Part shown: positions 1 to 64,000 of the stretch, in pieces | Position numbering within the stretch: position 1 is the first letter of the stretch | How the letters are laid out: the number at the start of each line of letters is the position of its first letter | Assembly (NCBI RefSeq): GCF_030145815.1 | Contig: NZ_JAIXHL010000003.1 | Span: 124,001 to 188,000 of the forward strand | DNA from: Sphingomonas sp. | Lineage (GTDB): Bacteria; Pseudomonadota; Alphaproteobacteria; Sphingomonadales; Sphingomonadaceae | Direction of reading: 5' to 3' | Length of the DNA stretch: 64,000 nt | The notes under the pieces: model-generated | Told to the model about the DNA's origin: nothing | Database searches by the model: none | Seen by the model: the letters and a program-made list of their open reading frames with translations, nothing else | Made by a program: the position numbers and the translations under genes

Positions 1-121
1 TTGTGCGGCTGACCGCCGAAGGGGTCAGGCCGAGGCGTCGGCCGGCTGCCGAGAAACTGCCCAGTTCGATCGTGGCGGCGAAGATTTCGAGGGATCGCGC
101 GCGATCGGCGCCATTGTCCAT
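1..121 (-). CDS. LysR-family transcriptional regulator, N-terminal fragment
   Basis: The first 40 codons of a gene that runs off the left edge of the window. Reading leftwards from ATG at 121 the protein begins MDNGADRARSLEIFAATIEL and continues GSFSAAGRRLGLTPSAVSRT. This is the winged helix-turn-helix start of a LysR regulator: the GSFSAAxRxLxxTPSAVSR stretch is the DNA-binding core of the family. It is divergent from the MFS exporter at 223, which is the usual LysR-target arrangement, so it probably controls that exporter. The effector domain is outside the window, so the ligand cannot be guessed. Confidence 0.85.
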   Translation of the reverse strand, partial: MDNGADRARSLEIFAATIELGSFSAAGRRLGLTPSAVSRT

Positions 122-187
122 CTTTGCGTTCAAATCAAAAATCATTTGCGCTTTTGGCCTCTAATCCGGGGGCGGACCGTCAGCCAT

Positions 188-201
188 CTATGCGCGCATA
201 G
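188..201. promoter_or_regulatory. 14-bp perfect palindrome between divergent lysR and MFS genes
   Basis: CTATGCGCGCATAG is an exact dyad lying 22 bp before the MFS start codon and 67 bp before the lysR start. LysR regulators bind short interrupted dyads between themselves and a divergent target, so this is the best operator candidate here. The spacing is T-N10-A rather than the classical T-N11-A, so the assignment is an inference. Confidence 0.4.
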
Positions 202-222
202 CAAATAGAGAAAGTTCTTGCG

Positions 223-1386
223 ATGAAGCTCAATCCCGGACTGCTGGCGCTCGCGGTCGGTGCCTTTGGCATCGGTGTTACCGAATTCGCGCCGATGGGC
301 CTTCTGCCGGTAATCGCCGACGATCTGGGGGTCTCGATCCCGGTCGCAGGGCTGTTGATCAGTGCCTATGCGATCGGTGTGATGCTGGGTGCGCCGCTGA
401 TGACGCTGACCACGGGGCGCGTACCGCGCCGCACGCTGCTGATTGCGCTCGCCGCCATCTTCACGCTCGGCAACGTCGTCGCCGCGCTGTCCGACAGCTA
501 TGGGATGCTACTCGCCGCGCGGATCGTCACCTCGCTCAACCATGGCGCGTTTTTCGGGGTCGGGTCGATCGTCGCGGCGAGCCTGGTTCCACCCCGCCAG
601 CAGGCTGGCGCAGTTGCGGCAATGTTCATGGGCCTGACGATCGCCAATGTGGTCGGCGTTCCCCTCGCGACGTGGGCGGGCGACGTTCTGGGCTGGCGTG
701 CGGTATTCTGGGGAATTGCGGCGCTAGGGGGTGCCACCATGGCTGCGCTGCGCCTGACCCTGCCGACGTTGCCCGCGCCGGCCCGCGGCAATGCCATGGC
801 CGAGCTGCGCGTCCTTGGACGCGCCCCGGTGCTCGGCGCGCTCGCGCTTACCGTTGTGGGGTCGAGCGCGATGTTCACCGTCTTCACCTATATCTCGCCG
901 ATCCTGCGCGAGGTTACGCAGGCATCGCTGGGCTTCGTCACCGCGATGCTGGTGACCTATGGGGTCGGATTGACGCTCGGTAACTGGCTTGGCGGCAGAT
1001 TTGCCGACCGTTCGGTCGACCGCACGCTGATCGTGACGCTCGCTGTGCTGACGCTCGTGCTGATCGCCTATGCGACGCTCATGCCATCGGCGATCGCCAG
1101 CGCTGTCCTGATCTTCCTGTGGGGCGTTGCGAGCTTCGCACTGGTCCCGCCGCTGCAGGTTCGGGTGATGAGCGCGGCCGCCGATGCACCCAGTCTCGCT
1201 TCGGCAATGAACATCGGCGCCTTCAATCTCGGCAACGCGCTCGGTGCAGCGCTGGGGGGCGGAGTGATCGCGCTCGGCCTTGGCTATCCGGCGGTCGCGC
1301 TGGCGGGAGCCGGCACCTCCGCGATTGGCCTCGCCGCGCTGCTGCTGTTGCGCGCGTCGGCGCGCGCGCAGACGTGCGCGGCGTGA
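223..1386 (+). CDS. MFS transporter, DHA1-type drug or sugar efflux permease
   Basis: A 387-residue polytopic membrane protein with about 12 hydrophobic segments. The N-terminus (FGIGVTEFAPMGLLPVIADD) and the first-loop segment around GRVPRR are typical of the YdhP/AraJ branch of the DHA1 drug:H+ antiporters. Length fits the family (about 390 residues). The start ATG follows a purine-rich GAGAAAG ribosome site. It is transcribed away from a LysR gene with a perfect palindrome between them, so it is probably inducible. The substrate cannot be read from the sequence. The following 155 bp up to the tRNA hold no gene, only a run of ten G after the stop codon. Confidence 0.85.
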   Translation: MKLNPGLLALAVGAFGIGVTEFAPMGLLPVIADDLGVSIPVAGLLISAYAIGVMLGAPLMTLTTGRVPRRTLLIALAAIFTLGNVVAALSDSYGMLLAARIVTSLNHGAFFGVGSIVAASLVPPRQQAGAVAAMFMGLTIANVVGVPLATWAGDVLGWRAVFWGIAALGGATMAALRLTLPTLPAPARGNAMAELRVLGRAPVLGALALTVVGSSAMFTVFTYISPILREVTQASLGFVTAMLVTYGVGLTLGNWLGGRFADRSVDRTLIVTLAVLTLVLIAYATLMPSAIASAVLIFLWGVASFALVPPLQVRVMSAAADAPSLASAMNIGAFNLGNALGAALGGGVIALGLGYPAVALAGAGTSAIGLAALLLLRASARAQTCAA

Positions 1387-1541
1387 TGCCGGGCGGGGGG
1401 GGGGTAGAGCTACCGCCTGAAAAGCAGGAGCTGAGCCAAATGGTCTCGAGGCATTGGCGAGCGGCGCTCGAGCAAGCCCTGTGACGTCAGAACGCGAAAA
1501 GCAGATCGCCTGTCAAACCGTCGACTTGTGAGAATAAAGGA

Positions 1542-1617
<76 letters not shown>

Positions 1618-1722
1618 ATTCCGGGCGGAGGGAAGGGCTGAACAGCCGCTTGCCGCGTTCGGGAGTGGCGCGGATAGCGGGGGCATCTGCGGAATGCAAC
1701 AGGCTTTTTGCGAAAAATGCAG

Positions 1723-2850
1723 TTACCAGCGCGCGGCCCTTGCGCTGTTGCGACTTTGGCGGTCGATGGCGAAGAGGATGCCGATCGCGAACATCACCGT
1801 CATCATCGACGACCCCCCATGGCTGACCAAGGGCAACGGGATTCCGGTCACTGGCGCCATGCCCATGACCATGAGCAGATTGATCGCGACGTAGAAGAAG
1901 ATGGTGGCAGAGATCGCGGCAGCGGTCAGCCGTTCGAACTTGCTGCTGGCGCGCGTGGCGACGCCGATCGCCCACAGGCACAGCGCGACGAACGCAGCGA
2001 TCAACGCGACGCCACCGACCAGCCCCAGTTCCTCAGCGATCAGCGCGAACACGAAATCGGTATGCCCTTCGGGCAGGTAGTTGAGGTGCACCTGAGTTCC
2101 ATTGAGGAACCCCTTGCCGAACAGGCCACCCGATCCGATCGCGATCTTTGACTGGGTGATGTGATAGCCGGCGCCCAGCGGATCCTGTTCGGGGTTGAGG
2201 AAGATCAGCACGCGTTTCTGCTGATATTCCTGCATCCCATAGTTGATCATCAGCGGGATCGCGACGGCCGCGGCCATGCCCCCTGCGATGAACAGCCGCA
2301 GCGGCACGCCGGCGAGGAACATCATCGCGCCGCCGCCAGCAATGATCATCATCGCGGTGCCCAGGTCGGGCTGGATCAGCACCAGCGCGGCCGGAACCAT
2401 GGTGATGACCACAGCCGGCCAGATCGCGCCAAACTTGCGCGTTTCGCCAGCGGGCAGCATTTCGTAGAAGCGCGCCAACGCCAGCACCAACGCCAACTTG
2501 GTCAGCTCCGATGGTTGAAGCCGCATGAAGCCGAGGTCGAGCCAGCTCTGCGCGCCTCCCGCGACATGGCCGATCAATTCGGTCAGGATGATCAGGACAA
2601 TGCAGATGCCGTAGATCGGAAAGGCAAGCTGGCGGTACCAGTCGACCGGCACGCGCGACATGGCCAGCGCGATCGCAAGGAAGACGGAAAAGCGCATGCC
2701 GTGGCTCAGCGCCCATGGGGTCAGGCTGCCGCCAGCCGCCGAATAGAGCATCGCCGTGCCGAACAGGCCGATCGCGGTGACCAGCAGCAGCGCGCCCCAG
2801 GGAAGGCGCAGCACGGGGGCTGGAACGAAGCCGGGGCCGATCGTGGTCAT
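1723..2850 (-). CDS. rodA: Rod shape-determining protein RodA, SEDS peptidoglycan glycosyltransferase
   Basis: RodA polymerises lipid II into glycan strands in the inner membrane as part of the elongasome, working with PBP2. The 375-residue protein has about ten membrane segments and the family signatures QPSELTKLAL, LIQPDLGTA and, near the C-terminus, GIPLPLVSHGGSS. The open frame extends upstream to 3618, but ATG at 2850 is chosen because it overlaps the stop of mrdA as ATGA and gives the normal RodA length. It is the last gene of mreBCD-mrdA-rodA. Confidence 0.96.
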   Translation of the reverse strand: MTTIGPGFVPAPVLRLPWGALLLVTAIGLFGTAMLYSAAGGSLTPWALSHGMRFSVFLAIALAMSRVPVDWYRQLAFPIYGICIVLIILTELIGHVAGGAQSWLDLGFMRLQPSELTKLALVLALARFYEMLPAGETRKFGAIWPAVVITMVPAALVLIQPDLGTAMMIIAGGGAMMFLAGVPLRLFIAGGMAAAVAIPLMINYGMQEYQQKRVLIFLNPEQDPLGAGYHITQSKIAIGSGGLFGKGFLNGTQVHLNYLPEGHTDFVFALIAEELGLVGGVALIAAFVALCLWAIGVATRASSKFERLTAAAISATIFFYVAINLLMVMGMAPVTGIPLPLVSHGGSSMMTVMFAIGILFAIDRQSRNSARAARW

Positions 2851-4892
2851 TGCGGGGTCTCGGCTGCTGGGGTCGCGCTCGCGGCCGGAGCGGGGGGCGG
2901 CGTGGCGGAGGGGGCAGGGGCCGGAGCGCCGGTCGCGGCGGGTGCCGCCGGAGTTGGGGACGCGACCGGATTGGGCACCGGCACGGGCGCGCGTTCGGCC
3001 CGCGGGGGCAGTCCCTGCGCGGTGCGGAACGCCGCTTCCTTCGCGGCCATGCGGGTGCGGATGTCGCCACCCCATCCGGCTTCGAGCACTGCGAGCGTGT
3101 CCATCGCCTTTTGCCGGTCGAACAGCCAGGTCAGCACGTCTTTGGCCACCGGAGCGGCGGCGCGCGCTCCGCCCATGCCATGCTCGATGACGACTGATGC
3201 GGCGTAACGCGGATTGTCGACCGGCGCGAAGCAGATGAACAGGCCGTGGTCGCGATATTTCCACTCGCCGCCCTGGCCGCGATTGCTGTCCATGATCCGG
3301 CGGACCTGCGCCGTTCCGGTCTTGCCGCCCATGCGGATTCCGTCGAGCTGCAACCGCGATGCACCCGCCGTGCCCGCGCCGTTCACCACTTCGTCCATCC
3401 CAGCGCGGACAATGGCGAGATGCTCTTCGGGAAACTCCAGCCGCAGCGGTGGCTTGGGCTTGTCGATAATGAGCGAGGGGAGCAGCGCCCGGCTCGACGC
3501 GATCCGCGCGGTGGCGACCGCGAGCTGGAACGGGCTGACCAGCACATAGCCCTGGCCGATCGACGCGTTGAGCGTGTCGGCCTGGGTCCATTCCTGCTTG
3601 AACCGGCGCATCTTCCACGCCGTGTCGGGGACGGTGCCATAACGCTGTGAAGGCAGGGGCAGGTCGAACTCGGCGCCGAAGCCGAGCTTGCGCGCGGCGG
3701 CGGCGATCGGATCGATCCCGATCTCACGCCCGAGCGTGTAGAAATAGGTGTTGCAGCTGCGGGCGATCGCCGTGTGCATCGTCATCGGGCCATGGCGGCC
3801 GAGGCAGCCGAAGCGGCGATTGCCGAGCGTGTAGCCGCCATTGCAGTACACGACGCGCTTGGGATCGATACCGGCGCCCAGGATCGCCAGCGCGGTCGCG
3901 GGCTTGAACGTCGATCCCGGTGGATACAGGCCCTGAAGCGTCTTGTTCATCAGCGGGAGATGATCGTCATCCGAGAGCATCTTCCATTCGGTGCGGCTGA
4001 TCCCGTCCGAAAAGGCGTTGGGATCGTAGCATGGCATCGATACCATCGCGAGGATGTCGCCATTGGTGAGGTCGAACACCGTGACCGACCCGGATTCATT
4101 GCCCAGCCGGCGCGCGGTATACTCTTGCAGCCCGGCGTCGATCGTCAGCCGCGCAGTCTTGCCCGGCGTGTCCGGCCGGGTTTCGAGCTCACGGACCAGC
4201 TTGCCGCGCGCGGTCACCTCCGACCGCTTGGCGCCGGGGGTGCCGCGCAAGCTGCCCTCCAGCATCTTTTCCAGCCCGTCCTTGCCGAGCTTGAACCCGG
4301 GGGTCAGCAGCAAGGGGTCCTTGGTCTCCTTGAACTGTTCGGCCGAGGCCGTGCCGACATAGCCGATCAGATGGCCGACCGCGGCACCAGCGGGATAGTT
4401 ACGCGCAAAGCCGCGCGTGGGCGCGACGCCCGGCAGTTCGGGCAGGCGCACGCTGACCGCAGCATAGCGCTCCCAGTCGAGATTCTCGGCGACCTGAACC
4501 GGCTGGAACCCCGCCGCGCCCTTCAGGTCATCCTCGATCCGCGCTATGTCTTCGGCCGTGAGGCGCAGGATTTGCTTGAGCGCGGTCAGCACCTGGCCCT
4601 TGTTCTCGAGCCGGTCGGGGATGATGTCGACGCGAAAATCGGTGCGGTTGTTGGCGATCGGCACCCCGCGCCGGTCGACGATCCACCCGCGCCGCGGCGG
4701 CGTCAGCGTCAGGTTGACGCGGTTGCTCTCCGATAACAGCTTGTATTTGTCGTTTTCATAGACCGAGAGCCAGGTCATCCGCCCGGCCAGCACCAGCCCA
4801 AGGCTGGCCTGTATACCGCCGAGCAGCATCGCGCGGCGCGAAAAGCTGTAATTCTGCTGCCCTTCGCTGATCATACGCACTGGGCCGTTCAT
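2847..4892 (-). CDS. mrdA: Penicillin-binding protein 2 (elongation-specific transpeptidase)
   Basis: A class B PBP of 681 residues that crosslinks peptidoglycan during side-wall growth. One membrane anchor lies near residues 20-45. The PBP dimer domain follows, then the transpeptidase domain with the active-site box PGSTFKP (Ser about residue 327), SCN about residue 378 and GGKTGTAQ about residue 522. The C-terminus is an unusual tail of about 60 residues rich in Pro and Ala (PVPNPVASPTPAAPAATG), not needed for catalysis in the family. The start is the ATG overlapping the mreD stop (ATGA); the frame itself continues further upstream inside mreD. Confidence 0.96.
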   Translation of the reverse strand: MNGPVRMISEGQQNYSFSRRAMLLGGIQASLGLVLAGRMTWLSVYENDKYKLLSESNRVNLTLTPPRRGWIVDRRGVPIANNRTDFRVDIIPDRLENKGQVLTALKQILRLTAEDIARIEDDLKGAAGFQPVQVAENLDWERYAAVSVRLPELPGVAPTRGFARNYPAGAAVGHLIGYVGTASAEQFKETKDPLLLTPGFKLGKDGLEKMLEGSLRGTPGAKRSEVTARGKLVRELETRPDTPGKTARLTIDAGLQEYTARRLGNESGSVTVFDLTNGDILAMVSMPCYDPNAFSDGISRTEWKMLSDDDHLPLMNKTLQGLYPPGSTFKPATALAILGAGIDPKRVVYCNGGYTLGNRRFGCLGRHGPMTMHTAIARSCNTYFYTLGREIGIDPIAAAARKLGFGAEFDLPLPSQRYGTVPDTAWKMRRFKQEWTQADTLNASIGQGYVLVSPFQLAVATARIASSRALLPSLIIDKPKPPLRLEFPEEHLAIVRAGMDEVVNGAGTAGASRLQLDGIRMGGKTGTAQVRRIMDSNRGQGGEWKYRDHGLFICFAPVDNPRYAASVVIEHGMGGARAAAPVAKDVLTWLFDRQKAMDTLAVLEAGWGGDIRTRMAAKEAAFRTAQGLPPRAERAPVPVPNPVASPTPAAPAATGAPAPAPSATPPPAPAASATPAAETPQ

Positions 4893-5401
4893 TGCCACTT
4901 CCTGCGCTGATCGAGGCGGGAGACGAGGCGCGACAGCACCGGAAACAGCGCAATCGAGATTAGGATCTGAATCAGCAGCACAGTATCGACATGGGCATTC
5001 AGCGGGGTCGCGACCAGGCGTCCGCCGATCAGGCAGAACCCGATCGCACCGGCCGCGAGCAACCAGTCCTGCAAAAAGTCGCGCCACACAATCCGCGTGT
5101 CGAGCACATCGATCGCGATGAACGCGACGGTCCAGAAAAACATCGCATTGCCGAGCGGCTGGCCGCTGACCATGTCATCGACGAAGCCGAGCAGCAGCGG
5201 TGCCCACGGCTTGAGCAGATCGGGCCGGTGCAATCGCCACGCCAGCAGCATCATCAGACCAAAGGGCGGCAGCAGCGGCACCGATGCCTTGAACGGGATC
5301 AACGTGATCAGCGACGCCAGTATGATCGACAGCGGGGCAAGCCAGCGCGCGCGCTGTGACACATTGGGCTGGCCCAGGCCCGCAAAGCGCGTGCCGGTCA
5401 C
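4889..5401 (-). CDS. mreD: Rod shape-determining protein MreD
   Basis: A small integral membrane protein (170 residues, about five hydrophobic segments) that links MreC and MreB to the elongasome. Sequence is poorly conserved in this family. The call rests on position between mreC and mrdA, length, hydropathy and the segment LLLGFVDDMVSGQPLG, which matches the conserved GxxxDxxxGxxLG pattern. It starts with GTG overlapping the mreC stop (GTGA) and ends overlapping the mrdA start (ATGA). Confidence 0.9.
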   Translation of the reverse strand: MTGTRFAGLGQPNVSQRARWLAPLSIILASLITLIPFKASVPLLPPFGLMMLLAWRLHRPDLLKPWAPLLLGFVDDMVSGQPLGNAMFFWTVAFIAIDVLDTRIVWRDFLQDWLLAAGAIGFCLIGGRLVATPLNAHVDTVLLIQILISIALFPVLSRLVSRLDQRRKWQ

Positions 5402-6279
5402 CGCGGTGCCTTGTCCGGAGCTGAAACTTCCGCGGCTTCAGGAAAGAACGCCCGCTGAACCAGCGCATAGTCGAGCATGTCTGGGCTTGCGGTTGGTCGC
5501 GCCTTGGCGGTGTCGCGGGCGCGCTCCTGCGTCACTGCGACGGCGATGTTAGGCGGGAACAACCCGCCCGTGCCGGACGTGACGAACGTATCGCCCGGCT
5601 CGAACAGGATCTGCGCGACACTGGCCGAGCGGATTTCAAGCAGGCCATCGCCGCGCCCGGCCGCGATGGCGGGGAGGCCGTCGCGGACGCGGCGCACCGG
5701 GACAACGCTTTCGGGATCGAGCACGAGCAGAATGCGCGCCGTGTTGGGGCTGACTTCCACGACCCGACCGATCAGGCCGTCCGGACCGCGCACCGGCTGG
5801 CCGGTGCGCACGCCCTGCCAACTGCCGGCATTGAGCGTGGCGAAGCGCCGCGTGCTCGATCCGCTGGCATAGACGATACGGGCCGCAACCACCGGGTCGG
5901 CCACGCGGTCGCGCAGTTTGAGCAGCGCGCGCAACCGGCGATTGTCGCGCGTGACCACGCGGGCATGCTCGACCAGCGTCTTGTTCGCTTCCAGCTCTGC
6001 CTTCAGCCGGGCATTTTCCTCGCGCACGCCCCAGAAACTGCCGATCCAGGCCGGCGCGCCGGAAACCCCGCGCCGCGTCCAGTCCGCGCCGGATGCAATC
6101 GGGGTGACCAGCTCGGCAAACGCTCCGCGCACCACGGCATAGGCGGGCGGGTTCAGGGTCGAGAGCAACAGCAGAGCAACCGCGATCAGCGCACCGCCGA
6201 CCGCGACAACATAACCCAAGAACAGTCCATACTGCGCCCGTCGCGAAAAGCCGGAGCGCCGGTTATGTGGCGGCGCCAT
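5398..6279 (-). CDS. mreC: Rod shape-determining protein MreC
   Basis: A bitopic protein of 293 residues whose periplasmic part scaffolds PBP2 and RodA. A membrane anchor lies around residues 17-42, followed by a coiled coil with VREENARLKAELEANK, then the beta-rich core (VRTGQPVRGPDGLIGRVVEV, TSGTGGLFPPNIAVAVT). The C-terminal tail is short and hydrophilic. The gene starts 13 bp after mreB and is translationally coupled to mreD. Confidence 0.95.
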   Translation of the reverse strand: MAPPHNRRSGFSRRAQYGLFLGYVVAVGGALIAVALLLLSTLNPPAYAVVRGAFAELVTPIASGADWTRRGVSGAPAWIGSFWGVREENARLKAELEANKTLVEHARVVTRDNRRLRALLKLRDRVADPVVAARIVYASGSSTRRFATLNAGSWQGVRTGQPVRGPDGLIGRVVEVSPNTARILLVLDPESVVPVRRVRDGLPAIAAGRGDGLLEIRSASVAQILFEPGDTFVTSGTGGLFPPNIAVAVTQERARDTAKARPTASPDMLDYALVQRAFFPEAAEVSAPDKAPR

Positions 6280-6292
6280 AGCCCCCGCTTCC

Positions 6293-7351
<1,059 letters not shown>

Positions 7352-7503
7352 TCACGGCCGCCCGGGGCCGCAGGTTCGCACTGAAAAACCATACCTTGAC
7401 CCGTTTCGGTCGGATCGACTCCGGGCGGGAGAAAATCTGGGGCCGAAGGAAATCTGGCGGATACGGGTCGCGGGATGGCGCCGCTTGGGCTACACCGGCT
7501 TGC

Positions 7504-9318
7504 ATGTCAATACGACGCTTGCCGGAGCATCTTGTCAACCGGATAGCCGCGGGTGAGGTGGTGGAACGCCCCGCCAGCGCGCTCAAGGAACTCGTGGAAA
7601 ACGCTGTCGATTCGGGGGCGACCCGGATCACCGTCCGGCTGGGCGGCGGCGGGATCGACCTGATCGAGGTCACCGACGACGGATGCGGCATGACTCCCGC
7701 CGAAATGGCGCTCGCGCTGGAGCGGCATGCGACGTCGAAATTGCCCGATGACGCGATTGATGCCGTCACGACACTGGGTTTTCGGGGCGAGGCGTTGCCG
7801 TCGATTGCCAGCGTGTCGCGCTTTACGGTCGAGAGCCGCCCGCGCGGGGCCGATGGCTGGTCGCGGACAGTGGACAATGGCTCCCTGGCGGCGGAGGGAC
7901 CGGCGGCGTTGCCTCCGGGAACGCGGGTGCGGGTCGAAGGGCTGTTCGAGAAGGTGCCGGCGCGGCGCAAATTCCTGCGCTCGACCCGGTCGGAATATGC
8001 TGCGTGCCTCGACGTGGTGAAGCGCCTCGCCATGGCGCGGCCCGAGATCGGCTTTTCGGTCGAGCATGACGGGCGGCGCGTGCTGAGCGTGCAGGAGGGG
8101 ATGGACCGGATCGCGCGCGTCGCTGCGCTGACCGACCGCGACCTTGCCGCCAACAGCGTCGGCATCGATTTCGAGCGCGAGGGAATATTGCTGGGCGGCG
8201 TTGCCGGATTGCCGACCTTCAACCGGGGCGTGGCGGATCACCAATATCTGTTCGTCAACGGGCGCCCGGTCAAGGATCGCCTGCTGACCGGCGCGGTGCG
8301 CGGCGCCTATGCCGAAATGCTGGCGCGCGACCGGCATCCGGTGGTGGCGCTGTTCCTCGACGTGCCACCCGATCAGGTCGATGTGAACGTCCATCCGGCG
8401 AAGACCGAGGTGCGCTTCCGCGATCCGCAACTGGCGCGCGGGCTGATCGTCAGCGGGCTGCGGCGGGCGCTGGACGGGGCAGGGCATCGCAGCGTGCAGC
8501 GGCCCGATGCGGCGGTGATGGGGTTGTGGACGTCGGAGCCGACATCGTCCGATCAGAGCCCTTCACGTCAACCCAGCGAAAGCTGGGGTCTCCCCTGGGG
8601 AAGCGATGCCAGCAGTCTTGGGAAGACCCCAGCTTTCGCTGGGGTGACGGCTTTGAATGACCGGCGCCCGACCTTCATCGCCCCACCACCCCAAGCCCGG
8701 GCCGAACCCGCCGCCGAGCCGGTCCCTGCCGCGATCAGCTACCCGCTGGGCGTCGCGCGGGGCCAGGTGGCGCGCACCTATATCGTCGCTGAGGCGGAGG
8801 ATGGGCTGGTGCTGGTCGACCAGCATGCTGCGCACGAGCGTCTCGTCCTCGAACGCATGCGCCGCGCGGTAAGCAGTGGCGGGGTGGCAAGCCAGGCCTT
8901 GCTGCTGCCCGAAGTGGTCGAGCTGGACGAACCGGCGTGCGACCGGCTGGAAGCCCGCGCGGGCGAGCTGGCCGAGTTCGGGCTGGAGCTGGAACGCTTC
9001 GGCCCGCGTGCGATGCTCGTCCGCGCCACCCCGGCGCTGCTGGGCAAAGGGGATGTGATTGCGCTCGTCACCGACATCGCGGACGAACTGGCCGCATTCG
9101 ACCAGGCGCTGAGCCTCAAGGAAAAGCTCGACCATGTCGCCGCGACGATGGCGTGCCACGGATCGGTCCGCGCGGGCCGCGTCCTCTCGGTCGCCGAGAT
9201 GAACGCGCTGCTCCGCGAGATGGAGGTCACGCCGCACTCGGGCCAGTGCAACCACGGCCGCCCGACTTGGGTGAAATTGGCGCACGGCGACATCGAGAAG
9301 CTGTTCGGGCGGAAGTGA
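7504..9318 (+). CDS. mutL: DNA mismatch repair protein MutL (endonuclease type)
   Basis: MutL of 604 residues couples mismatch recognition by MutS to strand nicking. The N-terminal GHKL ATPase shows ELVENAVDSGAT, DDGCGMT and GFRGEALPSIAS. The C-terminal domain has the endonuclease motif DQHA-x2-E-x4-E (DQHAAHERLVLE) and C-N-H-G-R-P near the end, so it should nick DNA itself, as in organisms lacking MutH. ATG 7504 is chosen because MSIRRLPEHLVNRIAAGEVV is the canonical start; the frame is open a further 36 codons upstream. The flexible linker (about residues 355-382) is encoded by a palindromic repeat, described separately. Confidence 0.97.
   Translation: MSIRRLPEHLVNRIAAGEVVERPASALKELVENAVDSGATRITVRLGGGGIDLIEVTDDGCGMTPAEMALALERHATSKLPDDAIDAVTTLGFRGEALPSIASVSRFTVESRPRGADGWSRTVDNGSLAAEGPAALPPGTRVRVEGLFEKVPARRKFLRSTRSEYAACLDVVKRLAMARPEIGFSVEHDGRRVLSVQEGMDRIARVAALTDRDLAANSVGIDFEREGILLGGVAGLPTFNRGVADHQYLFVNGRPVKDRLLTGAVRGAYAEMLARDRHPVVALFLDVPPDQVDVNVHPAKTEVRFRDPQLARGLIVSGLRRALDGAGHRSVQRPDAAVMGLWTSEPTSSDQSPSRQPSESWGLPWGSDASSLGKTPAFAGVTALNDRRPTFIAPPPQARAEPAAEPVPAAISYPLGVARGQVARTYIVAEAEDGLVLVDQHAAHERLVLERMRRAVSSGGVASQALLLPEVVELDEPACDRLEARAGELAEFGLELERFGPRAMLVRATPALLGKGDVIALVTDIADELAAFDQALSLKEKLDHVAATMACHGSVRAGRVLSVAEMNALLREMEVTPHSGQCNHGRPTWVKLAHGDIEKLFGRK
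8567..8648. repeat. Palindromic repeat element inside mutL coding sequence
   Basis: Two 25-bp arms, 8567-8591 and 8624-8648, are inverted copies with one mismatch (core CCCAGCGAAAGCTGGGGTCT) around a 32-bp loop. The same GTCA...CCnGCGAAnGCnGG design occurs between genes at 19503 and 34344. Here it is read in frame as QPSESWGLP...KTPAFAGVT, in the variable linker of MutL, without breaking the gene. Confidence 0.85.
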
Positions 9319-9665
9319 TGCGCGACCTGTATCTGAAAGTCCGGAACCTTGTTGACGGCGATATTAAGGCCAATAGCCGACCCGCGTCGCCGTTCTTGGG
9401 CCTTCTGGTCGTCACGCCGCCTTTGGTCGGCGGGCTGCCATTTTCAGGATTTTTCGCGATCTCCCTCTGGATAGCTTTGATCGCCATTGCAGTGGTTTGG
9501 ACGGGTTTTGCTTGGTGGCGCGGGGTGAGAATCCTGCGAGCGTCGGTGCTTCGTGGAGATCGGGACTATGACCGGCGCATCAAGTACGGACTTCCGCCGG
9601 AATATGTTGCAACCGAAAGCGCTACAGCCAGTCAGCGTCGCCGGACGCGCGCGCGTCGAAAATGA
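9318..9665 (+). CDS. Small membrane protein of unknown function
   Basis: A 115-residue protein whose ATG overlaps the mutL stop codon (TGATG), so it is probably translated with mutL. Two hydrophobic stretches are visible, FLGLLVVTPPLVGGLPFSGF and SLWIALIAIAVVWTGFAWW, followed by a basic tail (SQRRRTRARRK). This suggests an inner-membrane protein with its C-terminus in the cytoplasm. I do not recognise the family. The link to mismatch repair is positional only. Confidence 0.6.
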   Translation: MRDLYLKVRNLVDGDIKANSRPASPFLGLLVVTPPLVGGLPFSGFFAISLWIALIAIAVVWTGFAWWRGVRILRASVLRGDRDYDRRIKYGLPPEYVATESATASQRRRTRARRK

Positions 9666-9748
9666 CAACGCGGTCAGGTTCCAACCCATGCAACCTTCCC
9701 CGTCACTACGCATTGTTAACCCTGAACGACGCTTCAGGTAGAACACAC

Positions 9749-9826
9749 ATGGGTAAGTTGATGTCGGTGGCCTTGGCCGCCATTCCGCTGGTTGCGGTGC
9801 TGGGTGCGATGGTGGTCGCGCCGTAA
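9749..9826 (+). CDS. Possible 25-residue hydrophobic peptide
   Basis: The reading frame MGKLMSVALAAIPLVAVLGA plus MVVAP is a single hydrophobic helix with one charged residue. It has a plausible ribosome site, AGGTAG, seven bases before ATG, and is followed closely by a strong bidirectional terminator. It could be a real membrane micropeptide or chance. No family is recognised. Confidence 0.35.
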   Translation: MGKLMSVALAAIPLVAVLGAMVVAP

Positions 9827-9858
9827 CCCACAGGTTTCGCTCCCAAGCGAAAAAAAGA

Positions 9859-9887
9859 GGCCGCCCGGACTTCGTGTCCGGGCGGCC
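9859..9887. terminator. Bidirectional intrinsic terminator downstream of rplI
   Basis: A 12-bp perfect GC-rich stem, GGCCGCCCGGAC paired with GTCCGGGCGGCC, has a 5-nt loop. It is flanked by an A-rich run on the left (T-run for minus-strand transcripts) and by TTCTCTTTGTTT on the right. It can end the rpsF-rpsR-rplI transcript and anything entering from mutL. Confidence 0.85.
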
Positions 9888-9920
9888 TTCTCTTTGTTTG
9901 GGCCGGAAGCGGCGAGGGGG

Positions 9921-10511
9921 TTAGCCCTCGGCCTGCTCCTCGGTCGCCTCGACGGCAATCTCGCCGGGTTCGGCGTTGGGGTCGTAGTCCTCGGTGAAGC
10001 CGGCTTCGTCCTTTTCGAACATCGCCTCCATCACGTTGACGCCCTGTGCCTGCATCTCGGCCTCTTCCGGCGAGCGGGCGACGTTGACCTTGACGGTCAC
10101 GACAACCTCGGCGTGCAGCGCGACGCGCACTTCGTACAGGCCGATCGCCTTGATCGGCTTGTCGAGCACGACCTGCGCCTTGGTGACCTTGTGGCCATCG
10201 GCGTTGAGCGATTCGACGATGTCGCGCACCGCAACCGAGCCATAGAGCTGGCCAGTGTTCGACGCCTGACGGATCAGGGTGACCGAAACGCCCTCAAGGC
10301 CCTTCGATTCCTTCTCGGCTTCGGTGCGCTTGGCGGCGTTCTCGGCGACGATGCGCTCGCGGTTCGCCTCGAACACCTTGCGGTTGGCTTCGTTGGCGCG
10401 CAGCGCCTTCTTGTTCGGGAGCAGGTAGTTACGGGCAAAGCCGTCCTTTACCTTCACCACGTCGCCGATATGGCCGAGCTTCTCGACGCGCTCGAGCAGA
10501 ATGATTTCCAT
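9921..10511 (-). CDS. rplI: 50S ribosomal protein L9
   Basis: L9 of 196 residues. The N-terminal domain starts MEIILLERVEKLGHIGDVVK and contains GFARNYLLPNKKALRA, the L9 signature that binds 23S rRNA. A long charged connecting helix (residues about 42-75) and the C-terminal domain follow. An acidic extension of about 45 residues (FTEDYDPNAEPGEIAVEATE) makes it longer than the 149-residue E. coli protein, as is usual in sphingomonads. Last gene of rpsF-rpsR-rplI. Confidence 0.98.
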   Translation of the reverse strand: MEIILLERVEKLGHIGDVVKVKDGFARNYLLPNKKALRANEANRKVFEANRERIVAENAAKRTEAEKESKGLEGVSVTLIRQASNTGQLYGSVAVRDIVESLNADGHKVTKAQVVLDKPIKAIGLYEVRVALHAEVVVTVKVNVARSPEEAEMQAQGVNVMEAMFEKDEAGFTEDYDPNAEPGEIAVEATEEQAEG

Positions 10512-10523
10512 GAGCTGCGCTCC

Positions 10524-10748
10524 TTACTTCACGATGAAGGGCAGAAGGCCCAGGTGGCGCGCACGCTTGATGGCGATCGCCAGCTCACGCTGCTTCTTCG
10601 CGCTCACCGAGGTGATGCGCGAGGGGACGATCTTGCCACGCTCCGAAACGAAGCCCTGCAGCAGGCGGACGTCCTTATAGTCGATCCGGGGCGCGTCCTT
10701 CGCGGAGAAGGGGCAGCTCTTGCGGCGGCGGAAAAAGGGTCGTGCCAT
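10524..10748 (-). CDS. rpsR: 30S ribosomal protein S18
   Basis: S18 of 74 residues, which binds S6 on the platform of the small subunit. The core [20 protein letters not shown] and the closing [20 protein letters not shown] are the family signature. It lies 3 bp after rpsF and 12 bp before rplI, as in the conserved ribosomal operon. Confidence 0.98.
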
Positions 10749-10751
10749 GTC

Positions 10752-11129
10752 TTATTCTCCCCGGCCTTCGTCACCATCGCGGTCGCGACGGCCGCGGCGC
10801 TCGCGGTCACCCTTACGCATCATCACGGTCGGACCTTCTTCAAGCGCGTCCACGCGGACGGTCATGTAGCGGATCACGTCTTCGTTGATCTGCGTCTGGC
10901 GCTCGAGCTCGGCGACGACACCGGCGGGGGCGTCGATTTCGAGCATCACGTAATGCGCCTTGCGGTTCTTCGCGATCTTGTAGGCGAGGCTGCGAAGACC
11001 CCAGGTCTCGGTCTTGACGACCTTGCCCTGATTATCCTCGACGATCTTGGTGGCGGTTTCCGCCAGTGCGTCCACCTGCGCCTGTGCCAGATCCTGGCGC
11101 GCAAGGAACACATGCTCGTACAGAGCCAT
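10752..11129 (-). CDS. rpsF: 30S ribosomal protein S6
   Basis: S6 of 125 residues. It starts [20 protein letters not shown], and the [20 protein letters not shown] and [11 protein letters not shown] stretches form the ferredoxin-like RNA-binding fold. The basic C-terminal tail ([20 protein letters not shown]) is low-complexity. First gene of rpsF-rpsR-rplI. The S6:S18 complex represses its own leader in some bacteria, but I could not confirm that motif in the 80-nt leader here. Confidence 0.98.
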
Positions 11130-11209
11130 GCGTCTGTTCTCACTTGTTGGCCGATCGCTGACGCCGCCCCATGCGGTCGCCCCTCCGGCTGTCGTTCCAA
11201 AATACGAAA

Positions 11210-11232
11210 AGCGGCAAGCCGAAGCTGCCGCT
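11210..11232 (-). terminator. Hairpin with T-rich tail upstream of rpsF
   Basis: On the minus strand a 7-bp stem AGCGGCA/TGCCGCT with a 9-nt loop is followed by TTTTCGTATTTT. It lies between the secreted-protein gene at 11314 and rpsF. It may be a second terminator of that gene or an attenuator in the rpsF leader. Confidence 0.45.
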
Positions 11233-11271
11233 CAACGATGCGCCCTTACGCGCGCTATTGGGAAAAGGCAA

Positions 11272-11298
11272 GCGGCGAGGTGATGCACACCTCGCCGC
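11272..11298 (-). terminator. Intrinsic terminator of the RcnB-like gene
   Basis: On the minus strand an 11-bp stem GCGGCGAGGTG/CACCTCGCCGC with a 5-nt loop is followed by TTGCCTTTTCCC. It begins 15 bp after the stop codon of the gene at 11314. Confidence 0.7.
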
Positions 11299-11313
11299 CC
11301 GGAGGAAGCCTTT

Positions 11314-11679
11314 TTAGCGGATCATATTGCCAAAGATGGCGCCGATGATGCCGCTCGCGATGCTGACCATCACGATGTCATTGCCCGACTGGACGTAGCG
11401 ATAGCCGCGCGGCGGTGCCTTCAGGCCGCGATAGTGACGATAATCGACCTGGCGATAGTTGCGTGCCTGACGATAGTCGAACCGTTCGCCGCGCTTCCAG
11501 TTGGTGCGGTAACGCTGCGGCGCCTTCTTCACCGTCTTCTTGACCACGACCTTGCCGTTCGGCTTGTGCTTGACGACCGTGCGGGTCTGCTGCGCCGGGG
11601 CGGCAGCGGCGGGCGCTGCGGCGAGGATCGGGCTGACCGCGACCGATGCGGCGACGGCGGCGAGAACAAACTTCTTCAT
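11314..11679 (-). CDS. Secreted RcnB-family-like protein
   Basis: A 121-residue exported protein. A signal peptide occupies about residues 1-27 (MKKFVLAAVAASVAVSPILA then AAPAAAA). The mature part is very basic and rich in Arg, Tyr and Lys (YRTNWKRGERFDYRQARNYR, DYRHYRGLKAPPRGYRYVQS) and ends in the hydrophobic segment MVSIASGIIGAIFGNMI. The RxxxWxxGxRF and LxxPPxGYRYV patterns resemble the RcnB/DUF1419-type periplasmic family common in sphingomonads. ATG 11679 is preferred over the upstream start because GGAGA lies eight bases before it. A role in metal homeostasis is known only for E. coli RcnB and should not be assumed. Confidence 0.7.
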   Translation of the reverse strand: MKKFVLAAVAASVAVSPILAAAPAAAAPAQQTRTVVKHKPNGKVVVKKTVKKAPQRYRTNWKRGERFDYRQARNYRQVDYRHYRGLKAPPRGYRYVQSGNDIVMVSIASGIIGAIFGNMIR

Positions 11680-11867
11680 TTCCAGTCTCCTTGCGTTCAA
11701 GCCCGGTATCGGGCGACGAGATCAATCTGGGGGTCGCCTGTCGCAGGGGTTTCGCGGGAGTCCCGCAAAATGGTCGCCGTGTGTCGCAACCCGTTCAGCT
11801 TCGTTCATCTTGCGGGATCGGGCCGACGCGCATAGGGCGCGGGGCCTGATTTCTAGGAGCCAGAACA

Positions 11868-12803
11868 ATGCGAGCCTTCATCTTTCCGGGGCAGGGAAGC
11901 CAATCCGTCGGCATGGGGCTGGCGCTGAGCCAGGCCAGCGCCGCGGCGCGCGAGGTGTTTCAGGAAGTGGACGATGCGCTCGGCCAGAAGCTGTTCAAGC
12001 TGATGACCGAGGGGCCTGAGGGCGACCTGTTGCTCACCGAGAATGCCCAGCCGGCGATCATGGCGCACGCCATCGCGGTGCTGCGCGTGCTGGAGAAGGA
12101 AGGCGGCGTGCGGCTGGCGGACAAGGCCGATTTCGTCGCGGGCCATTCACTCGGCGAATATACCGCGCTGTGTGCGGCGGGCGCGCTGGACCTGTCGACG
12201 ACCGCAAAGCTGCTCAAGCTGCGCGGACGGGCGATGCAGGCGGCGGTGCCGGTGGGCGAGGGCGCGATGGCGGCGCTGCTGGGTGCCGATCTGGTCAAGG
12301 CGCAGGCGATTGCCGATGCGGCGGCCGAGGGTGAGGTTTGCACCGTCGCCAATGATAACGACCCGTCACAGGTGGTGATCTCGGGCGCCAAGGGCGCGAT
12401 CGACCGTGCCGTGGCCATCGCCAAGGATCATGGCGCGAAGCGCGCGGTGCTGTTGCCCGTCTCGGCGCCGTTCCACTGCCCGATGATGCAGCCCGCTGCG
12501 GATGCGATGGCAAAGGCCCTGGCCGATGTCGCGATCCGCGCGCCGCTGGTGCCGGTCTACGCCAATGTCACCGCTGCGCCAGTAAGCGACCCCGACACGA
12601 TCCGGGGGCTGCTGGTCGATCAGGTGACCGGCATGGTGCGGTGGCGCGAGTCGGTGTCGGCGATGTTCGACGCCGGCGTGCATGATTATGTCGAGCTGGG
12701 CGGCAAGGTGCTGGGCCCAATGGTCAAGCGGATCGCGCCGGATGCGACGGTGACCTGCGTGGTGACGATGGATGATATCGAGGCACTGGAGAAGGTGCTT
12801 TGA
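11868..12803 (+). CDS. fabD: Malonyl-CoA:ACP S-malonyltransferase
   Basis: FabD of 311 residues transfers malonyl groups from CoA to acyl carrier protein for fatty-acid elongation. It starts MRAFIFPGQGSQSVGMG. The nucleophile elbow is GHSLGEY (Ser about residue 92), the catalytic His is in PVSAPFHCPMM and the oxyanion Gln in FPGQGSQ. A ribosome site (TAGGAG) precedes ATG. It opens the fab cluster, although a GxxExxY gene interrupts fabD-fabG. Confidence 0.97.
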   Translation: MRAFIFPGQGSQSVGMGLALSQASAAAREVFQEVDDALGQKLFKLMTEGPEGDLLLTENAQPAIMAHAIAVLRVLEKEGGVRLADKADFVAGHSLGEYTALCAAGALDLSTTAKLLKLRGRAMQAAVPVGEGAMAALLGADLVKAQAIADAAAEGEVCTVANDNDPSQVVISGAKGAIDRAVAIAKDHGAKRAVLLPVSAPFHCPMMQPAADAMAKALADVAIRAPLVPVYANVTAAPVSDPDTIRGLLVDQVTGMVRWRESVSAMFDAGVHDYVELGGKVLGPMVKRIAPDATVTCVVTMDDIEALEKVL

Positions 12804-12814
12804 TCGGGTAGAAG

Positions 12815-13294
12815 ATGGTTTGTTCGCGCAGAGGCGCGGAGAACGCAGAGGGCGCAGTGAAAGATATCGACACGGTTTCCGGTGATGTTCTGGATGTTGC
12901 GTTGCGCGTGCATCGAGAACTTGGACCCGGGTTACTGGAGTCGGTGTATGAAGGGGTACTCGCCGGTAAACTTTCAGCTCTGGGTTATCCGGTAGCTCGA
13001 CAGTTGCCAGTATCAGTGGAGTTTGAAGGCGAGCACTATGATTGCGCGTTTCGCGTCGATCTTCTTGTCGACCACCGGCTGGTGGTTGAAATCAAGTCCA
13101 TCGAGCGACTGGCGCCCGTCCACGCAAAGCAATTGCTGACGTATCTGAGATTATTGAAGCAGCCCGTGGGGCTGCTGGTAAATTTTGGTGGCGAAACACT
13201 TAAGGGCCATGTCCGACGGCTGGTGAACAATCATACGTCCACCGCGACCTCTGCGTCCTCCGCGCCTCTGCGCGAATATAAAACAGGAGAATGA
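12815..13294 (+). CDS. GxxExxY protein (small nuclease-fold-like protein)
   Basis: A 159-residue protein with the name-giving motif GPGLLESVYE near residue 41, then DLLVDHRLVVEIKSIERLAP resembling the D-ExK core of a restriction-endonuclease-like fold, and AKQLLTYLRL. The biochemical role of the family is not known to me. The first codons lie inside the left inverted repeat; GTG at 12857, just outside it, is an alternative start giving VKDIDTVSGDVLDVALRVHR. The last 45 bases lie in or beyond the right repeat, so the gene and its repeats form one unit. It is wedged between fabD and fabG. Confidence 0.85.
   Translation: MVCSRRGAENAEGAVKDIDTVSGDVLDVALRVHRELGPGLLESVYEGVLAGKLSALGYPVARQLPVSVEFEGEHYDCAFRVDLLVDHRLVVEIKSIERLAPVHAKQLLTYLRLLKQPVGLLVNFGGETLKGHVRRLVNNHTSTATSASSAPLREYKTGE
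12823..13276. mobile_element. Candidate mobile unit: GxxExxY gene with 29-bp terminal inverted repeats
   Basis: The left end (12823-12851) begins TTCGCGCAGAGGCGCGGAG. The right end (13248-13276) is its inverted copy with one mismatch in 29 positions. The 454-bp unit carries only the GxxExxY gene and no transposase, so any mobility would need help in trans. I saw no convincing target-site duplication. Confidence 0.6.
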
Positions 13295-14034
13295 AATTGT
13301 TCGACCTTACAGGCATGACCGCGCTGGTGACTGGCGCATCAGGTGGGATCGGTTCGGCGATCGCCAAGGCGCTGGCGGCGCAGGGGGCGCGGTTGGCGGT
13401 TTCGGGGTCCAATGCCGAGAAGCTGGAGGCATTTCGTGCCGAGCTGGGTGGGGACCATGTCGCGCTGGCGTGCAATCTGAGCGACGCCGCAGCGGTGGAC
13501 GCGCTGGTGCCGTCGGCGGTCGAGGCGCTGGGGAAGCTCGACATCCTCGTCAACAATGCCGGCGTCACGCGCGACAACCTCGCCATGCGGATGAAGGACG
13601 AGGAATGGGATCAGGTGATCCGCGTCAACCTGGAGGCCGCGTTCCGCCTGATGCGCGCTGCGGCCAAGCCGATGATGAAGGCGCGATTCGGCCGGATGAT
13701 CTCGATCACCTCGGTCGTCGGCGCGACCGGCAATCCGGGGCAGGCCAATTATGCCGCGTCCAAGGCCGGGCTGGTCGGCATGTCCAAGGCGCTGGCGCAG
13801 GAACTGGCGAGCCGCAACATCACCGTGAACTGCGTCGCGCCGGGCTTCATCCGCTCGGCAATGACAGACGTGCTGCCCGAAGCGCAGAAGACCGCGTTGC
13901 TCACCAAGATCCCCGCAGGCGATCTGGGCAGCGGCGAAGACATCGGTGCGGCAGTCGTCTATCTGGCGTCGAAGGAAGCGGGCTATGTCACTGGCCAGAC
14001 GCTGCACGTGAATGGCGGGATGGCGATGCTGTAA
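13291..14034 (+). CDS. fabG: 3-oxoacyl-ACP reductase
   Basis: An NADPH-dependent short-chain dehydrogenase of 247 residues that reduces 3-oxoacyl-ACP in fatty-acid synthesis. Visible motifs are the Rossmann TGASGGIGSA, NNAGVT, the catalytic Ser of ISITSVVG, and YAASKAG (Tyr and Lys). The ribosome site AGGAG is only one base from ATG 13291 but seven from TTG 13297, and FabG proteins of this group often start MFDLTG, so TTG 13297 may be the true start. The right repeat of the GxxExxY unit ends 8 bp before the ribosome site. Confidence 0.96.
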   Translation: MKLFDLTGMTALVTGASGGIGSAIAKALAAQGARLAVSGSNAEKLEAFRAELGGDHVALACNLSDAAAVDALVPSAVEALGKLDILVNNAGVTRDNLAMRMKDEEWDQVIRVNLEAAFRLMRAAAKPMMKARFGRMISITSVVGATGNPGQANYAASKAGLVGMSKALAQELASRNITVNCVAPGFIRSAMTDVLPEAQKTALLTKIPAGDLGSGEDIGAAVVYLASKEAGYVTGQTLHVNGGMAML

Positions 14035-14065
14035 GCACCGGAATAACCGGGGAAGGGGAATAATC

Positions 14066-14635
14066 ATGTCGCTTTTGTTGATCAGCGCAGCCCTGTTTGC
14101 GGGCAGCGTGCAGGAAGAGGAAGCACGTCGACCGCGCGACCAGACGCCGATCGCGTGCCCGTATCGCACGCTGCCGCGCACGATTGATCGCGATGCGCTG
14201 GCGAGCCTTGCCCGGTCGGGGTTCGAGCCGAAGACTGCCGCAGAGAAGCGCGCGTCGCAAATGGTGGGGGAGCGACTCGCCGCGTGTCAGGTCAGCAATG
14301 GCTGGGGCGAGCGCAGCCGTCAGGCGGCCTATCGCTATCTCACCGGACGGGTGCTGCTGTCGAATGCGCGCTACCAGTTGCGAAGCCATGAAGTGACCAC
14401 CGCGCAGATCGAGGCTGCACATGCCGCGCTGACGCCCGAGGCGCAGCAGGCTGTTGCGCGTGGATCGATTGCGGGTGCGGACATGACCGTCGCGTGGAAC
14501 GCACTGGTCGCGGGCGGGGCCAAGCTCGACGCGGTGCCCGCCGACCAGCGCGGCGCAATCGCCGGGCTGATCCTGCAGGGATTGGCCGGCGTGTCGATTA
14601 TGGCCGAAGCCGAAGCGGCGTATCGCACACGCTGA
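14066..14635 (+). CDS. Hypothetical protein with a possible signal peptide
   Basis: A 189-residue protein. The first 14 residues ([14 protein letters not shown]) are hydrophobic and could be a short signal peptide, followed by a charged stretch [10 protein letters not shown]. The body is helix-forming with two Cys (IACPYRT and AACQVSNG). No known domain is recognised. A GGAAGGGG ribosome site precedes ATG. It lies 31 bp after fabG and before acpP on the same strand, so it is probably cotranscribed with the fab genes. A link to lipid metabolism is only positional. Confidence 0.6.
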
Positions 14636-14738
14636 ACCGCGTTCACTCCGCCCGGCCCCCCTTGCGCGGGCGCGGGCGGCGTTCTACGTGCGTTCAGGAT
14701 TCGATTTTCAACGACCTCATCAAGAAGGAACAGGGTAC

Positions 14739-14975
14739 ATGAGCGAGACCGCCGATCGCGTGAAAAAGATCGTCGTCGAGCATCTCGGCGTCGAAGCCGA
14801 GAAGGTCACCGAAGACGCGAGCTTCATCGACGACCTGGGCGCGGACAGCCTCGACATCGTCGAGCTCGTCATGGCGTTCGAAGAAGAATTCGGCGTCGAG
14901 ATCCCCGATGATGCCGCCGAGAAGATCACGACCGTCAAGGACGCGATCACCTATATCGACGAGAATCAGGGCTAA
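14739..14975 (+). CDS. acpP: Acyl carrier protein
   Basis: A 78-residue acidic protein that carries acyl chains on phosphopantetheine. The attachment Ser is in [20 protein letters not shown] (DSL motif, about residue 38). The start [18 protein letters not shown] is chosen because GAAGGA lies a few bases upstream and the length is normal; the frame is open 17 codons further. A strong terminator follows, so it can be made at higher levels than fabF. Confidence 0.98.
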
Positions 14976-15018
14976 TTCGGGTTTCCCGGATGGCCGCCCA
15001 CTTGGGCAGGATTTGACG

Positions 15019-15055
15019 AACGGCTCCCGGTCCCGGAAAGGGGTGGGGAGCCGTT
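15019..15055 (+). terminator. Intrinsic terminator between acpP and fabF
   Basis: A 10-bp stem AACGGCTCCC/GGGAGCCGTT is followed by TTGTTTTG. It lies 43 bp after the acpP stop and 33 bp before fabF. It should lower read-through into fabF and mltG relative to acpP. Confidence 0.75.
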
Positions 15056-15088
15056 TTGTTTTGTAGCGATCAACACCGGAGAGTAACT

Positions 15089-16348
15089 ATGCGCCGCGTC
15101 GTCGTCACCGGCCTCGGCCTTGTCACCCCGCTGGGCGGGGATGTCGAAACCAGCTGGAAAAACATCCTCGCCGCCAAGTCCGGCGCGGGGACGATCACGC
15201 GGTTCGACGCGACCGACTTCCAGAGCAACTATGCCTGTGAGGTAAAGCCGGCCGACCATGAATATGGGTTCGACCCGGCCAAGCGCGTCGATCACAAGAT
15301 CCAGCGCCAGGTCGATCCGTTCATCGTTTACGGCATCGATGCCGCCGGTCAGGCGATCGAGGATGCCGGCCTGCTCGATATGAGCGAGGAAGAGCGGTTC
15401 CGCGCGGGCTGTTCGATCGGGTCGGGCATCGGCGGCCTGCCGGGTATCGAGAGCGAATCGCTGGTGCTGGCGGAGAAGGGGCCGAAGCGGGTTTCGCCGC
15501 ACTTCGTGCATGGCCGCCTGATCAACCTGATCTCGGGCCAGGTGTCGATCAAATACGGCCTGATGGGGCCGAACCATGCGGTGGTCACGGCGTGCTCGAC
15601 TGGCGCGCATTCGATTGGCGACGCCGCACGGATGATCGCGATGGATGATGCCGATGTCATGCTGGCGGGCGGTGCGGAGAGCACGATCTGTCCGATCGGC
15701 ATCGCCGGTTTTGGTCAGGCGCGCGCGCTGTCGACGGGCTTTCGCGACGAACCGTGGCGGGCGAGCCGCCCGTGGGATCAGGGCCGCGACGGCTTTGTCA
15801 TGGGCGAGGGTGCGGGCGTCGTGGTGCTCGAGGAATATGAGCGGGCCAAGGCGCGCGGCGCGAAAATCTATGCCGAAGTGATCGGCTATGGCCTGTCGGG
15901 CGACGCCTATCATGTCACCGCGCCGCACCCCGAAGGGTCGGGCGCGTTCCGCTCGATGCAGATGGCGATGAAGAAGTCGGGCCTGGCGCTGTCGGATATC
16001 GACTATATCAACGCGCACGGCACCTCGACCCCACTGGGCGACGAGCTCGAGCTTGGCGGCGTGCGGCGGCTGTTCGGCGACGCGATCGGCGACCTGTCGA
16101 TGAGCTCGACCAAGTCGGCGATCGGCCATCTGCTGGGCGGCGCGGGTGCGGTGGAGAGCATCTTCTGCATCCTCGCGATGCGCGACGGCATCGTGCCGCC
16201 GACGCTGAACCTGGATAACCCCAGCGAGAATTGCGCGGGCGTCGATCTGGTCCCGCACCAGGCCAAGGAGCGCAAGGTGCGCGCGGTGCTGAACAACTCG
16301 TTCGGCTTTGGCGGTACCAATGCGTCGCTGGTGATGAAGGCGGTCTGA
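15089..16348 (+). CDS. fabF: 3-oxoacyl-ACP synthase II
   Basis: The condensing enzyme (419 residues) that extends acyl-ACP with malonyl-ACP. The thiolase fold shows the nucleophile in VTACSTGAHSIGDAA (Cys about residue 169), the catalytic His residues in HGTSTPLGD and KSAIGHLLGGAGAV, and NNSFGFGGTN at the end. ATG 15089 is chosen because MRRVVVTGLGLVTPLGG is the family start and GGAGAG precedes it. Confidence 0.97.
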   Translation: MRRVVVTGLGLVTPLGGDVETSWKNILAAKSGAGTITRFDATDFQSNYACEVKPADHEYGFDPAKRVDHKIQRQVDPFIVYGIDAAGQAIEDAGLLDMSEEERFRAGCSIGSGIGGLPGIESESLVLAEKGPKRVSPHFVHGRLINLISGQVSIKYGLMGPNHAVVTACSTGAHSIGDAARMIAMDDADVMLAGGAESTICPIGIAGFGQARALSTGFRDEPWRASRPWDQGRDGFVMGEGAGVVVLEEYERAKARGAKIYAEVIGYGLSGDAYHVTAPHPEGSGAFRSMQMAMKKSGLALSDIDYINAHGTSTPLGDELELGGVRRLFGDAIGDLSMSSTKSAIGHLLGGAGAVESIFCILAMRDGIVPPTLNLDNPSENCAGVDLVPHQAKERKVRAVLNNSFGFGGTNASLVMKAV

Positions 16349-16370
16349 TCCACGGGTTCGGGAGGCGTTG

Positions 16371-17339
16371 GTGCGCAAGTTCGGCTGTTTCGGCGTCCTC
16401 CTGATCCTCGCGCTGGTCGCTGCTGCCTTCTGGGCGGCGCAGCTGTGGGGCGGGGCCGGACCGGGGACGCGCAACACGACGCTGACCGTGGCGCAGGGAT
16501 CGACCCTGACCACCGCCGCGCGCGAGCTGGAGAAGCAGGGCGCGATCCGCGATGCGGACCTGTTCCTGTGGATGGCGCGGGTGTTCGGCGACGACACGCC
16601 GATTCAGGCGGGCGAATATCGCGTGCCGGCCAAGATCAGCCAGTCCGACCTGCTCAAGATGCTGCAGGGCGGGCGCACGCTCCAGCGCTTCGTGATGATC
16701 CCGGAGGGGATGCCGTCGATCATGGTCCATGAGCGGCTGATGGCGGCCGAGCAGTTGCAGGGCGAGGTCGAAGTGCCGGCGGAGGGGAGCATCCTGCCCG
16801 ACAGCTATGCCTATAATCGCGGCGATACGCGGCAGCAGGTGCTGGATCGCATGCAGAGCGCGATGGACAAATATCTCGCCGAGGCATGGGCGCGCCGCAA
16901 GCCGAACATCGCGGTCAGCACGCCGCAGGAGGCGCTGACCCTCGCCGCGATCGTCGAGAAGGAAACGAGCAAGCCCGAAGAGCGGCGGATGGTCGCGGGC
17001 GTCTATTCCAACCGGCTCAAGCGCGGAATGCCGCTGCAGGCCGATCCGACGATCATCTACCCGGTGACCAAGGGCAAGCCGCTCGGTCGGCGCATCCTGC
17101 GCTCGGAGCGTGACGCGAAGAATGACTATAACACCTATACGATGCGGGGCCTGCCGATTGGACCGATCGCCAATCCGGGCCGCGCGAGCATCGACGCGGT
17201 GCTGAACCCGGAGACGACCAACGCGCTGTACTTCGTCGCGGATGGCACCGGCGGGCACATCTTCGCCGACACGCTGGAGCAGCACAACGCGAACGTGCAG
17301 AAATGGTATGCCCTGCGGCGAGCTCGGGGGGAGATGTGA
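16371..17339 (+). CDS. mltG: Endolytic transglycosylase MltG
   Basis: MltG cuts nascent glycan strands at the outer face of the inner membrane and probably sets their length. One N-terminal membrane anchor (residues about 5-25) is followed by a LysM-like region (TLTVAQGSTLTTAARELEKQ) and the YceG catalytic domain, with the essential Glu in LAAIVEKETSKPEER and ANPGRASIDAVLNP near the end. GTG 16371 is preferred to TTG 16368 because GGAGG then lies five bases upstream. It follows fabF by 22 bp, an arrangement common in Proteobacteria. Confidence 0.95.
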   Translation: MRKFGCFGVLLILALVAAAFWAAQLWGGAGPGTRNTTLTVAQGSTLTTAARELEKQGAIRDADLFLWMARVFGDDTPIQAGEYRVPAKISQSDLLKMLQGGRTLQRFVMIPEGMPSIMVHERLMAAEQLQGEVEVPAEGSILPDSYAYNRGDTRQQVLDRMQSAMDKYLAEAWARRKPNIAVSTPQEALTLAAIVEKETSKPEERRMVAGVYSNRLKRGMPLQADPTIIYPVTKGKPLGRRILRSERDAKNDYNTYTMRGLPIGPIANPGRASIDAVLNPETTNALYFVADGTGGHIFADTLEQHNANVQKWYALRRARGEM

Positions 17340-17818
17340 AGCTCGGTCACATCTTGCCTCCAGCCATAGTGGTCGCAGGAATCTTGACCGCGTCTTGGAC
17401 CCACTACGCACCGCAACCGCCTCGTTCATTGCGATTTATTGAGACGCCCGGTCAATTGCCGGGTTGGACATTCCGCCGACTGGAATCAGAGCAGCGACTG
17501 ACACTAAGTTACAAGTCTCCGGGCGGCGACGTCGAATTTATCGGAATGTGTCACGGAAATCCGATATTTCTATTTCTGAAGTATCCAGACCATTCAGGCG
17601 CACTTTCCAGCACTATCGACGGTGCCCGATTTGGCCTTTTGCGCCTTGAGGAAGGAGGTCTGTTATACGAAGACCTTCGCATCGAGGAAAAATTGGTCGA
17701 GGCACGGGATAGTATTAGCCTCACGATCGGGGATTGGCAGCGCAGCTTCTCGGCAACACCGGATATAGGCATATTCGTTACCGAATGCCGCAAGATCGGC
17801 GCGGCGGGCACGTTGTAA
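17336..17818 (+). CDS. Hypothetical protein, lower-GC gene
   Basis: A 160-residue protein starting at GTG 17336, which overlaps the mltG stop (GTGA). An N-terminal hydrophobic segment (LGHILPPAIVVAGILTASWT) suggests a signal peptide or anchor, followed by a beta-rich domain (LPGWTFRRLESEQRLTLSYK, GDVEFIGMCHGNPIFLFLKY). The bases are visibly more AT-rich than in the neighbours (for example TATTTCTATTTCTGAAGTAT), which hints at recent acquisition. Family not recognised. Confidence 0.6.
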   Translation: MKLGHILPPAIVVAGILTASWTHYAPQPPRSLRFIETPGQLPGWTFRRLESEQRLTLSYKSPGGDVEFIGMCHGNPIFLFLKYPDHSGALSSTIDGARFGLLRLEEGGLLYEDLRIEEKLVEARDSISLTIGDWQRSFSATPDIGIFVTECRKIGAAGTL

Positions 17819-17902
17819 GCCGCGGTTATCGCGTCGATGCCGACGTCATTGCAAAGTGCGACGCTTATGTTGGCCGGGCGCGTTTTCGCCGCCCGGCCGT
17901 GA

Positions 17903-18511
17903 TCAGCCCCGCATCCCCGCAGCTTCGCGCGCGAGTGCCTCAACCTCAGCCATGCTCGCGCCCTTGGGCGTGACCCAGCTGCCGCCGACGCACAGGACGG
18001 GGTCGAAGCCGAGCCAGTCGGGGGCGGTGGCGGGGGTGATGCCGCCGGTGGGGCAGAACTTCGCTTCGTAGAAGGGGGCGGCGAGGGCCTTGAGCGCCTT
18101 CAGTCCGCCGCTGGTCTCGGCCGGGAAGAATTTGAAGTGGCGCAGGCCCAGGTCGTAGCCGCGCATGATGTCGCCGGCATTGGCGATACCGGGGAGGAAG
18201 GGGACGCCGCTTTCCACGATCGCCTGGCCCAGCCGGTCGGTCAGACCGGGCGAGACGATGAACTCGCCACCCGCATCCATCACCTGTGCGAACTGATCGG
18301 TGTTGACCACGGTGCCCGCGCCGACGATCGCGCCCGGGACCTTCTTCATCTCACGGATCGCGTCGAGCGCGGCGGGGGTGCGCAGCGTGACTTCGAGCAC
18401 CTTCAGGCCACCTGCGACCAGCGCCTCGGCAAGGGGCTTGGCGGTTGCCGCGTCGTCGATGACGAGGACGGGGATGACCGCGCTGGTCCGCATGATGGTT
18501 TCGATGCTCAT
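17903..18511 (-). CDS. eda: 2-keto-3-deoxy-6-phosphogluconate aldolase
   Basis: The last enzyme of the Entner-Doudoroff pathway, splitting KDPG to pyruvate and glyceraldehyde 3-phosphate. At 202 residues it has the class I aldolase features: Glu in LEVTLRTPAA, the Schiff-base Lys in LRHFKFFPAE and the phosphate site GGITPATAPDWL. Its ATG overlaps the glk stop (ATGA). It is the 3' gene of zwf-pgl-edd-glk-eda. A GC-rich hairpin at 17872-17898 lies just downstream but lacks a T run. Confidence 0.97.
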   Translation of the reverse strand: MSIETIMRTSAVIPVLVIDDAATAKPLAEALVAGGLKVLEVTLRTPAALDAIREMKKVPGAIVGAGTVVNTDQFAQVMDAGGEFIVSPGLTDRLGQAIVESGVPFLPGIANAGDIMRGYDLGLRHFKFFPAETSGGLKALKALAAPFYEAKFCPTGGITPATAPDWLGFDPVLCVGGSWVTPKGASMAEVEALAREAAGMRG

Positions 18512-19479
18512 TGCGTATGCTCCTGCGCATAGGCCGCCGCCGCGCCGTAGAGGCCGGGCTGGGGGTGGGTGATCAGCTTGACGGGGATCGAGGACATCAA
18601 TCCCTGGAAGCGCCCCTTTGCGACGAAACGCTGTGCGAATCCAGAGCCGAGCAGGTGATCTTTGAGCCGGAAGCCAAGGCCGCCCGCGATCACCACGCCG
18701 CTCGGGCCGTGTGCGAGGGCGAGGTCGCCCGCGACCGCACCGAGGCTGAGGCAGAAACGGTCGAGTGCGGCGACGGCGAGGCTGTCCTTGCCCTCCAGCG
18801 CCAGCGTCCAGATTTCCTTGTCGGACAGACTGTGCACCGCCTTGCCCTCAATCTGCGCCAGCGTTTCGTAGATCGGGACGATGCCGGGGCCGGACACGAT
18901 TCGCTCCGCCGAGACGCGGGTGTAGGTCGAGCGCAGGCGACGCACGAACGCGTCCTCGATCCCGTCGAGCGGGGCGAAATCCATATGCCCGCCCTCGGTC
19001 GCGATGACGTGATAGCCGCCATTGGGGGGACGGAAGACCTGTGCGACGCCAAGGCCGGTGCCGGGGCCGCACACGGTGATCGATCCCTTTTCCGGCAACG
19101 CTGTCATCGGGCCGCACAGATGCACGAAATCGCTGTCGGGCAGCTGGGCGACGGCATGGCCGATCGCGCCGAAATCGTTGATGAGGCTGTAGCTGTCGAC
19201 CTCAAGCCGTTCGCGGATCAGCGGCGGGCGGATGATCCAGGGGTTGTTGGTGAGCTTGATCAGCTCGTCATTGATCGGCGAGGCGATGGCGATCGCCGCA
19301 GCGCGCGGCATCGGACGGCCGAATTCGCGCGCCGATGCCTGCCAGGCGAGCTGGAAGCTGGCGTGATCGGCGGTCTTTTGCGTGACCGGATCGCCCAGCG
19401 AAACGACGCGGCCATTTTCGACCTCGGCAATGGCGAAGCGGGCATGGGTCCCGCCGATATCGACCGCTACGACTTCCAC
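18508..19479 (-). CDS. glk: Glucokinase
   Basis: Phosphorylates glucose with ATP to feed glucose 6-phosphate into the pathway. At 323 residues it matches the proteobacterial GlcK family: VVAVDIGGTHARFAIAEVEN (phosphate binding) at the start, LINDFGAIGHAVAQLP with the catalytic Asp, CGPGTGLGVAQV, and VVIAGGLGFRL near the C-terminus. It is coupled to eda by ATGA. A palindromic repeat lies between it and edd. Confidence 0.96.
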   Translation of the reverse strand: MEVVAVDIGGTHARFAIAEVENGRVVSLGDPVTQKTADHASFQLAWQASAREFGRPMPRAAAIAIASPINDELIKLTNNPWIIRPPLIRERLEVDSYSLINDFGAIGHAVAQLPDSDFVHLCGPMTALPEKGSITVCGPGTGLGVAQVFRPPNGGYHVIATEGGHMDFAPLDGIEDAFVRRLRSTYTRVSAERIVSGPGIVPIYETLAQIEGKAVHSLSDKEIWTLALEGKDSLAVAALDRFCLSLGAVAGDLALAHGPSGVVIAGGLGFRLKDHLLGSGFAQRFVAKGRFQGLMSSIPVKLITHPQPGLYGAAAAYAQEHTQ

Positions 19480-19502
19480 TCAGTTTCCCCTCAATATCGA
19501 TC

Positions 19503-19595
19503 GTCATTCCCGCGAAGGCGGGAATCCATTTGCCTTTACGCTGAGGTGCTTTCGCAACGGCAGCCAGAATGGATCCCCGCCTTCGCGGGGATGAC
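19503..19595. repeat. Intergenic palindromic repeat between edd and glk
   Basis: Two 26-bp arms, 19503-19528 and 19570-19595, are inverted copies with two mismatches (core CCCGCGAAGGCGGGA). It is the same family as the elements at 8567 and 34344. In the edd-glk mRNA it would form a long hairpin that could stabilise or partly end the upstream message. Confidence 0.85.
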
Positions 19596-19624
19596 GGTGG
19601 TAGTATTTATGACGAACGCGCGGG

Positions 19625-21448
19625 TCACAACCCAGCCGCAGCCAGCATTGCCGATCCGCCGGCCTCGGCCTCGCTGGCGCCGTGGCGCATCATTGCGAAC
19701 AGCTCGCGGCCCGTGCCCAGATCGGGCGGCGGGGCGGCGGCGAGCTCGCGGGCGTCCCACTCCGCTGCATCGACCAGCGCGGTGAGGTCGCCGGTTTCGG
19801 CACAGAGGCGGACGATGTCGCCGTCGCGCAGCTTGCCGATCGGGCCGCCACCAAGTGCTTCGGGCGAGAGGTGGATCGCCGCCGGGACCTTGCCGCTCGC
19901 ACCCGACATGCGCCCGTCGGTGACGAGTGCGACGCGGAAACCGCGGTTCTGCAGGACGCCGAGCGGCGGGGTGAGCTTGTGCAGTTCGGGCATGCCGTTG
20001 GCGCGCGGCCCCTGGAAGCGCACAACGACGACGACGTCGCGGTCGAGTTCGCCGGCCTTGAACGCGTCCTGCACCGCCTGCTGCGTTTCGAATACGCGGC
20101 ACGGCGCTTCGATCGTCCAGCGGTCGCGCTCCACCGCGCTCACCTTGATGCAGGCGCGGCCGAGATTGCCGGCGAGGATGCGGAAGCCGCCTTCCTCGGA
20201 GAAGGGCGCGTCGATGGTGCGCACGATGCTGTCATCGCCGCTGGCCTCGCCATGATCGGCCCAGGCGAGCGCGTCATTCTCCAGCACCGGCTTCTTGCCA
20301 TAGGCGTCGAGGCCGTCGCCGAAGGTGGTCAGCGTGTCGCCATGGAGGATGCCGCCCTTGAGCAGCTCACGGATCACGAAGGTCGGGCCGCCCGCATCCT
20401 CGAACCCGTTCACGTCCGCCGAGCCGTTGGGATAAACGCGGGCGAGCAGCGGCACGCTGCGCGACAGGCGGTCGAAATCCTCCCAGTCGATCAGGATGCC
20501 CGCCGCACGCGCAATAGCGGGCAGGTGGATGAGGTGGTTGGTCGATCCGCCGGTGGCGAGCAGCACGATCGCCGCGTTGACGATGGCGCGTTCGTCGACA
20601 ACCTCACCGATCGGGCGGTAATCGTCGCCGTCCCAGCCGATCTGGGGCAGCCGCTGAACCGCCGCCTTGGTCAGTTCCTGACGCAGCTTCGTGCCGGGAT
20701 TGATGAAGGATGCGCCGGGCACGTGGAGGCCCATCGCCTCCATCATCATCTGGTTGGAATTGGCGGTGCCGTAGAAGGTGCAGGTGCCCTTGCCATGATA
20801 GGCGGCGATTTCGGATTCGAGCAGCTCCTCGCGGCTCGCCTTGCCCTCGGCATAGAGTTCGCGGACGCGCGCCTTTTCCTTGTTGGCGATGCCGGTGCGC
20901 ATGGGGCCGGCCGGGATCATGATCATTGGCAGATGGCCGAAGCGCAGCGCGCCCATCAGCAGGCCGGGAACGATCTTGTCGCAAATGCCGAGCAGGGCGG
21001 CACCCTCGAACGTGTTGTGGCTGAGCGCCACCGCCGTGGAGAGCGCGATGGTGTCGCGGCTGAACAGCGACAACTCCATGCCCGAATAGCCCTGCGTCAC
21101 GCCGTCGCACATGGCGGGGACGCCGCCTGCGACCTGTGCAGTCGCGCCCGCTTCCAGCGCCCAGACCTTCATCTGTTCGGGGTAACGGTAATAGGGCGCG
21201 TGCGCCGACAGCATGTCGTTATAGGCGGTCACGATCCCGATATTCATCCGGTTCGCGGGCTTCATCGCGTCGCGCTGCTCGTCGGTGCCGGCATAGGCGT
21301 GGGCGAGGTTGGCGCAGCCGAGGCCACGGCGGCTGACACCGCCTTCGCGCTGCTGCGTCATCAGATCGCGATAGGCGGTGCGGCGTTCTTTCGAGCGCTC
21401 GATGACGCGGTCGGTGACGGCGGCGATTTCGGGGTGGAGCGTCGGCAC
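19625..21448 (-). CDS. edd: 6-phosphogluconate dehydratase
   Basis: Converts 6-phosphogluconate to KDPG. At 607 residues it is a typical Edd of the IlvD/Edd iron-sulfur dehydratase family. Cluster Cys lie in [35 protein letters not shown] and [15 protein letters not shown], and [20 protein letters not shown] is near the C-terminus. It starts 5 bp after pgl. Edd rather than IlvD is supported by length, motifs and the neighbouring zwf, pgl, glk and eda. Confidence 0.97.
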
Positions 21449-21453
21449 GGTGA

Positions 21454-22161
21454 TTACTCCAGCCAGTGGACGTCGACGGGCAGTTCTGTCTCGGCGAGCA
21501 CGCGGCCGATCGGGTAGCTGCTCGATGCGCCCTGTTTGATCGCTGCCTCCAGCACCTTGCGCTTTTCGGCGCCGGTGATCGCGATCATCAGCGACTTGGC
21601 GTTGGCGATGGCGGCGGACGACAGGGTTACGCGGGCGACCGGGGCTTCGGGCGGCAGCGGGTCGGGCATGACGCCGAGCGCGCGACGTTCCTTGGGGCCG
21701 TTCAACGCTTCGTCGAAATCGGGGCCGGGGAAGATCGAGGCGGTGTGGCCATCCGCGCCCATGCCGAGCAGGACGAGGTCGAGCGGGAAGTGATGGTCGG
21801 CGAGGCGTGCGTCTGCCGCGCGACCCGCGGCCTTATAATCGTCGGCCTTTTCGCTCACCAGCGGGACGACGCGTGCGCCCTTGGGGATGAACACCTTGCC
21901 AAGGCCAGTGACGTTGGACAGCGGGTCGCCGAGCGGCACCATCCGATCGTCGGTCGGGATGATCGTTACGCGCTTCCAGTCGAGCTTCGCCGCGGCGAGC
22001 TTTTCATAGACCGGGGCAGGGGTCTTGCCGCCCGCCAGCGCGATCACCGCGCCGCCGCGCGCATCGATCGCGCTTTCGATGATGAAGGCGATGTCGCCGG
22101 CGAGGGCGTCGGTCCACTCACCCGCTTCCTCATATTCCCACCATTCGATTTCTTCGGCCAT
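21454..22161 (-). CDS. pgl: 6-phosphogluconolactonase
   Basis: Hydrolyses 6-phosphogluconolactone made by Zwf. At 235 residues it is the DevB/NagB-like type, with AIDARGGAVIALAGGKTPAP (sugar-phosphate loop), TIIPTDDRMVPLGDPLSNV, and LVLLGMGADGHTASIFPGPD. It lies 40 bp after zwf and 5 bp before edd, so all three are surely cotranscribed. Confidence 0.97.
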   Translation of the reverse strand: MAEEIEWWEYEEAGEWTDALAGDIAFIIESAIDARGGAVIALAGGKTPAPVYEKLAAAKLDWKRVTIIPTDDRMVPLGDPLSNVTGLGKVFIPKGARVVPLVSEKADDYKAAGRAADARLADHHFPLDLVLLGMGADGHTASIFPGPDFDEALNGPKERRALGVMPDPLPPEAPVARVTLSSAAIANAKSLMIAITGAEKRKVLEAAIKQGASSSYPIGRVLAETELPVDVHWLE

Positions 22162-22201
22162 TTCAACAACTCCAGTGGGATCATTCAGTTCGGTTCGAGG
22201 G

Positions 22202-23659
22202 TCATTCGTTCCAGGTCACGCCGTCGCGTTCGGTGAGCGCGATGGCGGCGGACGGACCCCAGGTGCCGGAGGCATAGGGCTTTGGCTTGACATCCGCCAT
22301 GTCCCATCCGGCGCGGATCGCGTCGATCCAGGTCCATTGCGCCTCAACCTCGTCGCGGCGCACGAACAAGGTGGGGTCGCCCTCGATCAGGTCAAGCAAC
22401 AGCCGTTCATAGGCGATGCGGCGGCGGGTGCCGGCAAATTCGGTGTCGAGGCTAAGGTTCAGCGGCACTTCGCGCAGGCGGATGCCCTCGCGGTCGAGGC
22501 CGGGTTCCTTGGCCATGACCAGCAGGCGGACATATTCCTCCGGCTGGATGCGGATGATCAGCGTGTTCGACTGGAGCACGCCGCCGCGCTCGGCGAAGAT
22601 CGAATGCGGGACCGGCTTGAACTGGACAACGATCTCGCTGCGCCGTTCGGTCATCCGCTTGCCGGTGCGCAGGTAGAAGGGGACGCCCTGCCAGCGCCAA
22701 TTGTCGACATGCGCCTTGATTGCGACGAAAGTCTCGATTTTCGAGGGCTTTTCCAGCTCCTCGGCATAGCCCGCGACGATCTTTCCGGTCGATGCGCCGC
22801 CGGTATACTGGCCGGTGACGGTGAGGTTCGCTGCATCCTGTCCGGCGATCGGGCGGAGCGAGCGCAGTACCTTGACCTTCTCGTCGCGGATCGCGGTGCC
22901 GTCGAAGCGGGCAGGGGGCTCCATCGCGATCAGCGCGAGCAGCTGGAGGATATGGTTCTGGACCATGTCGCGCAGCGCGCCGACATCGTCATAATAGCCT
23001 GCGCGTCCCTCCAGCCCGACGGTCTCGCTGACGGTGATCTGGACATGGTCGATGCCGGCGGCGTTCCACACCGGTTCGAACAGCGAGTTGCCGAAGCGCA
23101 GCGCGAGGATGTTCTGGACGGTTTCCTTGCCCAGATAATGGTCGATGCGGAAGGTGCGGTCCTCCGGGAAGACCGATGCGACCGCGTCGTTGATCTCGCG
23201 GCTCGACGGCAGGTCGGTGCCGAGCGGCTTTTCGAGGCCGATGCGGACATTGTCGCCGGCGAGCCCGGCGGAGGCGAGCCCCTTGATGGTCGGTTCGAAA
23301 AATTTGGGGGCCGTCGAAAGGAAGATGGCGAGACCACCGGAGATGTCGCCGAGCTTCTTCGCGAGATCGTCATAGCCTTCGATCGTCGAGGCATCGAGTG
23401 GCTGATACTGAATGCGGGCAAGAAACGCCGCGATCGCTGCGGCATCCTTGCGGTCTTCGGGCAGGTATGTTTGCAGCGCCTTGGCGCAAAAGTCGCGATA
23501 CTCGGCATCTGACAGCGTTGACCGCGCGGTCCCCGTGATCGTCAGCCCGTCGGGCAGCAGATGATCCGCATGGAGGCCGTAAAGCGAGGGAATCAGCATG
23601 CGCTGGGCCAGGTCGCCCGTGGCTCCGAACAGCAGCAGCTTGCCGAATGGCTGTCGCAT
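22202..23659 (-). CDS. zwf: Glucose-6-phosphate dehydrogenase
   Basis: Oxidises glucose 6-phosphate with NAD(P)+, the entry step of this operon. The 485-residue protein shows the dinucleotide fold LLLFGATGDLAQRMLIPSLY, the active-site RIDHYLGKETVQNILALRFG and GLEKPLGTDL. ATG 23659 is chosen because GGGAGG lies four bases upstream; a TTG four codons earlier would sit on the ribosome site itself. It is the first gene of zwf-pgl-edd-glk-eda. Confidence 0.97.
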   Translation of the reverse strand: MRQPFGKLLLFGATGDLAQRMLIPSLYGLHADHLLPDGLTITGTARSTLSDAEYRDFCAKALQTYLPEDRKDAAAIAAFLARIQYQPLDASTIEGYDDLAKKLGDISGGLAIFLSTAPKFFEPTIKGLASAGLAGDNVRIGLEKPLGTDLPSSREINDAVASVFPEDRTFRIDHYLGKETVQNILALRFGNSLFEPVWNAAGIDHVQITVSETVGLEGRAGYYDDVGALRDMVQNHILQLLALIAMEPPARFDGTAIRDEKVKVLRSLRPIAGQDAANLTVTGQYTGGASTGKIVAGYAEELEKPSKIETFVAIKAHVDNWRWQGVPFYLRTGKRMTERRSEIVVQFKPVPHSIFAERGGVLQSNTLIIRIQPEEYVRLLVMAKEPGLDREGIRLREVPLNLSLDTEFAGTRRRIAYERLLLDLIEGDPTLFVRRDEVEAQWTWIDAIRAGWDMADVKPKPYASGTWGPSAAIALTERDGVTWNE

Positions 23660-23774
23660 CGATCCTCCCAACTCAATTTCGCGGCTGCCCTAGCAGCCGA
23701 TGCGCGGATTGCGAACCCGCGCATACCTATTCGGTGCTAAAGTTGGGCCGGTTGCGACGCCGGCCCACTTGCAA

Positions 23775-24707
23775 TCAGAGTACCAGTCCTGCGGTCGGGT
23801 CGAACCCGGCCATGATGTTGAGGTTCTGCACCGCCGCACCGCCTGCACCCTTGCCCAGATTGTCGAGCGTCGCGATCAGGCGAGCCTGGCCGCGATCGGC
23901 ATTGGCGAAGACGCGGATGGTCAGGCGGTCGGTCCCGGCGTCATCCTCAAGCCGCACCAGCGTCGTCTCAGAATCGTCGATCACGCGGACGATCGGCGAG
24001 TCGCGATAGGCGTCGGCGAGCGTGTGCAGGATCTGCGTCGGCGAAGGCTTGCGGGGCAGTGCGGCGAGTGCCAGCGGCACTTCGACCAGCATTCCACGAT
24101 AGGCATGGGCGACCGCCGGCATGAAGATCGGGGCGTGCTCCATCCGGGCATGCTTCTGCATTTCGGGCAGATGCTTGTGGTCCAGGTTGAGGCCATAGGC
24201 GCGGAAGCCCGTGGGTTCGGAGCCGTCTTCGAACTCGGCGATCATCGCCTTGCCCCCACCGGAATAGCCCGATGCGCCGCCCGTGCTGAGCTGCCAGTCG
24301 GCGGGGATCAGTCCGGCGCGAACCAGCGGGCGCACCAGCGCGAGATAGCCGGTCGGCCAACAGCCGGGGTTGGAAACGCGCGGCGCATCGGCGATCGCTT
24401 GGGCCTGGGACGGCTCCAGCTCGGCAAAGCCATAAGTCCAGCCATCGGCGACGCGGTGCGCGGTCGATGCGTCGATCACGCGGGTGCGGGGATTGTCGAT
24501 CAGCGCCACCGCTTCCCGCGCGGCATCGTCGGGCAGGCACAGGATCACGACGTCTGCGTCGTTCAGCGCGGCAGCGCGCTTACTTGCGTCCTTGCGGTCG
24601 GCATCGGCGAGCGCGATCACGTCGATCTCGGTGCGGTTCGACAGCCGTTCGCGGATTTCAAGCCCGGTGGTCCCGGCTGCACCATCGATAAAGACGGTGA
24701 CAGTCAT
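23775..24707 (-). CDS. argC: N-acetyl-gamma-glutamyl-phosphate reductase, short (type 2) form
   Basis: Reduces N-acetylglutamyl phosphate in arginine synthesis. At 310 residues it is the shorter ArgC type. It has VFIDGAAGTTGLEIRERLSN at the NADP site and the nucleophile Cys in VSNPGCWPTGYLAL, with YSGGGKAMI. It overlaps the upstream SH3 gene by ATGA. Confidence 0.95.
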   Translation of the reverse strand: MTVTVFIDGAAGTTGLEIRERLSNRTEIDVIALADADRKDASKRAAALNDADVVILCLPDDAAREAVALIDNPRTRVIDASTAHRVADGWTYGFAELEPSQAQAIADAPRVSNPGCWPTGYLALVRPLVRAGLIPADWQLSTGGASGYSGGGKAMIAEFEDGSEPTGFRAYGLNLDHKHLPEMQKHARMEHAPIFMPAVAHAYRGMLVEVPLALAALPRKPSPTQILHTLADAYRDSPIVRVIDDSETTLVRLEDDAGTDRLTIRVFANADRGQARLIATLDNLGKGAGGAAVQNLNIMAGFDPTAGLVL

Positions 24708-25084
24708 GCCGGCAATCCCAGATCGGCGGCGGCGACATAGCCCACCAACTGCTGCGCCGGGGCGCTGCCCCAGGCGAGGCCGCCGGACAGTTCCAGCACC
24801 TCGAATACTTCGCCGGGATTCAGCACCGCCAGCTGTTCGGAGTCGACATCGCGCGCGAAGCGCAACGCGGTGGGCCTTGTGGTGACCCGCTGTAGCGGCG
24901 CGGCATAATGCGGCGCGAACACACGGTCGGCGAGGCGCACATCGGCAAGATCGCGGCGCGCGGCTTCGCGCCGGGGATCAATCGCAATCGAGCGGCCGCT
25001 GAGCGCGAATCGGTTACGCCGGGGCGGATTGTCTACTGGTGCTGCTGACGCCGTCGCCGGTGACGAATTGTCCGAATTCTGCAA
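24704..25084 (-). CDS. Small SH3-like domain protein
   Basis: A 126-residue protein. The central stretch FALSGRSIAIDPRREAARRD, LADVRLADRVFAPHYAAPLQ and the SH3-like half NPGEVFEVLELSGGLAWGSA with VGYVAAADLG look like the N-terminal half of the NlpC/P60 (C40) cell-wall peptidases of sphingomonads. The peptidase domain is absent: the gene stops there and overlaps argC by ATGA. The start is uncertain. TTG 25084 is chosen because GGGCGGAG lies five bases upstream. The first part overlaps the 3' end of the marR gene in another frame by about 70 bp. Confidence 0.6.
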   Translation of the reverse strand: MQNSDNSSPATASAAPVDNPPRRNRFALSGRSIAIDPRREAARRDLADVRLADRVFAPHYAAPLQRVTTRPTALRFARDVDSEQLAVLNPGEVFEVLELSGGLAWGSAPAQQLVGYVAAADLGLPA

Positions 25085-25391
25085 GAAACTCCGCCCCTTC
25101 AGGTGTCCGCGCGACGAAGATGTTTCGCTTGTCGGTTTCATCGCGCTGGCGGCGCAGATAGCTTAGAGCGCCCAGCCTGTTCAAGGCGCGTGTGACTACA
25201 GGCTTCGACACGTTGAGCGCGCGCGCCAGCCCGCGCACCGTATGCGGGCCCGGATCGAGATAGACCAACAGCATCAGCGCCATCTGGCGGTTGGTCAGAT
25301 CGGGCTCGCCCGACCGGACATAATCGATCAGGGTCGACTTCCACTGATCCAGCGACTGGTCGGTCATGGCATTCATCGCACTACTCGTCAT
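25014..25391 (-). CDS. MarR-family transcriptional regulator
   Basis: A 125-residue regulator with the winged-helix core NRQMALMLLVYLDPGPHTVR, GLARALNVSKPVVTRALNRL and the wing YLRRQRDETDKRNIFVARTP. The start MTSSAMNAMTDQ has no clear ribosome site, so ATG codons a few residues later are possible. It is divergent from secG. The last 70 bp overlap the next gene in a different frame. Target and ligand cannot be inferred. Confidence 0.85.
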   Translation of the reverse strand: MTSSAMNAMTDQSLDQWKSTLIDYVRSGEPDLTNRQMALMLLVYLDPGPHTVRGLARALNVSKPVVTRALNRLGALSYLRRQRDETDKRNIFVARTPEGAEFLAEFGQFVTGDGVSSTSRQSAPA

Positions 25392-25577
25392 TATCGTTAC
25401 AGGCCCGCAAAGAAACCGGTCATTCCGGGTAATTAACGCTCCGATGGCCAACGGGTTTCAGCACGATGACGAAATGTTCCGTTTCGGTGACAATCCCGGC
25501 GCGACCCCGGATGGCGATCGACGGTTGATCCGCGCCCGCGGGTTGCCTATGTGGCCGCTTTCCCGAGAAAGACCGCC

Positions 25578-25919
25578 ATGCTGTTCACCTTCCTCCTCGT
25601 CGTTCATGCCGTCATTGCGTTTCTGCTGGTGACGGTAATCCTGATGCAGAAATCGGAAGGCGGCGGCCTGACCACGGGCGGCAGCCCATCGGGCTTGATG
25701 TCGGCGCGCGGCGCGGCCAATTTCCTCACCCGCGCGACGGCGATACTGGCAGGCGCGTTCGTGGTGATGAGCATCACGCTGGCGGTGCTGGCGGCGACCC
25801 GCGGCGACACCGCGATCGACACCAGCCGCGCGACGGCTCCAACCACGCAGACCGCGCCGGCCACCCAGCCGGTTCCCGCTGCGCCGGCGGACAACAGCGC
25901 GGTTCCGCTCGCCAACTAA
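25578..25919 (+). CDS. secG: Preprotein translocase subunit SecG
   Basis: A 113-residue membrane subunit of the SecYEG channel. Two membrane helices (residues about 1-20 and 54-74) flank the conserved loop ILMQKSEGGGLTTGGSPSGL and ARGAANFLTRATAILA. The C-terminus is a Pro/Ala/Thr-rich tail typical of alphaproteobacterial SecG. The frame opens earlier; ATG 25578 gives the family start. pyrG follows by 74 bp. Confidence 0.95.
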   Translation: MLFTFLLVVHAVIAFLLVTVILMQKSEGGGLTTGGSPSGLMSARGAANFLTRATAILAGAFVVMSITLAVLAATRGDTAIDTSRATAPTTQTAPATQPVPAAPADNSAVPLAN

Positions 25920-25993
25920 GCGGCATTCGCAAACTTTATTTGGCGGCGCCCGGAGTCGGGCGCTTGCCCCAACTCGTGCTTGAAGGATAAGCG

Positions 25994-27640
25994 GTGACTC
26001 CCATGACGCGGTATATTTTCATCACCGGCGGCGTGGTCTCCTCGCTTGGCAAGGGCCTCATGGCCGCCAGCCTCGCCGCGCTGCTTCAGGCGCGCGGCTA
26101 TAAGGTCCGCATCCGCAAGTTCGACCCCTATCTGAACGTTGATCCCGGTACCATGTCGCCGTACCAGCATGGCGAAGTCTATGTGACCGACGACGGGGCC
26201 GAGACGGACCTCGATCTTGGCCATTATGAGCGGTTTACGGGGGTCGCGAGCCGGCAGTCGGACAACATCACCTCGGGTCGGATCTACAAGACGATCATCG
26301 AGCGCGAACGCCGCGGCGACTATCTTGGCGCGACCGTTCAGGTGATCCCGCACGTCACCGACGCGATCAAGGATTTCGCCCAGGCGGAAACCGAGGATCT
26401 GGACTTCGTGCTGTGCGAGATTGGCGGCACCGTTGGCGACATCGAATCGTTGCCGTTCATCGAAGCGATCCGTCAGCTCAAGAACGAGCTGGGCCGGGGC
26501 CAGTCGATCAGCATTCACGTGACGCTGGTGCCCTATATCGCGGCGGCGGGCGAGCTGAAGACCAAGCCAACCCAGCATAGCGTGCGCGAGCTGGCGTCGC
26601 TGGGGGTGCAGCCCGACGTGCTGGTGTGCCGCGCCGAAAAGCCGCTGCCGGCCAGCGACCGCGCCAAGATCGCGCAATTCTGCAACGTGCCGGCCAGCGC
26701 GGTCATTCCCGCGCTCGACGCGCCGAGCATCTATGCTGTGCCGCTGCAATATCATGCCGAGGGGCTGGATAGCGAAGTGCTGCGCGCATTCGGGATCGAG
26801 CCGGGTGCGGCGCCGGACCTGTCGCGCTGGACCGAGATTACCGACCGGCTGTTCAACCCGGAAGGTGAAGTGACGGTCGGCGTGGTCGGTAAATATGTCG
26901 GCCTGCCGGACGCATACAAGTCGCTCAACGAAGCGCTGGTCCATGGCGGCATCGCCAACAAGGTGAAGGTCAATATCCGCTGGATCGACGCGGAGCTGTT
27001 CGAGAAGGGCGACGATGCCGAGGTCGCGGCCAATCTGGAGCCGTGCCACGCCATTCTGGTGCCGGGCGCGTTCGGGTCGCGCGGCGCGGAGGGCAAGATC
27101 GCCAGCGTCCGCTTCGCGCGCGAGCGCAAGGTGCCCTATTTCGGCATCTGCTTCGGCATGCAGATGGCGTGCGTCGAAGGCGCGCGGAACATGGCCGGGA
27201 TCGCCAATGCGTCGTCGACCGAGTTCGGCCCAACCGACGAGCCAGTGGTCGGCATCATCACCGAATGGATGAGCAAGGACGGGATCGAGAAGCGCGAGGA
27301 GGGCGGCGACCTGGGCGGCACCATGCGGCTTGGCGCCTATCCGGCGAAGCTCGACGGCAATTCGGTGGTCGCGTCGATCTATGGTGACGAGGCGATCAGC
27401 GAGCGTCACCGCCACCGCTATGAGGTGAACACCGGCTATCGCGAGCAGCTTGAAGCGGGCGGGCTGGTCTTCTCCGGCATGTCGCCGGACGGGATGTTGC
27501 CCGAAATCGTCGAGCGCCCCGACCATCCGTGGTTCGTCGGCGTGCAGTTCCACCCGGAGCTCAAGTCCAAGCCGTTCGACCCGCACCCGCTGTTCGCCAG
27601 CTTTATCGAGGCAGCGGTGCGGCAGTCGCGATTGGTGTGA
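25994..27640 (+). CDS. pyrG: CTP synthase
   Basis: Makes CTP from UTP with glutamine-derived ammonia. The synthetase domain starts [20 protein letters not shown]. The class I glutamine amidotransferase domain begins near residue 300 and has the nucleophile in [16 protein letters not shown] and the His-Glu pair in [16 protein letters not shown] 25994 has AAGGA six bases upstream and gives 548 residues; ATG 26003 (545 residues) is the alternative. A strong terminator follows. Confidence 0.98.
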
Positions 27641-27668
27641 TTGAGACCGCCTGAAACGGGCAAGAAAA

Positions 27669-27698
27669 AGGGCGTCCGAACCGTGGTTCGGACGCCCT
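27669..27698 (+). terminator. Intrinsic terminator after pyrG
   Basis: A 14-bp perfect stem, AGGGCGTCCGAACC/GGTTCGGACGCCCT, with a tiny loop is followed by CTTTTG. The A-rich left side gives a T run on the minus strand, so it may also stop the hsp20 transcript from the other side. Confidence 0.85.
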
Positions 27699-27747
27699 CT
27701 TTTGTGGCACTGCGCAAGGGGTCAGCGCAGCGCTCGGGGGTGTCACA

Positions 27748-28212
27748 TCAGGCGACGTCGCGATGTTCGATCGCGGTCTTTTCGGTACCGCCGCCAATCG
27801 CGATCTTCTTGGGCTTCATCGCCTCGGGCACCTCACGCACCACCTCGATCACGAGCAGGCCGTCGGTGAGGTCCGCGCTCTCGACGCGGACGAAGTCGGC
27901 CAGCTCGAAGCGGCGCTCGAACCCGCGATTGGCGATGCCGAGGTGCAGCATCTGCGCAGGGTTGTTGTCCTGGGTTTCGCCCTTCTTGCCGGTCACCTGC
28001 AGCAGGTTTTGCTGCGCAACGATCTCGATCTCATCCGCCTTGAAGCCGGCGACGGCGATCGTGATGCGGTAGCGGTCGTCAGACACACGTTCGAGGTTGA
28101 AGGGCGGATAATTCTCGCTGCTGGACTGGCGCGCGGTCGCTTCGAGCATGTCGAAGAGCCGGTCGAAGCCGATCGTCGAGCGGCGGAAGGGGGTCAAATC
28201 AATCTGACGCAT
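27748..28212 (-). CDS. Small heat shock protein, Hsp20/IbpA family
   Basis: A 154-residue alpha-crystallin chaperone that holds unfolding proteins. The N-terminus MRQIDLTPFRRSTIGFDRLF and NYPPFNLER are typical of the class A IbpA group of Proteobacteria. The crystallin domain runs from about residue 35 to 130 (YRITIAVAGFKADEIEIVAQ, RGFERRFELADFV, DGLLVIEVVREVPE). ATG 28212 is chosen because GGAGGA lies eight bases upstream and belongs to a ROSE-like hairpin. Expression should be heat-induced both by the promoter and by the RNA. Confidence 0.93.
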   Translation of the reverse strand: MRQIDLTPFRRSTIGFDRLFDMLEATARQSSSENYPPFNLERVSDDRYRITIAVAGFKADEIEIVAQQNLLQVTGKKGETQDNNPAQMLHLGIANRGFERRFELADFVRVESADLTDGLLVIEVVREVPEAMKPKKIAIGGGTEKTAIEHRDVA

Positions 28213-28300
28213 AGCGTAATCCTCCAATGAGCAATTTCAACGTCTTGCGGCATCCGGATCATCCGCGATGCCAAGTCTGCTCGGCCCCGAAAGCACCGAA
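28213..28300 (-). promoter_or_regulatory. ROSE-type RNA thermometer in the hsp20 leader
   Basis: The mRNA leader contains TTGCTCATTGGAGGAT (28219-28234), in which UUGCUC can fold back on the ribosome site GGAGGA. This is nearly the conserved 3' hairpin of ROSE elements (UUGCUCCUUGGAGGAU), including the G opposite G that forms the unusual pair in ROSE. An upstream hairpin GCATCGCGG/CCGGATGC (about 28244-28265) completes a multi-stem leader. At low temperature it should hide the ribosome site. Confidence 0.75.
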
Positions 28301-28308
28301 CGAATGAG

Positions 28309-28336
28309 ATTTGGGAACTGTGATCCGGCTTTCAAG
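28309..28336 (-). promoter_or_regulatory. Sigma-32 (RpoH)-like promoter of hsp20
   Basis: On the minus strand CTTGAA (28336-28331) is separated by 15 bp from CCCAAAT (28315-28309), close to the RpoH consensus CTTGAA-N13/17-CCCCATnT. Transcription would start about 90 nt before the hsp20 ATG, giving a leader that includes the whole ROSE-like element. Confidence 0.6.
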
Positions 28337-28461
28337 AGCGACGAAGCGAGAGAATATCGCGGCATAAAGCCCATCAATGCGATAGGAATAGAAATCCTGC
28401 CTGGTTAAACCCTAGTGGATCAGTGGAGTTTAAGTCGCGCGATCCACAAGGGGAGTTTCCA

Positions 28462-30915
28462 ATGAGCCTGACCACGCTATCGCTGTTGCTGCTGTCATCC
28501 GCCGCGCCTTTCGTTGGACAGGAAGCGGCCGACGTGACGGTTCAGGATACTGCGCCACCAACCGTTCCGGGCGAGCAGCGGCGCAACGAAGAGGATGTCC
28601 AGCGCAGCACCGCCGCATCGGAAATCGTCGTCACCGCGCGCCGCAGGAGCGAGCAGGCGCAGGACGTTCCGATTCCGATCTCCGTTGTCGGGGTGAAGGA
28701 ACTGGACAATACCGGCAGCTTCAACGTCGCGCGGCTCGCCCAGCTTCAGCCGACGCTGCAATTCTACTCGACCAATCCGCGCAACTCCTCGGTCAATATC
28801 CGTGGGCTTGGTGCGCCGCTGGGGCTGACCAATGACGGGATCGATCAGGGCGTCGGCGTCTATATCGACCAGGTCTATTTCAGCCGGGTGGCGGTCGCGA
28901 CGCTCGATTTCCTCGATGTGCAGCAAGTTGAAACGCTGCGCGGGCCGCAGGGCACGCTGTATGGCAAGAACACTGTGGCCGGTGCGATCAGCATCACGTC
29001 CAAGGCGCCGAGCTTCAATTTCGAGGGCCGGGCCGAGGTGAGCCTGGGCAGCCTGGGCTTCAGGCAAGCAAAGGCGTCGATCTCAGGGCCGCTCGGCGAA
29101 ACCGTTGCGGCGCGATTTGGTGTCGCGGCGACCGGACGACGCGGCACGGTGTATAACGTCGCCACCGGCAATTATGTGAATGAGCAGGATAATATCGGCC
29201 TGCGCGGCGCGATCCTGTGGCGGGCGAGCGACGCGCTCGATCTGACGCTGAGCGCGGACTATAACCGGCAGGATCCCGAATGCTGCGCGCAAATCTATGT
29301 GCGCTATGGCCCGACCCAGCGCGCGGCAGCGCGGCAATATCCGGCGCTGACGGCTGCGTTCGGCTATGCCGTGCCGAGCACCAATCCGTTCGATCGGCTG
29401 ACCGACGTCGATGCCGATTTGAATGCGACCAACACATTGGGTGGCGTGTCGCTGCGTGGGGAGCTTGATCTGGGCAGCGGCACATTGACGTCGGTCACCG
29501 CGTGGCGCTTCTGGGACTGGCTCCCCGCGAACGACCGCGACTTTACCGGTCTGCCAATCACCACCCTATCGCAGAATCCGACGCGGCAGGACCAGTTCAC
29601 GCAGGAATTCCGCTATGCAGGCGATGGCAACGGGTTTGACTATGTATTGGGTGCCTTCGCCTTCTATCAGGACATCCACACCACTGGCACCCAGCGTCAG
29701 GGGCCGGCGGCGAGCCGGTGGCTGATCAACCCGAGCAACGCGCTGTCGAACGATCCGACGGTGCTCGACGGGTTGACCGCATCGAACGATATCCGCCTCA
29801 AGAATTTTAGCGGCGCTCTGTTCGGCAAGCTCAACTGGCAGCTGACGGACCAGCTGACCCTCTCGCCGGGCGTGCGGTTGAACTATGACGACAAGGTCGG
29901 CAGCTATGTGTCGATCGTTCGGGACGGGCAGGGCAATCTGGTGCCCGCGACCGGTGGCACGGCGCGTCAGGTCGAACAGCGCGCGGCGCTGACCCCACAG
30001 GCGTTTCGCGATGAAGCCTATCGCGCATGGAACGTGTCCTATGACCTGACCGCATCATATGCGCCGAGCAGGGACGTGCTGGTCTATGCGACCTATGCTC
30101 ACACGTTCAAATCGGGTGGGCTCAACCTGAACGGCGTGCCGGTGTTCAATGGCGTTGCGCAGACCCAGTTCGCGCAGGTCAAGCCGGAGCAGGTCGATCA
30201 TTTCGAACTGGGCGCGAAGACCCAGTTCTGGGATCGCAAGGTGACGCTCAACGCCACCGGTTTCTGGACGGTGATCAAGGACTATCAGGCGCTGGTCAAT
30301 GACGGCGCCAACGCGACCCTGCGCGGCTATCTCGCCAATGCTGGCGAAGTGCGGGTGCGCGGGGTCGAGGTCGATTTCTCGATCCGGCCGAGCGAGCGGG
30401 TCAGCCTGTACGCCAATGGCGCCTACACCGATCACGAATATGTCGAGTTTACCAACGCGCCATGCCCGCCCGAACTGGCGGGCGGAGGCAGCGGCGCGGT
30501 GATCGGTGCGCCCGGGACGCCGGGGACCAACAGCCCGATTGCGTGCGACATTTCAGGCCAGTGGCTGCCGGGCATTTCCAACTGGGCCTTCTCGTTCGGC
30601 GGGGAGGCAAATCAGCCAGCGTCGATCCTGGGCAAGGCGGGGGACGTCTATCTCGGCGTCGACGCCAGTACGCGGTCCAAATTTTCGTCCAACGCCTCGC
30701 GCTCGATCTACACCGATATCGAGGGTTATGCGCTGACCAATCTGCGGCTCGGGTTCCGCAGCGATGACGGGATCAACGTCTTCGCTTGGGTCCGCAATGC
30801 GTTCGATGTCGAATATTTCGATGTGCTGGCGACCACGCCCGGCAACACCGGGCTGATCGCGGGCAATGTCGGCGATCCGCGCACCTGGGGCGGGACGGTG
30901 AGCTTCAGCTTCTGA
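28462..30915 (+). CDS. TonB-dependent outer-membrane receptor
   Basis: An 817-residue outer-membrane receptor that takes up a large or scarce ligand using TonB energy. A signal peptide (about residues 1-20) is followed by a TonB box region (ASEIVVTARRRSEQAQDVPI), the plug domain (NPRNSSVNIRGLGAPLG, VETLRGPQGTLYGKNTVAGA) and a beta-barrel ending RTWGGTVSFSF with a terminal Phe, as outer-membrane insertion requires. ATG 28462 has GGGGAG upstream. No sigma/anti-sigma pair or hydrolase lies next to it, so the ligand is unknown. Iron-siderophore, vitamin or plant compounds are all possible in sphingomonads. Confidence 0.92.
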   Translation: MSLTTLSLLLLSSAAPFVGQEAADVTVQDTAPPTVPGEQRRNEEDVQRSTAASEIVVTARRRSEQAQDVPIPISVVGVKELDNTGSFNVARLAQLQPTLQFYSTNPRNSSVNIRGLGAPLGLTNDGIDQGVGVYIDQVYFSRVAVATLDFLDVQQVETLRGPQGTLYGKNTVAGAISITSKAPSFNFEGRAEVSLGSLGFRQAKASISGPLGETVAARFGVAATGRRGTVYNVATGNYVNEQDNIGLRGAILWRASDALDLTLSADYNRQDPECCAQIYVRYGPTQRAAARQYPALTAAFGYAVPSTNPFDRLTDVDADLNATNTLGGVSLRGELDLGSGTLTSVTAWRFWDWLPANDRDFTGLPITTLSQNPTRQDQFTQEFRYAGDGNGFDYVLGAFAFYQDIHTTGTQRQGPAASRWLINPSNALSNDPTVLDGLTASNDIRLKNFSGALFGKLNWQLTDQLTLSPGVRLNYDDKVGSYVSIVRDGQGNLVPATGGTARQVEQRAALTPQAFRDEAYRAWNVSYDLTASYAPSRDVLVYATYAHTFKSGGLNLNGVPVFNGVAQTQFAQVKPEQVDHFELGAKTQFWDRKVTLNATGFWTVIKDYQALVNDGANATLRGYLANAGEVRVRGVEVDFSIRPSERVSLYANGAYTDHEYVEFTNAPCPPELAGGGSGAVIGAPGTPGTNSPIACDISGQWLPGISNWAFSFGGEANQPASILGKAGDVYLGVDASTRSKFSSNASRSIYTDIEGYALTNLRLGFRSDDGINVFAWVRNAFDVEYFDVLATTPGNTGLIAGNVGDPRTWGGTVSFSF

Positions 30916-31325
30916 CGAGATGCCGGTGACGCTGGTCCTGAACGCGGGACCGAACGTCAACGGACAGGGGAGGGAGTCGGGATGGCTCCTAGGGCTTCCT
31001 CCCCGACTCGCTTGTCGGGCTTTCCCGGGGCGAGTGCAGTTATGAGAAATGCCAAAGGCCCGGGCCGTTTCCGACCCGGGCCCCTGCGTGACGATGCCTC
31101 GTCAGCCCCCTTAAGTGGCCACTTCTGCCCGCGCGCCCTTTTCAAGGCGGGGCTGAAGAGCCTCCCCGAACCACGGCCGTTGCCATTGCTTCGTGGGAGT
31201 GTGCTAGGATGGCGACAGGCCGTTGTCACGGGGCGTTGACGTCACGACGGCGGATTGCCGCGGCCCTGTGTTTATTTGGCAACAGCGCGATTGCGCGCGC
31301 CCGCGCCACCCCCTAACACCGCGCC
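30916..31325. other. 410-bp intergenic region with several potential hairpins
   Basis: No convincing gene. Mutually exclusive stems can form around 30974-31029 (GAGTCGGG with CCCGACTC, or CCCGAC with GTCGGG). A GC-rich hairpin GGCCCGGG/CCCGGGCC lies at about 31055-31085, and a palindrome AAGTGGCCACTT follows near 31112. The short open frames on both strands have no ribosome site. It may hold a small RNA or a leader of lolC. Confidence 0.35.
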
Positions 31326-32576
31326 ATGTTCCTTTCCCGATATGAACGCATGATCGCGCGCCGGTACCTGCTACCGGGCCGGGGCGAGGCCTTTATAGCG
31401 CTGGTCGCGTCGATCAGCCTGGTCGCGGTGATGCTGGGCGTCGCCGCGCTGGTCATTGTGATGAGCGTGATGAACGGCTTTCGCGCCGAGCTGTTCGACA
31501 AGATCACCGGGCTCAACGGCCATGCGGTGGTGCAGGGTTATGGCGGGCAGCTGCGCGACTGGCGCGCGGTGGTGGCCGAGGCGCGCAAGACGCCGGGCGT
31601 GACGACCGCGACCCCGCTGATCGAGCAGCCGTTGATGGCGAGCTTTCAGGGCCGGGTCGAAGGCGTGCTGATTCGCGGGATGACTGTCGCTGACCTGCGC
31701 GCCAATCCGACGCTCAATCGCAATGTCGTGGCGGGGCGGATGGCGGAGCTGACCCCGGACTGCGAATGCGTAGCGGTCGGATCGCGCCTCGCCATGACGC
31801 TCGGCGCTTCGGTGGGCAGCAGCGTGCAGCTGATCAGCCCGCAGGGGCCGTCGACGCCGTTCGGCACGGTGCCGCGCATCGTGTCGTACCGAGTCGCCGC
31901 GATCTTTGAAGTCGGCGTCTACGACTATGACAAGGCGTTCGTGGTGATGCCGATGGAGACCGCCCAGACGCTGCTGCTGATGGGCGATTCGGTCAGCATG
32001 ATCGAGATCGATACCGTCGATCCCGACCGGGTCGGCGAAATTCTCGCCCCGCTGGCGCAGAAGGTCGTGCAGACCGCGCAGCTCAGCGACTGGCGCACGC
32101 TCAACGCGACGCTGTTCGAGGCGCTGGCGGTGGATCGGCTGGTGACGTTCACGGTGCTGTCGATCCTGATCCTGGTCGCGGTGTTCAACATCCTGTCGTC
32201 TCTGATCATGCTGGTGCGCGCGAAGACGCGCGACATTGCAATCCTGCGCACGATGGGGGCGACGCGGAGTGGCCTGATCAAGATTTTCGTGACGGTGGGC
32301 ACCGCGATCGGCGGGCTGGGGATTGTCGCAGGACTGATCCTTGGCTTTGTGTTGCTCTATTTCCGGCAGGGGGTGCTGAGCTTCCTTGGCTTCATCACCG
32401 GACAGGAAATCTGGGATCCTTCGATGCGGTATCTGACCGAACTGCCCGCCAAGACCGATCCGGTGGAGGTCGCCAGCATCGCGCTGATGGCGCTGGGCTT
32501 CAGCTTCCTTGCGACGCTCTACCCGGCGTTCAAGGCGGCGAGCACCGATCCGGTACAGGTGTTGCGTTATGAGTGA
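31326..32576 (+). CDS. lolC: Lipoprotein-releasing ABC transporter permease, LolC/LolE family
   Basis: An inner-membrane protein of 416 residues that releases outer-membrane lipoproteins to LolA. It has one N-terminal helix ([20 protein letters not shown]), a periplasmic MacB-like core domain, and three C-terminal helices of the FtsX fold ([40 protein letters not shown]). A single permease gene precedes lolD, suggesting a LolC-type homodimer (LolF-like) rather than separate LolC and LolE. Confidence 0.93.
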
Positions 32577-33243
32577 AGCCGTGCTCCAGACCGCTGGCCT
32601 GCGCCGTGCCTTTACCCAGGGCGATGCGACGATCGAGGTGCTGCGCGGCATCGACCTGTCGGTCGCGCCGGGCGAGATCGTCGCGCTGCTCGGTCCGTCC
32701 GGTTCGGGGAAGTCGACGCTGTTGCAGGCGGTCGGCCTGCTCGAGGGCGGGTTCGAGGGGTCGATCCGCATCGCGGGCATTGAGGTGGCGAAGCTGGAGA
32801 GCCATGCGCGCACGCTGACGCGGCGCGACAAGCTCGGCTTCGTCTATCAGTTCCACCATCTGCTTCCCGATTTCGACGCGACCGAGAATGTCGTTCTGCC
32901 GCAGCTGATCCAGAACGCGACCCATGCCGATGCGCGCGCGCGGGCAGAGGCGCTGCTGACCGCGCTGGGCCTTGGCCACCGGCTGACGCACCGACCGAGC
33001 CAGCTGTCCGGCGGCGAGCAGCAGCGTGTCGCTGTCGCCCGTGCGCTCGCCAACCGGCCGGCACTGGTGCTGGCGGACGAGCCGACCGGCAATCTGGACG
33101 AGAAGACCGCCGATGTGGTGCTCGCCGAATTCCTGCGGCTGGTGCGTGGCGAGGGCGCGGCGGCGCTGATCGCGACGCATAACGAACGGCTGGCGGCGAA
33201 GATGGACCGCGTGGTGCGGTTGCATGAGGGATTGCTGGAGTGA
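32569..33243 (+). CDS. lolD: Lipoprotein-releasing system ATP-binding protein LolD
   Basis: The ATPase (224 residues) that drives the permease encoded just upstream. Walker A is [20 protein letters not shown], the signature [20 protein letters not shown], and Walker [14 protein letters not shown] with an H-loop His in LIATHNE. ATG 32569 overlaps the lolC stop by eight bases, showing translational coupling. Confidence 0.95.
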
Positions 33244-33842
33244 AGCTCGGCACAGGGTTGCTGCTGGCGTTCGGGGCCGGGATGCTCGGCCTGGCGGGCT
33301 ACGGTGCGGTGACGCTGATCCAGCATGGCGGACTGCCGTTCCAAAGGTTGCGCGTCGCGTCGGAAAGCATGGCACCGACGCTGCGACCCAAAATGACGAT
33401 CATGGCGCGCAAGACACCGGCCGAGGCGCTTCGCCGGGGTGACATTGCGGTGTTCGCGGTCGAGGACAATAAATGGGTGATGCGCGTGGTTGGCCTTCCG
33501 GGCGATCGCATTGCCATGCGTGATGGGCGGCTGGTCCTGAACGGAAAGGTCGTGCCGCAAGTGAATGCGGGCGCAATGACGATCGAAGGCGTCCAAGCGC
33601 GGATCCTGAACGAGCAGCTTTCGGGGTCGCGCGCCGCCTATCGCGTGCTGGATTTCGGCATGACACGGGGTGACGAGATGGCCGAGATCACGGTGCCGCC
33701 CGGACGCTTTTTCGTGCTGGGCGACAACCGCGACAATGCTGCCGACAGCAGGTTCCCGGCCGGGCCGACGGGCGGTAGCGGGATGGTTGCGTTTGCCGAT
33801 ATCTATGGGATCGTCCGCCCGGAAGATTTGAATAGCGATTAG
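33240..33842 (+). CDS. Signal peptidase I-like protein (S26) with catalytic Lys replaced by Met
   Basis: A 200-residue protein with one N-terminal membrane helix ([20 protein letters not shown]). S26 box B with the Ser nucleophile (SESMAPTL, about residues 41-48) and box E ([15 protein letters not shown]) are intact. Box D, normally KR(V/A)VGLPGD, reads [10 protein letters not shown], so Met stands where the catalytic general-base Lys is expected; the nearest Lys is three residues earlier (NKWVM). GTG 33240 overlaps the lolD stop (GTGA). It may be inactive, use another base, or process a special substrate. The housekeeping lepB is presumably elsewhere. Confidence 0.75.
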
Positions 33843-33851
33843 GAGGCGAAT

Positions 33852-34331
33852 GTGACTGCGATCACCGAAATCCCTGTTACCACCGCGAGCGGCGAGCTGG
33901 CTGACCTGTCCGAGTTCGCCGGCAAGGTGCTGCTGATCGTTAATGTCGCGTCGAAATGCGGGTTCACCCCGCAATATACTGGCCTTGAGGAGCTTCATCG
34001 CCGCTATGGAGAGCGCGGGTTCGAGGTGCTGGGGTTCCCGTGCAACCAGTTCGGCGCGCAGGAGCCGGGCGACGCGGCGGAGATCGCGAATTTCTGTTCG
34101 CTGACCTATGACGTGACCTTCCCCGTGTTCGGGAAGATCGACGTCAATGGCGCAGATGCGGCGCCGCTCTACCGCTGGCTCAAGAAACAGGCGCCGGGGC
34201 TGTTCGGGACCGAGGGGATCAAGTGGAACTTCACCAAGTTCTTGATCGACCGTGACGGGAATGTGGTCGAGCGTTACGCCCCGCAGACCAAGCCCGAGGA
34301 TATCGCGGCAGATATCGAGAAGCTGCTTTAG
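33852..34331 (+). CDS. Glutathione peroxidase (Cys type)
   Basis: A thioredoxin-fold peroxidase of 159 residues that reduces hydroperoxides. The catalytic triad is visible: Cys in [18 protein letters not shown], Gln in [13 protein letters not shown] and Trp in [14 protein letters not shown]. It uses Cys rather than selenocysteine. There is no signal peptide, so it is cytoplasmic. The GTG start follows AGGAGG by five bases. Many bacterial members prefer thioredoxin over glutathione, so the electron donor is open. Confidence 0.93.
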
Positions 34332-34343
34332 GCGCACTTTACC

Positions 34344-34447
34344 GTCATCCCCGCGAACGCGGGGGCTCATCTCCCGGACCATCCGCGATCGCACCCGTGC
34401 GGCGTTCCGTAGGCGCACGAGATGGGCCCCCGCTTTCGCGGGGTTAC
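34344..34447. repeat. Intergenic palindromic repeat between gpx and dnaE
   Basis: Imperfect inverted arms 34344-34373 and 34419-34447 share the core CCCCGCGAA[C/A]GCGGGGG and run on to CATCTC. Same family as the elements at 8567 and 19503. It ends 81 bp before dnaE and 13 bp after the gpx stop begins the gap. Confidence 0.8.
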
Positions 34448-34528
34448 AATTGGGTTTCGCCGCGATTAGCTGTGGAAAACGCGACCGGTCGCTTTGCCCT
34501 GTCGCGTTCGGAGCCATATAACCGCCCC

Positions 34529-37500
34529 ATGCCCCATTCCGGTTTCGTGCCCCTTCGCGTCTTTTCCGCCTACACGATGCTGGAGGGCGCGATCGAGCCG
34601 AAGGCGATTGCTTCGCGGGCGCGGGAGTTGGGGTTTCCTGCCGCCGGGCTGTGCGATCGTAACGGGCTGTATGCCGCCATGTCGTACTCGGATGCGGCGA
34701 AGAAGGCGGGGGTGCAGCCGATCGTCGGATCGCTGTTGTGCGTCGAGCGGCCGGATGTGCCGGATGGCGTGACGCCGCCGCTCGACTGGCTGGCGCTGTT
34801 TGCCCAGGACGCGACGGGGTATGAAAATCTCTGCCACCTGGTGTCGATGGCGCATCTCGACCGGCCGATCGAGAAGGACGCGCATGTCCCGTTCGCCGCG
34901 CTGGAAGGGCGGACCGACGGGCTGATCGCGCTGACCGCCGGGCGTGAGGGCGCGCTGGCGCGGTTGTTTGCCGAGGAGCAGGAGGATGCGGCGCTGGCCT
35001 ATGCCGACCGGCTGCAAGGGCTGTTCGGCGATCGTCTGTACATCGAGATCATCCGGCGGCTGGACGAGGTTGAGGCACGCGCGGAACCCAAGCTGCTCGA
35101 CCTGGCCTATGACCGTGGCCTGCCGATCGTCGCGACCAATCCGGCTTGTTACGCGGTACCCGATTTCCATCAGGCACATGACGCCATGCTGTGCATTGCC
35201 GGGTCCGCCTATGTCGCAAGCGATGATCGCCAGCGCTCCTCGCCCGATGCGTGGATGAAGCCTGCGACCGAGATGAAGCGGCTGTTTGACGACCTGCCCG
35301 AGGCGATCGACAACACGCTGGTGGTGGCGCAGCGCTGTGCCTTTGCTGCACCCAAGCGCAAGCCGATCCTGCCCAGCCTAGCCGGCGATATCGAGGGCGA
35401 AGCCGCGCAGCTGCGCGCGGACGCGCGGGCGGGGCTGGAGGCGCGGCTGGAGACGGCGGGCGTCACCGATCCGGCCAAGCGGCAGGAATATTTCGACCGG
35501 CTGGCGTTCGAGACCGACATCATCGTGCAGATGGGGTTCCCGGGTTACTTCCTGATCGTCGCGGACTTCATCAAATGGGCGAAGGCGAACGGGATTCCGG
35601 TGGGGCCGGGGCGCGGTTCGGGCGCGGGCAGCGTGGTCGCATGGGCGCTGACGATTACCGACCTCGACCCGCTCGCGCTGGGGTTGCTGTTCGAGCGATT
35701 CCTGAACCCGGAACGCGTGTCGATGCCCGACTTCGACATCGACTTCTGCGAAACCCGGCGTGGCGAGGTGATCCGCTACGTTCAGCAGAAATATGGGCGC
35801 AACCAAGTCGCGCAGATTATCACCTTCGGAACGATGAAGGCGCGCGCGGTGCTCAAGGATACCGGGCGCGTGCTGCAGATGAGCTATGGTCAGGTCGACC
35901 GGCTTGCCAAGCTTGTGCCGAACCACCCGACCGATCCGTGGACGTTGTCGCGATCGCTCAACGGGGTGAGCGAGTTTAAGGCCGAGTATGACGGCGCGAG
36001 CGATGTCCGCCATCTGATCGACCTTGCCATGCGGCTGGAGGGGCTGCCGCGCCACTCGTCCACCCACGCGGCGGGCGTGGTCATCGGCGACCGCCCGCTG
36101 GCCGAGCTGGTCCCGCTCTACCGCGACCCGCGTTCGGACATGCCGGTGACGCAGTTCGACATGAAATATGTCGAGGGTGCGGGGCTGGTGAAGTTCGACT
36201 TCCTTGGTCTCAAGACGCTGTCGGTGCTGCAAAAGGCGGTCGACCTGCTCGCCGCGCGCAACATCAGCATCGATCTGGCGGCGCTCGGCTGGGACGATCC
36301 GGCGGTGTACGAACTGCTCCAGCGCGGTGAGACGGTGGGCGTGTTCCAGCTCGAATCCGAAGGCATGCGGCGCACGCTGACGGCGGTGCGGCCGACCAAT
36401 TTCGGCGACATTATCGCGCTCGTCTCGCTCTATCGCCCGGGACCGATGGACAATATTCCGATGTTCGGGCGGCGTAAGCAGGGCCTGGAGCCGATCGAGT
36501 ATCCGCACCCGTTGCTGGAGGAGATCCTCAAGGAAACCTACGGCATCTTCGTCTATCAGGAACAGGTGATGCAGGCCGCGCAGATCCTGGCCGGCTATTC
36601 GCTCGGCGGCGCCGACCTGCTGCGCCGCGCGATGGGCAAGAAGATCAAGGCGGAGATGGACGCGCAGCGCGCGTTGTTCGTCGAGGGCTGTGCCAAGGTC
36701 AACAACATCTCTGAAGCCAAGGCCAATGAGCTGTTCGACTTGATCGACAAGTTCGCAGGCTATGGCTTCAACAAGTCGCACGCGGCGGCCTATGCGCTGC
36801 TCGCCTATCACACGGCGTGGCTGAAGGCGCATTATCCGCACGAATTCTACGCCGCGTCGATGTGCTTCGAACTCGGCCAGACCGAGAAATTGGCGGTGTT
36901 CGTCGAGGATATGAAGCGGCTCGGCACGCCGTGCCTGCCGCCCGACATCAATGCGAGCGAGGCGGAGTTCTCCGTTGCCGAACATGGCGACGGGTTCGCC
37001 GTCCGCTACGCGCTTGCCGGGCTGAAGGGCGTCGGCGAGCGGGCGATGGAGCTGCTGGTCGAGGAGCGGCAGGCGAAGGGCCGGTTCCAAAGCCTGGACG
37101 ATTTTGCGCGGCGGGTGGACCCGCGCCTGCTCAACAAGCGCCAGGTCGAGGCGCTGGCCGGGGCGGGGGCGTTCGACAGCGTCGCGCCGGATCGCGCCAA
37201 GGTCCATGCCGCCGCCGAGACGATCATGGCGGTGGCGCAGCGCACGCATGAGAACCGCACCAGCGGGCAGGGCGGCCTGTTCGGCGAGGCGGAGCCAGTG
37301 GGATCGGCGATCCAGCTGCCCAAGAGCGCGCACTGGACGCTGGGCCAGCGGATCGAGGCGGAGAAGGAGGCATTCGGCTTCTTCTTCTCGGCGCATCCGC
37401 TCGACCGCTACCAGCATCTCGCCAAGCTGCATTCGGCGCGGAGCATTGCTAGCCTCAACGAGATCGAGATCGCCGAGGGCGGACGTGCCGGGGCGACGAT

Positions 37501-38011
37501 CGCCGCGCTGATCGAGGATGCGCGCTGGCGCACCTCGGCGCGCGGCAAGCGTTACATGATGGCGACGCTCTCCGATGCGAGCGGGTCGGTGCCGTGCACC
37601 TGTTTCGAGGAGTTCACCGCCAAGGAGATGGAGGATGCGGCGCGCATCGGCGGATGCGGCATCCTGACCGTCGAGCTCGACCGGCGGCCGGGCGAGGACA
37701 GCGCACGCGTAACGGTGCGCAAGGTGCAGCCGTTCGAGGGGATGGCGAAGGACGTTCGCCTGACTTTGCGCATGGCGGTGCGTGAGGCTGGTGCGCTGGC
37801 GGCGGTGGCCAAATTGCTGGAGGACGCGCGCGGCGGGCGGTGCGAGGTGGTGATCGACGCGCCGCTGCCCGATGGCGGGGAGGCGGAACTGGTGCTGGGG
37901 CGCAACTTCCGGCTCGACGGCGAGCTGGCGACGCGGATCGAGGGATTGCCGGGGATCGAGCGCGCCGAACTCAAGCCGACCGAGCAGCCGAGGCTTGCGC
38001 TGGCGAGCTAA
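34529..38011 (+). CDS. dnaE: DNA polymerase III subunit alpha
   Basis: The replicative polymerase catalytic subunit, 1160 residues. The PHP domain opens FVPLRVFSAYTMLEGAIEPK. The polymerase core shows GPGRGSGAGSVVAWAL and the catalytic aspartates in PDFDIDFCETRRGEVIRYVQ. FNKSHAAAYALLAYHTAWLK and the OB-fold near residue 1000 (GKRYMMATLSDASGSVPCTC) follow. Length equals standard DnaE1, not the shorter error-prone DnaE2. ATG 34529 is chosen from the family start MPHSGFVPLR; the frame is open 44 codons further upstream through the repeat. Confidence 0.97.
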   Translation: MPHSGFVPLRVFSAYTMLEGAIEPKAIASRARELGFPAAGLCDRNGLYAAMSYSDAAKKAGVQPIVGSLLCVERPDVPDGVTPPLDWLALFAQDATGYENLCHLVSMAHLDRPIEKDAHVPFAALEGRTDGLIALTAGREGALARLFAEEQEDAALAYADRLQGLFGDRLYIEIIRRLDEVEARAEPKLLDLAYDRGLPIVATNPACYAVPDFHQAHDAMLCIAGSAYVASDDRQRSSPDAWMKPATEMKRLFDDLPEAIDNTLVVAQRCAFAAPKRKPILPSLAGDIEGEAAQLRADARAGLEARLETAGVTDPAKRQEYFDRLAFETDIIVQMGFPGYFLIVADFIKWAKANGIPVGPGRGSGAGSVVAWALTITDLDPLALGLLFERFLNPERVSMPDFDIDFCETRRGEVIRYVQQKYGRNQVAQIITFGTMKARAVLKDTGRVLQMSYGQVDRLAKLVPNHPTDPWTLSRSLNGVSEFKAEYDGASDVRHLIDLAMRLEGLPRHSSTHAAGVVIGDRPLAELVPLYRDPRSDMPVTQFDMKYVEGAGLVKFDFLGLKTLSVLQKAVDLLAARNISIDLAALGWDDPAVYELLQRGETVGVFQLESEGMRRTLTAVRPTNFGDIIALVSLYRPGPMDNIPMFGRRKQGLEPIEYPHPLLEEILKETYGIFVYQEQVMQAAQILAGYSLGGADLLRRAMGKKIKAEMDAQRALFVEGCAKVNNISEAKANELFDLIDKFAGYGFNKSHAAAYALLAYHTAWLKAHYPHEFYAASMCFELGQTEKLAVFVEDMKRLGTPCLPPDINASEAEFSVAEHGDGFAVRYALAGLKGVGERAMELLVEERQAKGRFQSLDDFARRVDPRLLNKRQVEALAGAGAFDSVAPDRAKVHAAAETIMAVAQRTHENRTSGQGGLFGEAEPVGSAIQLPKSAHWTLGQRIEAEKEAFGFFFSAHPLDRYQHLAKLHSARSIASLNEIEIAEGGRAGATIAALIEDARWRTSARGKRYMMATLSDASGSVPCTCFEEFTAKEMEDAARIGGCGILTVELDRRPGEDSARVTVRKVQPFEGMAKDVRLTLRMAVREAGALAAVAKLLEDARGGRCEVVIDAPLPDGGEAELVLGRNFRLDGELATRIEGLPGIERAELKPTEQPRLALAS

Positions 38012-38467
38012 TCAGCCGCCACGGACGGGCGGGGGGACGTTTCCGCACTGGTTTTTCGCAATGGGATCCCAGACGAAAATCCGGAAATCGCGCATGCCGA
38101 ATTTTTCAGCGCGCGACGTGATACCGGCGAAATTCGGGAGCGATTGCCGCGGCTTCAGGTGAAAGATCGCGCCGCTGCCCCAACTTGAATCCAGGCCGAA
38201 CGCGGTGAAGCTGACCATGATGCACTTGGGCTGGCGATTGGTGTTCTGAGCCCAGACGGAGATGTTGTCAGTCTGCCAGCGCCGTTCATATTTGCTGATG
38301 AAATCGCCCTGATAGCGATTGACCATGACGCCATCGACCAGCTGCGTGCTCGCGGTCTGGCCCTGATTGTAGCGTAGGTTCAAATGGGGATAGAAGCCAA
38401 GCTTCGCATTTGCCGGGGTCGCCAAGAGGCTCATGGCGATCATCAGCGTTGCTGCGGTCCTGTTCAT
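38012..38467 (-). CDS. Secreted hypothetical protein
   Basis: A 151-residue exported protein with a clear signal peptide (MNRTAATLMIAMSLLATPAN, cleavage after ANA). The mature part is mixed alpha/beta with two Cys (QPKCIMVSF and KNQCGNVPP) that could form a disulfide, and a basic middle region. ATG 38467 is preferred for the signal peptide. It is convergent with dnaE with 0 bp between the stops. No family is recognised. Confidence 0.65.
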   Translation of the reverse strand: MNRTAATLMIAMSLLATPANAKLGFYPHLNLRYNQGQTASTQLVDGVMVNRYQGDFISKYERRWQTDNISVWAQNTNRQPKCIMVSFTAFGLDSSWGSGAIFHLKPRQSLPNFAGITSRAEKFGMRDFRIFVWDPIAKNQCGNVPPPVRGG

Positions 38468-38650
38468 TCCGTGCCCCCAAACATCAATCATACCCTTGGC
38501 GTGCCTAGCTTCCGGCGGGCATGCATTACAACTGGCAAGTCCGAACAGCCAAGGCTGGCGCTGGCGAGCTGATACCGACCCCTTGCATCGCTGCGCTCGA
38601 ACGGACAGGATGGCCTTACGAATACGGAAAGCCGTACGAACAAGGAGAGA

Positions 38651-40252
38651 ATGATGCTGGGCGCGATGCAGGATTTCGAGCTTCGGGTACCTCGGGTGAT
38701 CGAGCATGCCGAGCGCGAATATGGATCGCGTGAGATCATCAGCCGCTGGGCCGATGGCAGCGAGACCGTGACCAACTGGGCGGGCATCGCGCGGGATAGC
38801 CGCAAGCTGGGCCAAGCGCTGGAACGGCGCGGCATCCGCAAGGGCGATCGGGTCGCGACGCTGGCGATGAACCATAGCCGCCACCTAGTCGCGTGGCACG
38901 GCACGATCGGCATGGGTGGCATCATCCACACGATCAATCCGCGTCTGTTCGAGGATCAGCTCGCCTATATCGGCAACCATGCCGAGGATCGGGTGCTGAT
39001 CTATGATCGCATGTTCCAGCCGATCGTCGACAAGCTGAAGCCGCAGTGGAAAACGATCGAGCATTACATCGTCTTTGATGGCGACGGCCCGGACAGCTTT
39101 GAGGCGGTGATCGGTGCCGAAGATGGCAATTACGTGTGGGTAGAGGGCAGTGAGCGCGAGCCGTGCATGCTCTGTTATACCAGCGGCACGACCGGTAATC
39201 CCAAAGGCGTGCTCTATACCCACCGTTCGTCGATGATCCATGCGATGGCGGAACTGCAGCCGGCGGTGTTCGACCTGTCGACGCAGGCGGTGGTGCTCCC
39301 GGTGGTGCCGATGTTCCATGCGGTCGGCTGGGGTCTGCCGTTTGCCGCGCCGATGGCGGGGGTGAAGCTGGTCATGTCGGCGGTCAATGACGGCAAGACG
39401 CTGTGCGACTTGATGAACCGCGAGCGGGTGACGCACACCGCTGGCGTGCCGACCGTCTGGTTCGCGATGTTCCAGCACATCGACGCGACCGGTGAGGCGC
39501 CGCGGCATCTTAAGGTCGTGACGATCGGCGGTTCGGCGGCGCCGCGCGCGATGATCGAGCGGATCATGAAGATGGGCGCGCGGGTCAACCACGCCTGGGG
39601 CATGACCGAAACCTCGCCGATCGGGACGATGGGCGCGCCGACGCATGACTGGGACGAACTGAGCTTTGAGGAAAAGGTCGAAAAGACCGTGTTTCAGGGG
39701 CGCGCGCCGTTCGGCGTCGAGCTGCGCATCGTGGATGAAGACGGCAATCTTCTGCCGCGCGACGGGGTCAGCTCGGGTCGGCTGCAGATCAAGGGGCCGT
39801 GGATCATCAAGCAATATTTCCAGGACACGAACGGGCCGTGCCTGACCGTGGATGGCTGGTTCGACACCGGCGACGTCGCGGTGCTGCATCCCGACGGGAT
39901 CATGCAGATTACCGACCGCGCCAAGGATGTGATCAAGTCCGGCGGCGAGTGGATCAGCTCGGTCGAACTGGAAAATGCCGCGGTCGGCTGCCCGGGCGTG
40001 GCCGAAGCGGCGGCGATCGGCATTTATCATCCCAAATGGGACGAGCGCCCGCTGCTGCTGGTGGTGCGCAAGCCGGGGAGCGATGTGACGGCGATGCAGG
40101 TGCAACATCATCTGGCGACGCAGGTCGCGAAATGGTGGCTGCCCGACGAGATCCATTTCGTCGCCGAACTGCCGCACACTGCGACCGGCAAGCTGCTCAA
40201 GACGGCGCTGCGCGAACAATATCGCGACTTCCGCTTCGCGGCGGCGGGGTGA
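38651..40252 (+). CDS. Fatty-acyl-CoA synthetase, AlkK/medium-chain type
   Basis: An ANL-superfamily ligase of 533 residues that activates fatty acids to acyl-CoA through an acyl-AMP. The AMP-binding P-loop is [19 protein letters not shown] (about residue 177). [28 protein letters not shown] and [20 protein letters not shown] follow, and the C-terminal Lys is in [12 protein letters not shown]. Closest in pattern to AlkK-like long/medium-chain acyl-CoA synthetases. The start is the first of two adjacent ATGs after AAGGAGAGA; the second would shorten it by one residue. Transcribed alone. Confidence 0.9.
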
Positions 40253-40269
40253 CCCGCCGCCGGTAGCGC

Positions 40270-40812
40270 TCAGGCCCGGCGTTTCTGAAATGGGCGGGGC
40301 AGGGTTCCGAGCGTGGCGGCCGCGACCAGTGCGACGAGCAAACCGATCGGTAGAATTTCGGTCAGGGTGATCAGCACGCGAAACAGCGGGTTGGCGTAGA
40401 GTTCCTGCATCTGCGCCATCTGCGCCTGTATTGAAGCCAGTTCGCTGGCCGTGGCGCCCGCTGCGCGCCGTTCTTCGAGCATGCGCGCGCTCATGTCCGC
40501 GATGAAATCTCCGCCATTGATCGCCAGCACTGCCTCCCACGCGACGACGTAGAACAGGCTGGCGATCAGCGCGATTGCCGCGCCCATGCCAAGGGCAGGG
40601 AGAAAGCGGATCACCCCGCCGCACTGATCGTCGCGATAACGCTTCACCGCGACGAAGATGGCAGTGAAGGCGATCAGCATGATGAGATAGCCGATCGCCA
40701 TGCCGACCGCGCCGCTCGGCGGATTGTCGGCCATCAGCGTGCCCATCAGGAACAGCGGAATGGCGACAGCGAAACCGGCGATGACGCCATAGGTCAGAAT
40801 GATACGCTGCAT
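40270..40812 (-). CDS. DUF4199-like membrane protein
   Basis: A 180-residue protein with four hydrophobic segments (starting MQRIILTYGVIAGFAVAIPL) and a soluble helix between segments three and four (RMLEERRAAGATASELASIQ, AQMAQMQELYANPLFRVLIT). The layout, with GYLIMLIAFTAIFVAVKRYR, matches the DUF4199 family. ATG 40812 has GGAGGGAG upstream. It lies 98 bp downstream of the membrane-bound LuxR gene on the same strand. Function unknown. Confidence 0.7.
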   Translation of the reverse strand: MQRIILTYGVIAGFAVAIPLFLMGTLMADNPPSGAVGMAIGYLIMLIAFTAIFVAVKRYRDDQCGGVIRFLPALGMGAAIALIASLFYVVAWEAVLAINGGDFIADMSARMLEERRAAGATASELASIQAQMAQMQELYANPLFRVLITLTEILPIGLLVALVAAATLGTLPRPFQKRRA

Positions 40813-40910
40813 GGTGCTCCCTCCTTTTGCTTCAGGTCGAACTGGGCATTGGCGACCAAGCCGGGCAATCGCCCAAAGGGGTGATTTGCCCCCGATCACC
40901 CGAATTTCGC

Positions 40911-41354
40911 TCAGGGCAGCAAACCGATCTCACGCGCCCGCGCAATCGCGTCGGTGCGTCGCCGCGCGCCGAGCTTCTCGAACAACCGCGCGACATGCGT
41001 CTTCACCGTATTCGGTGATACGTCGAGCCGGCGGGCAATCTCCTTGTTCGAATAGCCAGCTGCCAGTTCGACCAGCACCGCCATCTCGCGCTCGCTGACC
41101 CCCAGCGATTTGCGCGCATCCGGGTTGCCGGGCTCGCGCACCGGCGCCGGGCGGCCAAGCACCCGCGCGCCGACATAGAGACCCAGCGCAAGAAAGCCGA
41201 TCGCGACGAGCAGGAGATAGAATTCGAACGACAGCGTCCGTGCGATCCATCGATAATCCAGCCACTGCAGCAGCGCCGCTGCCAGCGCCAGCAGCACGCC
41301 GTAAAGCGCGGCGTGTCGCCACCAATGCAGATTGGGCCAGCGTGACTTAGCCAT
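40911..41354 (-). CDS. Membrane-anchored LuxR-type DNA-binding protein
   Basis: A 147-residue protein with two hydrophobic helices at the N-terminus (AALYGVLLALAAALLQWL and FEFYLLLVAIGFLALGLYVG) followed by a GerE/LuxR helix-turn-helix (SEREMAVLVELAAGYSNKEI, RRLDVSPNTVKTHVARLFEK). There is no receiver or ligand domain, so the membrane part probably senses the signal or holds the regulator at the membrane. It precedes a DUF4199 protein on the same strand, which may be its partner or target. Confidence 0.8.
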   Translation of the reverse strand: MAKSRWPNLHWWRHAALYGVLLALAAALLQWLDYRWIARTLSFEFYLLLVAIGFLALGLYVGARVLGRPAPVREPGNPDARKSLGVSEREMAVLVELAAGYSNKEIARRLDVSPNTVKTHVARLFEKLGARRRTDAIARAREIGLLP

Positions 41355-41660
41355 GCTGCGAACATTGCCCGGCACCCGGCGCAATGCAACTGCTTCACTT
41401 GGGGCGTCGATCCCGCGTCTTGCAAGCTGCGATCATTCAAGCTAATGGCCTGCCCGCACACGGGGCGTCCGTGTGTCTGATTGGAGACGATCATTGCTGG
41501 ATCAATACCGAATAATGGGCTTTGTCCCGGGTATCACCAGCACCCTTCCGTAACGCCTGCCCAGGCGCCGCGGGGGTGATGGATCCCCTGCGCAAATCCC
41601 GAAATCGAGGACTTTGAACCGGGTCCATGGCGCGTGCCGTGCGCCCGGCTGGGATGGGCT
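41355..41660. other. 306-bp intergenic region between luxR-like and AAA+ genes
   Basis: A divergent control region. One hairpin is visible, CACACGG/CCGTGTG at 41457-41475. I see no gene and no strong promoter match. Confidence 0.4.
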
Positions 41661-43613
41661 ATGTTGCATGAACATGATGTGGTCCGCGCCATGCTGGTGC
41701 GGGCCGGGCGGGACGTTCCCGCCACGTCGCCGCTCGCAAAGGCGGTGCTGGGCTGGGCGAAGGCGCATGTGCGCTGGCTGTTCGGTGCGCCGGTGCCGAA
41801 GCTGGGCTGGCGCGACTTGAAGCGGATGACGGTGGAGGCTGGTACTCCGGCGACGGAATGCGCGCGTCCGGTCGAGATGGCTGCCCGGCTCGGCATCGCT
41901 CTGGGATTGAGCGATGCCGATATCCGCGCGCTGCTCGCCATCGTGGCGATCGAACGCTGTAGCCATGCGCGGACGCTGTCGCGGCTGCTGCTCGATCAGG
42001 AAATGGACCTGGGAGAAATTGTTGCCGGCATCGCTGGCGTCGATCCGCTGGCGGTGCGGCGGCTTGCGCCGGTGCGGCTGGGACTGGTCAGCCTGCATGA
42101 CCGGCGCGGCGGCGGGGTCGATGTCGAGTGCTGCTGGACGCTGGAGCGCGTGTTGGAGCGTGGCCCCGGCACCGACGACGAATTGCTCGAAGCGGTGATC
42201 GGGCCGCGTCAGCATGCGCGGCTGGCGTTGGGGGACTTTGCGCGGGTCGCGGGCGAGGTCGATTTCCTCGTTCGGCTACTCGCCGGGGCGATCGCGGCGC
42301 GTGCGCCGGGGATCAATGTGCTGATCCACGGGCCGCCCGGCACGGGCAAGACCGAACTCGCCCGCACGCTGGCGGCGTCGGCGGGGGCGAGCCTGTTCAG
42401 CGTCGGGGAGAGCGACGAATATGGCGAGGAACCGACGCGCAGCGAGCGGGTGTCGGCGTTGCGGCTGGCGCAGCGCATGCTCGCGGCGCGCGGCGGGTCG
42501 GCACTGCTGTTCGACGAGATGGAAGATCTGATCGGCGACGCCGATCCGGGCGATGGCGACTGGATGCGCGGTCGGCGCGGGTCGAAGCTGTGGGTAAACC
42601 GTCAGATCGAGACCAACGCCGTGCCGGTGATCTGGACCACCAATGCGGTGGGCAATATCGATCCGGCGATCCTGCGGCGGATGAGCTTCGTGCTGCGGCT
42701 CGACCCGCCGGTCGGCAAGGGTGCGACCGCGATGATCGAGCGGATCGCGCAGGACGAGCAGCTGGCACTTCCGCCGGGATTCGGCGCACTTGCCGACGCT
42801 GCGCCGGAGACGGCGAGCATCACCCGGGTCGCGGCGCGAGCGGGCCAGCTGGCGGGCAAGGCCGATGATGCCGTGCGCGCGGCACGGTCGCTGGTCGGGG
42901 CGCTGCGCAACGGGCGGATGGTGCATGCGGCGGAGGGAGCGATCGACCTCGACCTGTACGAGGGGGATCGCGACATCGCGGAACTTGTCGGTGCGATTGC
43001 CGCGCAGGATGCTCCGGCGGATGTGTCGCTGCTGCTCACCGGGCCGCCAGGCACAGGAAAGACCGAGCTTGCCGCGCATCTGGCGCGCGCGATGGAGCGG
43101 CCGCTGATCGTCAAGCGCGCATCGGACCTTTTGTCCAAATGGGTCGGCGGGACCGAGGCGAACATTGCCGAGGCGTTTGAGGAGGCAGAGCGGCGCGAGG
43201 GGCTGTTGCTGTTCGACGAGGCGGATTCGATCCTGTTCGACCGGACCACTGCCAAGGCAAGCTGGGAGGTGACGCAGGTCAACGAACTGCTGACTTGGCT
43301 GGACCGTCATCCGCTGCCGGTGGTCGCGGCGACCAACCATGTCGGCCGGCTTGATCCGGCGGCGCTGCGCCGGTTCGTGTTCAAGCTCGACCTGGCGCCG
43401 CTGGGGCGTGCGAAGGCGGCGCGGGCGTTCGAGCGGTTCTTCGGGCTTGCTGCGCCGGTGGCGTTGGCGGAGGTTGCGGGGCTGACGCCGGGCGACTTTG
43501 CGGTGGTGCGGCGGCAGCTGCGCTTCGGCAAGGCCGATCCGGAGCGGCTGATCGACCTGTTGCAGGCGGAGGTTGCGGCGAAGCCGGGCGGGCAGGGACG
43601 GATGGGGTTCTAA
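41661..43613 (+). CDS. Tandem AAA+ ATPase of unknown function
   Basis: A 650-residue protein with a helical N-terminal region (residues about 1-200) and two AAA+ modules. Module 1 has Walker A GPPGTGKTELART (about residue 223) and Walker B SALLFDEMEDLIGDADPGDG. Module 2 has Walker A TGPPGTGKTELAAHLARAME (about residue 460), KWVGGTEANIAEAFEEAERR and Walker B GLLLFDEADSILFDR, with ATNHVGRLDPAALRRFVF carrying the arginine finger. This resembles Cdc48/SpoVK-like remodelling ATPases, but the N-terminal region is not a known adaptor. ATG 41661 is preferred to GTG 41634. It converges on a radical SAM gene, overlapping by 4 bp. Confidence 0.85.
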   Translation: MLHEHDVVRAMLVRAGRDVPATSPLAKAVLGWAKAHVRWLFGAPVPKLGWRDLKRMTVEAGTPATECARPVEMAARLGIALGLSDADIRALLAIVAIERCSHARTLSRLLLDQEMDLGEIVAGIAGVDPLAVRRLAPVRLGLVSLHDRRGGGVDVECCWTLERVLERGPGTDDELLEAVIGPRQHARLALGDFARVAGEVDFLVRLLAGAIAARAPGINVLIHGPPGTGKTELARTLAASAGASLFSVGESDEYGEEPTRSERVSALRLAQRMLAARGGSALLFDEMEDLIGDADPGDGDWMRGRRGSKLWVNRQIETNAVPVIWTTNAVGNIDPAILRRMSFVLRLDPPVGKGATAMIERIAQDEQLALPPGFGALADAAPETASITRVAARAGQLAGKADDAVRAARSLVGALRNGRMVHAAEGAIDLDLYEGDRDIAELVGAIAAQDAPADVSLLLTGPPGTGKTELAAHLARAMERPLIVKRASDLLSKWVGGTEANIAEAFEEAERREGLLLFDEADSILFDRTTAKASWEVTQVNELLTWLDRHPLPVVAATNHVGRLDPAALRRFVFKLDLAPLGRAKAARAFERFFGLAAPVALAEVAGLTPGDFAVVRRQLRFGKADPERLIDLLQAEVAAKPGGQGRMGF

Positions 43614-44680
43614 AACAGCTCCCCCTGATCCCCGGCGGGCGGGCGGAACAGGTCGCGGCGGAGCGGGGGGAAGGGCTGGTCGAGCCCGAAGCGCTTCGCT
43701 GCGATCCGGAAGCGGGTGCGCAGCAGTTCGGCCCATGGGCCCTGGCCGCGCATGCGGGTGTGGAAATTGGGGTCGTTGTCGCGGCCGCCGCGCAGGGACT
43801 GGATGGTCGCCATTACCTTGGCCGCGCGGTCGGGGAAATGTGCGTCGAGCCAGGCGCGAAACAGCGGAGCGACTTCGTGCGGCAGCCGCACGGGCAGGTA
43901 GAAGCAACCGAGCGCACCGGCCTCTGCTGCGCGCTCCATGATGTGTTCGATCTCATGATCGGTGATCGCCGGGATAACCGGGGAGAGCGAGACGAAGGTC
44001 GGGATGCCTGCAGCGCGCAGCTTTGCCACGGCGGCGAGGCGGCGTTCGGGGTGCGGGGCGCGGGGTTCGACGGTGCGCGCGACCTTGGGGTCGAGCGAGG
44101 TGATCGACAGCATGACCGCCGCCAGTCCCCTTGCCGCCATCGGCGCGAGCAGGTCGATGTCGCGCGTCACCCGATCGGACTTGGTGGTGATGGTGATCGG
44201 GTGGTTGCACTCGGCCAGCACCTCGATACAGCCCCGCGTGATCCGCCAAGTCGCCTCGATCGGCTGATAGGGGTCGGTATTGGTGCCGAACGCGATCGGC
44301 TCACACACATAGCCGCGCTTCGCCAACGCGGCGCGGAGCAGGGTTGGCGCGTCGGGCTTGGCGAACAACTTCGTCTCGAAGTCGAGCCCCGGTGACAGGT
44401 CGTGCCAGGCATGGGTGGGGCGCGCGAAGCAGTAGATGCAGCCATGCTCGCAGCCGCGATACGGGTTTACCGACCGATCGAACGGAATGTCCGGCGACTG
44501 GTTGCGCGACAGGATGGTGCGCGGATGCTCGACCGTGACGGTGGTGCGCAGCGGCGGTGCCGCGCCGTCGATATCGGTGCGCGCGTCCAGCCAGTCGCCA
44601 TCGGCCTCACGTGACGGCAGGGCGAAGCGCGTGCTTTCGCGATTATGCGTCGCGCCGCGAACGGGGCGGGGGCTGGCCAT
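43610..44680 (-). CDS. Radical SAM protein, PA0069/Rv2578c family
   Basis: A 356-residue radical S-adenosylmethionine protein. The 4Fe-4S motif is CEHGCIYC in NPYRGCEHGCIYCFARPTH near residue 75, a CxxxCxxC pattern. AFGTNTDPYQPIE and ITTKSDRVTRDIDLL follow, as in the spore-photoproduct-lyase-like branch. The reaction is unknown; a DNA-repair role has been guessed for relatives but is not shown by sequence. The C-terminus is basic and Pro-rich. Its stop overlaps that of the tandem AAA+ gene. Confidence 0.87.
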   Translation of the reverse strand: MASPRPVRGATHNRESTRFALPSREADGDWLDARTDIDGAAPPLRTTVTVEHPRTILSRNQSPDIPFDRSVNPYRGCEHGCIYCFARPTHAWHDLSPGLDFETKLFAKPDAPTLLRAALAKRGYVCEPIAFGTNTDPYQPIEATWRITRGCIEVLAECNHPITITTKSDRVTRDIDLLAPMAARGLAAVMLSITSLDPKVARTVEPRAPHPERRLAAVAKLRAAGIPTFVSLSPVIPAITDHEIEHIMERAAEAGALGCFYLPVRLPHEVAPLFRAWLDAHFPDRAAKVMATIQSLRGGRDNDPNFHTRMRGQGPWAELLRTRFRIAAKRFGLDQPFPPLRRDLFRPPAGDQGELF

Positions 44681-44814
44681 GGCGCTTCTTACCCCTCACG
44701 ATGAAACAAAACAAGAACGACGTGACGCAAAGCATTTCTTTGACGCGATCAATCCCACTGGCCGAACCGTCAGCCGCGGCCTAGTTGGACCCCCAGGACG
44801 CCGTGGAGGGCCGG

Positions 44815-46017
44815 ATGAAGCGTACAGGCTGGGTGATCTTCAGCGCGGCGGCGATCGTGACGATCGCCATGGGCGTGCGGCAGGCGTTCGGGCTGTTCCT
44901 GCCCGACATGAGCACGGATCTGAGCATCGGGCGTTCGAGCTTTGGCCTGTCGCTGGCGTTGCAGAATTTGCTGTTCGGGCTCGCCCAGCCCTTTGTCGGC
45001 GCGCTGGCGGATCGGCATGGCGCGGGGCGCGTCGTCGCTGGCGGGACGTTGCTATACGCCGCTGGGCTGATCGCCGCGTCGCTGGCGGGGAGTGCCATCG
45101 GACTGCATCTGTCGTTCGGGCTGATGGTCGGCATGGCGTTGTCGGCGACCACCTTTGTCGTGGTGCTGGGTGCGGTCGGTCGCGTGGTGACGCCGGAGCG
45201 CCGGAGCATGGCGTTCGGCATCGTGACCGCCGGAGGATCGCTCGGGCAATTTCTGGTGGTGCCGGCGGGGCAGCTGCTGATCGGCGAGCTCGGCTGGCGC
45301 ATGGCGCTGGTCGCGCTGGCGGGGCTGATCGCGGTGATGCTCGCGCTCGCGGTCGGTGTTTCGGGCAAGCCGCAGGCGGCGGGACCGCAGGCTGGTGGCG
45401 CGGGGCAGACGTTGCGTCAGGCGCTGGGCGAGGCGGCGGGGCATCGCGGCTTCTGGTTGCTCAACGCGGGCTTCTTTGTCTGTGGATTCCATGTCGCGTT
45501 TATCGCGACGCACTTCCCCGCCTATCTGACCGACAAGGGGCTGGGGCTGGCGATCGGCGCCAATGCACTGGCGCTGGTCGGGCTGTTCAACATCTTCGGG
45601 TCCTATCTCTTCGGTGTCTGGGGTGGCCGATGGAGCAAGAAGGGGCTGCTTGCGGCACTCTATGCCGCGCGGGGCGTGGTGATGATTGCGTTTCTTGTGA
45701 CGCCGTTGACCCCGGCAAGTGCGCTGCTGTTTGCGGCTGCGATGGGGTTCCTGTGGCTCGGCACGGTGCCGCTGACCAGCGGGTTGGTCGGGCAGATTTT
45801 TGGGATGCGCTATCTGTCGACACTCTACGGCATCGTGTTCCTGGGGCATCAACTGGGCAGCTTTTGCGGTGCGTGGATTGCGGGGCTGATGTTCGACTGG
45901 ACCGGAAGCTATGACAGTATCTGGGTCGCGTCGGTCGCGCTCGGCTTCATCGCTGCGCTGCTACACCTGCCGATCCCCGACCGGCCGGTCGCGCGAGTGC
46001 AGGAGGCCGCTGCATGA
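44815..46017 (+). CDS. MFS transporter, monocarboxylate/oxalate-formate type
   Basis: A 400-residue, 12-helix secondary transporter. It starts MKRTGWVIFSAAAIVTIAMG, with VRQAFGLFLPDMSTDLSIGR and the loop motif GALADRHGAGRV. LGTVPLTSGLVGQIFG and YLSTLYGIVFLGHQLGSFCG in the second half fit the oxalate/formate-monocarboxylate (OFA/MCT-like) branch. ATG 44815 is chosen for GGAGG upstream. The stop overlaps a small membrane-protein gene (ATGA). Substrate unknown. Confidence 0.85.
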   Translation: MKRTGWVIFSAAAIVTIAMGVRQAFGLFLPDMSTDLSIGRSSFGLSLALQNLLFGLAQPFVGALADRHGAGRVVAGGTLLYAAGLIAASLAGSAIGLHLSFGLMVGMALSATTFVVVLGAVGRVVTPERRSMAFGIVTAGGSLGQFLVVPAGQLLIGELGWRMALVALAGLIAVMLALAVGVSGKPQAAGPQAGGAGQTLRQALGEAAGHRGFWLLNAGFFVCGFHVAFIATHFPAYLTDKGLGLAIGANALALVGLFNIFGSYLFGVWGGRWSKKGLLAALYAARGVVMIAFLVTPLTPASALLFAAAMGFLWLGTVPLTSGLVGQIFGMRYLSTLYGIVFLGHQLGSFCGAWIAGLMFDWTGSYDSIWVASVALGFIAALLHLPIPDRPVARVQEAAA

Positions 46018-46127
46018 AGGCATTGGCGCTGATCGGGGTTGCGGCGTTGATCGCGGGCGGGTGGTGGTTGTGGCAGCGGGTCGGTGTCGATGTGGCGCTC
46101 GGCGCCGTCATCGCCTGGTGTGGCTGA
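46014..46127 (+). CDS. 37-residue membrane peptide coupled to the MFS transporter
   Basis: The ATG overlaps the stop of the transporter gene (ATGA). The peptide MKALALIGVAALIAGGWWLW plus QRVGVDVALGAVIAWCG has one or two hydrophobic helices. It is too short to be called by size, but the coupling and composition support it. Small accessory subunits beside OFA-type MFS genes are known; membership in such a family is likely but not proven here. Confidence 0.6.
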   Translation: MKALALIGVAALIAGGWWLWQRVGVDVALGAVIAWCG

Positions 46128-46130
46128 GGG

Positions 46131-46658
46131 CTACTCCTCGCGCAGGCGGGGCATCAGCTCGACGAAATTGCAGGGGCGGTGGCGGATGTCGAGCTGGGTG
46201 GCAAGGATGTCGTCCCAGCCATCCTTGACCGCGCCGGTCGATCCGGGGAGCGCGAAGATATAGGTGCCGCGCGCGACGCAGGCGGTGGCGCGCGACTGGA
46301 TCGTCGATGTGCCGATCTTGGCGTAGCTGAGGAAGCGGAACAGCTCGCCAAAGCCGGGGATCATCTTATCGGCGACGCGCTCGAGCGCTTCGGGCGTGAC
46401 GTCGCGGCCGGTGACGCCGGTGCCGCCGGTGGTGATGATGCAATCGACCTGCTCGTCATCGATCCATGCATGGAGCTTACCGACGATCAGGTCCGGGTCG
46501 TCGCGCACGATTGCGCGGTCAGCGAGTTCGTGGCCCGCGCCGGTCAGCCGATCGACCAGCGTATCGCCCGAGCGGTCGTCTTCATGGGTACGCGTATCGG
46601 AAACGGTGAGGACCGCGATCCGCACCGGGCGAAACGTGATGCCGCCGTCAATTGGCAC
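46131..46658 (-). CDS. moaB: Molybdenum cofactor biosynthesis protein MoaB
   Basis: A 175-residue MoaB/MogA-type protein that activates molybdopterin by adenylylation. It has [20 protein letters not shown] near the start, [20 protein letters not shown] in the MPT-binding site, and [20 protein letters not shown]. It starts at GTG 46658 inside the last codons of the lytic transglycosylase gene (11-bp overlap). Confidence 0.95.
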
Positions 46659-48423
46659 CGGTCACGCGGTCGTCCTGAGGGACCGACGCGGTCATCCGCA
46701 CCGCGGCCGCCCCGTTGCTGCCCGGCACCTTTGGCCACAGCCCTTGGCTCATCGCGGCGCGGCTGCTACTCTCGCGCCCGGCATTCTTCTCGTACATCCA
46801 ATAGTTGCGCAGCACGGTCATCACATAGCCGCGCGTCTCCCAATAGGGGATGCTCTCGATGTAGAGCAGCGGATCGCCCTTGTCGCGGATCTGGACGTTC
46901 CAGTTGGTCACCGGGGTTGGCCCGGCATTGTACGCGGCGATCACCTTGGGCAGCAGGCCGCCGGTAAAGGGCTGATCGCGCAGTTGTTCGATATAGGACT
47001 GGCCGACCTCCATATTGGTCGACGGGCGGGAAAGATCGGCACGACCGATGGTGACGCCGCGCTTGCGGCCGATATCGGTCGCCGCGGCGGGCATGATCTG
47101 CATCAGGCCGTAGGCACCGGCCGGACTTTGCACCTTGGCGTCGAAGCGCGATTCCTGGAGCGTGTGGGCAAAGACCAGCGCCTTATCGACGCGCCAGCCG
47201 CCGTCGGGGGTCCAGTCGGGGGAGGGGTAACGTGCCTCTTCGACTGGGCGTGCGCCGACCGGGCAGTTGTGGGTCAGCCACAGCTGGGTCGCGGGCAGGC
47301 CGAGGCGGCCGGCGAGGCGGGTAAGCGACGCATGTTCGCGCGCATCGCCGATCTTCGACTGATGCTTGATCACCTCGCTCGCCAGCGAATCCTCGCCGAT
47401 TTCGGCGAGCGCGGCGGCGACGCGGACATTGGGGCGGCGGTCGAGCGCCTTCCAGTCGGCGGCGACGAACTTCTCGGCGCGGACCGGCGCTTCCTTCATG
47501 CCCAGCGCCTGACGCGCGAGCATGCCGTAAAAGGTCTCGTCATGCTGCGCCGCGCTCTTGAGGCGCGCGCTGACGAGATCGGGGCGACCGCACGCCATGT
47601 CCGCGCGCGAGGCCCAATAAAGCCCGGCGGTGCGCTTTTCGGTGTCGGCAGCGCGCTGAGCGACGGCGGTGAACGCGACCTGCGCGCCGGCGCAGTCATT
47701 CTGGCGCCAAGCGGAGAGGCCCTGAACCCAATCGGCCAGCGGGGCGAATTCGCCACTGCCGGTCTGGGCGAGCGCGGCGACGCGGCGGGCATCGGCGTCG
47801 CGGCCGATGGTGTAGTACATCCACGCAATCCGCTGCCGCCATTCGGTCAGCACTTCGGGATCGAGATCGGCGGCGCGGGTGTCGAGCAGCGCTTCGGCCC
47901 CGGGTGCATCGTCGAGTTTGATGAGCGGGGTCATTGCGCTGGCGACCTGCGCCGCTGCAGCATCCGATTTGGCGGAGCGGTAGCGTTTGCGGATCGGCGC
48001 GCCGGCGTGCCAGATCATCCGCTGAGCGACGGGAAGCGACGGGAGCATGGTCGCGCCGCGCAGCTTGGCAAGGCGGGCGAGCTGCTCGGCCTGCGGCAGC
48101 TCCGGGCCCTCGCCGAGCACCGCCATCAGTTGCGGCAGCTCGACCTTGGGCGAGCCTTTGGCGAGATAGAGTTCGGCGCGCGCGGTCGCGTGGAGCAGGC
48201 CGGGGCGCATCGCATCGAGCTTGATCTGCGCATCGGCCCAGCGGGCTTCGCGGATCGCGGCGAAGATGGCGCGGTAGGCGTCGCGCTCCTCACGCGATAA
48301 CTGGGTGGGGACGCCGTCGCTCGCCTCACGCCGTTCGACGCTCGACGGGATTCGTTCGTCCGAGGCGTGCGCCACGATGGGCGCAATCATGGCGCAAGCG
48401 GCTAGCAGGATACGCGCAGTCAC
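46648..48423 (-). CDS. Soluble lytic transglycosylase
   Basis: A periplasmic Slt-type enzyme of 591 residues that cleaves peptidoglycan to 1,6-anhydromuropeptides. A signal peptide ([20 protein letters not shown]) is followed by a long helical superhelix domain (about 60-420). The goose-lysozyme-like catalytic domain has the essential Glu in [20 protein letters not shown], then LMQIMPAA, and [10 protein letters not shown] with NWNVQ and [17 protein letters not shown] start overlaps the UDG stop (GTGA). The order UDG-slt-moaB forms a coupled minus-strand cluster. Confidence 0.94.
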
Positions 48424-49154
48424 AGGCTCTGCCCCCCGATCAGCAATTGCAGGTCTTTCCAGGCGTCGGCCTTGGCCGCCGGCTTGTTCAACAGAAAGCG
48501 CGGATGGCGGATGGCGACGACGTCACATGTACCGCCGGAATAGTTAAATGGCGTTAAACCCTCATGATTTCGGGCGGCATCAGTCCCGAGAACGGCACGG
48601 CTCGTCGCCTGGCCGAGCAGCAGCAGCCGCGCAGGGCCGGCCAGCGCGATGTGATGCCGCAGGATTTCGCCAAGCTTGTCCTCCAGATCGCGCGGTACCT
48701 GCCCGGTGATCGGACGCGCGGCGCAGAGCGGGACCAGATAGATCGCCTCGCGCGACTGACCGATCGCGGCGAGGATGCGGTCGAACAGCTTGCCTGCCGG
48801 GCCGTCGAGCAGTGCGGGGGTGCTGCCGTCGAATTCGGGCAGATCGGTTGCGATCATCAGCGGGGCGTCGGCATTGCCCTCCGCGGCGACGATCGGCTCA
48901 CCCATCGCTGCTTCGGGAGAAGCTGCGCCATAGCGCCAGTCGAGAAACGCCTCGATCGTTGCAGGCAGCGGCGCTTCGGGTTCGGGGCCGGCGGGCGCGA
49001 CGCGAACCGGGGCATCGGGCTGTGCCGTAACGGCAGGGCGCGCGGTCCAGTCGCGCGGCTCATCCTCGACCAGCACGTCGACGCCCGCGTCGCGCCACCA
49101 GTTCAGTGCGCTTGCGGCTTCGGCGCGCCAGTCGGTTGCCCCCTCAATACCCAT
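48420..49154 (-). CDS. Divergent family-4 uracil-DNA glycosylase-like protein
   Basis: A 244-residue protein with the UDG fold. The N-terminus (about 80 residues) is variable. LMIATDLPEFDGSTPALLDG aligns with the family-4 motif 1 (GEAPGxxED...PFVG), but Gly-Glu-Ala-Pro-Gly is replaced. LVPLCAARPITGQVPRD aligns with NVVKCRPPxNR, and AIRHPRFLLNKPAAKADAWK keeps the His-Pro of motif 2. Family 4 enzymes hold a 4Fe-4S cluster on four Cys; here only one of those Cys is visible, so the cluster is probably lost. Activity is doubtful. Confidence 0.7.
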   Translation of the reverse strand: MGIEGATDWRAEAASALNWWRDAGVDVLVEDEPRDWTARPAVTAQPDAPVRVAPAGPEPEAPLPATIEAFLDWRYGAASPEAAMGEPIVAAEGNADAPLMIATDLPEFDGSTPALLDGPAGKLFDRILAAIGQSREAIYLVPLCAARPITGQVPRDLEDKLGEILRHHIALAGPARLLLLGQATSRAVLGTDAARNHEGLTPFNYSGGTCDVVAIRHPRFLLNKPAAKADAWKDLQLLIGGQSL

Positions 49155-49269
49155 CGGTTCACAGAGTCATGCCTTGACGCCAGCGTCAATCTGCCTTCAT
49201 CGGGGGAGGGACGGAACGCGCCGGACACACGACGAGATGTTACGCCGGTGTTCCGAGAGGAGACAGGAA

Positions 49270-50931
49270 GTGAGCGAACGCGAGTCGATGCCCTATGACG
49301 TGGTGATCGTGGGCGCGGGGCCGGCGGGCCTTGCGGCGGCGATCCGGTTGAAACAGCTGGCCAATGAAGCCGGCAGCGAGATTGCGGTCTGCGTACTCGA
49401 AAAAGGATCCGAGGTCGGCGCGCATATCCTGTCGGGCGCGGTGATCGATCCCAAGGCGCTGGACGAACTGTTGCCCGACTGGCGCGACTCCGGCTGCCCG
49501 CTGGCGGAGGTGCCGGTGACCGATAACCAGCACTGGCTGTTGTCGAAAAAGGGCAAGTGGGCGATCCCGCACTTCATCACGCCCAAGTTCATGCACAATG
49601 AGGGCACGTACACCGGGAGCCTGGGCAATCTGTGCCGCTGGCTGGCCGAGCAGGCCGAGGGGCTGGGCGTCGAGATTTTCCCGGGGTTCGCCGCTGCCGA
49701 GATCCTTTACAATGACGATGGGTCGGTGAAGGGCGTAGCGACCGGCGACATGGGCGTGGCGCGCGACGGCACGCACAAGCATGACTATCAGCCGGGCCTT
49801 GAGCTCCACGCCCGCTACACCTTCTTCGGCGAAGGCGTGCGCGGGCATCTGTCGAAGCAGATCCAGCGCCAGTTCAACCTCTGCGAGGGTGTCGAGCCGC
49901 AAATCTATGGCCTGGGTATCAAGGAATTGTGGGACATCGACCCCGCGCTGCACGAGCCGGGCCGGGTGATCCATACGCAAGGCTGGCCGCTCAACGAGAC
50001 CGCGGGATCGAATGGTGGCGGGTTCCTGTATCATCAGGCGAACGGGCAGGTGGCGCTGGGGTTCGTGACCTGGCTCAACTATTCCAACCCCTATCTCTCG
50101 CCGTTCCAGGAAATGCAGCGCTGGAAGACCCATCCCGCGATTGCGGAGATCCTGAAGGGCGGCAAGCGCGTCAGCTATGGTGCGCGCGCGATCAGCGATG
50201 GCGGGCTGCAGTCGATCCCGAAGCTGGTCTTCCCCGGCGGCGCGCTGATCGGCGACAGCGCGGGCTTCCTCAACGTGCCGCGGATCAAGGGCACGCATGG
50301 CGCGATGAAGAGCGGTATGATGGCGGCCGAAGCGGCGTTCGCGGCGGTCGCCGCCGACCGTTCGGGCGACGAGCTGACCGCCTATCCCGAAGCGTTCGCG
50401 GCGAGCTGGCTCTACAAGGAACTGAGCGTCGTTCGTAACGTGGTGCCGCTGGTCAAGAAGTTCGGCGATCTCGTCGGATCGGGCCTCGCCAATGTCACCA
50501 TGTTCCTGGAGAGCTGGGGCATCAAGATGCCCTTCACGCTCGGCCACACCCCCGATCATGAAAGCCTGTGGCGCAAGGATCTGGTGCAGCCGATCGACTA
50601 TCCCAAGCCCGATGGCGTTCTGACCTTCGACCGGCTGTCTTCGGTGTTCATGTCGAACACCAACCATGAGGAGGATCAGCCGGTTCACCTGACGCTGAAG
50701 GATCCGGACATCCCGGTCACCTATGACCTGCCGATGTATGACGAGCCGGCGCAGCGTTATTGCCCGGCAGGCGTCTACGAGATCGTCGGCGAGGAAACTG
50801 GCGACCCGAAGTTCGTGATCAACGCGCAGAATTGCGTCCACTGCAAGACCTGTGACATCAAGGACCCGACGCAGAATATCAATTGGGTCGTCCCGGAGGG
50901 CGGCGGAGGTCCGAACTATCCCAATATGTAA
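49270..50931 (+). CDS. Electron transfer flavoprotein-ubiquinone oxidoreductase
   Basis: An inner-membrane iron-sulfur flavoprotein (553 residues) that passes electrons from ETF, and so from acyl-CoA and amino-acid dehydrogenases, to ubiquinone. The FAD-binding motif is YDVVIVGAGPAGLAAAIRLK at the start, then GDSAGFLNVPRIKGTHGAMK. The C-terminal 4Fe-4S ligand Cys are in RYCPAGVYEIV and NAQNCVHCKTCDIKDPTQNI. GTG 49270 has GGAGACAGGAA upstream; the frame is open 32 codons earlier. Confidence 0.97.
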   Translation: MSERESMPYDVVIVGAGPAGLAAAIRLKQLANEAGSEIAVCVLEKGSEVGAHILSGAVIDPKALDELLPDWRDSGCPLAEVPVTDNQHWLLSKKGKWAIPHFITPKFMHNEGTYTGSLGNLCRWLAEQAEGLGVEIFPGFAAAEILYNDDGSVKGVATGDMGVARDGTHKHDYQPGLELHARYTFFGEGVRGHLSKQIQRQFNLCEGVEPQIYGLGIKELWDIDPALHEPGRVIHTQGWPLNETAGSNGGGFLYHQANGQVALGFVTWLNYSNPYLSPFQEMQRWKTHPAIAEILKGGKRVSYGARAISDGGLQSIPKLVFPGGALIGDSAGFLNVPRIKGTHGAMKSGMMAAEAAFAAVAADRSGDELTAYPEAFAASWLYKELSVVRNVVPLVKKFGDLVGSGLANVTMFLESWGIKMPFTLGHTPDHESLWRKDLVQPIDYPKPDGVLTFDRLSSVFMSNTNHEEDQPVHLTLKDPDIPVTYDLPMYDEPAQRYCPAGVYEIVGEETGDPKFVINAQNCVHCKTCDIKDPTQNINWVVPEGGGGPNYPNM

Positions 50932-52525
50932 GCATCTCGCTCTGCCGCTCGTGGCTTTGGCGGCTCTGGTGCCGGGAGCGGCGCAGGCCGATCTTGGTGC
51001 TTATGTGAAGGCGCGCGCGGCGGCGGCCGATGGTGCGGTCGATGCGGCGGCGGCGGGCTATGCCGCGGCACTGACGGCGGCACCGGGCGATGAGGTGGTA
51101 GCGATCCGCGCCTATCGCAACGCGCTGGCGGCCGGCGATCTGGCGCTGGCGCGGCGCGCGGCGGCGGTGTTGGTGCGGTCGGACGTTGCGCCGCCGGACA
51201 CTGCGCTCCTCGCCTTTGCCGATGCGGTGCGGACGAAGAACAAGGTGGCCGCCGACGATGCGCTGGGACGCATTGGGGCAGGGCCGCTCGACTTCCTGAC
51301 GCCTGTGTTGCGCGCATGGGTGGCGTTCGATCGCGGCGGCGATCCGTTTCCGATCCTCGATGCCGCCACCGAAAGCGGGTTGAGCCGCCGCTACATCGCC
51401 GAGCATCGTGCGCTGCTGTTGCTCGCGTCGAACCGTCGGGATGAAGGGGTTGCCGCCCTGCGTGCAGCGTTGGGCGCCGATCCGGGCAGCATCGATCTGC
51501 GCTGGAACGCGGCAAGCCTGCTGGCGGGGATCGGCGACCGGCGTGCGGCGCGTGACATCCTTGCCGGGGAGGACGCCACGATGACCGGGCTGCGTGACGG
51601 GCTGGTCGCGGCGCGACCCGGCGCGGCGTTCGGGACCAGCCGGCTGCTGACGCGCCTTGCCGCCGATCTGCAGGGGCAGGAGACGCAGACACTCGCCATC
51701 CTGCTAACGCGATCGGCGCTGTCGCTCGATCCCGGCGACGACCGCGCGCGGCTGTTGCTCGCCGCAGCGCTGGGCGAAGAGGGCGCTCTAGACCGGGCGC
51801 AGCTGGTGCTGGGCACAATCCGTCCGGACAGCCCGTTTTACAGTGCAGCGGTGGCCGAGCGGATCGAGCTGCGCCGCAAACAGGGTGACCCGGCACAGGC
51901 GCTGGCGCTGGCGCAGGCGCTCGCCACGGCCAAAGGGGCGAGCGTGCGGGACATCCGCCGCTATGCCGACCTGCTGTCCGATCAGGGGCGCGATGGCGAG
52001 GCCGCGCGACTCTATGCCGAGGCGCTGGCGCGGGCGGGCGCCGAGGCCAACTGGATCCACCACCTTCAGCTTGGCGGCGCGCTGGAGCGATCGGGGGACT
52101 GGGCGGGTGCGCTGCCCCATCTGCGCAAAGCGGTGGAGTTGGCACCGGACGAGCCGGTGGCGCTCAACTATCTGGGCTATGCGCAGGTCGAGCGTGGCGA
52201 GAATCTGACGGCGGCGGTCGCGCTGCTTGAACGGGCGAACCGGCTGCGTCCGGACGATCCCGCCATCACCGATTCGCTTGGCTGGGGCTATTATCGCATC
52301 GGTGATATCGCGCGTGCGCTCCCGTTGCTGGAGCAGGCGGCGCAGGGTCAGCCGGGCAGCGCGACGATCAATGAGCATCTGGGCGACGCCTATTGGCGCG
52401 CGGGGCGCCGGTTCGAGGCGCGCTATGCTTGGCGCGCGGCGTCGATCAATGCCGATGCGGCGCAGAAGAAGCGGCTGGCGGAGAAGCTGGCCGATGGCGT
52501 CGTGCAGAGGATGGCGGCAAACTGA
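50852..52525 (+). CDS. Secreted tetratricopeptide-repeat protein
   Basis: A protein of up to 557 residues built of helical TPR-like repeats. Clear ones are near the C-terminus (SGDWAGALPHLRKAVELAPD, ITDSLGWGYYRIGDIARALP, NEHLGDAYWRAGRRFEARYA). A signal peptide KHLALPLVALAALVPGAAQA precedes. The only nearby ATG, 50852, lies inside the ETF-QO gene with no ribosome site and gives a long N-region. ATC 50918 has GGAGG eight bases upstream and would give a perfect signal peptide, so the true start may be non-canonical. Likely periplasmic or outer-membrane; partner unknown. Confidence 0.75.
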   Translation: MTSRTRRRISIGSSRRAAEVRTIPICKHLALPLVALAALVPGAAQADLGAYVKARAAAADGAVDAAAAGYAAALTAAPGDEVVAIRAYRNALAAGDLALARRAAAVLVRSDVAPPDTALLAFADAVRTKNKVAADDALGRIGAGPLDFLTPVLRAWVAFDRGGDPFPILDAATESGLSRRYIAEHRALLLLASNRRDEGVAALRAALGADPGSIDLRWNAASLLAGIGDRRAARDILAGEDATMTGLRDGLVAARPGAAFGTSRLLTRLAADLQGQETQTLAILLTRSALSLDPGDDRARLLLAAALGEEGALDRAQLVLGTIRPDSPFYSAAVAERIELRRKQGDPAQALALAQALATAKGASVRDIRRYADLLSDQGRDGEAARLYAEALARAGAEANWIHHLQLGGALERSGDWAGALPHLRKAVELAPDEPVALNYLGYAQVERGENLTAAVALLERANRLRPDDPAITDSLGWGYYRIGDIARALPLLEQAAQGQPGSATINEHLGDAYWRAGRRFEARYAWRAASINADAAQKKRLAEKLADGVVQRMAAN

Positions 52526-53355
52526 TCCTGATCGAGCCCGCTCCGGCCAAGCTCAACCTGGCGCTGCATGTGCGGCGGCGGCGGGATGATGGCTATCACG
52601 AACTGGAGACGCTGTTCGCGTTCGTGCGCGATGGCGATGTCGTGCGGCTTGATCCCGATGGTCAGGGCTTTGCGGTCGAAGGGCCGTTCGGGGCGGTGCT
52701 GGCGGGCGAGGGCGACAATCTGGTGACGCGCGCGCGGGATGCGTTCGGTGCGGCGTTCGGCGTAGCGACGCCGGGGCAGATCACACTCGACAAGCGGTTG
52801 CCGGTTGCATCCGGGCTGGGCGGCGGATCGGCAGACGCGGCGGCGACGTTGCGGCTGCTGGCCCGACGGGCGGGCGTGGCAATCGAGGACCAGCGGATGT
52901 TCGCGGTCGCCGATGCGCTGGGGTCGGATGTTCCCGCGTGCCTCTATGGCCGGACCGCCGTCGGGACCGGGCGGGGTGAGCAATTGGAGTGGATCGACGG
53001 GGCGCCCGGCGTTCCGGTGCTGTTGGTCAACCCAGGGGTCGCGGTGTCGACTGGGCCGGTGTTCGCGGCATGGGACCGGGTCGATCGCGGACCGATTCCG
53101 GCGGAGGGCGACCTGATTATGCGGGCCAAAGCGGGGCGCAACGATCTCTACCCGCCGGCACTGACCGTCGCGCCGGAGATTGCCGAGGCGGTGGCTTGGC
53201 TGGAATGCCAGCCGGGTGCCGATCTGTGCCGGATGTCGGGATCAGGCGCGACCTGCTTTGCGACCTTTGCGGATGGCGCAAGCGGCGCGGCAGCGGCCGA
53301 ACGTTTGCACCACGAACACCCGGATTGGTGGTGTCTCGAAACGGTGCTGTCGTGA
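52522..53355 (+). CDS. ispE: 4-diphosphocytidyl-2-C-methyl-D-erythritol kinase
   Basis: A GHMP kinase of the non-mevalonate isoprenoid pathway (277 residues), phosphorylating CDP-methylerythritol. The start motif IEPAPAKLNLALHVRRRRDD, the ATP loop LPVASGLGGGSADAAATLRL and the C-terminal MSGSGATCFATFAD are typical. No ATG, GTG or TTG lies near the expected N-terminus: the codons are CTG ATC CTG ATC GAG, with CTG 52522 overlapping the upstream TGA. A weak AGAGGA lies about ten bases upstream. Translation probably starts at CTG (or ATC) by coupling to the TPR gene. Confidence 0.92.
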   Translation: MILIEPAPAKLNLALHVRRRRDDGYHELETLFAFVRDGDVVRLDPDGQGFAVEGPFGAVLAGEGDNLVTRARDAFGAAFGVATPGQITLDKRLPVASGLGGGSADAAATLRLLARRAGVAIEDQRMFAVADALGSDVPACLYGRTAVGTGRGEQLEWIDGAPGVPVLLVNPGVAVSTGPVFAAWDRVDRGPIPAEGDLIMRAKAGRNDLYPPALTVAPEIAEAVAWLECQPGADLCRMSGSGATCFATFADGASGAAAAERLHHEHPDWWCLETVLS

Positions 53356-53530
53356 CAGGTTGCTGCCCCATATCGGGACGCGGTGGTGCCGCGCGGGCGC
53401 TGACTGGGAGAGCGCTGGCGGTTGGCCCCGTTCTTGCTGATAGTCCGTTGCGGGTCATGCGCCGGGAGCGAGACGCCCGTGGGTGGCCCCCGCTTTCGGG
53501 CGGGCGCCATCCTCGCCCTCTGGGCCGCCG

Positions 53531-54259
53531 ATGATCCGGCTTCACTTCGATCAAACCATCGCGCTGCTGACGCTCGACCGGGGCGGAGCGCGCAATGCTT
53601 TGCCGATCGCCGCATGGAACGCGATTGCCGATGCAGCGGCGTCGGTCGTGGCAAGCGACGCGCATGTTTTGGTCGTCGAGTCCGCGATGCTGGGGGTCTT
53701 CTCGGCGGGAGCGGACCTGTCCGAATTCCCGGCATTGATCGCTGACCCGGCGCTGCGCACCCGCTTCCGCACCGCGATGGCGGCGGGGATCGAGGCATTG
53801 GCGGCACTGCCGATCCCGGTGATCGCTGCAGTGGACGGCGGATGCTTCGGCGCAGCTGTTGCCCTGACGCTGGCATGCGATATCGTCGTCGCGGGGGACG
53901 CGGCGCTGTTTGCGACGACCCCGGCAAAGCTCGGCATCGGCTATCCCGCCAGCGATGTCGCGCGACTGCACGCGCGGGTCGGGGCGGGGCAGGCGGCGCG
54001 GATGCTCTTCACTGGCGACCGCATCGACACCGACGAGGCCTTGCGGATTGGACTCGCCCATTGCCGCGCAAGCGATGCTGCCGGGCCGGCACGGGCCATG
54101 GCGGCGACCATTTGCGCAAATGATCCCGATGCCGTGCGCCTGCTCAAGTTGATCATGCGCGACCCGGCCAATCTGGCGCATGATCAGGCGTTCGAGAACG
54201 CGTTCGGCTCGCCTGGCTTTGCCCAGCGGCTCGACGCATTTCTGGGAGGCAAGCGATGA
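53531..54259 (+). CDS. Enoyl-CoA hydratase/isomerase-family protein
   Basis: A crotonase-fold protein of 242 residues. LTLDRGGARNALPIAAWNAI, FSAGADLSEF (oxyanion-hole segment), AVDGGCFGAAVALTLACDIV and ATTPAKLGIGYPASDVARLH align with the family. The two catalytic Glu of enoyl-CoA hydratase are not both obvious: the segment GxxxGGGxELAxxCD is CFGAAVALTLACD, lacking the usual Glu. It may therefore be an isomerase, a hydrolase, or a non-hydratase member. ATG 53531 gives MIRLHFDQTIALLTL. It overlaps the next gene by ATGA. Confidence 0.82.
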   Translation: MIRLHFDQTIALLTLDRGGARNALPIAAWNAIADAAASVVASDAHVLVVESAMLGVFSAGADLSEFPALIADPALRTRFRTAMAAGIEALAALPIPVIAAVDGGCFGAAVALTLACDIVVAGDAALFATTPAKLGIGYPASDVARLHARVGAGQAARMLFTGDRIDTDEALRIGLAHCRASDAAGPARAMAATICANDPDAVRLLKLIMRDPANLAHDQAFENAFGSPGFAQRLDAFLGGKR

Positions 54260-54987
54260 GCGTGGTCGAGCGGATCGCGGGCGACGCCGACGTGCTGATC
54301 CTGTGCGACCACGCCAGCAACCATGTGCCGGGCGATATCGATCTCGGCATTGATCCGGCTTTGCTCGACAAGCATATCGCGATCGATATCGGTGCGGCGG
54401 CGGTGAGCCGGGGGCTGTCCGAGCGTCTCGGCGCGCCCGCATTGCTCGCCACCGTGTCGCGGCTGGTGATCGACCTCAACCGCGAGGTCGATGCGCCCGG
54501 CCTCATCCCGCATGTCAGCGACGGGCACGCGATCCCGGGAAATGAGCGTGTAGATCGCGCCGAACGGATCGCGCGCTTCCACACGGCCTATCATCGCGCG
54601 ATCGCGGCGCAGGTGCGTGCGCAGCGCCCGGCGCTGATCGTCTCGGTCCACAGCTTCACGCCTGCGCTCGAAAGCGGCATCGCCGTACCGCGGCCATGGG
54701 AGGCGGGAATCCTCTACAATCGCGATGCGCGCGCGGCGCGCCTGGCGGTGGACTGGCTAGCGGGGCAGGGCATCGTGACGGGCGATAACGAGCCCTACTC
54801 GGGGCGCCTGCTCAACGCGACGATGAACCGGCACGCCGAAGAGACCGGAACGCCGTATCTCGGCATCGAAATCCGCAACGATTGCATTTCCGACCCGACC
54901 GGGGTGGCGCGTTGGTGCGAAATTCTCGCGAATCTGGTAACATTCGTGCGCGATCATCTTGCGCAGGAGCGGGCAGCAGCGACATAG
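54256..54987 (+). CDS. N-formylglutamate amidohydrolase-family protein
   Basis: A 243-residue protein of the HutG-like N-formylglutamate amidohydrolase family. It shows [20 protein letters not shown] (metal-binding), [34 protein letters not shown] and [17 protein letters not shown]. The hut genes are not nearby, so substrate and pathway are uncertain. The family also hydrolyses other N-formyl or N-acyl compounds. It overlaps the previous gene by ATGA. Confidence 0.85.
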
Positions 54988-54995
54988 GCGCTGCC

Positions 54996-56717
54996 ATGAC
55001 CAACCGTTTCGACAAATCCCGCCTGCCTTCGCGCCACGTCTCCGTCGGGCCCGAGCGCGCTCCCCACCGCAGCTATTATTACGCCATGGGGCTGAGCGAA
55101 GAAGAGATTGCGCGCCCGTTCGTCGCGCTTGCCAGCGCCGGCAATGACAGCGCGCCGTGCAACACCACACTGGATGCCCAAGCCGATGCCGCGCGCAAGG
55201 GTGTCGAGAGCAATGGCGGCATGCCGCGGCGCTTCAACACAATCACCGTGACCGACGGCATCGCGATGGGCCATCAGGGGATGAAATCCTCGCTGGTCAG
55301 CCGCGAGGTCATCGCCGACTCGGTCGAGCTCAGTGTCCGCGGCCATTGCTATGACGCGCTGGTCGGCTTTGCCGGGTGCGACAAGTCGCTGCCGGGGATG
55401 ATGATGGCGATGCTGCGCCTCAATATCCCGTCGATCTTCGTCTATGGCGGATCGATCCTGCCGGGCCGCTACCAAGACCGCGACGTCACCGTGGTCGATG
55501 TGTTCGAGGTCGTCGGCAAGTTCGCCGCCGGCACTTGCCCGATCAGCGAGGTCCATGCCCTCGAAAAGGTCGCATGCCCAGGTCATGGCGCGTGCGGCGG
55601 CCAGTATACGGCCAACACCATGGCGTGCGTGGGTGAGGCGATCGGCCTGTCGCTTCCCAACAGCAACATGGTGCCCGCGCCCTATACCAGCCGCGAGCAA
55701 ATTGCGGTCGCTGCCGGGTATCAGGTGATGGAGTTGCTGGAGCGCAATATTCGCCCGCGCGACATTTGCACGCGCGAGGCGTTCGTGAATGCGGCGCGCA
55801 TCGTTGCGGCGACTGGGGGGTCGACCAATGGCGCGCTGCATCTGCCCGCCATGGCGCATGAGGCGGGGATCGAGTTCGACCTGTTCGACGTCGCCGAGGT
55901 CTTTAAAACAACGCCTTACGCCGCTGACCTCAAACCCGGTGGCAAGTACGTCGCCAAGGACATGTATGAGGCGGGTGGCGTCTACATGCTGATGAAGTCG
56001 ATGCTGGCGAATAACCTGCTGCATGGCGAGTGCATGACCGTGACCGGCAAGACGCTGGGCGAGAATATCGATCAGGTCACCTGGAACCCCGACCAGAAGG
56101 TCATCTATGACGTCAAGACGCCGATCAGCCCGACCGGCGGTGTCGTCGGCCTGCGCGGCAGCCTCGCCCCCAACGGCGCGATCGTGAAGGTCGCCGGGAT
56201 GGCGCGGCTGCAGTTCGAGGGGCCGGCGCGCTGCTTCGATTGTGAGGAAGACGCCTTTGCCGCGGTCGAAGCGCGGTCGATCGCCGAGGGTGAGGTCGTA
56301 GTGATCCGCTACGAGGGGCCGAAGGGCGGACCGGGGATGCGCGAGATGCTGTCGACCACCGCCGCGCTCTATGGCCTGGGTATGGGGGAGAAGGTTGCGC
56401 TGATCACCGACGGGCGCTTCTCGGGCGCCACCCGAGGCTTCTGCATCGGCCATGTCGGCCCGGAAGCGGCCGAGGGCGGGCCGATCGCGCTGGTCGAGGA
56501 TGGTGACACGATCCGCATCGATGCGGAGGCGGGGACGATCGACCTGCTCGTCGCGGAAGACGTGCTGGCCGAGCGCCGGGCCGCATGGCAACCGCGCACC
56601 AACGACTATCAGTCGGGCGCACTGTGGCGCTATGCGCAGAATGTCGGACCTGCCTATAAGGGCGCGGTAACGCATCCAGGGGCGAAGTCCGAAACGCATG
56701 TCTTTGCGGATATCTAG
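54996..56717 (+). CDS. ilvD: Dihydroxy-acid dehydratase
   Basis: An IlvD/Edd-family iron-sulfur dehydratase of 573 residues, expected to dehydrate dihydroxy-isovalerate in branched-chain amino-acid synthesis. The first cluster Cys is in [14 protein letters not shown], then [17 protein letters not shown] and [20 protein letters not shown], with [17 protein letters not shown] and [20 protein letters not shown]. Sequence and length fit IlvD better than Edd (compare the true edd in this window), but sugar-acid dehydratases belong to the same family. ATG 54996 is the family-like start; the frame is open 38 codons earlier. Confidence 0.9.
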
Positions 56718-57108
56718 AATAATTGGGGCGGTGGCGCTGATCGCGCTCGCCGCCTGCGATCCCGGTCCGGTCAAGACCAAGGCGGATCATGCTGAAGACG
56801 CGCGCGCGCAGGCGGCGCGGGACGAGGCCGAGGGGCGGATCCCCTGCGCCCTGGGCGGGGGCGATGATTTTTCCACGCGCTGCACGATTGACCGCGCGCA
56901 GACGCAGGACGGACTCATGCTGACGGTCCGTCACCCCGATGGCGGGTTTCACCGGCTGCGGGTCACGCGCGACGGGCGCGGCGTGGTCGCTGCCGATGGC
57001 GCGCAGGCGGCGACCGTGACGATCATCGACAAGGATGCGATCGAGGTGGCGATCGACGACGCCCGCTATCGCCTACCCGCGACGGTCAAGGGCGCGGACA
57101 GAAGGTGA
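56698..57108 (+). CDS. Small lipoprotein of unknown function
   Basis: A 136-residue protein with a lipoprotein signal peptide: [17 protein letters not shown] with lipobox LAAC, then Asp at +2, which suggests inner-membrane retention by the E. coli rule. The mature part has a charged helix ([20 protein letters not shown]) and a beta-rich domain with Cys residues ([16 protein letters not shown]). The gene begins 20 bp before the ilvD stop and ends overlapping the next gene (GTGA). Function not recognised. Confidence 0.7.
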
Positions 57109-57740
57109 GCGTCGCGCGGCGATGGGGCTGGGCGTGGTTCTGGCTGATCGTCGCCGTTGCCGCCGCTTGGTTCCTGACCGACTCGTTTGCCTTCATCGCG
57201 TCACGCGAGGTACCGATGGGGGAGACGCTATGGGGGCGTCGCGTCTGGTATGTTGCGCATGTAGCACTGGCGATCCCCGTGCTGCTGATTGCGCCGATTC
57301 AGTTTGCAGCATCGGTGCGCGCGCGCTGGCCATGGCTGCACCGCGCGCTGGGCCGTGCCTATCTCGGCGCGTCCATGCTGGCTGGCCTGTTCGCGCTGCA
57401 TCTGGGCAGCACGATTGCGGCGCAGGAGACGCAGGTGCCGCTGACGTTGTTCGCAGCGGTGTGGCTCGGCTTTGTCCTGCTCGCGTGGCAGGCGGCGCGC
57501 CGGCGGCGGTTCGATGTGCACCGCGCGTTCGTGATCCGCGCGACCGCGATCGCGCTGTCGTTTGTCTGGGTGCGGATGATGGCGGCTGGGGGCGGCGTGC
57601 TGCTGGGCTTTATCGAGAATGCCGAACTGCGCGCGGCGACGCGCGGGTGGCTGAGCTTCGTCCTGCCGCTGCTGGTCGTGGAGGCGTGGCTGTCGTGGTG
57701 GCCCTCCGCAAAACCGCTATTTGCACCGCGTCGCGATTAA
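57105..57740 (+). CDS. DUF2306-like membrane protein
   Basis: A 211-residue protein with about six hydrophobic segments. It contains VAHVALAIPVLLIAPIQFAA, RWPWLHRALGRAYLGASMLA and RRRFDVHRAFVIRATAIALS. The HRxLGRxYL and xxHRxxxxR patterns are the conserved His/Arg features of the DUF2306 family. Role unknown. It starts at GTG overlapping the lipoprotein stop (GTGA). Confidence 0.75.
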   Translation: MSVARRWGWAWFWLIVAVAAAWFLTDSFAFIASREVPMGETLWGRRVWYVAHVALAIPVLLIAPIQFAASVRARWPWLHRALGRAYLGASMLAGLFALHLGSTIAAQETQVPLTLFAAVWLGFVLLAWQAARRRRFDVHRAFVIRATAIALSFVWVRMMAAGGGVLLGFIENAELRAATRGWLSFVLPLLVVEAWLSWWPSAKPLFAPRRD

Positions 57741-57757
57741 GCCTATCGCCGCCTACG

Positions 57758-58152
57758 CCAGAGGGCCGGGCGGCCGCGTTGCATGAAAGTGCACCGAGGA
57801 AAGTCCGGGCTCCACGGAAACACGGTGCCGGGTAACGCCCGGCGGTCCCGGTTCGCCGGGGTCAGGGAAAGTGCCACAGAGAGCAGACCGTCCACTGCCC
57901 TTCGGGGTAAGGACAAGGGTGAAAGGGTGCGGCAAGAGCGCACCGCGCGACCGGCAACGGAAGCGGCACGGCAAACCCCACCGGGAGCAAGATCGAATAG
58001 GGACCGCGCATGGGGAGTTCCGCCCCGCGGTCCGGGTTGATTGCTTGAGCCCCCATGCAAATGCGGGCCTAGAGGAATGGTCGCCTATCGCGCGCACCTC
58101 TCCGCAAGGGGAAAGGGCCGCGTGGACAGAACCCGGCTTACAGGCCCTCTGG
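57758..58152 (+). ncRNA. rnpB: RNase P RNA (catalytic RNA)
   Basis: The end helix P1 is CCAGAGGGCC at 57758 paired with GGCCCTCTGG ending at 58152. The universally conserved segments are present: GAGGAAAGTCCGGGCTCCA near the 5' end, ACAGAGAGCAGACCG in the middle, and ACAGAACCCGGCTTA near the 3' end (P4 partner of the first). The length of about 395 nt is normal for a type A RNA. It cleaves the 5' leader from tRNA precursors. It is convergent with the DAHP synthase gene 20 bp away. Confidence 0.96.
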
Positions 58153-58172
58153 CACTTTCCCCTAGGAGTGGC

Positions 58173-59756
58173 TTACGCCGCTTTGCGCCGCTCGCTCATT
58201 TCCTCGTTCAGCATTTCGGCGAGCAGGAAGGCGAGTTCCAGGCTCTGGCCCGCGTTGAGGCGCGGGTCGCAATGGGTGTGGTAGCGATCGGCGAGGTCGT
58301 GTTCGCTGACGTCGATCATGCCGCCGGTGCATTCAGTGACATTCTGCCCGGTCATTTCGGCATGGATGCCGCCGGCATAGGTGCCCTCCGCACGGTGGAC
58401 GGCGAAGAAGCCGCGCACTTCGGCGAGGATGCGATCGAACGGGCGGGTCTTGTAGCCGTTCGCGGCCTTGATCACGTTGCCGTGCATCGGGTCGCAGCTC
58501 CACACCACCGGATGTCCTTCGCGCTTCACCGCGCGGATCAGCTTGGGCAGGCCCTCCTCGATCTTGTCATGGCCATAGCGGGTGATCAGCGTCATTCGGC
58601 CCGGGGTGCGGGTCGGGTTCAGCGTGTCGAGCATGCGCAGCAGCGCGTCGGGCTCAAGGCTCGGGCCGCACTTCATCCCGATCGGGTTGCCGATGCCGCG
58701 CAGGAATTCGACATGCGCCGACCCGTCGAAGCGGGTGCGGTCGCCGATCCACAGGAAGTGCGCGCTGGTATCGTACCAGTCGCCGGTGAGGCTGTCCTGC
58801 CGGGTCAGTGCCTGCTCATAGGGCAGGAGCAGCGCCTCATGGCTGGTATAGAAATCGGTGCGCTTGAGCTGCGGCACGGTTTCGGGGTTGATCCCGCACG
58901 CTTCCATGAAGTCGAGCGCCTCGCCGATCCGGTCGGCGACATCGGCGAACTTGTCGGCCCACGGGCTGCGGCCCATGAAATCGAGCGTCCACTTATGCAC
59001 CTGATGCAGATTGGCATAGCCACCGCTGGCAAAGGCGCGCAGCAGGTTCAGCGTGGCCGCCGACTGGGTATAGCCGCGGATCATCCGCTGCGGATCGGGG
59101 ATGCGCGCTTCGGGGGTGAAGGCGATGTCGTTGACATTGTCGCCGCGATAGCTGGGTAGCTCGACGCCATTGATTGTCTCGGTATCCGCAGAACGCGGCT
59201 TGGCGAATTGGCCCGCCATCCGGCCGACTTTCACGGTCGGCAGTTTCGACGCGAAGGTTAGCACGACCGCCATCTGCAGGATCACACGGAAGGTGTCGCG
59301 GATGTTGTTCGGGTGGAACTCCGCAAAGCTCTCGGCGCAATCCCCGCCCTGCAGCAGGAACGCCTCACCGCGCGACACACGGGCCAGCTCCTGCGTCAGC
59401 GCGCGCGCCTCGCCCGCGAACACGAGCGGGGGGAAATTCGACAGCGTATCGGTCGCGGCAGTCAGCGCGGCGCTGTCGGGGTAAATCGGAAGCTGCCGTG
59501 CCTCGGCCCGGGTCCAGCTGTCAGGGGTCCAGTCCATCGCCTGCTCCAAATTGCGGACATGGACATACCAGTCCTGATGATGTGCGATCCCGTTCGCCGC
59601 GATCTGGTTGAGAACGGCGGGAGAGGCCCGCTTGCCGTCCTCTTCCCAGCCTTGAACGGTCGACCCAGGCGTGTCGAACCACGCGCCAAAGGCAGCGCGG
59701 GACATGGAGCGTTCCTCGCGGAAACGGCGGATTTTGGAACCGGCTAACGTCGTCAT
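58173..59756 (-). CDS. XRE-like helix-turn-helix fused to class II DAHP synthase
   Basis: A 527-codon frame with two parts. Residues about 1-60 are a Cro/XRE-like DNA-binding domain ([20 protein letters not shown], then [20 protein letters not shown]). Residues 74-527 are a full-length class II (plant-type) DAHP synthase, which joins PEP and erythrose 4-phosphate to start the shikimate pathway. It shows [15 protein letters not shown] with the metal Cys, [20 protein letters not shown] and [14 protein letters not shown]. An internal ATG (59537) at the classical synthase start has GGAG six bases upstream, so an enzyme-only form may also be made. The first start at 59756 has only weak AAGG. Two inverted repeats lie just upstream. 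Confidence 0.9.
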
Positions 59757-59765
59757 GGGGTGGCC

Positions 59766-59782
59766 TTACCCGCGCTGGGTAA
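59766..59782. promoter_or_regulatory. Operator-like inverted repeat 1 before HTH-DAHP synthase
   Basis: TTACCC-GCGCT-GGGTAA on the plus strand is a perfect 6-bp inverted repeat with a 5-bp spacer, ending 10 bp from the start codon at 59756. It matches a second copy at 59802. It is a good binding site candidate for the fused XRE-like domain. Confidence 0.6.
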
Positions 59783-59801
59783 TTCAATGCAAGCTGTAAA
59801 T

Positions 59802-59818
59802 TCACCCGTTTGGGGTAA
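59802..59818. promoter_or_regulatory. Operator-like inverted repeat 2 before HTH-DAHP synthase
   Basis: TCACCC-GTTTG-GGGTAA on the plus strand has the same half-sites and spacer as repeat 1 with one mismatch, 36 bp centre to centre away. It lies between the synthase gene and the divergent gene at 59903, so it could influence both. Confidence 0.55.
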
Positions 59819-59902
59819 ATGCGGCTTCGCGTGGACATAGCGGTTCAGCCCAGCTTAATCGGGCGATGTGCGATAGCACGATTATCGTCTTAGGAGGCCA
59901 GT

Positions 59903-60328
59903 ATGATCCGTCTCGTCCTCATCGCGTCGCTGGCCAGCTCCCCCGTGATGGCGCAGGAACAGGGCGGCGCCGATAGCAGTGCGCCGCCTCAACGCGTGCG
60001 CAGCGTGCTGCTTTACGGCGAGGAATCCTGCCCCAAGCCGGAGAGCGCGGACGAAGTGGTGATCTGTGCCCGCCCCGGCGACTCCCCGTTCCGCATTCCA
60101 AAAGCGCTGCGCAAGACCGAGCCGGGGCCCGAGGGCACGAGCTGGGTGCGCCGCGCCGAACTGGTCGATGAGGTCAATCGCGTTACCCTGCCGGGCAGCT
60201 GCAGCCCGATCGGCAGTTATGGCCAGAGCGGCTGCACGATCCGGATGCTGCAGCAGTGGAAGGCGGAGATGAAGGCGAAGAAGGACGAGGAAGCGGCAAT
60301 GCCGCGCGGTGCCGAACTCGACGACTAG
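59903..60328 (+). CDS. Secreted hypothetical protein
   Basis: A 141-residue exported protein with a signal peptide (MIRLVLIASLASSPVMAQEQ). The mature part has several Cys (EESCPKPES, VVICARPGDSPF, LPGSCSPIG, SGCTIRML) that could form two disulfides, and ends in a charged helix. GDSPFRIPKALRKTE is reminiscent of a small family found in sphingomonads, whose function I do not know. AGGAGG lies a few bases before ATG. It is divergent from the DAHP synthase and its stop abuts the trpE stop with no gap. Confidence 0.7.
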   Translation: MIRLVLIASLASSPVMAQEQGGADSSAPPQRVRSVLLYGEESCPKPESADEVVICARPGDSPFRIPKALRKTEPGPEGTSWVRRAELVDEVNRVTLPGSCSPIGSYGQSGCTIRMLQQWKAEMKAKKDEEAAMPRGAELDD

Positions 60329-61843
60329 TTATTGGCCAAAACCGGGCTCCGCCGCTCGGCTCACGGCTTCGCGCGCGGCGGCGAACAGCGCGCCCGCCTT
60401 CGCCTCGCATTCGCGCTGCTCATAGGCAGGGTCGCTGTCGGCAACGATGCCGGCGCCAGCGGTGACGTGCATCGTGCCGTCTTTCACGATCGCGGTGCGC
60501 AGGACGATGCAGCTGTCCATCGACCCGTCGGGGGAGAAATAGCCGACGCCGCCGGCATAGGGACCGCGCTGGTCGCGTTCGAGTTCGGCGATGATCTCGC
60601 ACGCGCGCACCTTTGGCGCGCCGCTGACGGTGCCGGCGGGGAAGCCGGCAAACAGCGCGTCGAGCGCATCGGCATCGGGGCGCAATCTGCCCACCACGTT
60701 CGACACGATGTGCATGACATGGCTGTAGAATTCGACGGTGTAGCTGTCGGTAACCTTTACCGACCCCGCCTCTGCCACCCGGCCAACATCGTTGCGGCCA
60801 AGGTCGAGCAGCATGAGATGCTCGGCGCGCTCCTTCGCATCGGCGAGCAGGCTGTCGCGGTTCGCCACATCTTCCGCGGCATCCTTGCCACGCGGGCGGG
60901 TACCGGCGATTGGGCGGATCGTCACTTCGTCGTCGCGGACGCGGACGAGGATTTCGGGGCTCGATCCGGTCAGCGCAAAGCCGGGCAGGTCGAGGAAATA
61001 GAGGAAGGGCGAGGGGTTCACCCGGCGCAGCGCGCGATACAGCTCGATCGGCGGCAGCGTGAAGGGCGCGGTGAAGCGCTGGGCGAGAACGACCTGGAAG
61101 ATGTCGCCGGCGGTGATGTAGTCCCGCGCCCGGTCGACCATGGCGGCATAGTCGCTGGCCGGCACGACCGGTTGCGGCACCACGTCCGCCGGATCCGCCG
61201 TGAAGCGAGGCGGGAGCGGGGCGGCGGCGAGGCGGGCGGCGGTTGCCTCGATCCGATCGGCAGCGGTGTCGATCTGCTGCTGGGGATCGCGCGCTGCGTC
61301 GGGCCAGATCGGTGATACGAGGAACAGCGAGTCCGCCAGCCGGTCAAAGATCAGAATGACGGTCGGACGCACGAAGATCATGTCGGGCAATTCGAGCGCG
61401 TCGTTGGCGGCGCGGGGCAGGGTTTCGACGAGACCGATCGTCTCATAGCCGAAATAGCCGACCAGGCAGGCCAGCGCCCGGGGCAATTCGGCCGGAACGT
61501 CGATGCGGCACGACTGGACAAGCGCCCGGAACGCGTCGAGCGTCGGTGCATCCGCCGGGACGAACGCGTCGCGGTCGGTCAGCCAGTTCGAATTGACCTC
61601 CGCCGCTTGTCCCTGGGCACGGAAGACGAGATCGGGGGCGAGGCCGATCATGCTGTGGCGGCCGCGCACCGTGCCGCCCTCCACCGATTCCAGCAGAAAG
61701 TCGCCGCGGCCCGGCTCGATCAGCTTGAGCGCGGCGGCGACCGGGGTGTCGGTGTCGGCCAGCTGGCGCCGCCAGATCAGCGCCGGACGCCCGGCGGCGA
61801 GCTCCGCGCGGGCGGTGTCGAGCCCCTCAATCCCCCCGCGCAT
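60329..61843 (-). CDS. trpE: Anthranilate synthase component I
   Basis: Makes anthranilate from chorismate with the amidotransferase TrpG. The 504-residue protein shows an N-terminal Trp-binding region (LLESVEGGTVRGRHSMIGL) and the chorismate-binding core (FLYFLDLPGFALTGSSPEIL, RPIAGTRPRGKD, LLDLGRNDVGRVAEAGSVKV, GTVSGAPKVRACEIIAELE). ATG 61843 is used; TTG 61852, overlapping the ppiD stop, is possible. No trpG follows: the next gene is convergent. Confidence 0.95.
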   Translation of the reverse strand: MRGGIEGLDTARAELAAGRPALIWRRQLADTDTPVAAALKLIEPGRGDFLLESVEGGTVRGRHSMIGLAPDLVFRAQGQAAEVNSNWLTDRDAFVPADAPTLDAFRALVQSCRIDVPAELPRALACLVGYFGYETIGLVETLPRAANDALELPDMIFVRPTVILIFDRLADSLFLVSPIWPDAARDPQQQIDTAADRIEATAARLAAAPLPPRFTADPADVVPQPVVPASDYAAMVDRARDYITAGDIFQVVLAQRFTAPFTLPPIELYRALRRVNPSPFLYFLDLPGFALTGSSPEILVRVRDDEVTIRPIAGTRPRGKDAAEDVANRDSLLADAKERAEHLMLLDLGRNDVGRVAEAGSVKVTDSYTVEFYSHVMHIVSNVVGRLRPDADALDALFAGFPAGTVSGAPKVRACEIIAELERDQRGPYAGGVGYFSPDGSMDSCIVLRTAIVKDGTMHVTAGAGIVADSDPAYEQRECEAKAGALFAAAREAVSRAAEPGFGQ

Positions 61844-61848
61844 CGCGA

Positions 61849-63795
61849 TCAATTGCCGCCCGTCGCCTGACCGCTCAACTGCGCCTTCAGCGCGGCGATG
61901 GCGGCTTCGTTGCGCTTGACCTTTACCGCCTTGCGCGCGGCGGCGGCGAACTGTTCGACATATTCGTTGCCGATCAGCTGGCCCAGCTGGCCGCGGGTCT
62001 GGCCGATCAGCGCGGCGTTACCCTTGGCATTGCCCTCTTCGATGTCGTCGAGCTGGACGATCCAGTAGCCGCCGCGCTCCGGCGCGGGGATCGCCTTGGC
62101 CTTCTTCTCGGCCATGCTGAACATCAGGCGCACCGGCGGGGGCAACTGGTCGCCCATCTGGGCAAGCTGACCGCGCGAGGCATCAAGCGGCTGAATCGCG
62201 GGCAGGGTGAGGCCGCTTTCCTTCATCGCCTGGGCGATTGGCATGCCCTTGCTCAGTTTGGCGACGATCGCATTGGCGGCCTTGCGCGCGCCGTCGAGTT
62301 GACGGCTGCGGACGAGGTCGTCGGCGACCGTCGGGCGGATTTCGGCGAGGGGGCGCGGGGCGGCGGCGACGACGCGGTCGGTCTTGACCAGCGCAAAGGC
62401 GCCTTCGCTGCCCAGTGCGACCAGCTGCGGATCGTCGGTCGGCTCCATCGAAAAACCGGCTTGGGCGATCTGGGCGAGCGTGGGGTCCGGCGCCGTTTCA
62501 CCGCCGGTCGTGGCGCGACCATCGGGGAAGAGCGGGGCGCTGGTTTCGGCCTTCAGCTTCGATCCGGCGACCAGTTCGTCGAAGGTTGCGTTGCCGGCGA
62601 TCTCGCTGTCGATCTTGGCGCGCACATCGGCCAGCGCCGTGGCGAGCTTGGTCTTGGCGATGGTTTCGGCGAGTTCGCCGCGGACCTGATCGAGCGACTT
62701 GCCGGCGACCTGTTCGATCCCCTCGACCTTGACGATGTGCCAGCCGAGTTGCGAGCGCAGCGGGCCGACTACCGTGCCCTGTGCTCCGGCAAAGGCAGCG
62801 TTGGCGATTGCGGGGCTGCTCGCGCGGGCAAAGGCTTCCTTCTCGGCGTTGGGCACGGTCGAGGCCTGCAGACCGGCGGCCTTTGCAGCATCGGCCATCG
62901 ACGTGCCGGCCTTGACCTTCGCCGCAATCGCCTTCGCCGCGTTTTCATCGGCGACGATGATCTGCGCCAGATTGCGGCGGGTGGTGGCGGCATATTGCGC
63001 CGCGTTCTTCTTATACTCGGCGGCGATCTCCGCCTCGGTCGCCTTGGCGCCGGCCTCGAACTGGGTGGGCGTCACCACGGCGTAACGGACCACGCGGCGC
63101 TCGGGCAGCGTGTAACGACCGACATTCTTCTTGTAATAGGCCTGAAGCTCCGCCTCGGTCGGCGGGTTGCCGGGAGCAATTGCGCCGATCGGCACATAGC
63201 CGACCGAGCCCTTGCGCCGTTCCAGCATCAGCGAAGCATAAGGCAGCGCGAGTTCCGCCGGGACCGGGCCCGGGTTGGCGATCGGCGCCATCAACCACTG
63301 GACCAAGGTTTCGCGGCGGATGTCGCTGCGCACCTGCTCCGCGGTGATCCGCTGTTCGGACAGGAACTGGTCGAAGCGCTGCTGGCTGAACTTGCCGTCG
63401 AAGCCCTGGAACGCCGGGATCGACGCGATCTGTCCGTCGATCGCGGCGGGGGAGACGACCATGCCGTGCTCGGCGGCATATTCCTCCAGCGCCATGCCGT
63501 CGATCACCTGGTTCAGCACCTGATCGAACCCGCCGGTGCGGACAAACTGTGCCATGTCGAGCATCGGCTGTTGCTGACGGACGCGCTCCAGCGCGTTGTT
63601 CAACCGGTCCTGCATTTCCTGCTGGGTCAGCTTCTTGTCGCCGACCTGGACCAGCGCGCCGTTCGCCGAGGGACCGCCGACGCCCAGATTCTGCACGTCC
63701 ATCATCGCAAAGCCGACGCCCAGTGCCACCAGCAGCAGCAGGGCAACGATCTTGCCGGGGGTCGAGAAGATGATGCGGCGGAAATTGGTGAGCAT
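61849..63795 (-). CDS. Peptidyl-prolyl isomerase PpiD-like periplasmic chaperone
   Basis: A 648-residue membrane-anchored protein that helps newly exported proteins fold near the Sec channel. The N-terminus (MLTNFRRIIFSTPGKIVALL) has one membrane helix. A SurA-N-like helical chaperone domain covers about 45-200 (FVRTGGFDQVLNQVIDGMAL). Parvulin-like domains follow, with VVGPLRSQLGWHIVKVEGIE as the clear parvulin signature near residue 345. A long C-terminal part completes it. It lies directly upstream of trpE. Confidence 0.92.
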   Translation of the reverse strand: MLTNFRRIIFSTPGKIVALLLLVALGVGFAMMDVQNLGVGGPSANGALVQVGDKKLTQQEMQDRLNNALERVRQQQPMLDMAQFVRTGGFDQVLNQVIDGMALEEYAAEHGMVVSPAAIDGQIASIPAFQGFDGKFSQQRFDQFLSEQRITAEQVRSDIRRETLVQWLMAPIANPGPVPAELALPYASLMLERRKGSVGYVPIGAIAPGNPPTEAELQAYYKKNVGRYTLPERRVVRYAVVTPTQFEAGAKATEAEIAAEYKKNAAQYAATTRRNLAQIIVADENAAKAIAAKVKAGTSMADAAKAAGLQASTVPNAEKEAFARASSPAIANAAFAGAQGTVVGPLRSQLGWHIVKVEGIEQVAGKSLDQVRGELAETIAKTKLATALADVRAKIDSEIAGNATFDELVAGSKLKAETSAPLFPDGRATTGGETAPDPTLAQIAQAGFSMEPTDDPQLVALGSEGAFALVKTDRVVAAAPRPLAEIRPTVADDLVRSRQLDGARKAANAIVAKLSKGMPIAQAMKESGLTLPAIQPLDASRGQLAQMGDQLPPPVRLMFSMAEKKAKAIPAPERGGYWIVQLDDIEEGNAKGNAALIGQTRGQLGQLIGNEYVEQFAAAARKAVKVKRNEAAIAALKAQLSGQATGGN

Positions 63796-63947
63796 GGATA
63801 CCCGCTGAAATGGGAAGAATTGGGCCCGCTTTAGGGGGCGGGGGCACGGGCATCAAGCGACAACGGTAACGCGGGCGGGCAAGGCGCTTGTGCGGTTTGG
63901 TCGCGCGGCCTATCGGCTTGTCCAATAGTGGACAAAGGGGAAGCGGG

Positions 63948-64000
63948 ATGCGGCGCAAGCTGGTGGCGGGCAATTGGAAGATGAACGGCGTCACCGATTC
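63948..64000 (+). CDS. tpiA: Triosephosphate isomerase, N-terminal fragment
   Basis: The first 17 codons of a gene that leaves the window: MRRKLVAGNWKMNGVTD. The RKLVAGNWKMNG start with the catalytic-site Asn and Lys is unmistakable for triosephosphate isomerase. It is divergent from ppiD. Confidence 0.93.
   Translation, partial: MRRKLVAGNWKMNGVTD

Follow-up and report, generated by a model that had tools for sequence, protein, structure and literature searches.

The locus described here raises the question of why a class II DAHP synthase in Sphingomonas should begin with a helix-turn-helix (HTH), and whether an enzyme built in this way could control transcription, and if so of which genes. 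The window, by which we mean the whole stretch of DNA that was analysed (64,000 nucleotides), contains the gene on its minus strand, divided as follows:

58173..59756, minus strand: HTH-DAHP synthase fusion gene (class II), 527 codons plus stop
59559..59756, minus strand: Cro/XRE-type HTH, residues 1-66, recognition helix at about residues 31-40 (Pfam HTH_31, AlphaFold2, Foldseek)
59538..59558, minus strand: linker, residues 67-73 (AlphaFold2; pLDDT below 50 over residues 68-89)
58176..59537, minus strand: class II DAHP synthase part, residues 74-527 (Pfam, NCBIfam, alignment with 5uxm)

The initial annotation had described an HTH running in frame into a complete class II DAHP synthase, and this was borne out by a single frame that begins with ATG and stays open for 527 codons with zero internal stops, and by the Pfam domains found in it. 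The enzyme domain DAHP_synth_2 (PF01474) was matched over residues 76-513 (E 5e-208; profile positions 1-438 of 438), and the NCBIfam model DAHP_synth_II (TIGR01358) scored 697.2 bits against a cut-off of 614.7, which places the protein in the class II family. Residues 74-518 aligned with the solved class II synthase 5uxm as best match (E 1.8e-197). Compared with the solved enzymes 5uxm and 2b7o (AroG), from Pseudomonas aeruginosa and Mycobacterium tuberculosis, respectively, the fusion differs in its N-terminus, since those chains have no counterpart of the HTH and the matched stretches start after it. Residues C140, H425, E467 and D497, the likely metal ligands by comparison with the M. tuberculosis enzyme, were invariant in a 34-row alignment, and the catalytic domain is predicted to be intact with its active-site residues kept. 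No second class II DAHP synthase was found in the genome, and the single match to a class I model, the only candidate from that family, proved to be a KDO8P synthase; the fused gene therefore encodes the only DAHP synthase that was detected. In the AlphaFold2 model of the full-length protein, residues 1-66 were confident, residues 68-89 were not, and the enzyme part was poor. Downstream, an RNase P RNA of the bacterial class A (window 57758-58156, plus strand, 280 bits) lies tail to tail with the fused gene, with 16 bases between the ends.

The distribution of the fusion was examined in a comparison set of 46 fused and 64 unfused loci, including 30 from a search of 37 Sphingomonas genomes, in which 13 genomes matched the whole query, one matched residues 2-330, 19 matched the enzyme part only and four gave no match. 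In a search of genome contigs, fused genes made up 33 of the best 80 of 591 loci, a ratio of fused to unfused that does not represent prevalence, and they came from Sphingomonas, Stakelama and Sphingosinithalassobacter. The initial annotation had proposed conservation across sphingomonad genomes as a check, and had named a hidden frameshift, or two separate genes in homologues, as findings that would count against the fusion. The frame was kept in all 46 fused loci, representing 42 distinct coding sequences, by which a sequencing error or frameshift as the cause of the fusion is ruled out, and a tblastn search of the 64 unfused loci found neither a separate HTH gene nor a relic of one (best E 0.17). 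The gene tree, built from 104 distinct rows of which 42 are fused and 62 unfused, is only partly resolved, needing five state changes of which strongly supported branches force only one, and therefore a single gain with losses and a few gains would look alike on it. One genome (G026) carries an intact fused gene at 18850-20430 and a second copy (C1:3913923-3915503) that matches in three overlapping pieces in different frames.

As for the HTH itself, the Pfam model HTH_31 matched residues 6-53 with E 2.4e-4 and 21.8 bits, which is under Pfam's 27-bit cut-off. AlphaFold2 run on the first 72 residues (17 aligned rows) returned a five-helix HTH fold with a mean pLDDT of 92.8 and predicted helices at residues 4-15, 20-26, 31-40, 46-54 and 60-64. 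When this model was compared by Foldseek, the top neighbours were mostly XRE DNA-binding domains, among them P22 c2 on its operator (E 0.026), HigA and the N-terminal domain of CapH, each with an E above 0.01, and no neighbour reached E 0.001. We argue from the fold, together with the operator described below, that the HTH is a divergent member of the XRE/Cro group. Across the 42 distinct fused coding sequences the pooled dN/dS was 0.17 for the HTH, 0.44 for the linker (residues 67-78) and 0.14 for the enzyme, and pN/pS was 0.27 for the HTH versus 0.20 for the enzyme; the HTH is under purifying selection as a protein.

Three further elements lie upstream of the long start codon:

59766..59782, no strand assigned: putative operator O1, TTACCC-N5-GGGTAA, perfect, at -26 from the long ATG, the sole perfect copy in the 4.66-Mb genome
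59787..59792, minus strand: -35-like element TTGCAT, 10 bp upstream of O1, with a TTGC-like element at about the same place in both enzyme families (DAHP synthase and the NAD synthetase discussed below)
59802..59818, no strand assigned: putative operator O2, one mismatch, 36 bp upstream of O1 (pattern scan)

Scanning the window for TTACCC-N5-GGGTAA with up to two mismatches returned two matches, both inside the 146 bp before the fused gene (shuffle mean 0.28; 2 of 100 shuffles reached two). As would be expected of a Cro-like repressor, all 46 fused loci had the palindrome in a set position ahead of the gene, between -31 and -24 from the long ATG (34 perfect, eight with one mismatch and four with two); when distinct promoters only were counted, it was present in 42 of 42, 32 of them perfect. 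The other sequence of the same loci contained two sites in 706,716 bp, and the 250 bp examined upstream of the unfused genes contained none (0 of 64). A separate draw of 14 loci (12 of them from new genomes) yielded HTH and synthase motifs in every case, together with a site at -26 to -29 that had no more than one mismatch. Further upstream, 29 of the 46 fused loci had another site (-70 to -55, up to two mismatches), 33-36 bp from the first, and 17 lacked it; some operators were asymmetric or carried two mismatches. In 23 fused genomes, the fused gene accounted for all 19 perfect sites, and 22 of these genomes had a copy there with no more than one mismatch, the exception being G004, whose site (locus L007) has two mismatches. 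At up to one mismatch, 35 of 55 sites in these genomes were at the fused gene, and the 20 found elsewhere were fewer than the 65 of a reversed-pattern control. Since the palindrome is restricted to the fused gene, the comparative evidence points to a dedicated self-operator.

It had been suggested in the initial annotation that the enzyme could regulate its own or other shikimate genes. The first part of this suggestion is strongly supported, on comparative grounds, by the presence of the palindrome at fused genes and its absence from unfused ones, and by a corresponding palindrome in 37 of 37 NAD synthetase fusions; the second part was not supported, as the perfect sites all lay at the fused gene and the one-mismatch sites elsewhere fell below the control. 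A protein that regulates the whole shikimate/tryptophan pathway would be in keeping with the nearby trpE (anthranilate synthase component I, 60329-61852), but the same counts speak against it, as does the position of the one further one-mismatch site in this genome, inside a long coding frame that is glycosidase-like by eye, and we regard such a role as highly improbable. A wider regulon was rejected at the stringency used, operator sites elsewhere being fewer than in the control. Across the 146-bp intergenic region from the fused gene lies a divergent frame of 141 codons (window 59903-60328, plus strand), which by eye begins like a signal peptide and matched nothing in Pfam; this frame, too, could respond to the operators.

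The position of the operator bears on the direction of control. A TTGC-like element precedes the operator by 9-10 bp in both fusion sets, with the best-kept T present in 95 and 97% of rows and the G and C in 57-67%. The sigma-70 consensus scan reported no promoter here and the terminator scan no terminator; it is therefore from the spacing of the TTGC-like element only that an overlap of operator and promoter is read. With this spacing, the operator would fall after the -35 position and before the start codon, and transcription would begin near the long ATG, so that the message of the long form would perhaps be leaderless. Such a placement predicts repression by occlusion, and it is because of the operator position that we deduce repression rather than activation.

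We consider it very probable that the HTH-DAHP synthase is a bifunctional enzyme-repressor, a trigger enzyme that negatively autoregulates its own gene. In the model that we infer, which comprises DNA binding, repression, oligomer pairing, production of a short form, a phage origin and modulation by substrate or end product, the Cro-like HTH on the synthase would bind TTACCC-N5-GGGTAA operators between the -35-like element and its own start codon, and once enough fused enzyme is present its own promoter would be blocked. The enzyme part would supply the oligomer that pairs two HTHs on the palindrome, whose half-sites are 11 bp apart, or about one helical turn, and the upstream O2, where present, may permit cooperative binding.

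A second start inside the fused frame was also examined, and two elements define it:

59544..59547, minus strand: Shine-Dalgarno-like GGAG before codon 74, six bases before the internal ATG (sequence)
59535..59537, minus strand: internal ATG, codon 74, start of a predicted enzyme-only form of 454 residues

The earlier proposal of an internal ATG with GGAG six bases ahead, giving a product of 454 residues, was confirmed in its coordinates, and among the 42 distinct fused genes 38 have retained an in-frame ATG immediately ahead of the enzyme part; these genes are related by descent and do not represent 38 independent events. A GGAG stands ahead of the ATG in 36 of these 38, in 34 of them at the same offset. 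The residue preceding the conserved glutamate is variable among the 38 genes (T, L, V, A and others), and the base before the glutamate codon is G in 92% of them versus 221 of 1195 in the enzyme body, which argues that selection acts on the internal ribosome site. Since GGAG is kept while the preceding residue varies, two products are likely, one of them the short enzyme-only form, which would add activity or join mixed oligomers with fewer HTHs. Four fused genes (L047, L049, L063 and L065) are without the internal ATG; in three of them the linker stretch has no ATG, GTG or TTG, and in L063 there are two GTG codons slightly upstream. Since the genes without the ATG keep the HTH and the operator, the long form probably carries the enzyme function in them. 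We give almost no credence to the converse reading, in which the short enzyme only is made and the HTH codons are a remnant or do no more than tune translation as a leader: it would suit the retention of the internal ATG and GGAG in most fused genes, but it has to contend with the purifying selection on the HTH as a protein, with the HTH and operator kept in the 4 of 42 distinct fused genes that have no internal ATG, and with the operator missing before 64 of 64 unfused genes.

A related HTH was found on a second enzyme. An HTH profile search of 397 genomes of the family, with 15 or 19 first-look candidates scored per genome in such searches so that counts are lower bounds, gave matches in at least 74 genomes. 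The matched frames comprised at least nine of the size of the DAHP synthase fusion, at least 60 of 762-1050 amino acids (in at least 15 genus groups) and at least seven shorter ones, and among the matches listed no genome had both fusion sizes. All 43 long-frame loci that were fetched encode the HTH followed by a glutamine-dependent NAD synthetase (blastp), as exemplified by L161 (L161:2016-4331; NCBIfam NF002730, 1036.6 bits):

L144-L159, L161-L166, L169-L171 and L180-L197: HTH-NAD synthetase loci, in genus groups other than those of the DAHP synthase fusion, counted by frame size

The HTH of these proteins is 38-45% identical to that of the window, and a different palindrome, GTATCC-N5-GGATAC, precedes the gene in 37 of 37 distinct NAD synthetase fusion loci (32 perfect, four with one mismatch and one with two), at -26 or -27 in 33 of them and at -21, -25 or -29 in the rest. 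Neither palindrome occurred within 400 bp of unfused NAD synthetase genes of the long type (0 of 8), and it was present in the three fused genes of the same set. The NAD synthetase fusion genomes contained, among the matches listed, five extra perfect sites, all inside long coding frames and four of them in one conserved frame that is TldD-like by eye. Thus, a different HTH of the same family pairs with a different palindrome of identical geometry in the same place. In the alignment, the differences between the two types include two positions of the recognition helix, where S32 and Q35 of the DAHP synthase type are replaced by R and Y, respectively, in the NAD synthetase type; in L063, a single case, S32T (together with P30Q) coincides with a symmetric change of the operator in both arms to TTACTC/GAGTAA. 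The two enzymes that gained a related HTH are neighbours in other families of the order, where no more than 800 bp separate the gene for class II DAHP synthase from that for a shorter NAD-synthetase-like protein, on the same strand, in 15 of 19 genomes (G038-G040, G043, G045, G046, G048, G049, G052-G055 and G057-G059; absent in G041, G042, G047 and G050).

Stand-alone relatives of the HTH, about 70-125 residues long, were found in viral contigs and prophage-like regions (L282-L285, L178, L179 and L160). A divergent CI-like HTH gene stands beside L283, L284, L285 and L178, and a gene of the phage DNA primase family lies downstream of L282, L283, L284 and L178; these relatives occupy the cro position of phages. 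With the HTHs on DAHP synthase, those of L282 and L285 share TVQGWEE(D/E)GKR and an identity of up to 64 and 63%, respectively; the prophage forms L178 and L179 are nearer the NAD synthetase type, with identities of up to 49 and 47%. In L282, L284 and L285 a C-terminal tail that is cysteine-rich by eye takes the place that the enzyme has in the fusion. A fully paired palindrome was present at one of six stand-alone HTHs, namely L285, where CTACCCGTTATGGGTAG (CTACCC-N5-GGGTAG) is located at -27 behind CTTGCC. Palindromes with five of six pairs at -25, -27 and -29 of L282, L283 and L178, respectively, carry little weight, as by our own estimate such palindromes are expected by chance in 150 bp more often than not, and L284 and L179 had no palindrome of matching kind. 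Among plasmids no relative of L160 was found; among annotated phages L178 had no match, and L160 as query gave distant matches in 35 records at less than 60% identity. XRE matches from other Alphaproteobacteria (L172-L176) look by eye like CI or like unrelated regulators, and not like enzyme fusions. The fusion is like the phage Cro and P22 c2-type repressors in its five-helix XRE fold and in the palindrome at its own promoter, and differs in that those repressors are stand-alone proteins, whereas here the HTH is fused to a chromosomal housekeeping enzyme.

In the simplest history, a phage promoter-operator-cro unit would have been captured just ahead of the enzyme's coding sequence. The HTH and operator, probably with the promoter, would have been taken from a phage immunity region, the stop codon of cro would have been lost, and the enzyme's own start and ribosome site would survive inside the fused frame. 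A related capture would have taken place in front of NAD synthetase, and two separate captures are likely, a number that the HTH tree, with its 72 columns and its long phage branches that drew a warning, cannot prove. Tentatively, one may go further and propose a portable phage operator-cro cassette that was captured at least twice independently and fused to different biosynthetic enzymes, each becoming a dedicated self-repressor with a nested enzyme-only form and still recognising related phage operators. The fused enzyme might also face the phage, binding incoming operators of the donor type and dampening the cro promoter as a resident immunity factor. One phage contig with a nearly identical operator and recognition helix would fit such a role; however, no stand-alone phage or prophage locus at hand has the exact host operator, two scans of viral contigs with exact patterns of the promoter-operator arrangement each found a single stretch, with no HTH frame after it, and the conservation of the operator at the enzyme gene marks the host gene as the main selected target. 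We therefore think an immunity function unlikely.

Enzymes that double as transcription factors are few, and their origin has mostly been guessed. BirA and NadR are enzymes with a DNA-binding domain that act as repressors, and the DNA-binding families of PutA, BirA and NadR differ from that of the HTH described here. Compared with these trigger enzymes, which are different enzymes, the present fusion has close phage counterparts of its HTH and operator, an apparent target in its own gene alone, and related HTHs on two unrelated enzymes. According to one report, PutA joins catalysis with repression of its own operon, and it is like the fusion in having a catalytic and a DNA-binding domain in one chain and in repressing genes of its own pathway (PMC6978683). 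As an enzyme that represses its own operon, PutA (PMC6978683) also offers a precedent for a refinement of negative autoregulation in which operator binding by the HTH is confined to a particular catalytic or allosteric state (for example when Phe, Tyr or Trp is bound, or when PEP or E4P is absent), so that transcription reports aromatic demand. This refinement would draw on an intact enzyme domain with invariant likely metal ligands, in the sole DAHP synthase detected, and we hold it to be a possibility somewhat short of an even chance, given that the low-confidence, fast-evolving linker offers no obvious allosteric path and that a related HTH on an unrelated enzyme fits a plain concentration sensor at least as well. 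In BzdR, as described in PMC3602430, an XRE-type HTH is linked to a shikimate-kinase-like domain that senses benzoyl-CoA, so that here too an HTH of this type is joined to a shikimate-pathway enzyme fold. Its authors consider that the domain could take on a regulatory role only by losing its enzyme activity; the kinase-like domain has lost its activity, whereas the synthase described here keeps its predicted catalytic residues and is the sole copy detected (PMC3602430).

We found no description in the open-access literature of a DAHP synthase or an NAD synthetase that carries a fused HTH, and as far as can be told the HTH-DAHP synthase is new among enzyme-repressors; the natural series that leads from a phage regulator to the fused enzyme is unusually complete. 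For two unrelated enzymes, genes with and without the fusion exist today alongside matching operators and phage relatives that stand alone, and it can therefore be tested directly how a working enzyme recruits a DNA-binding domain. The two HTH types and their two palindromes provide a small, clean code for XRE recognition. DAHP synthase is the entry point of the shikimate pathway, and its control should therefore set aromatic flux.
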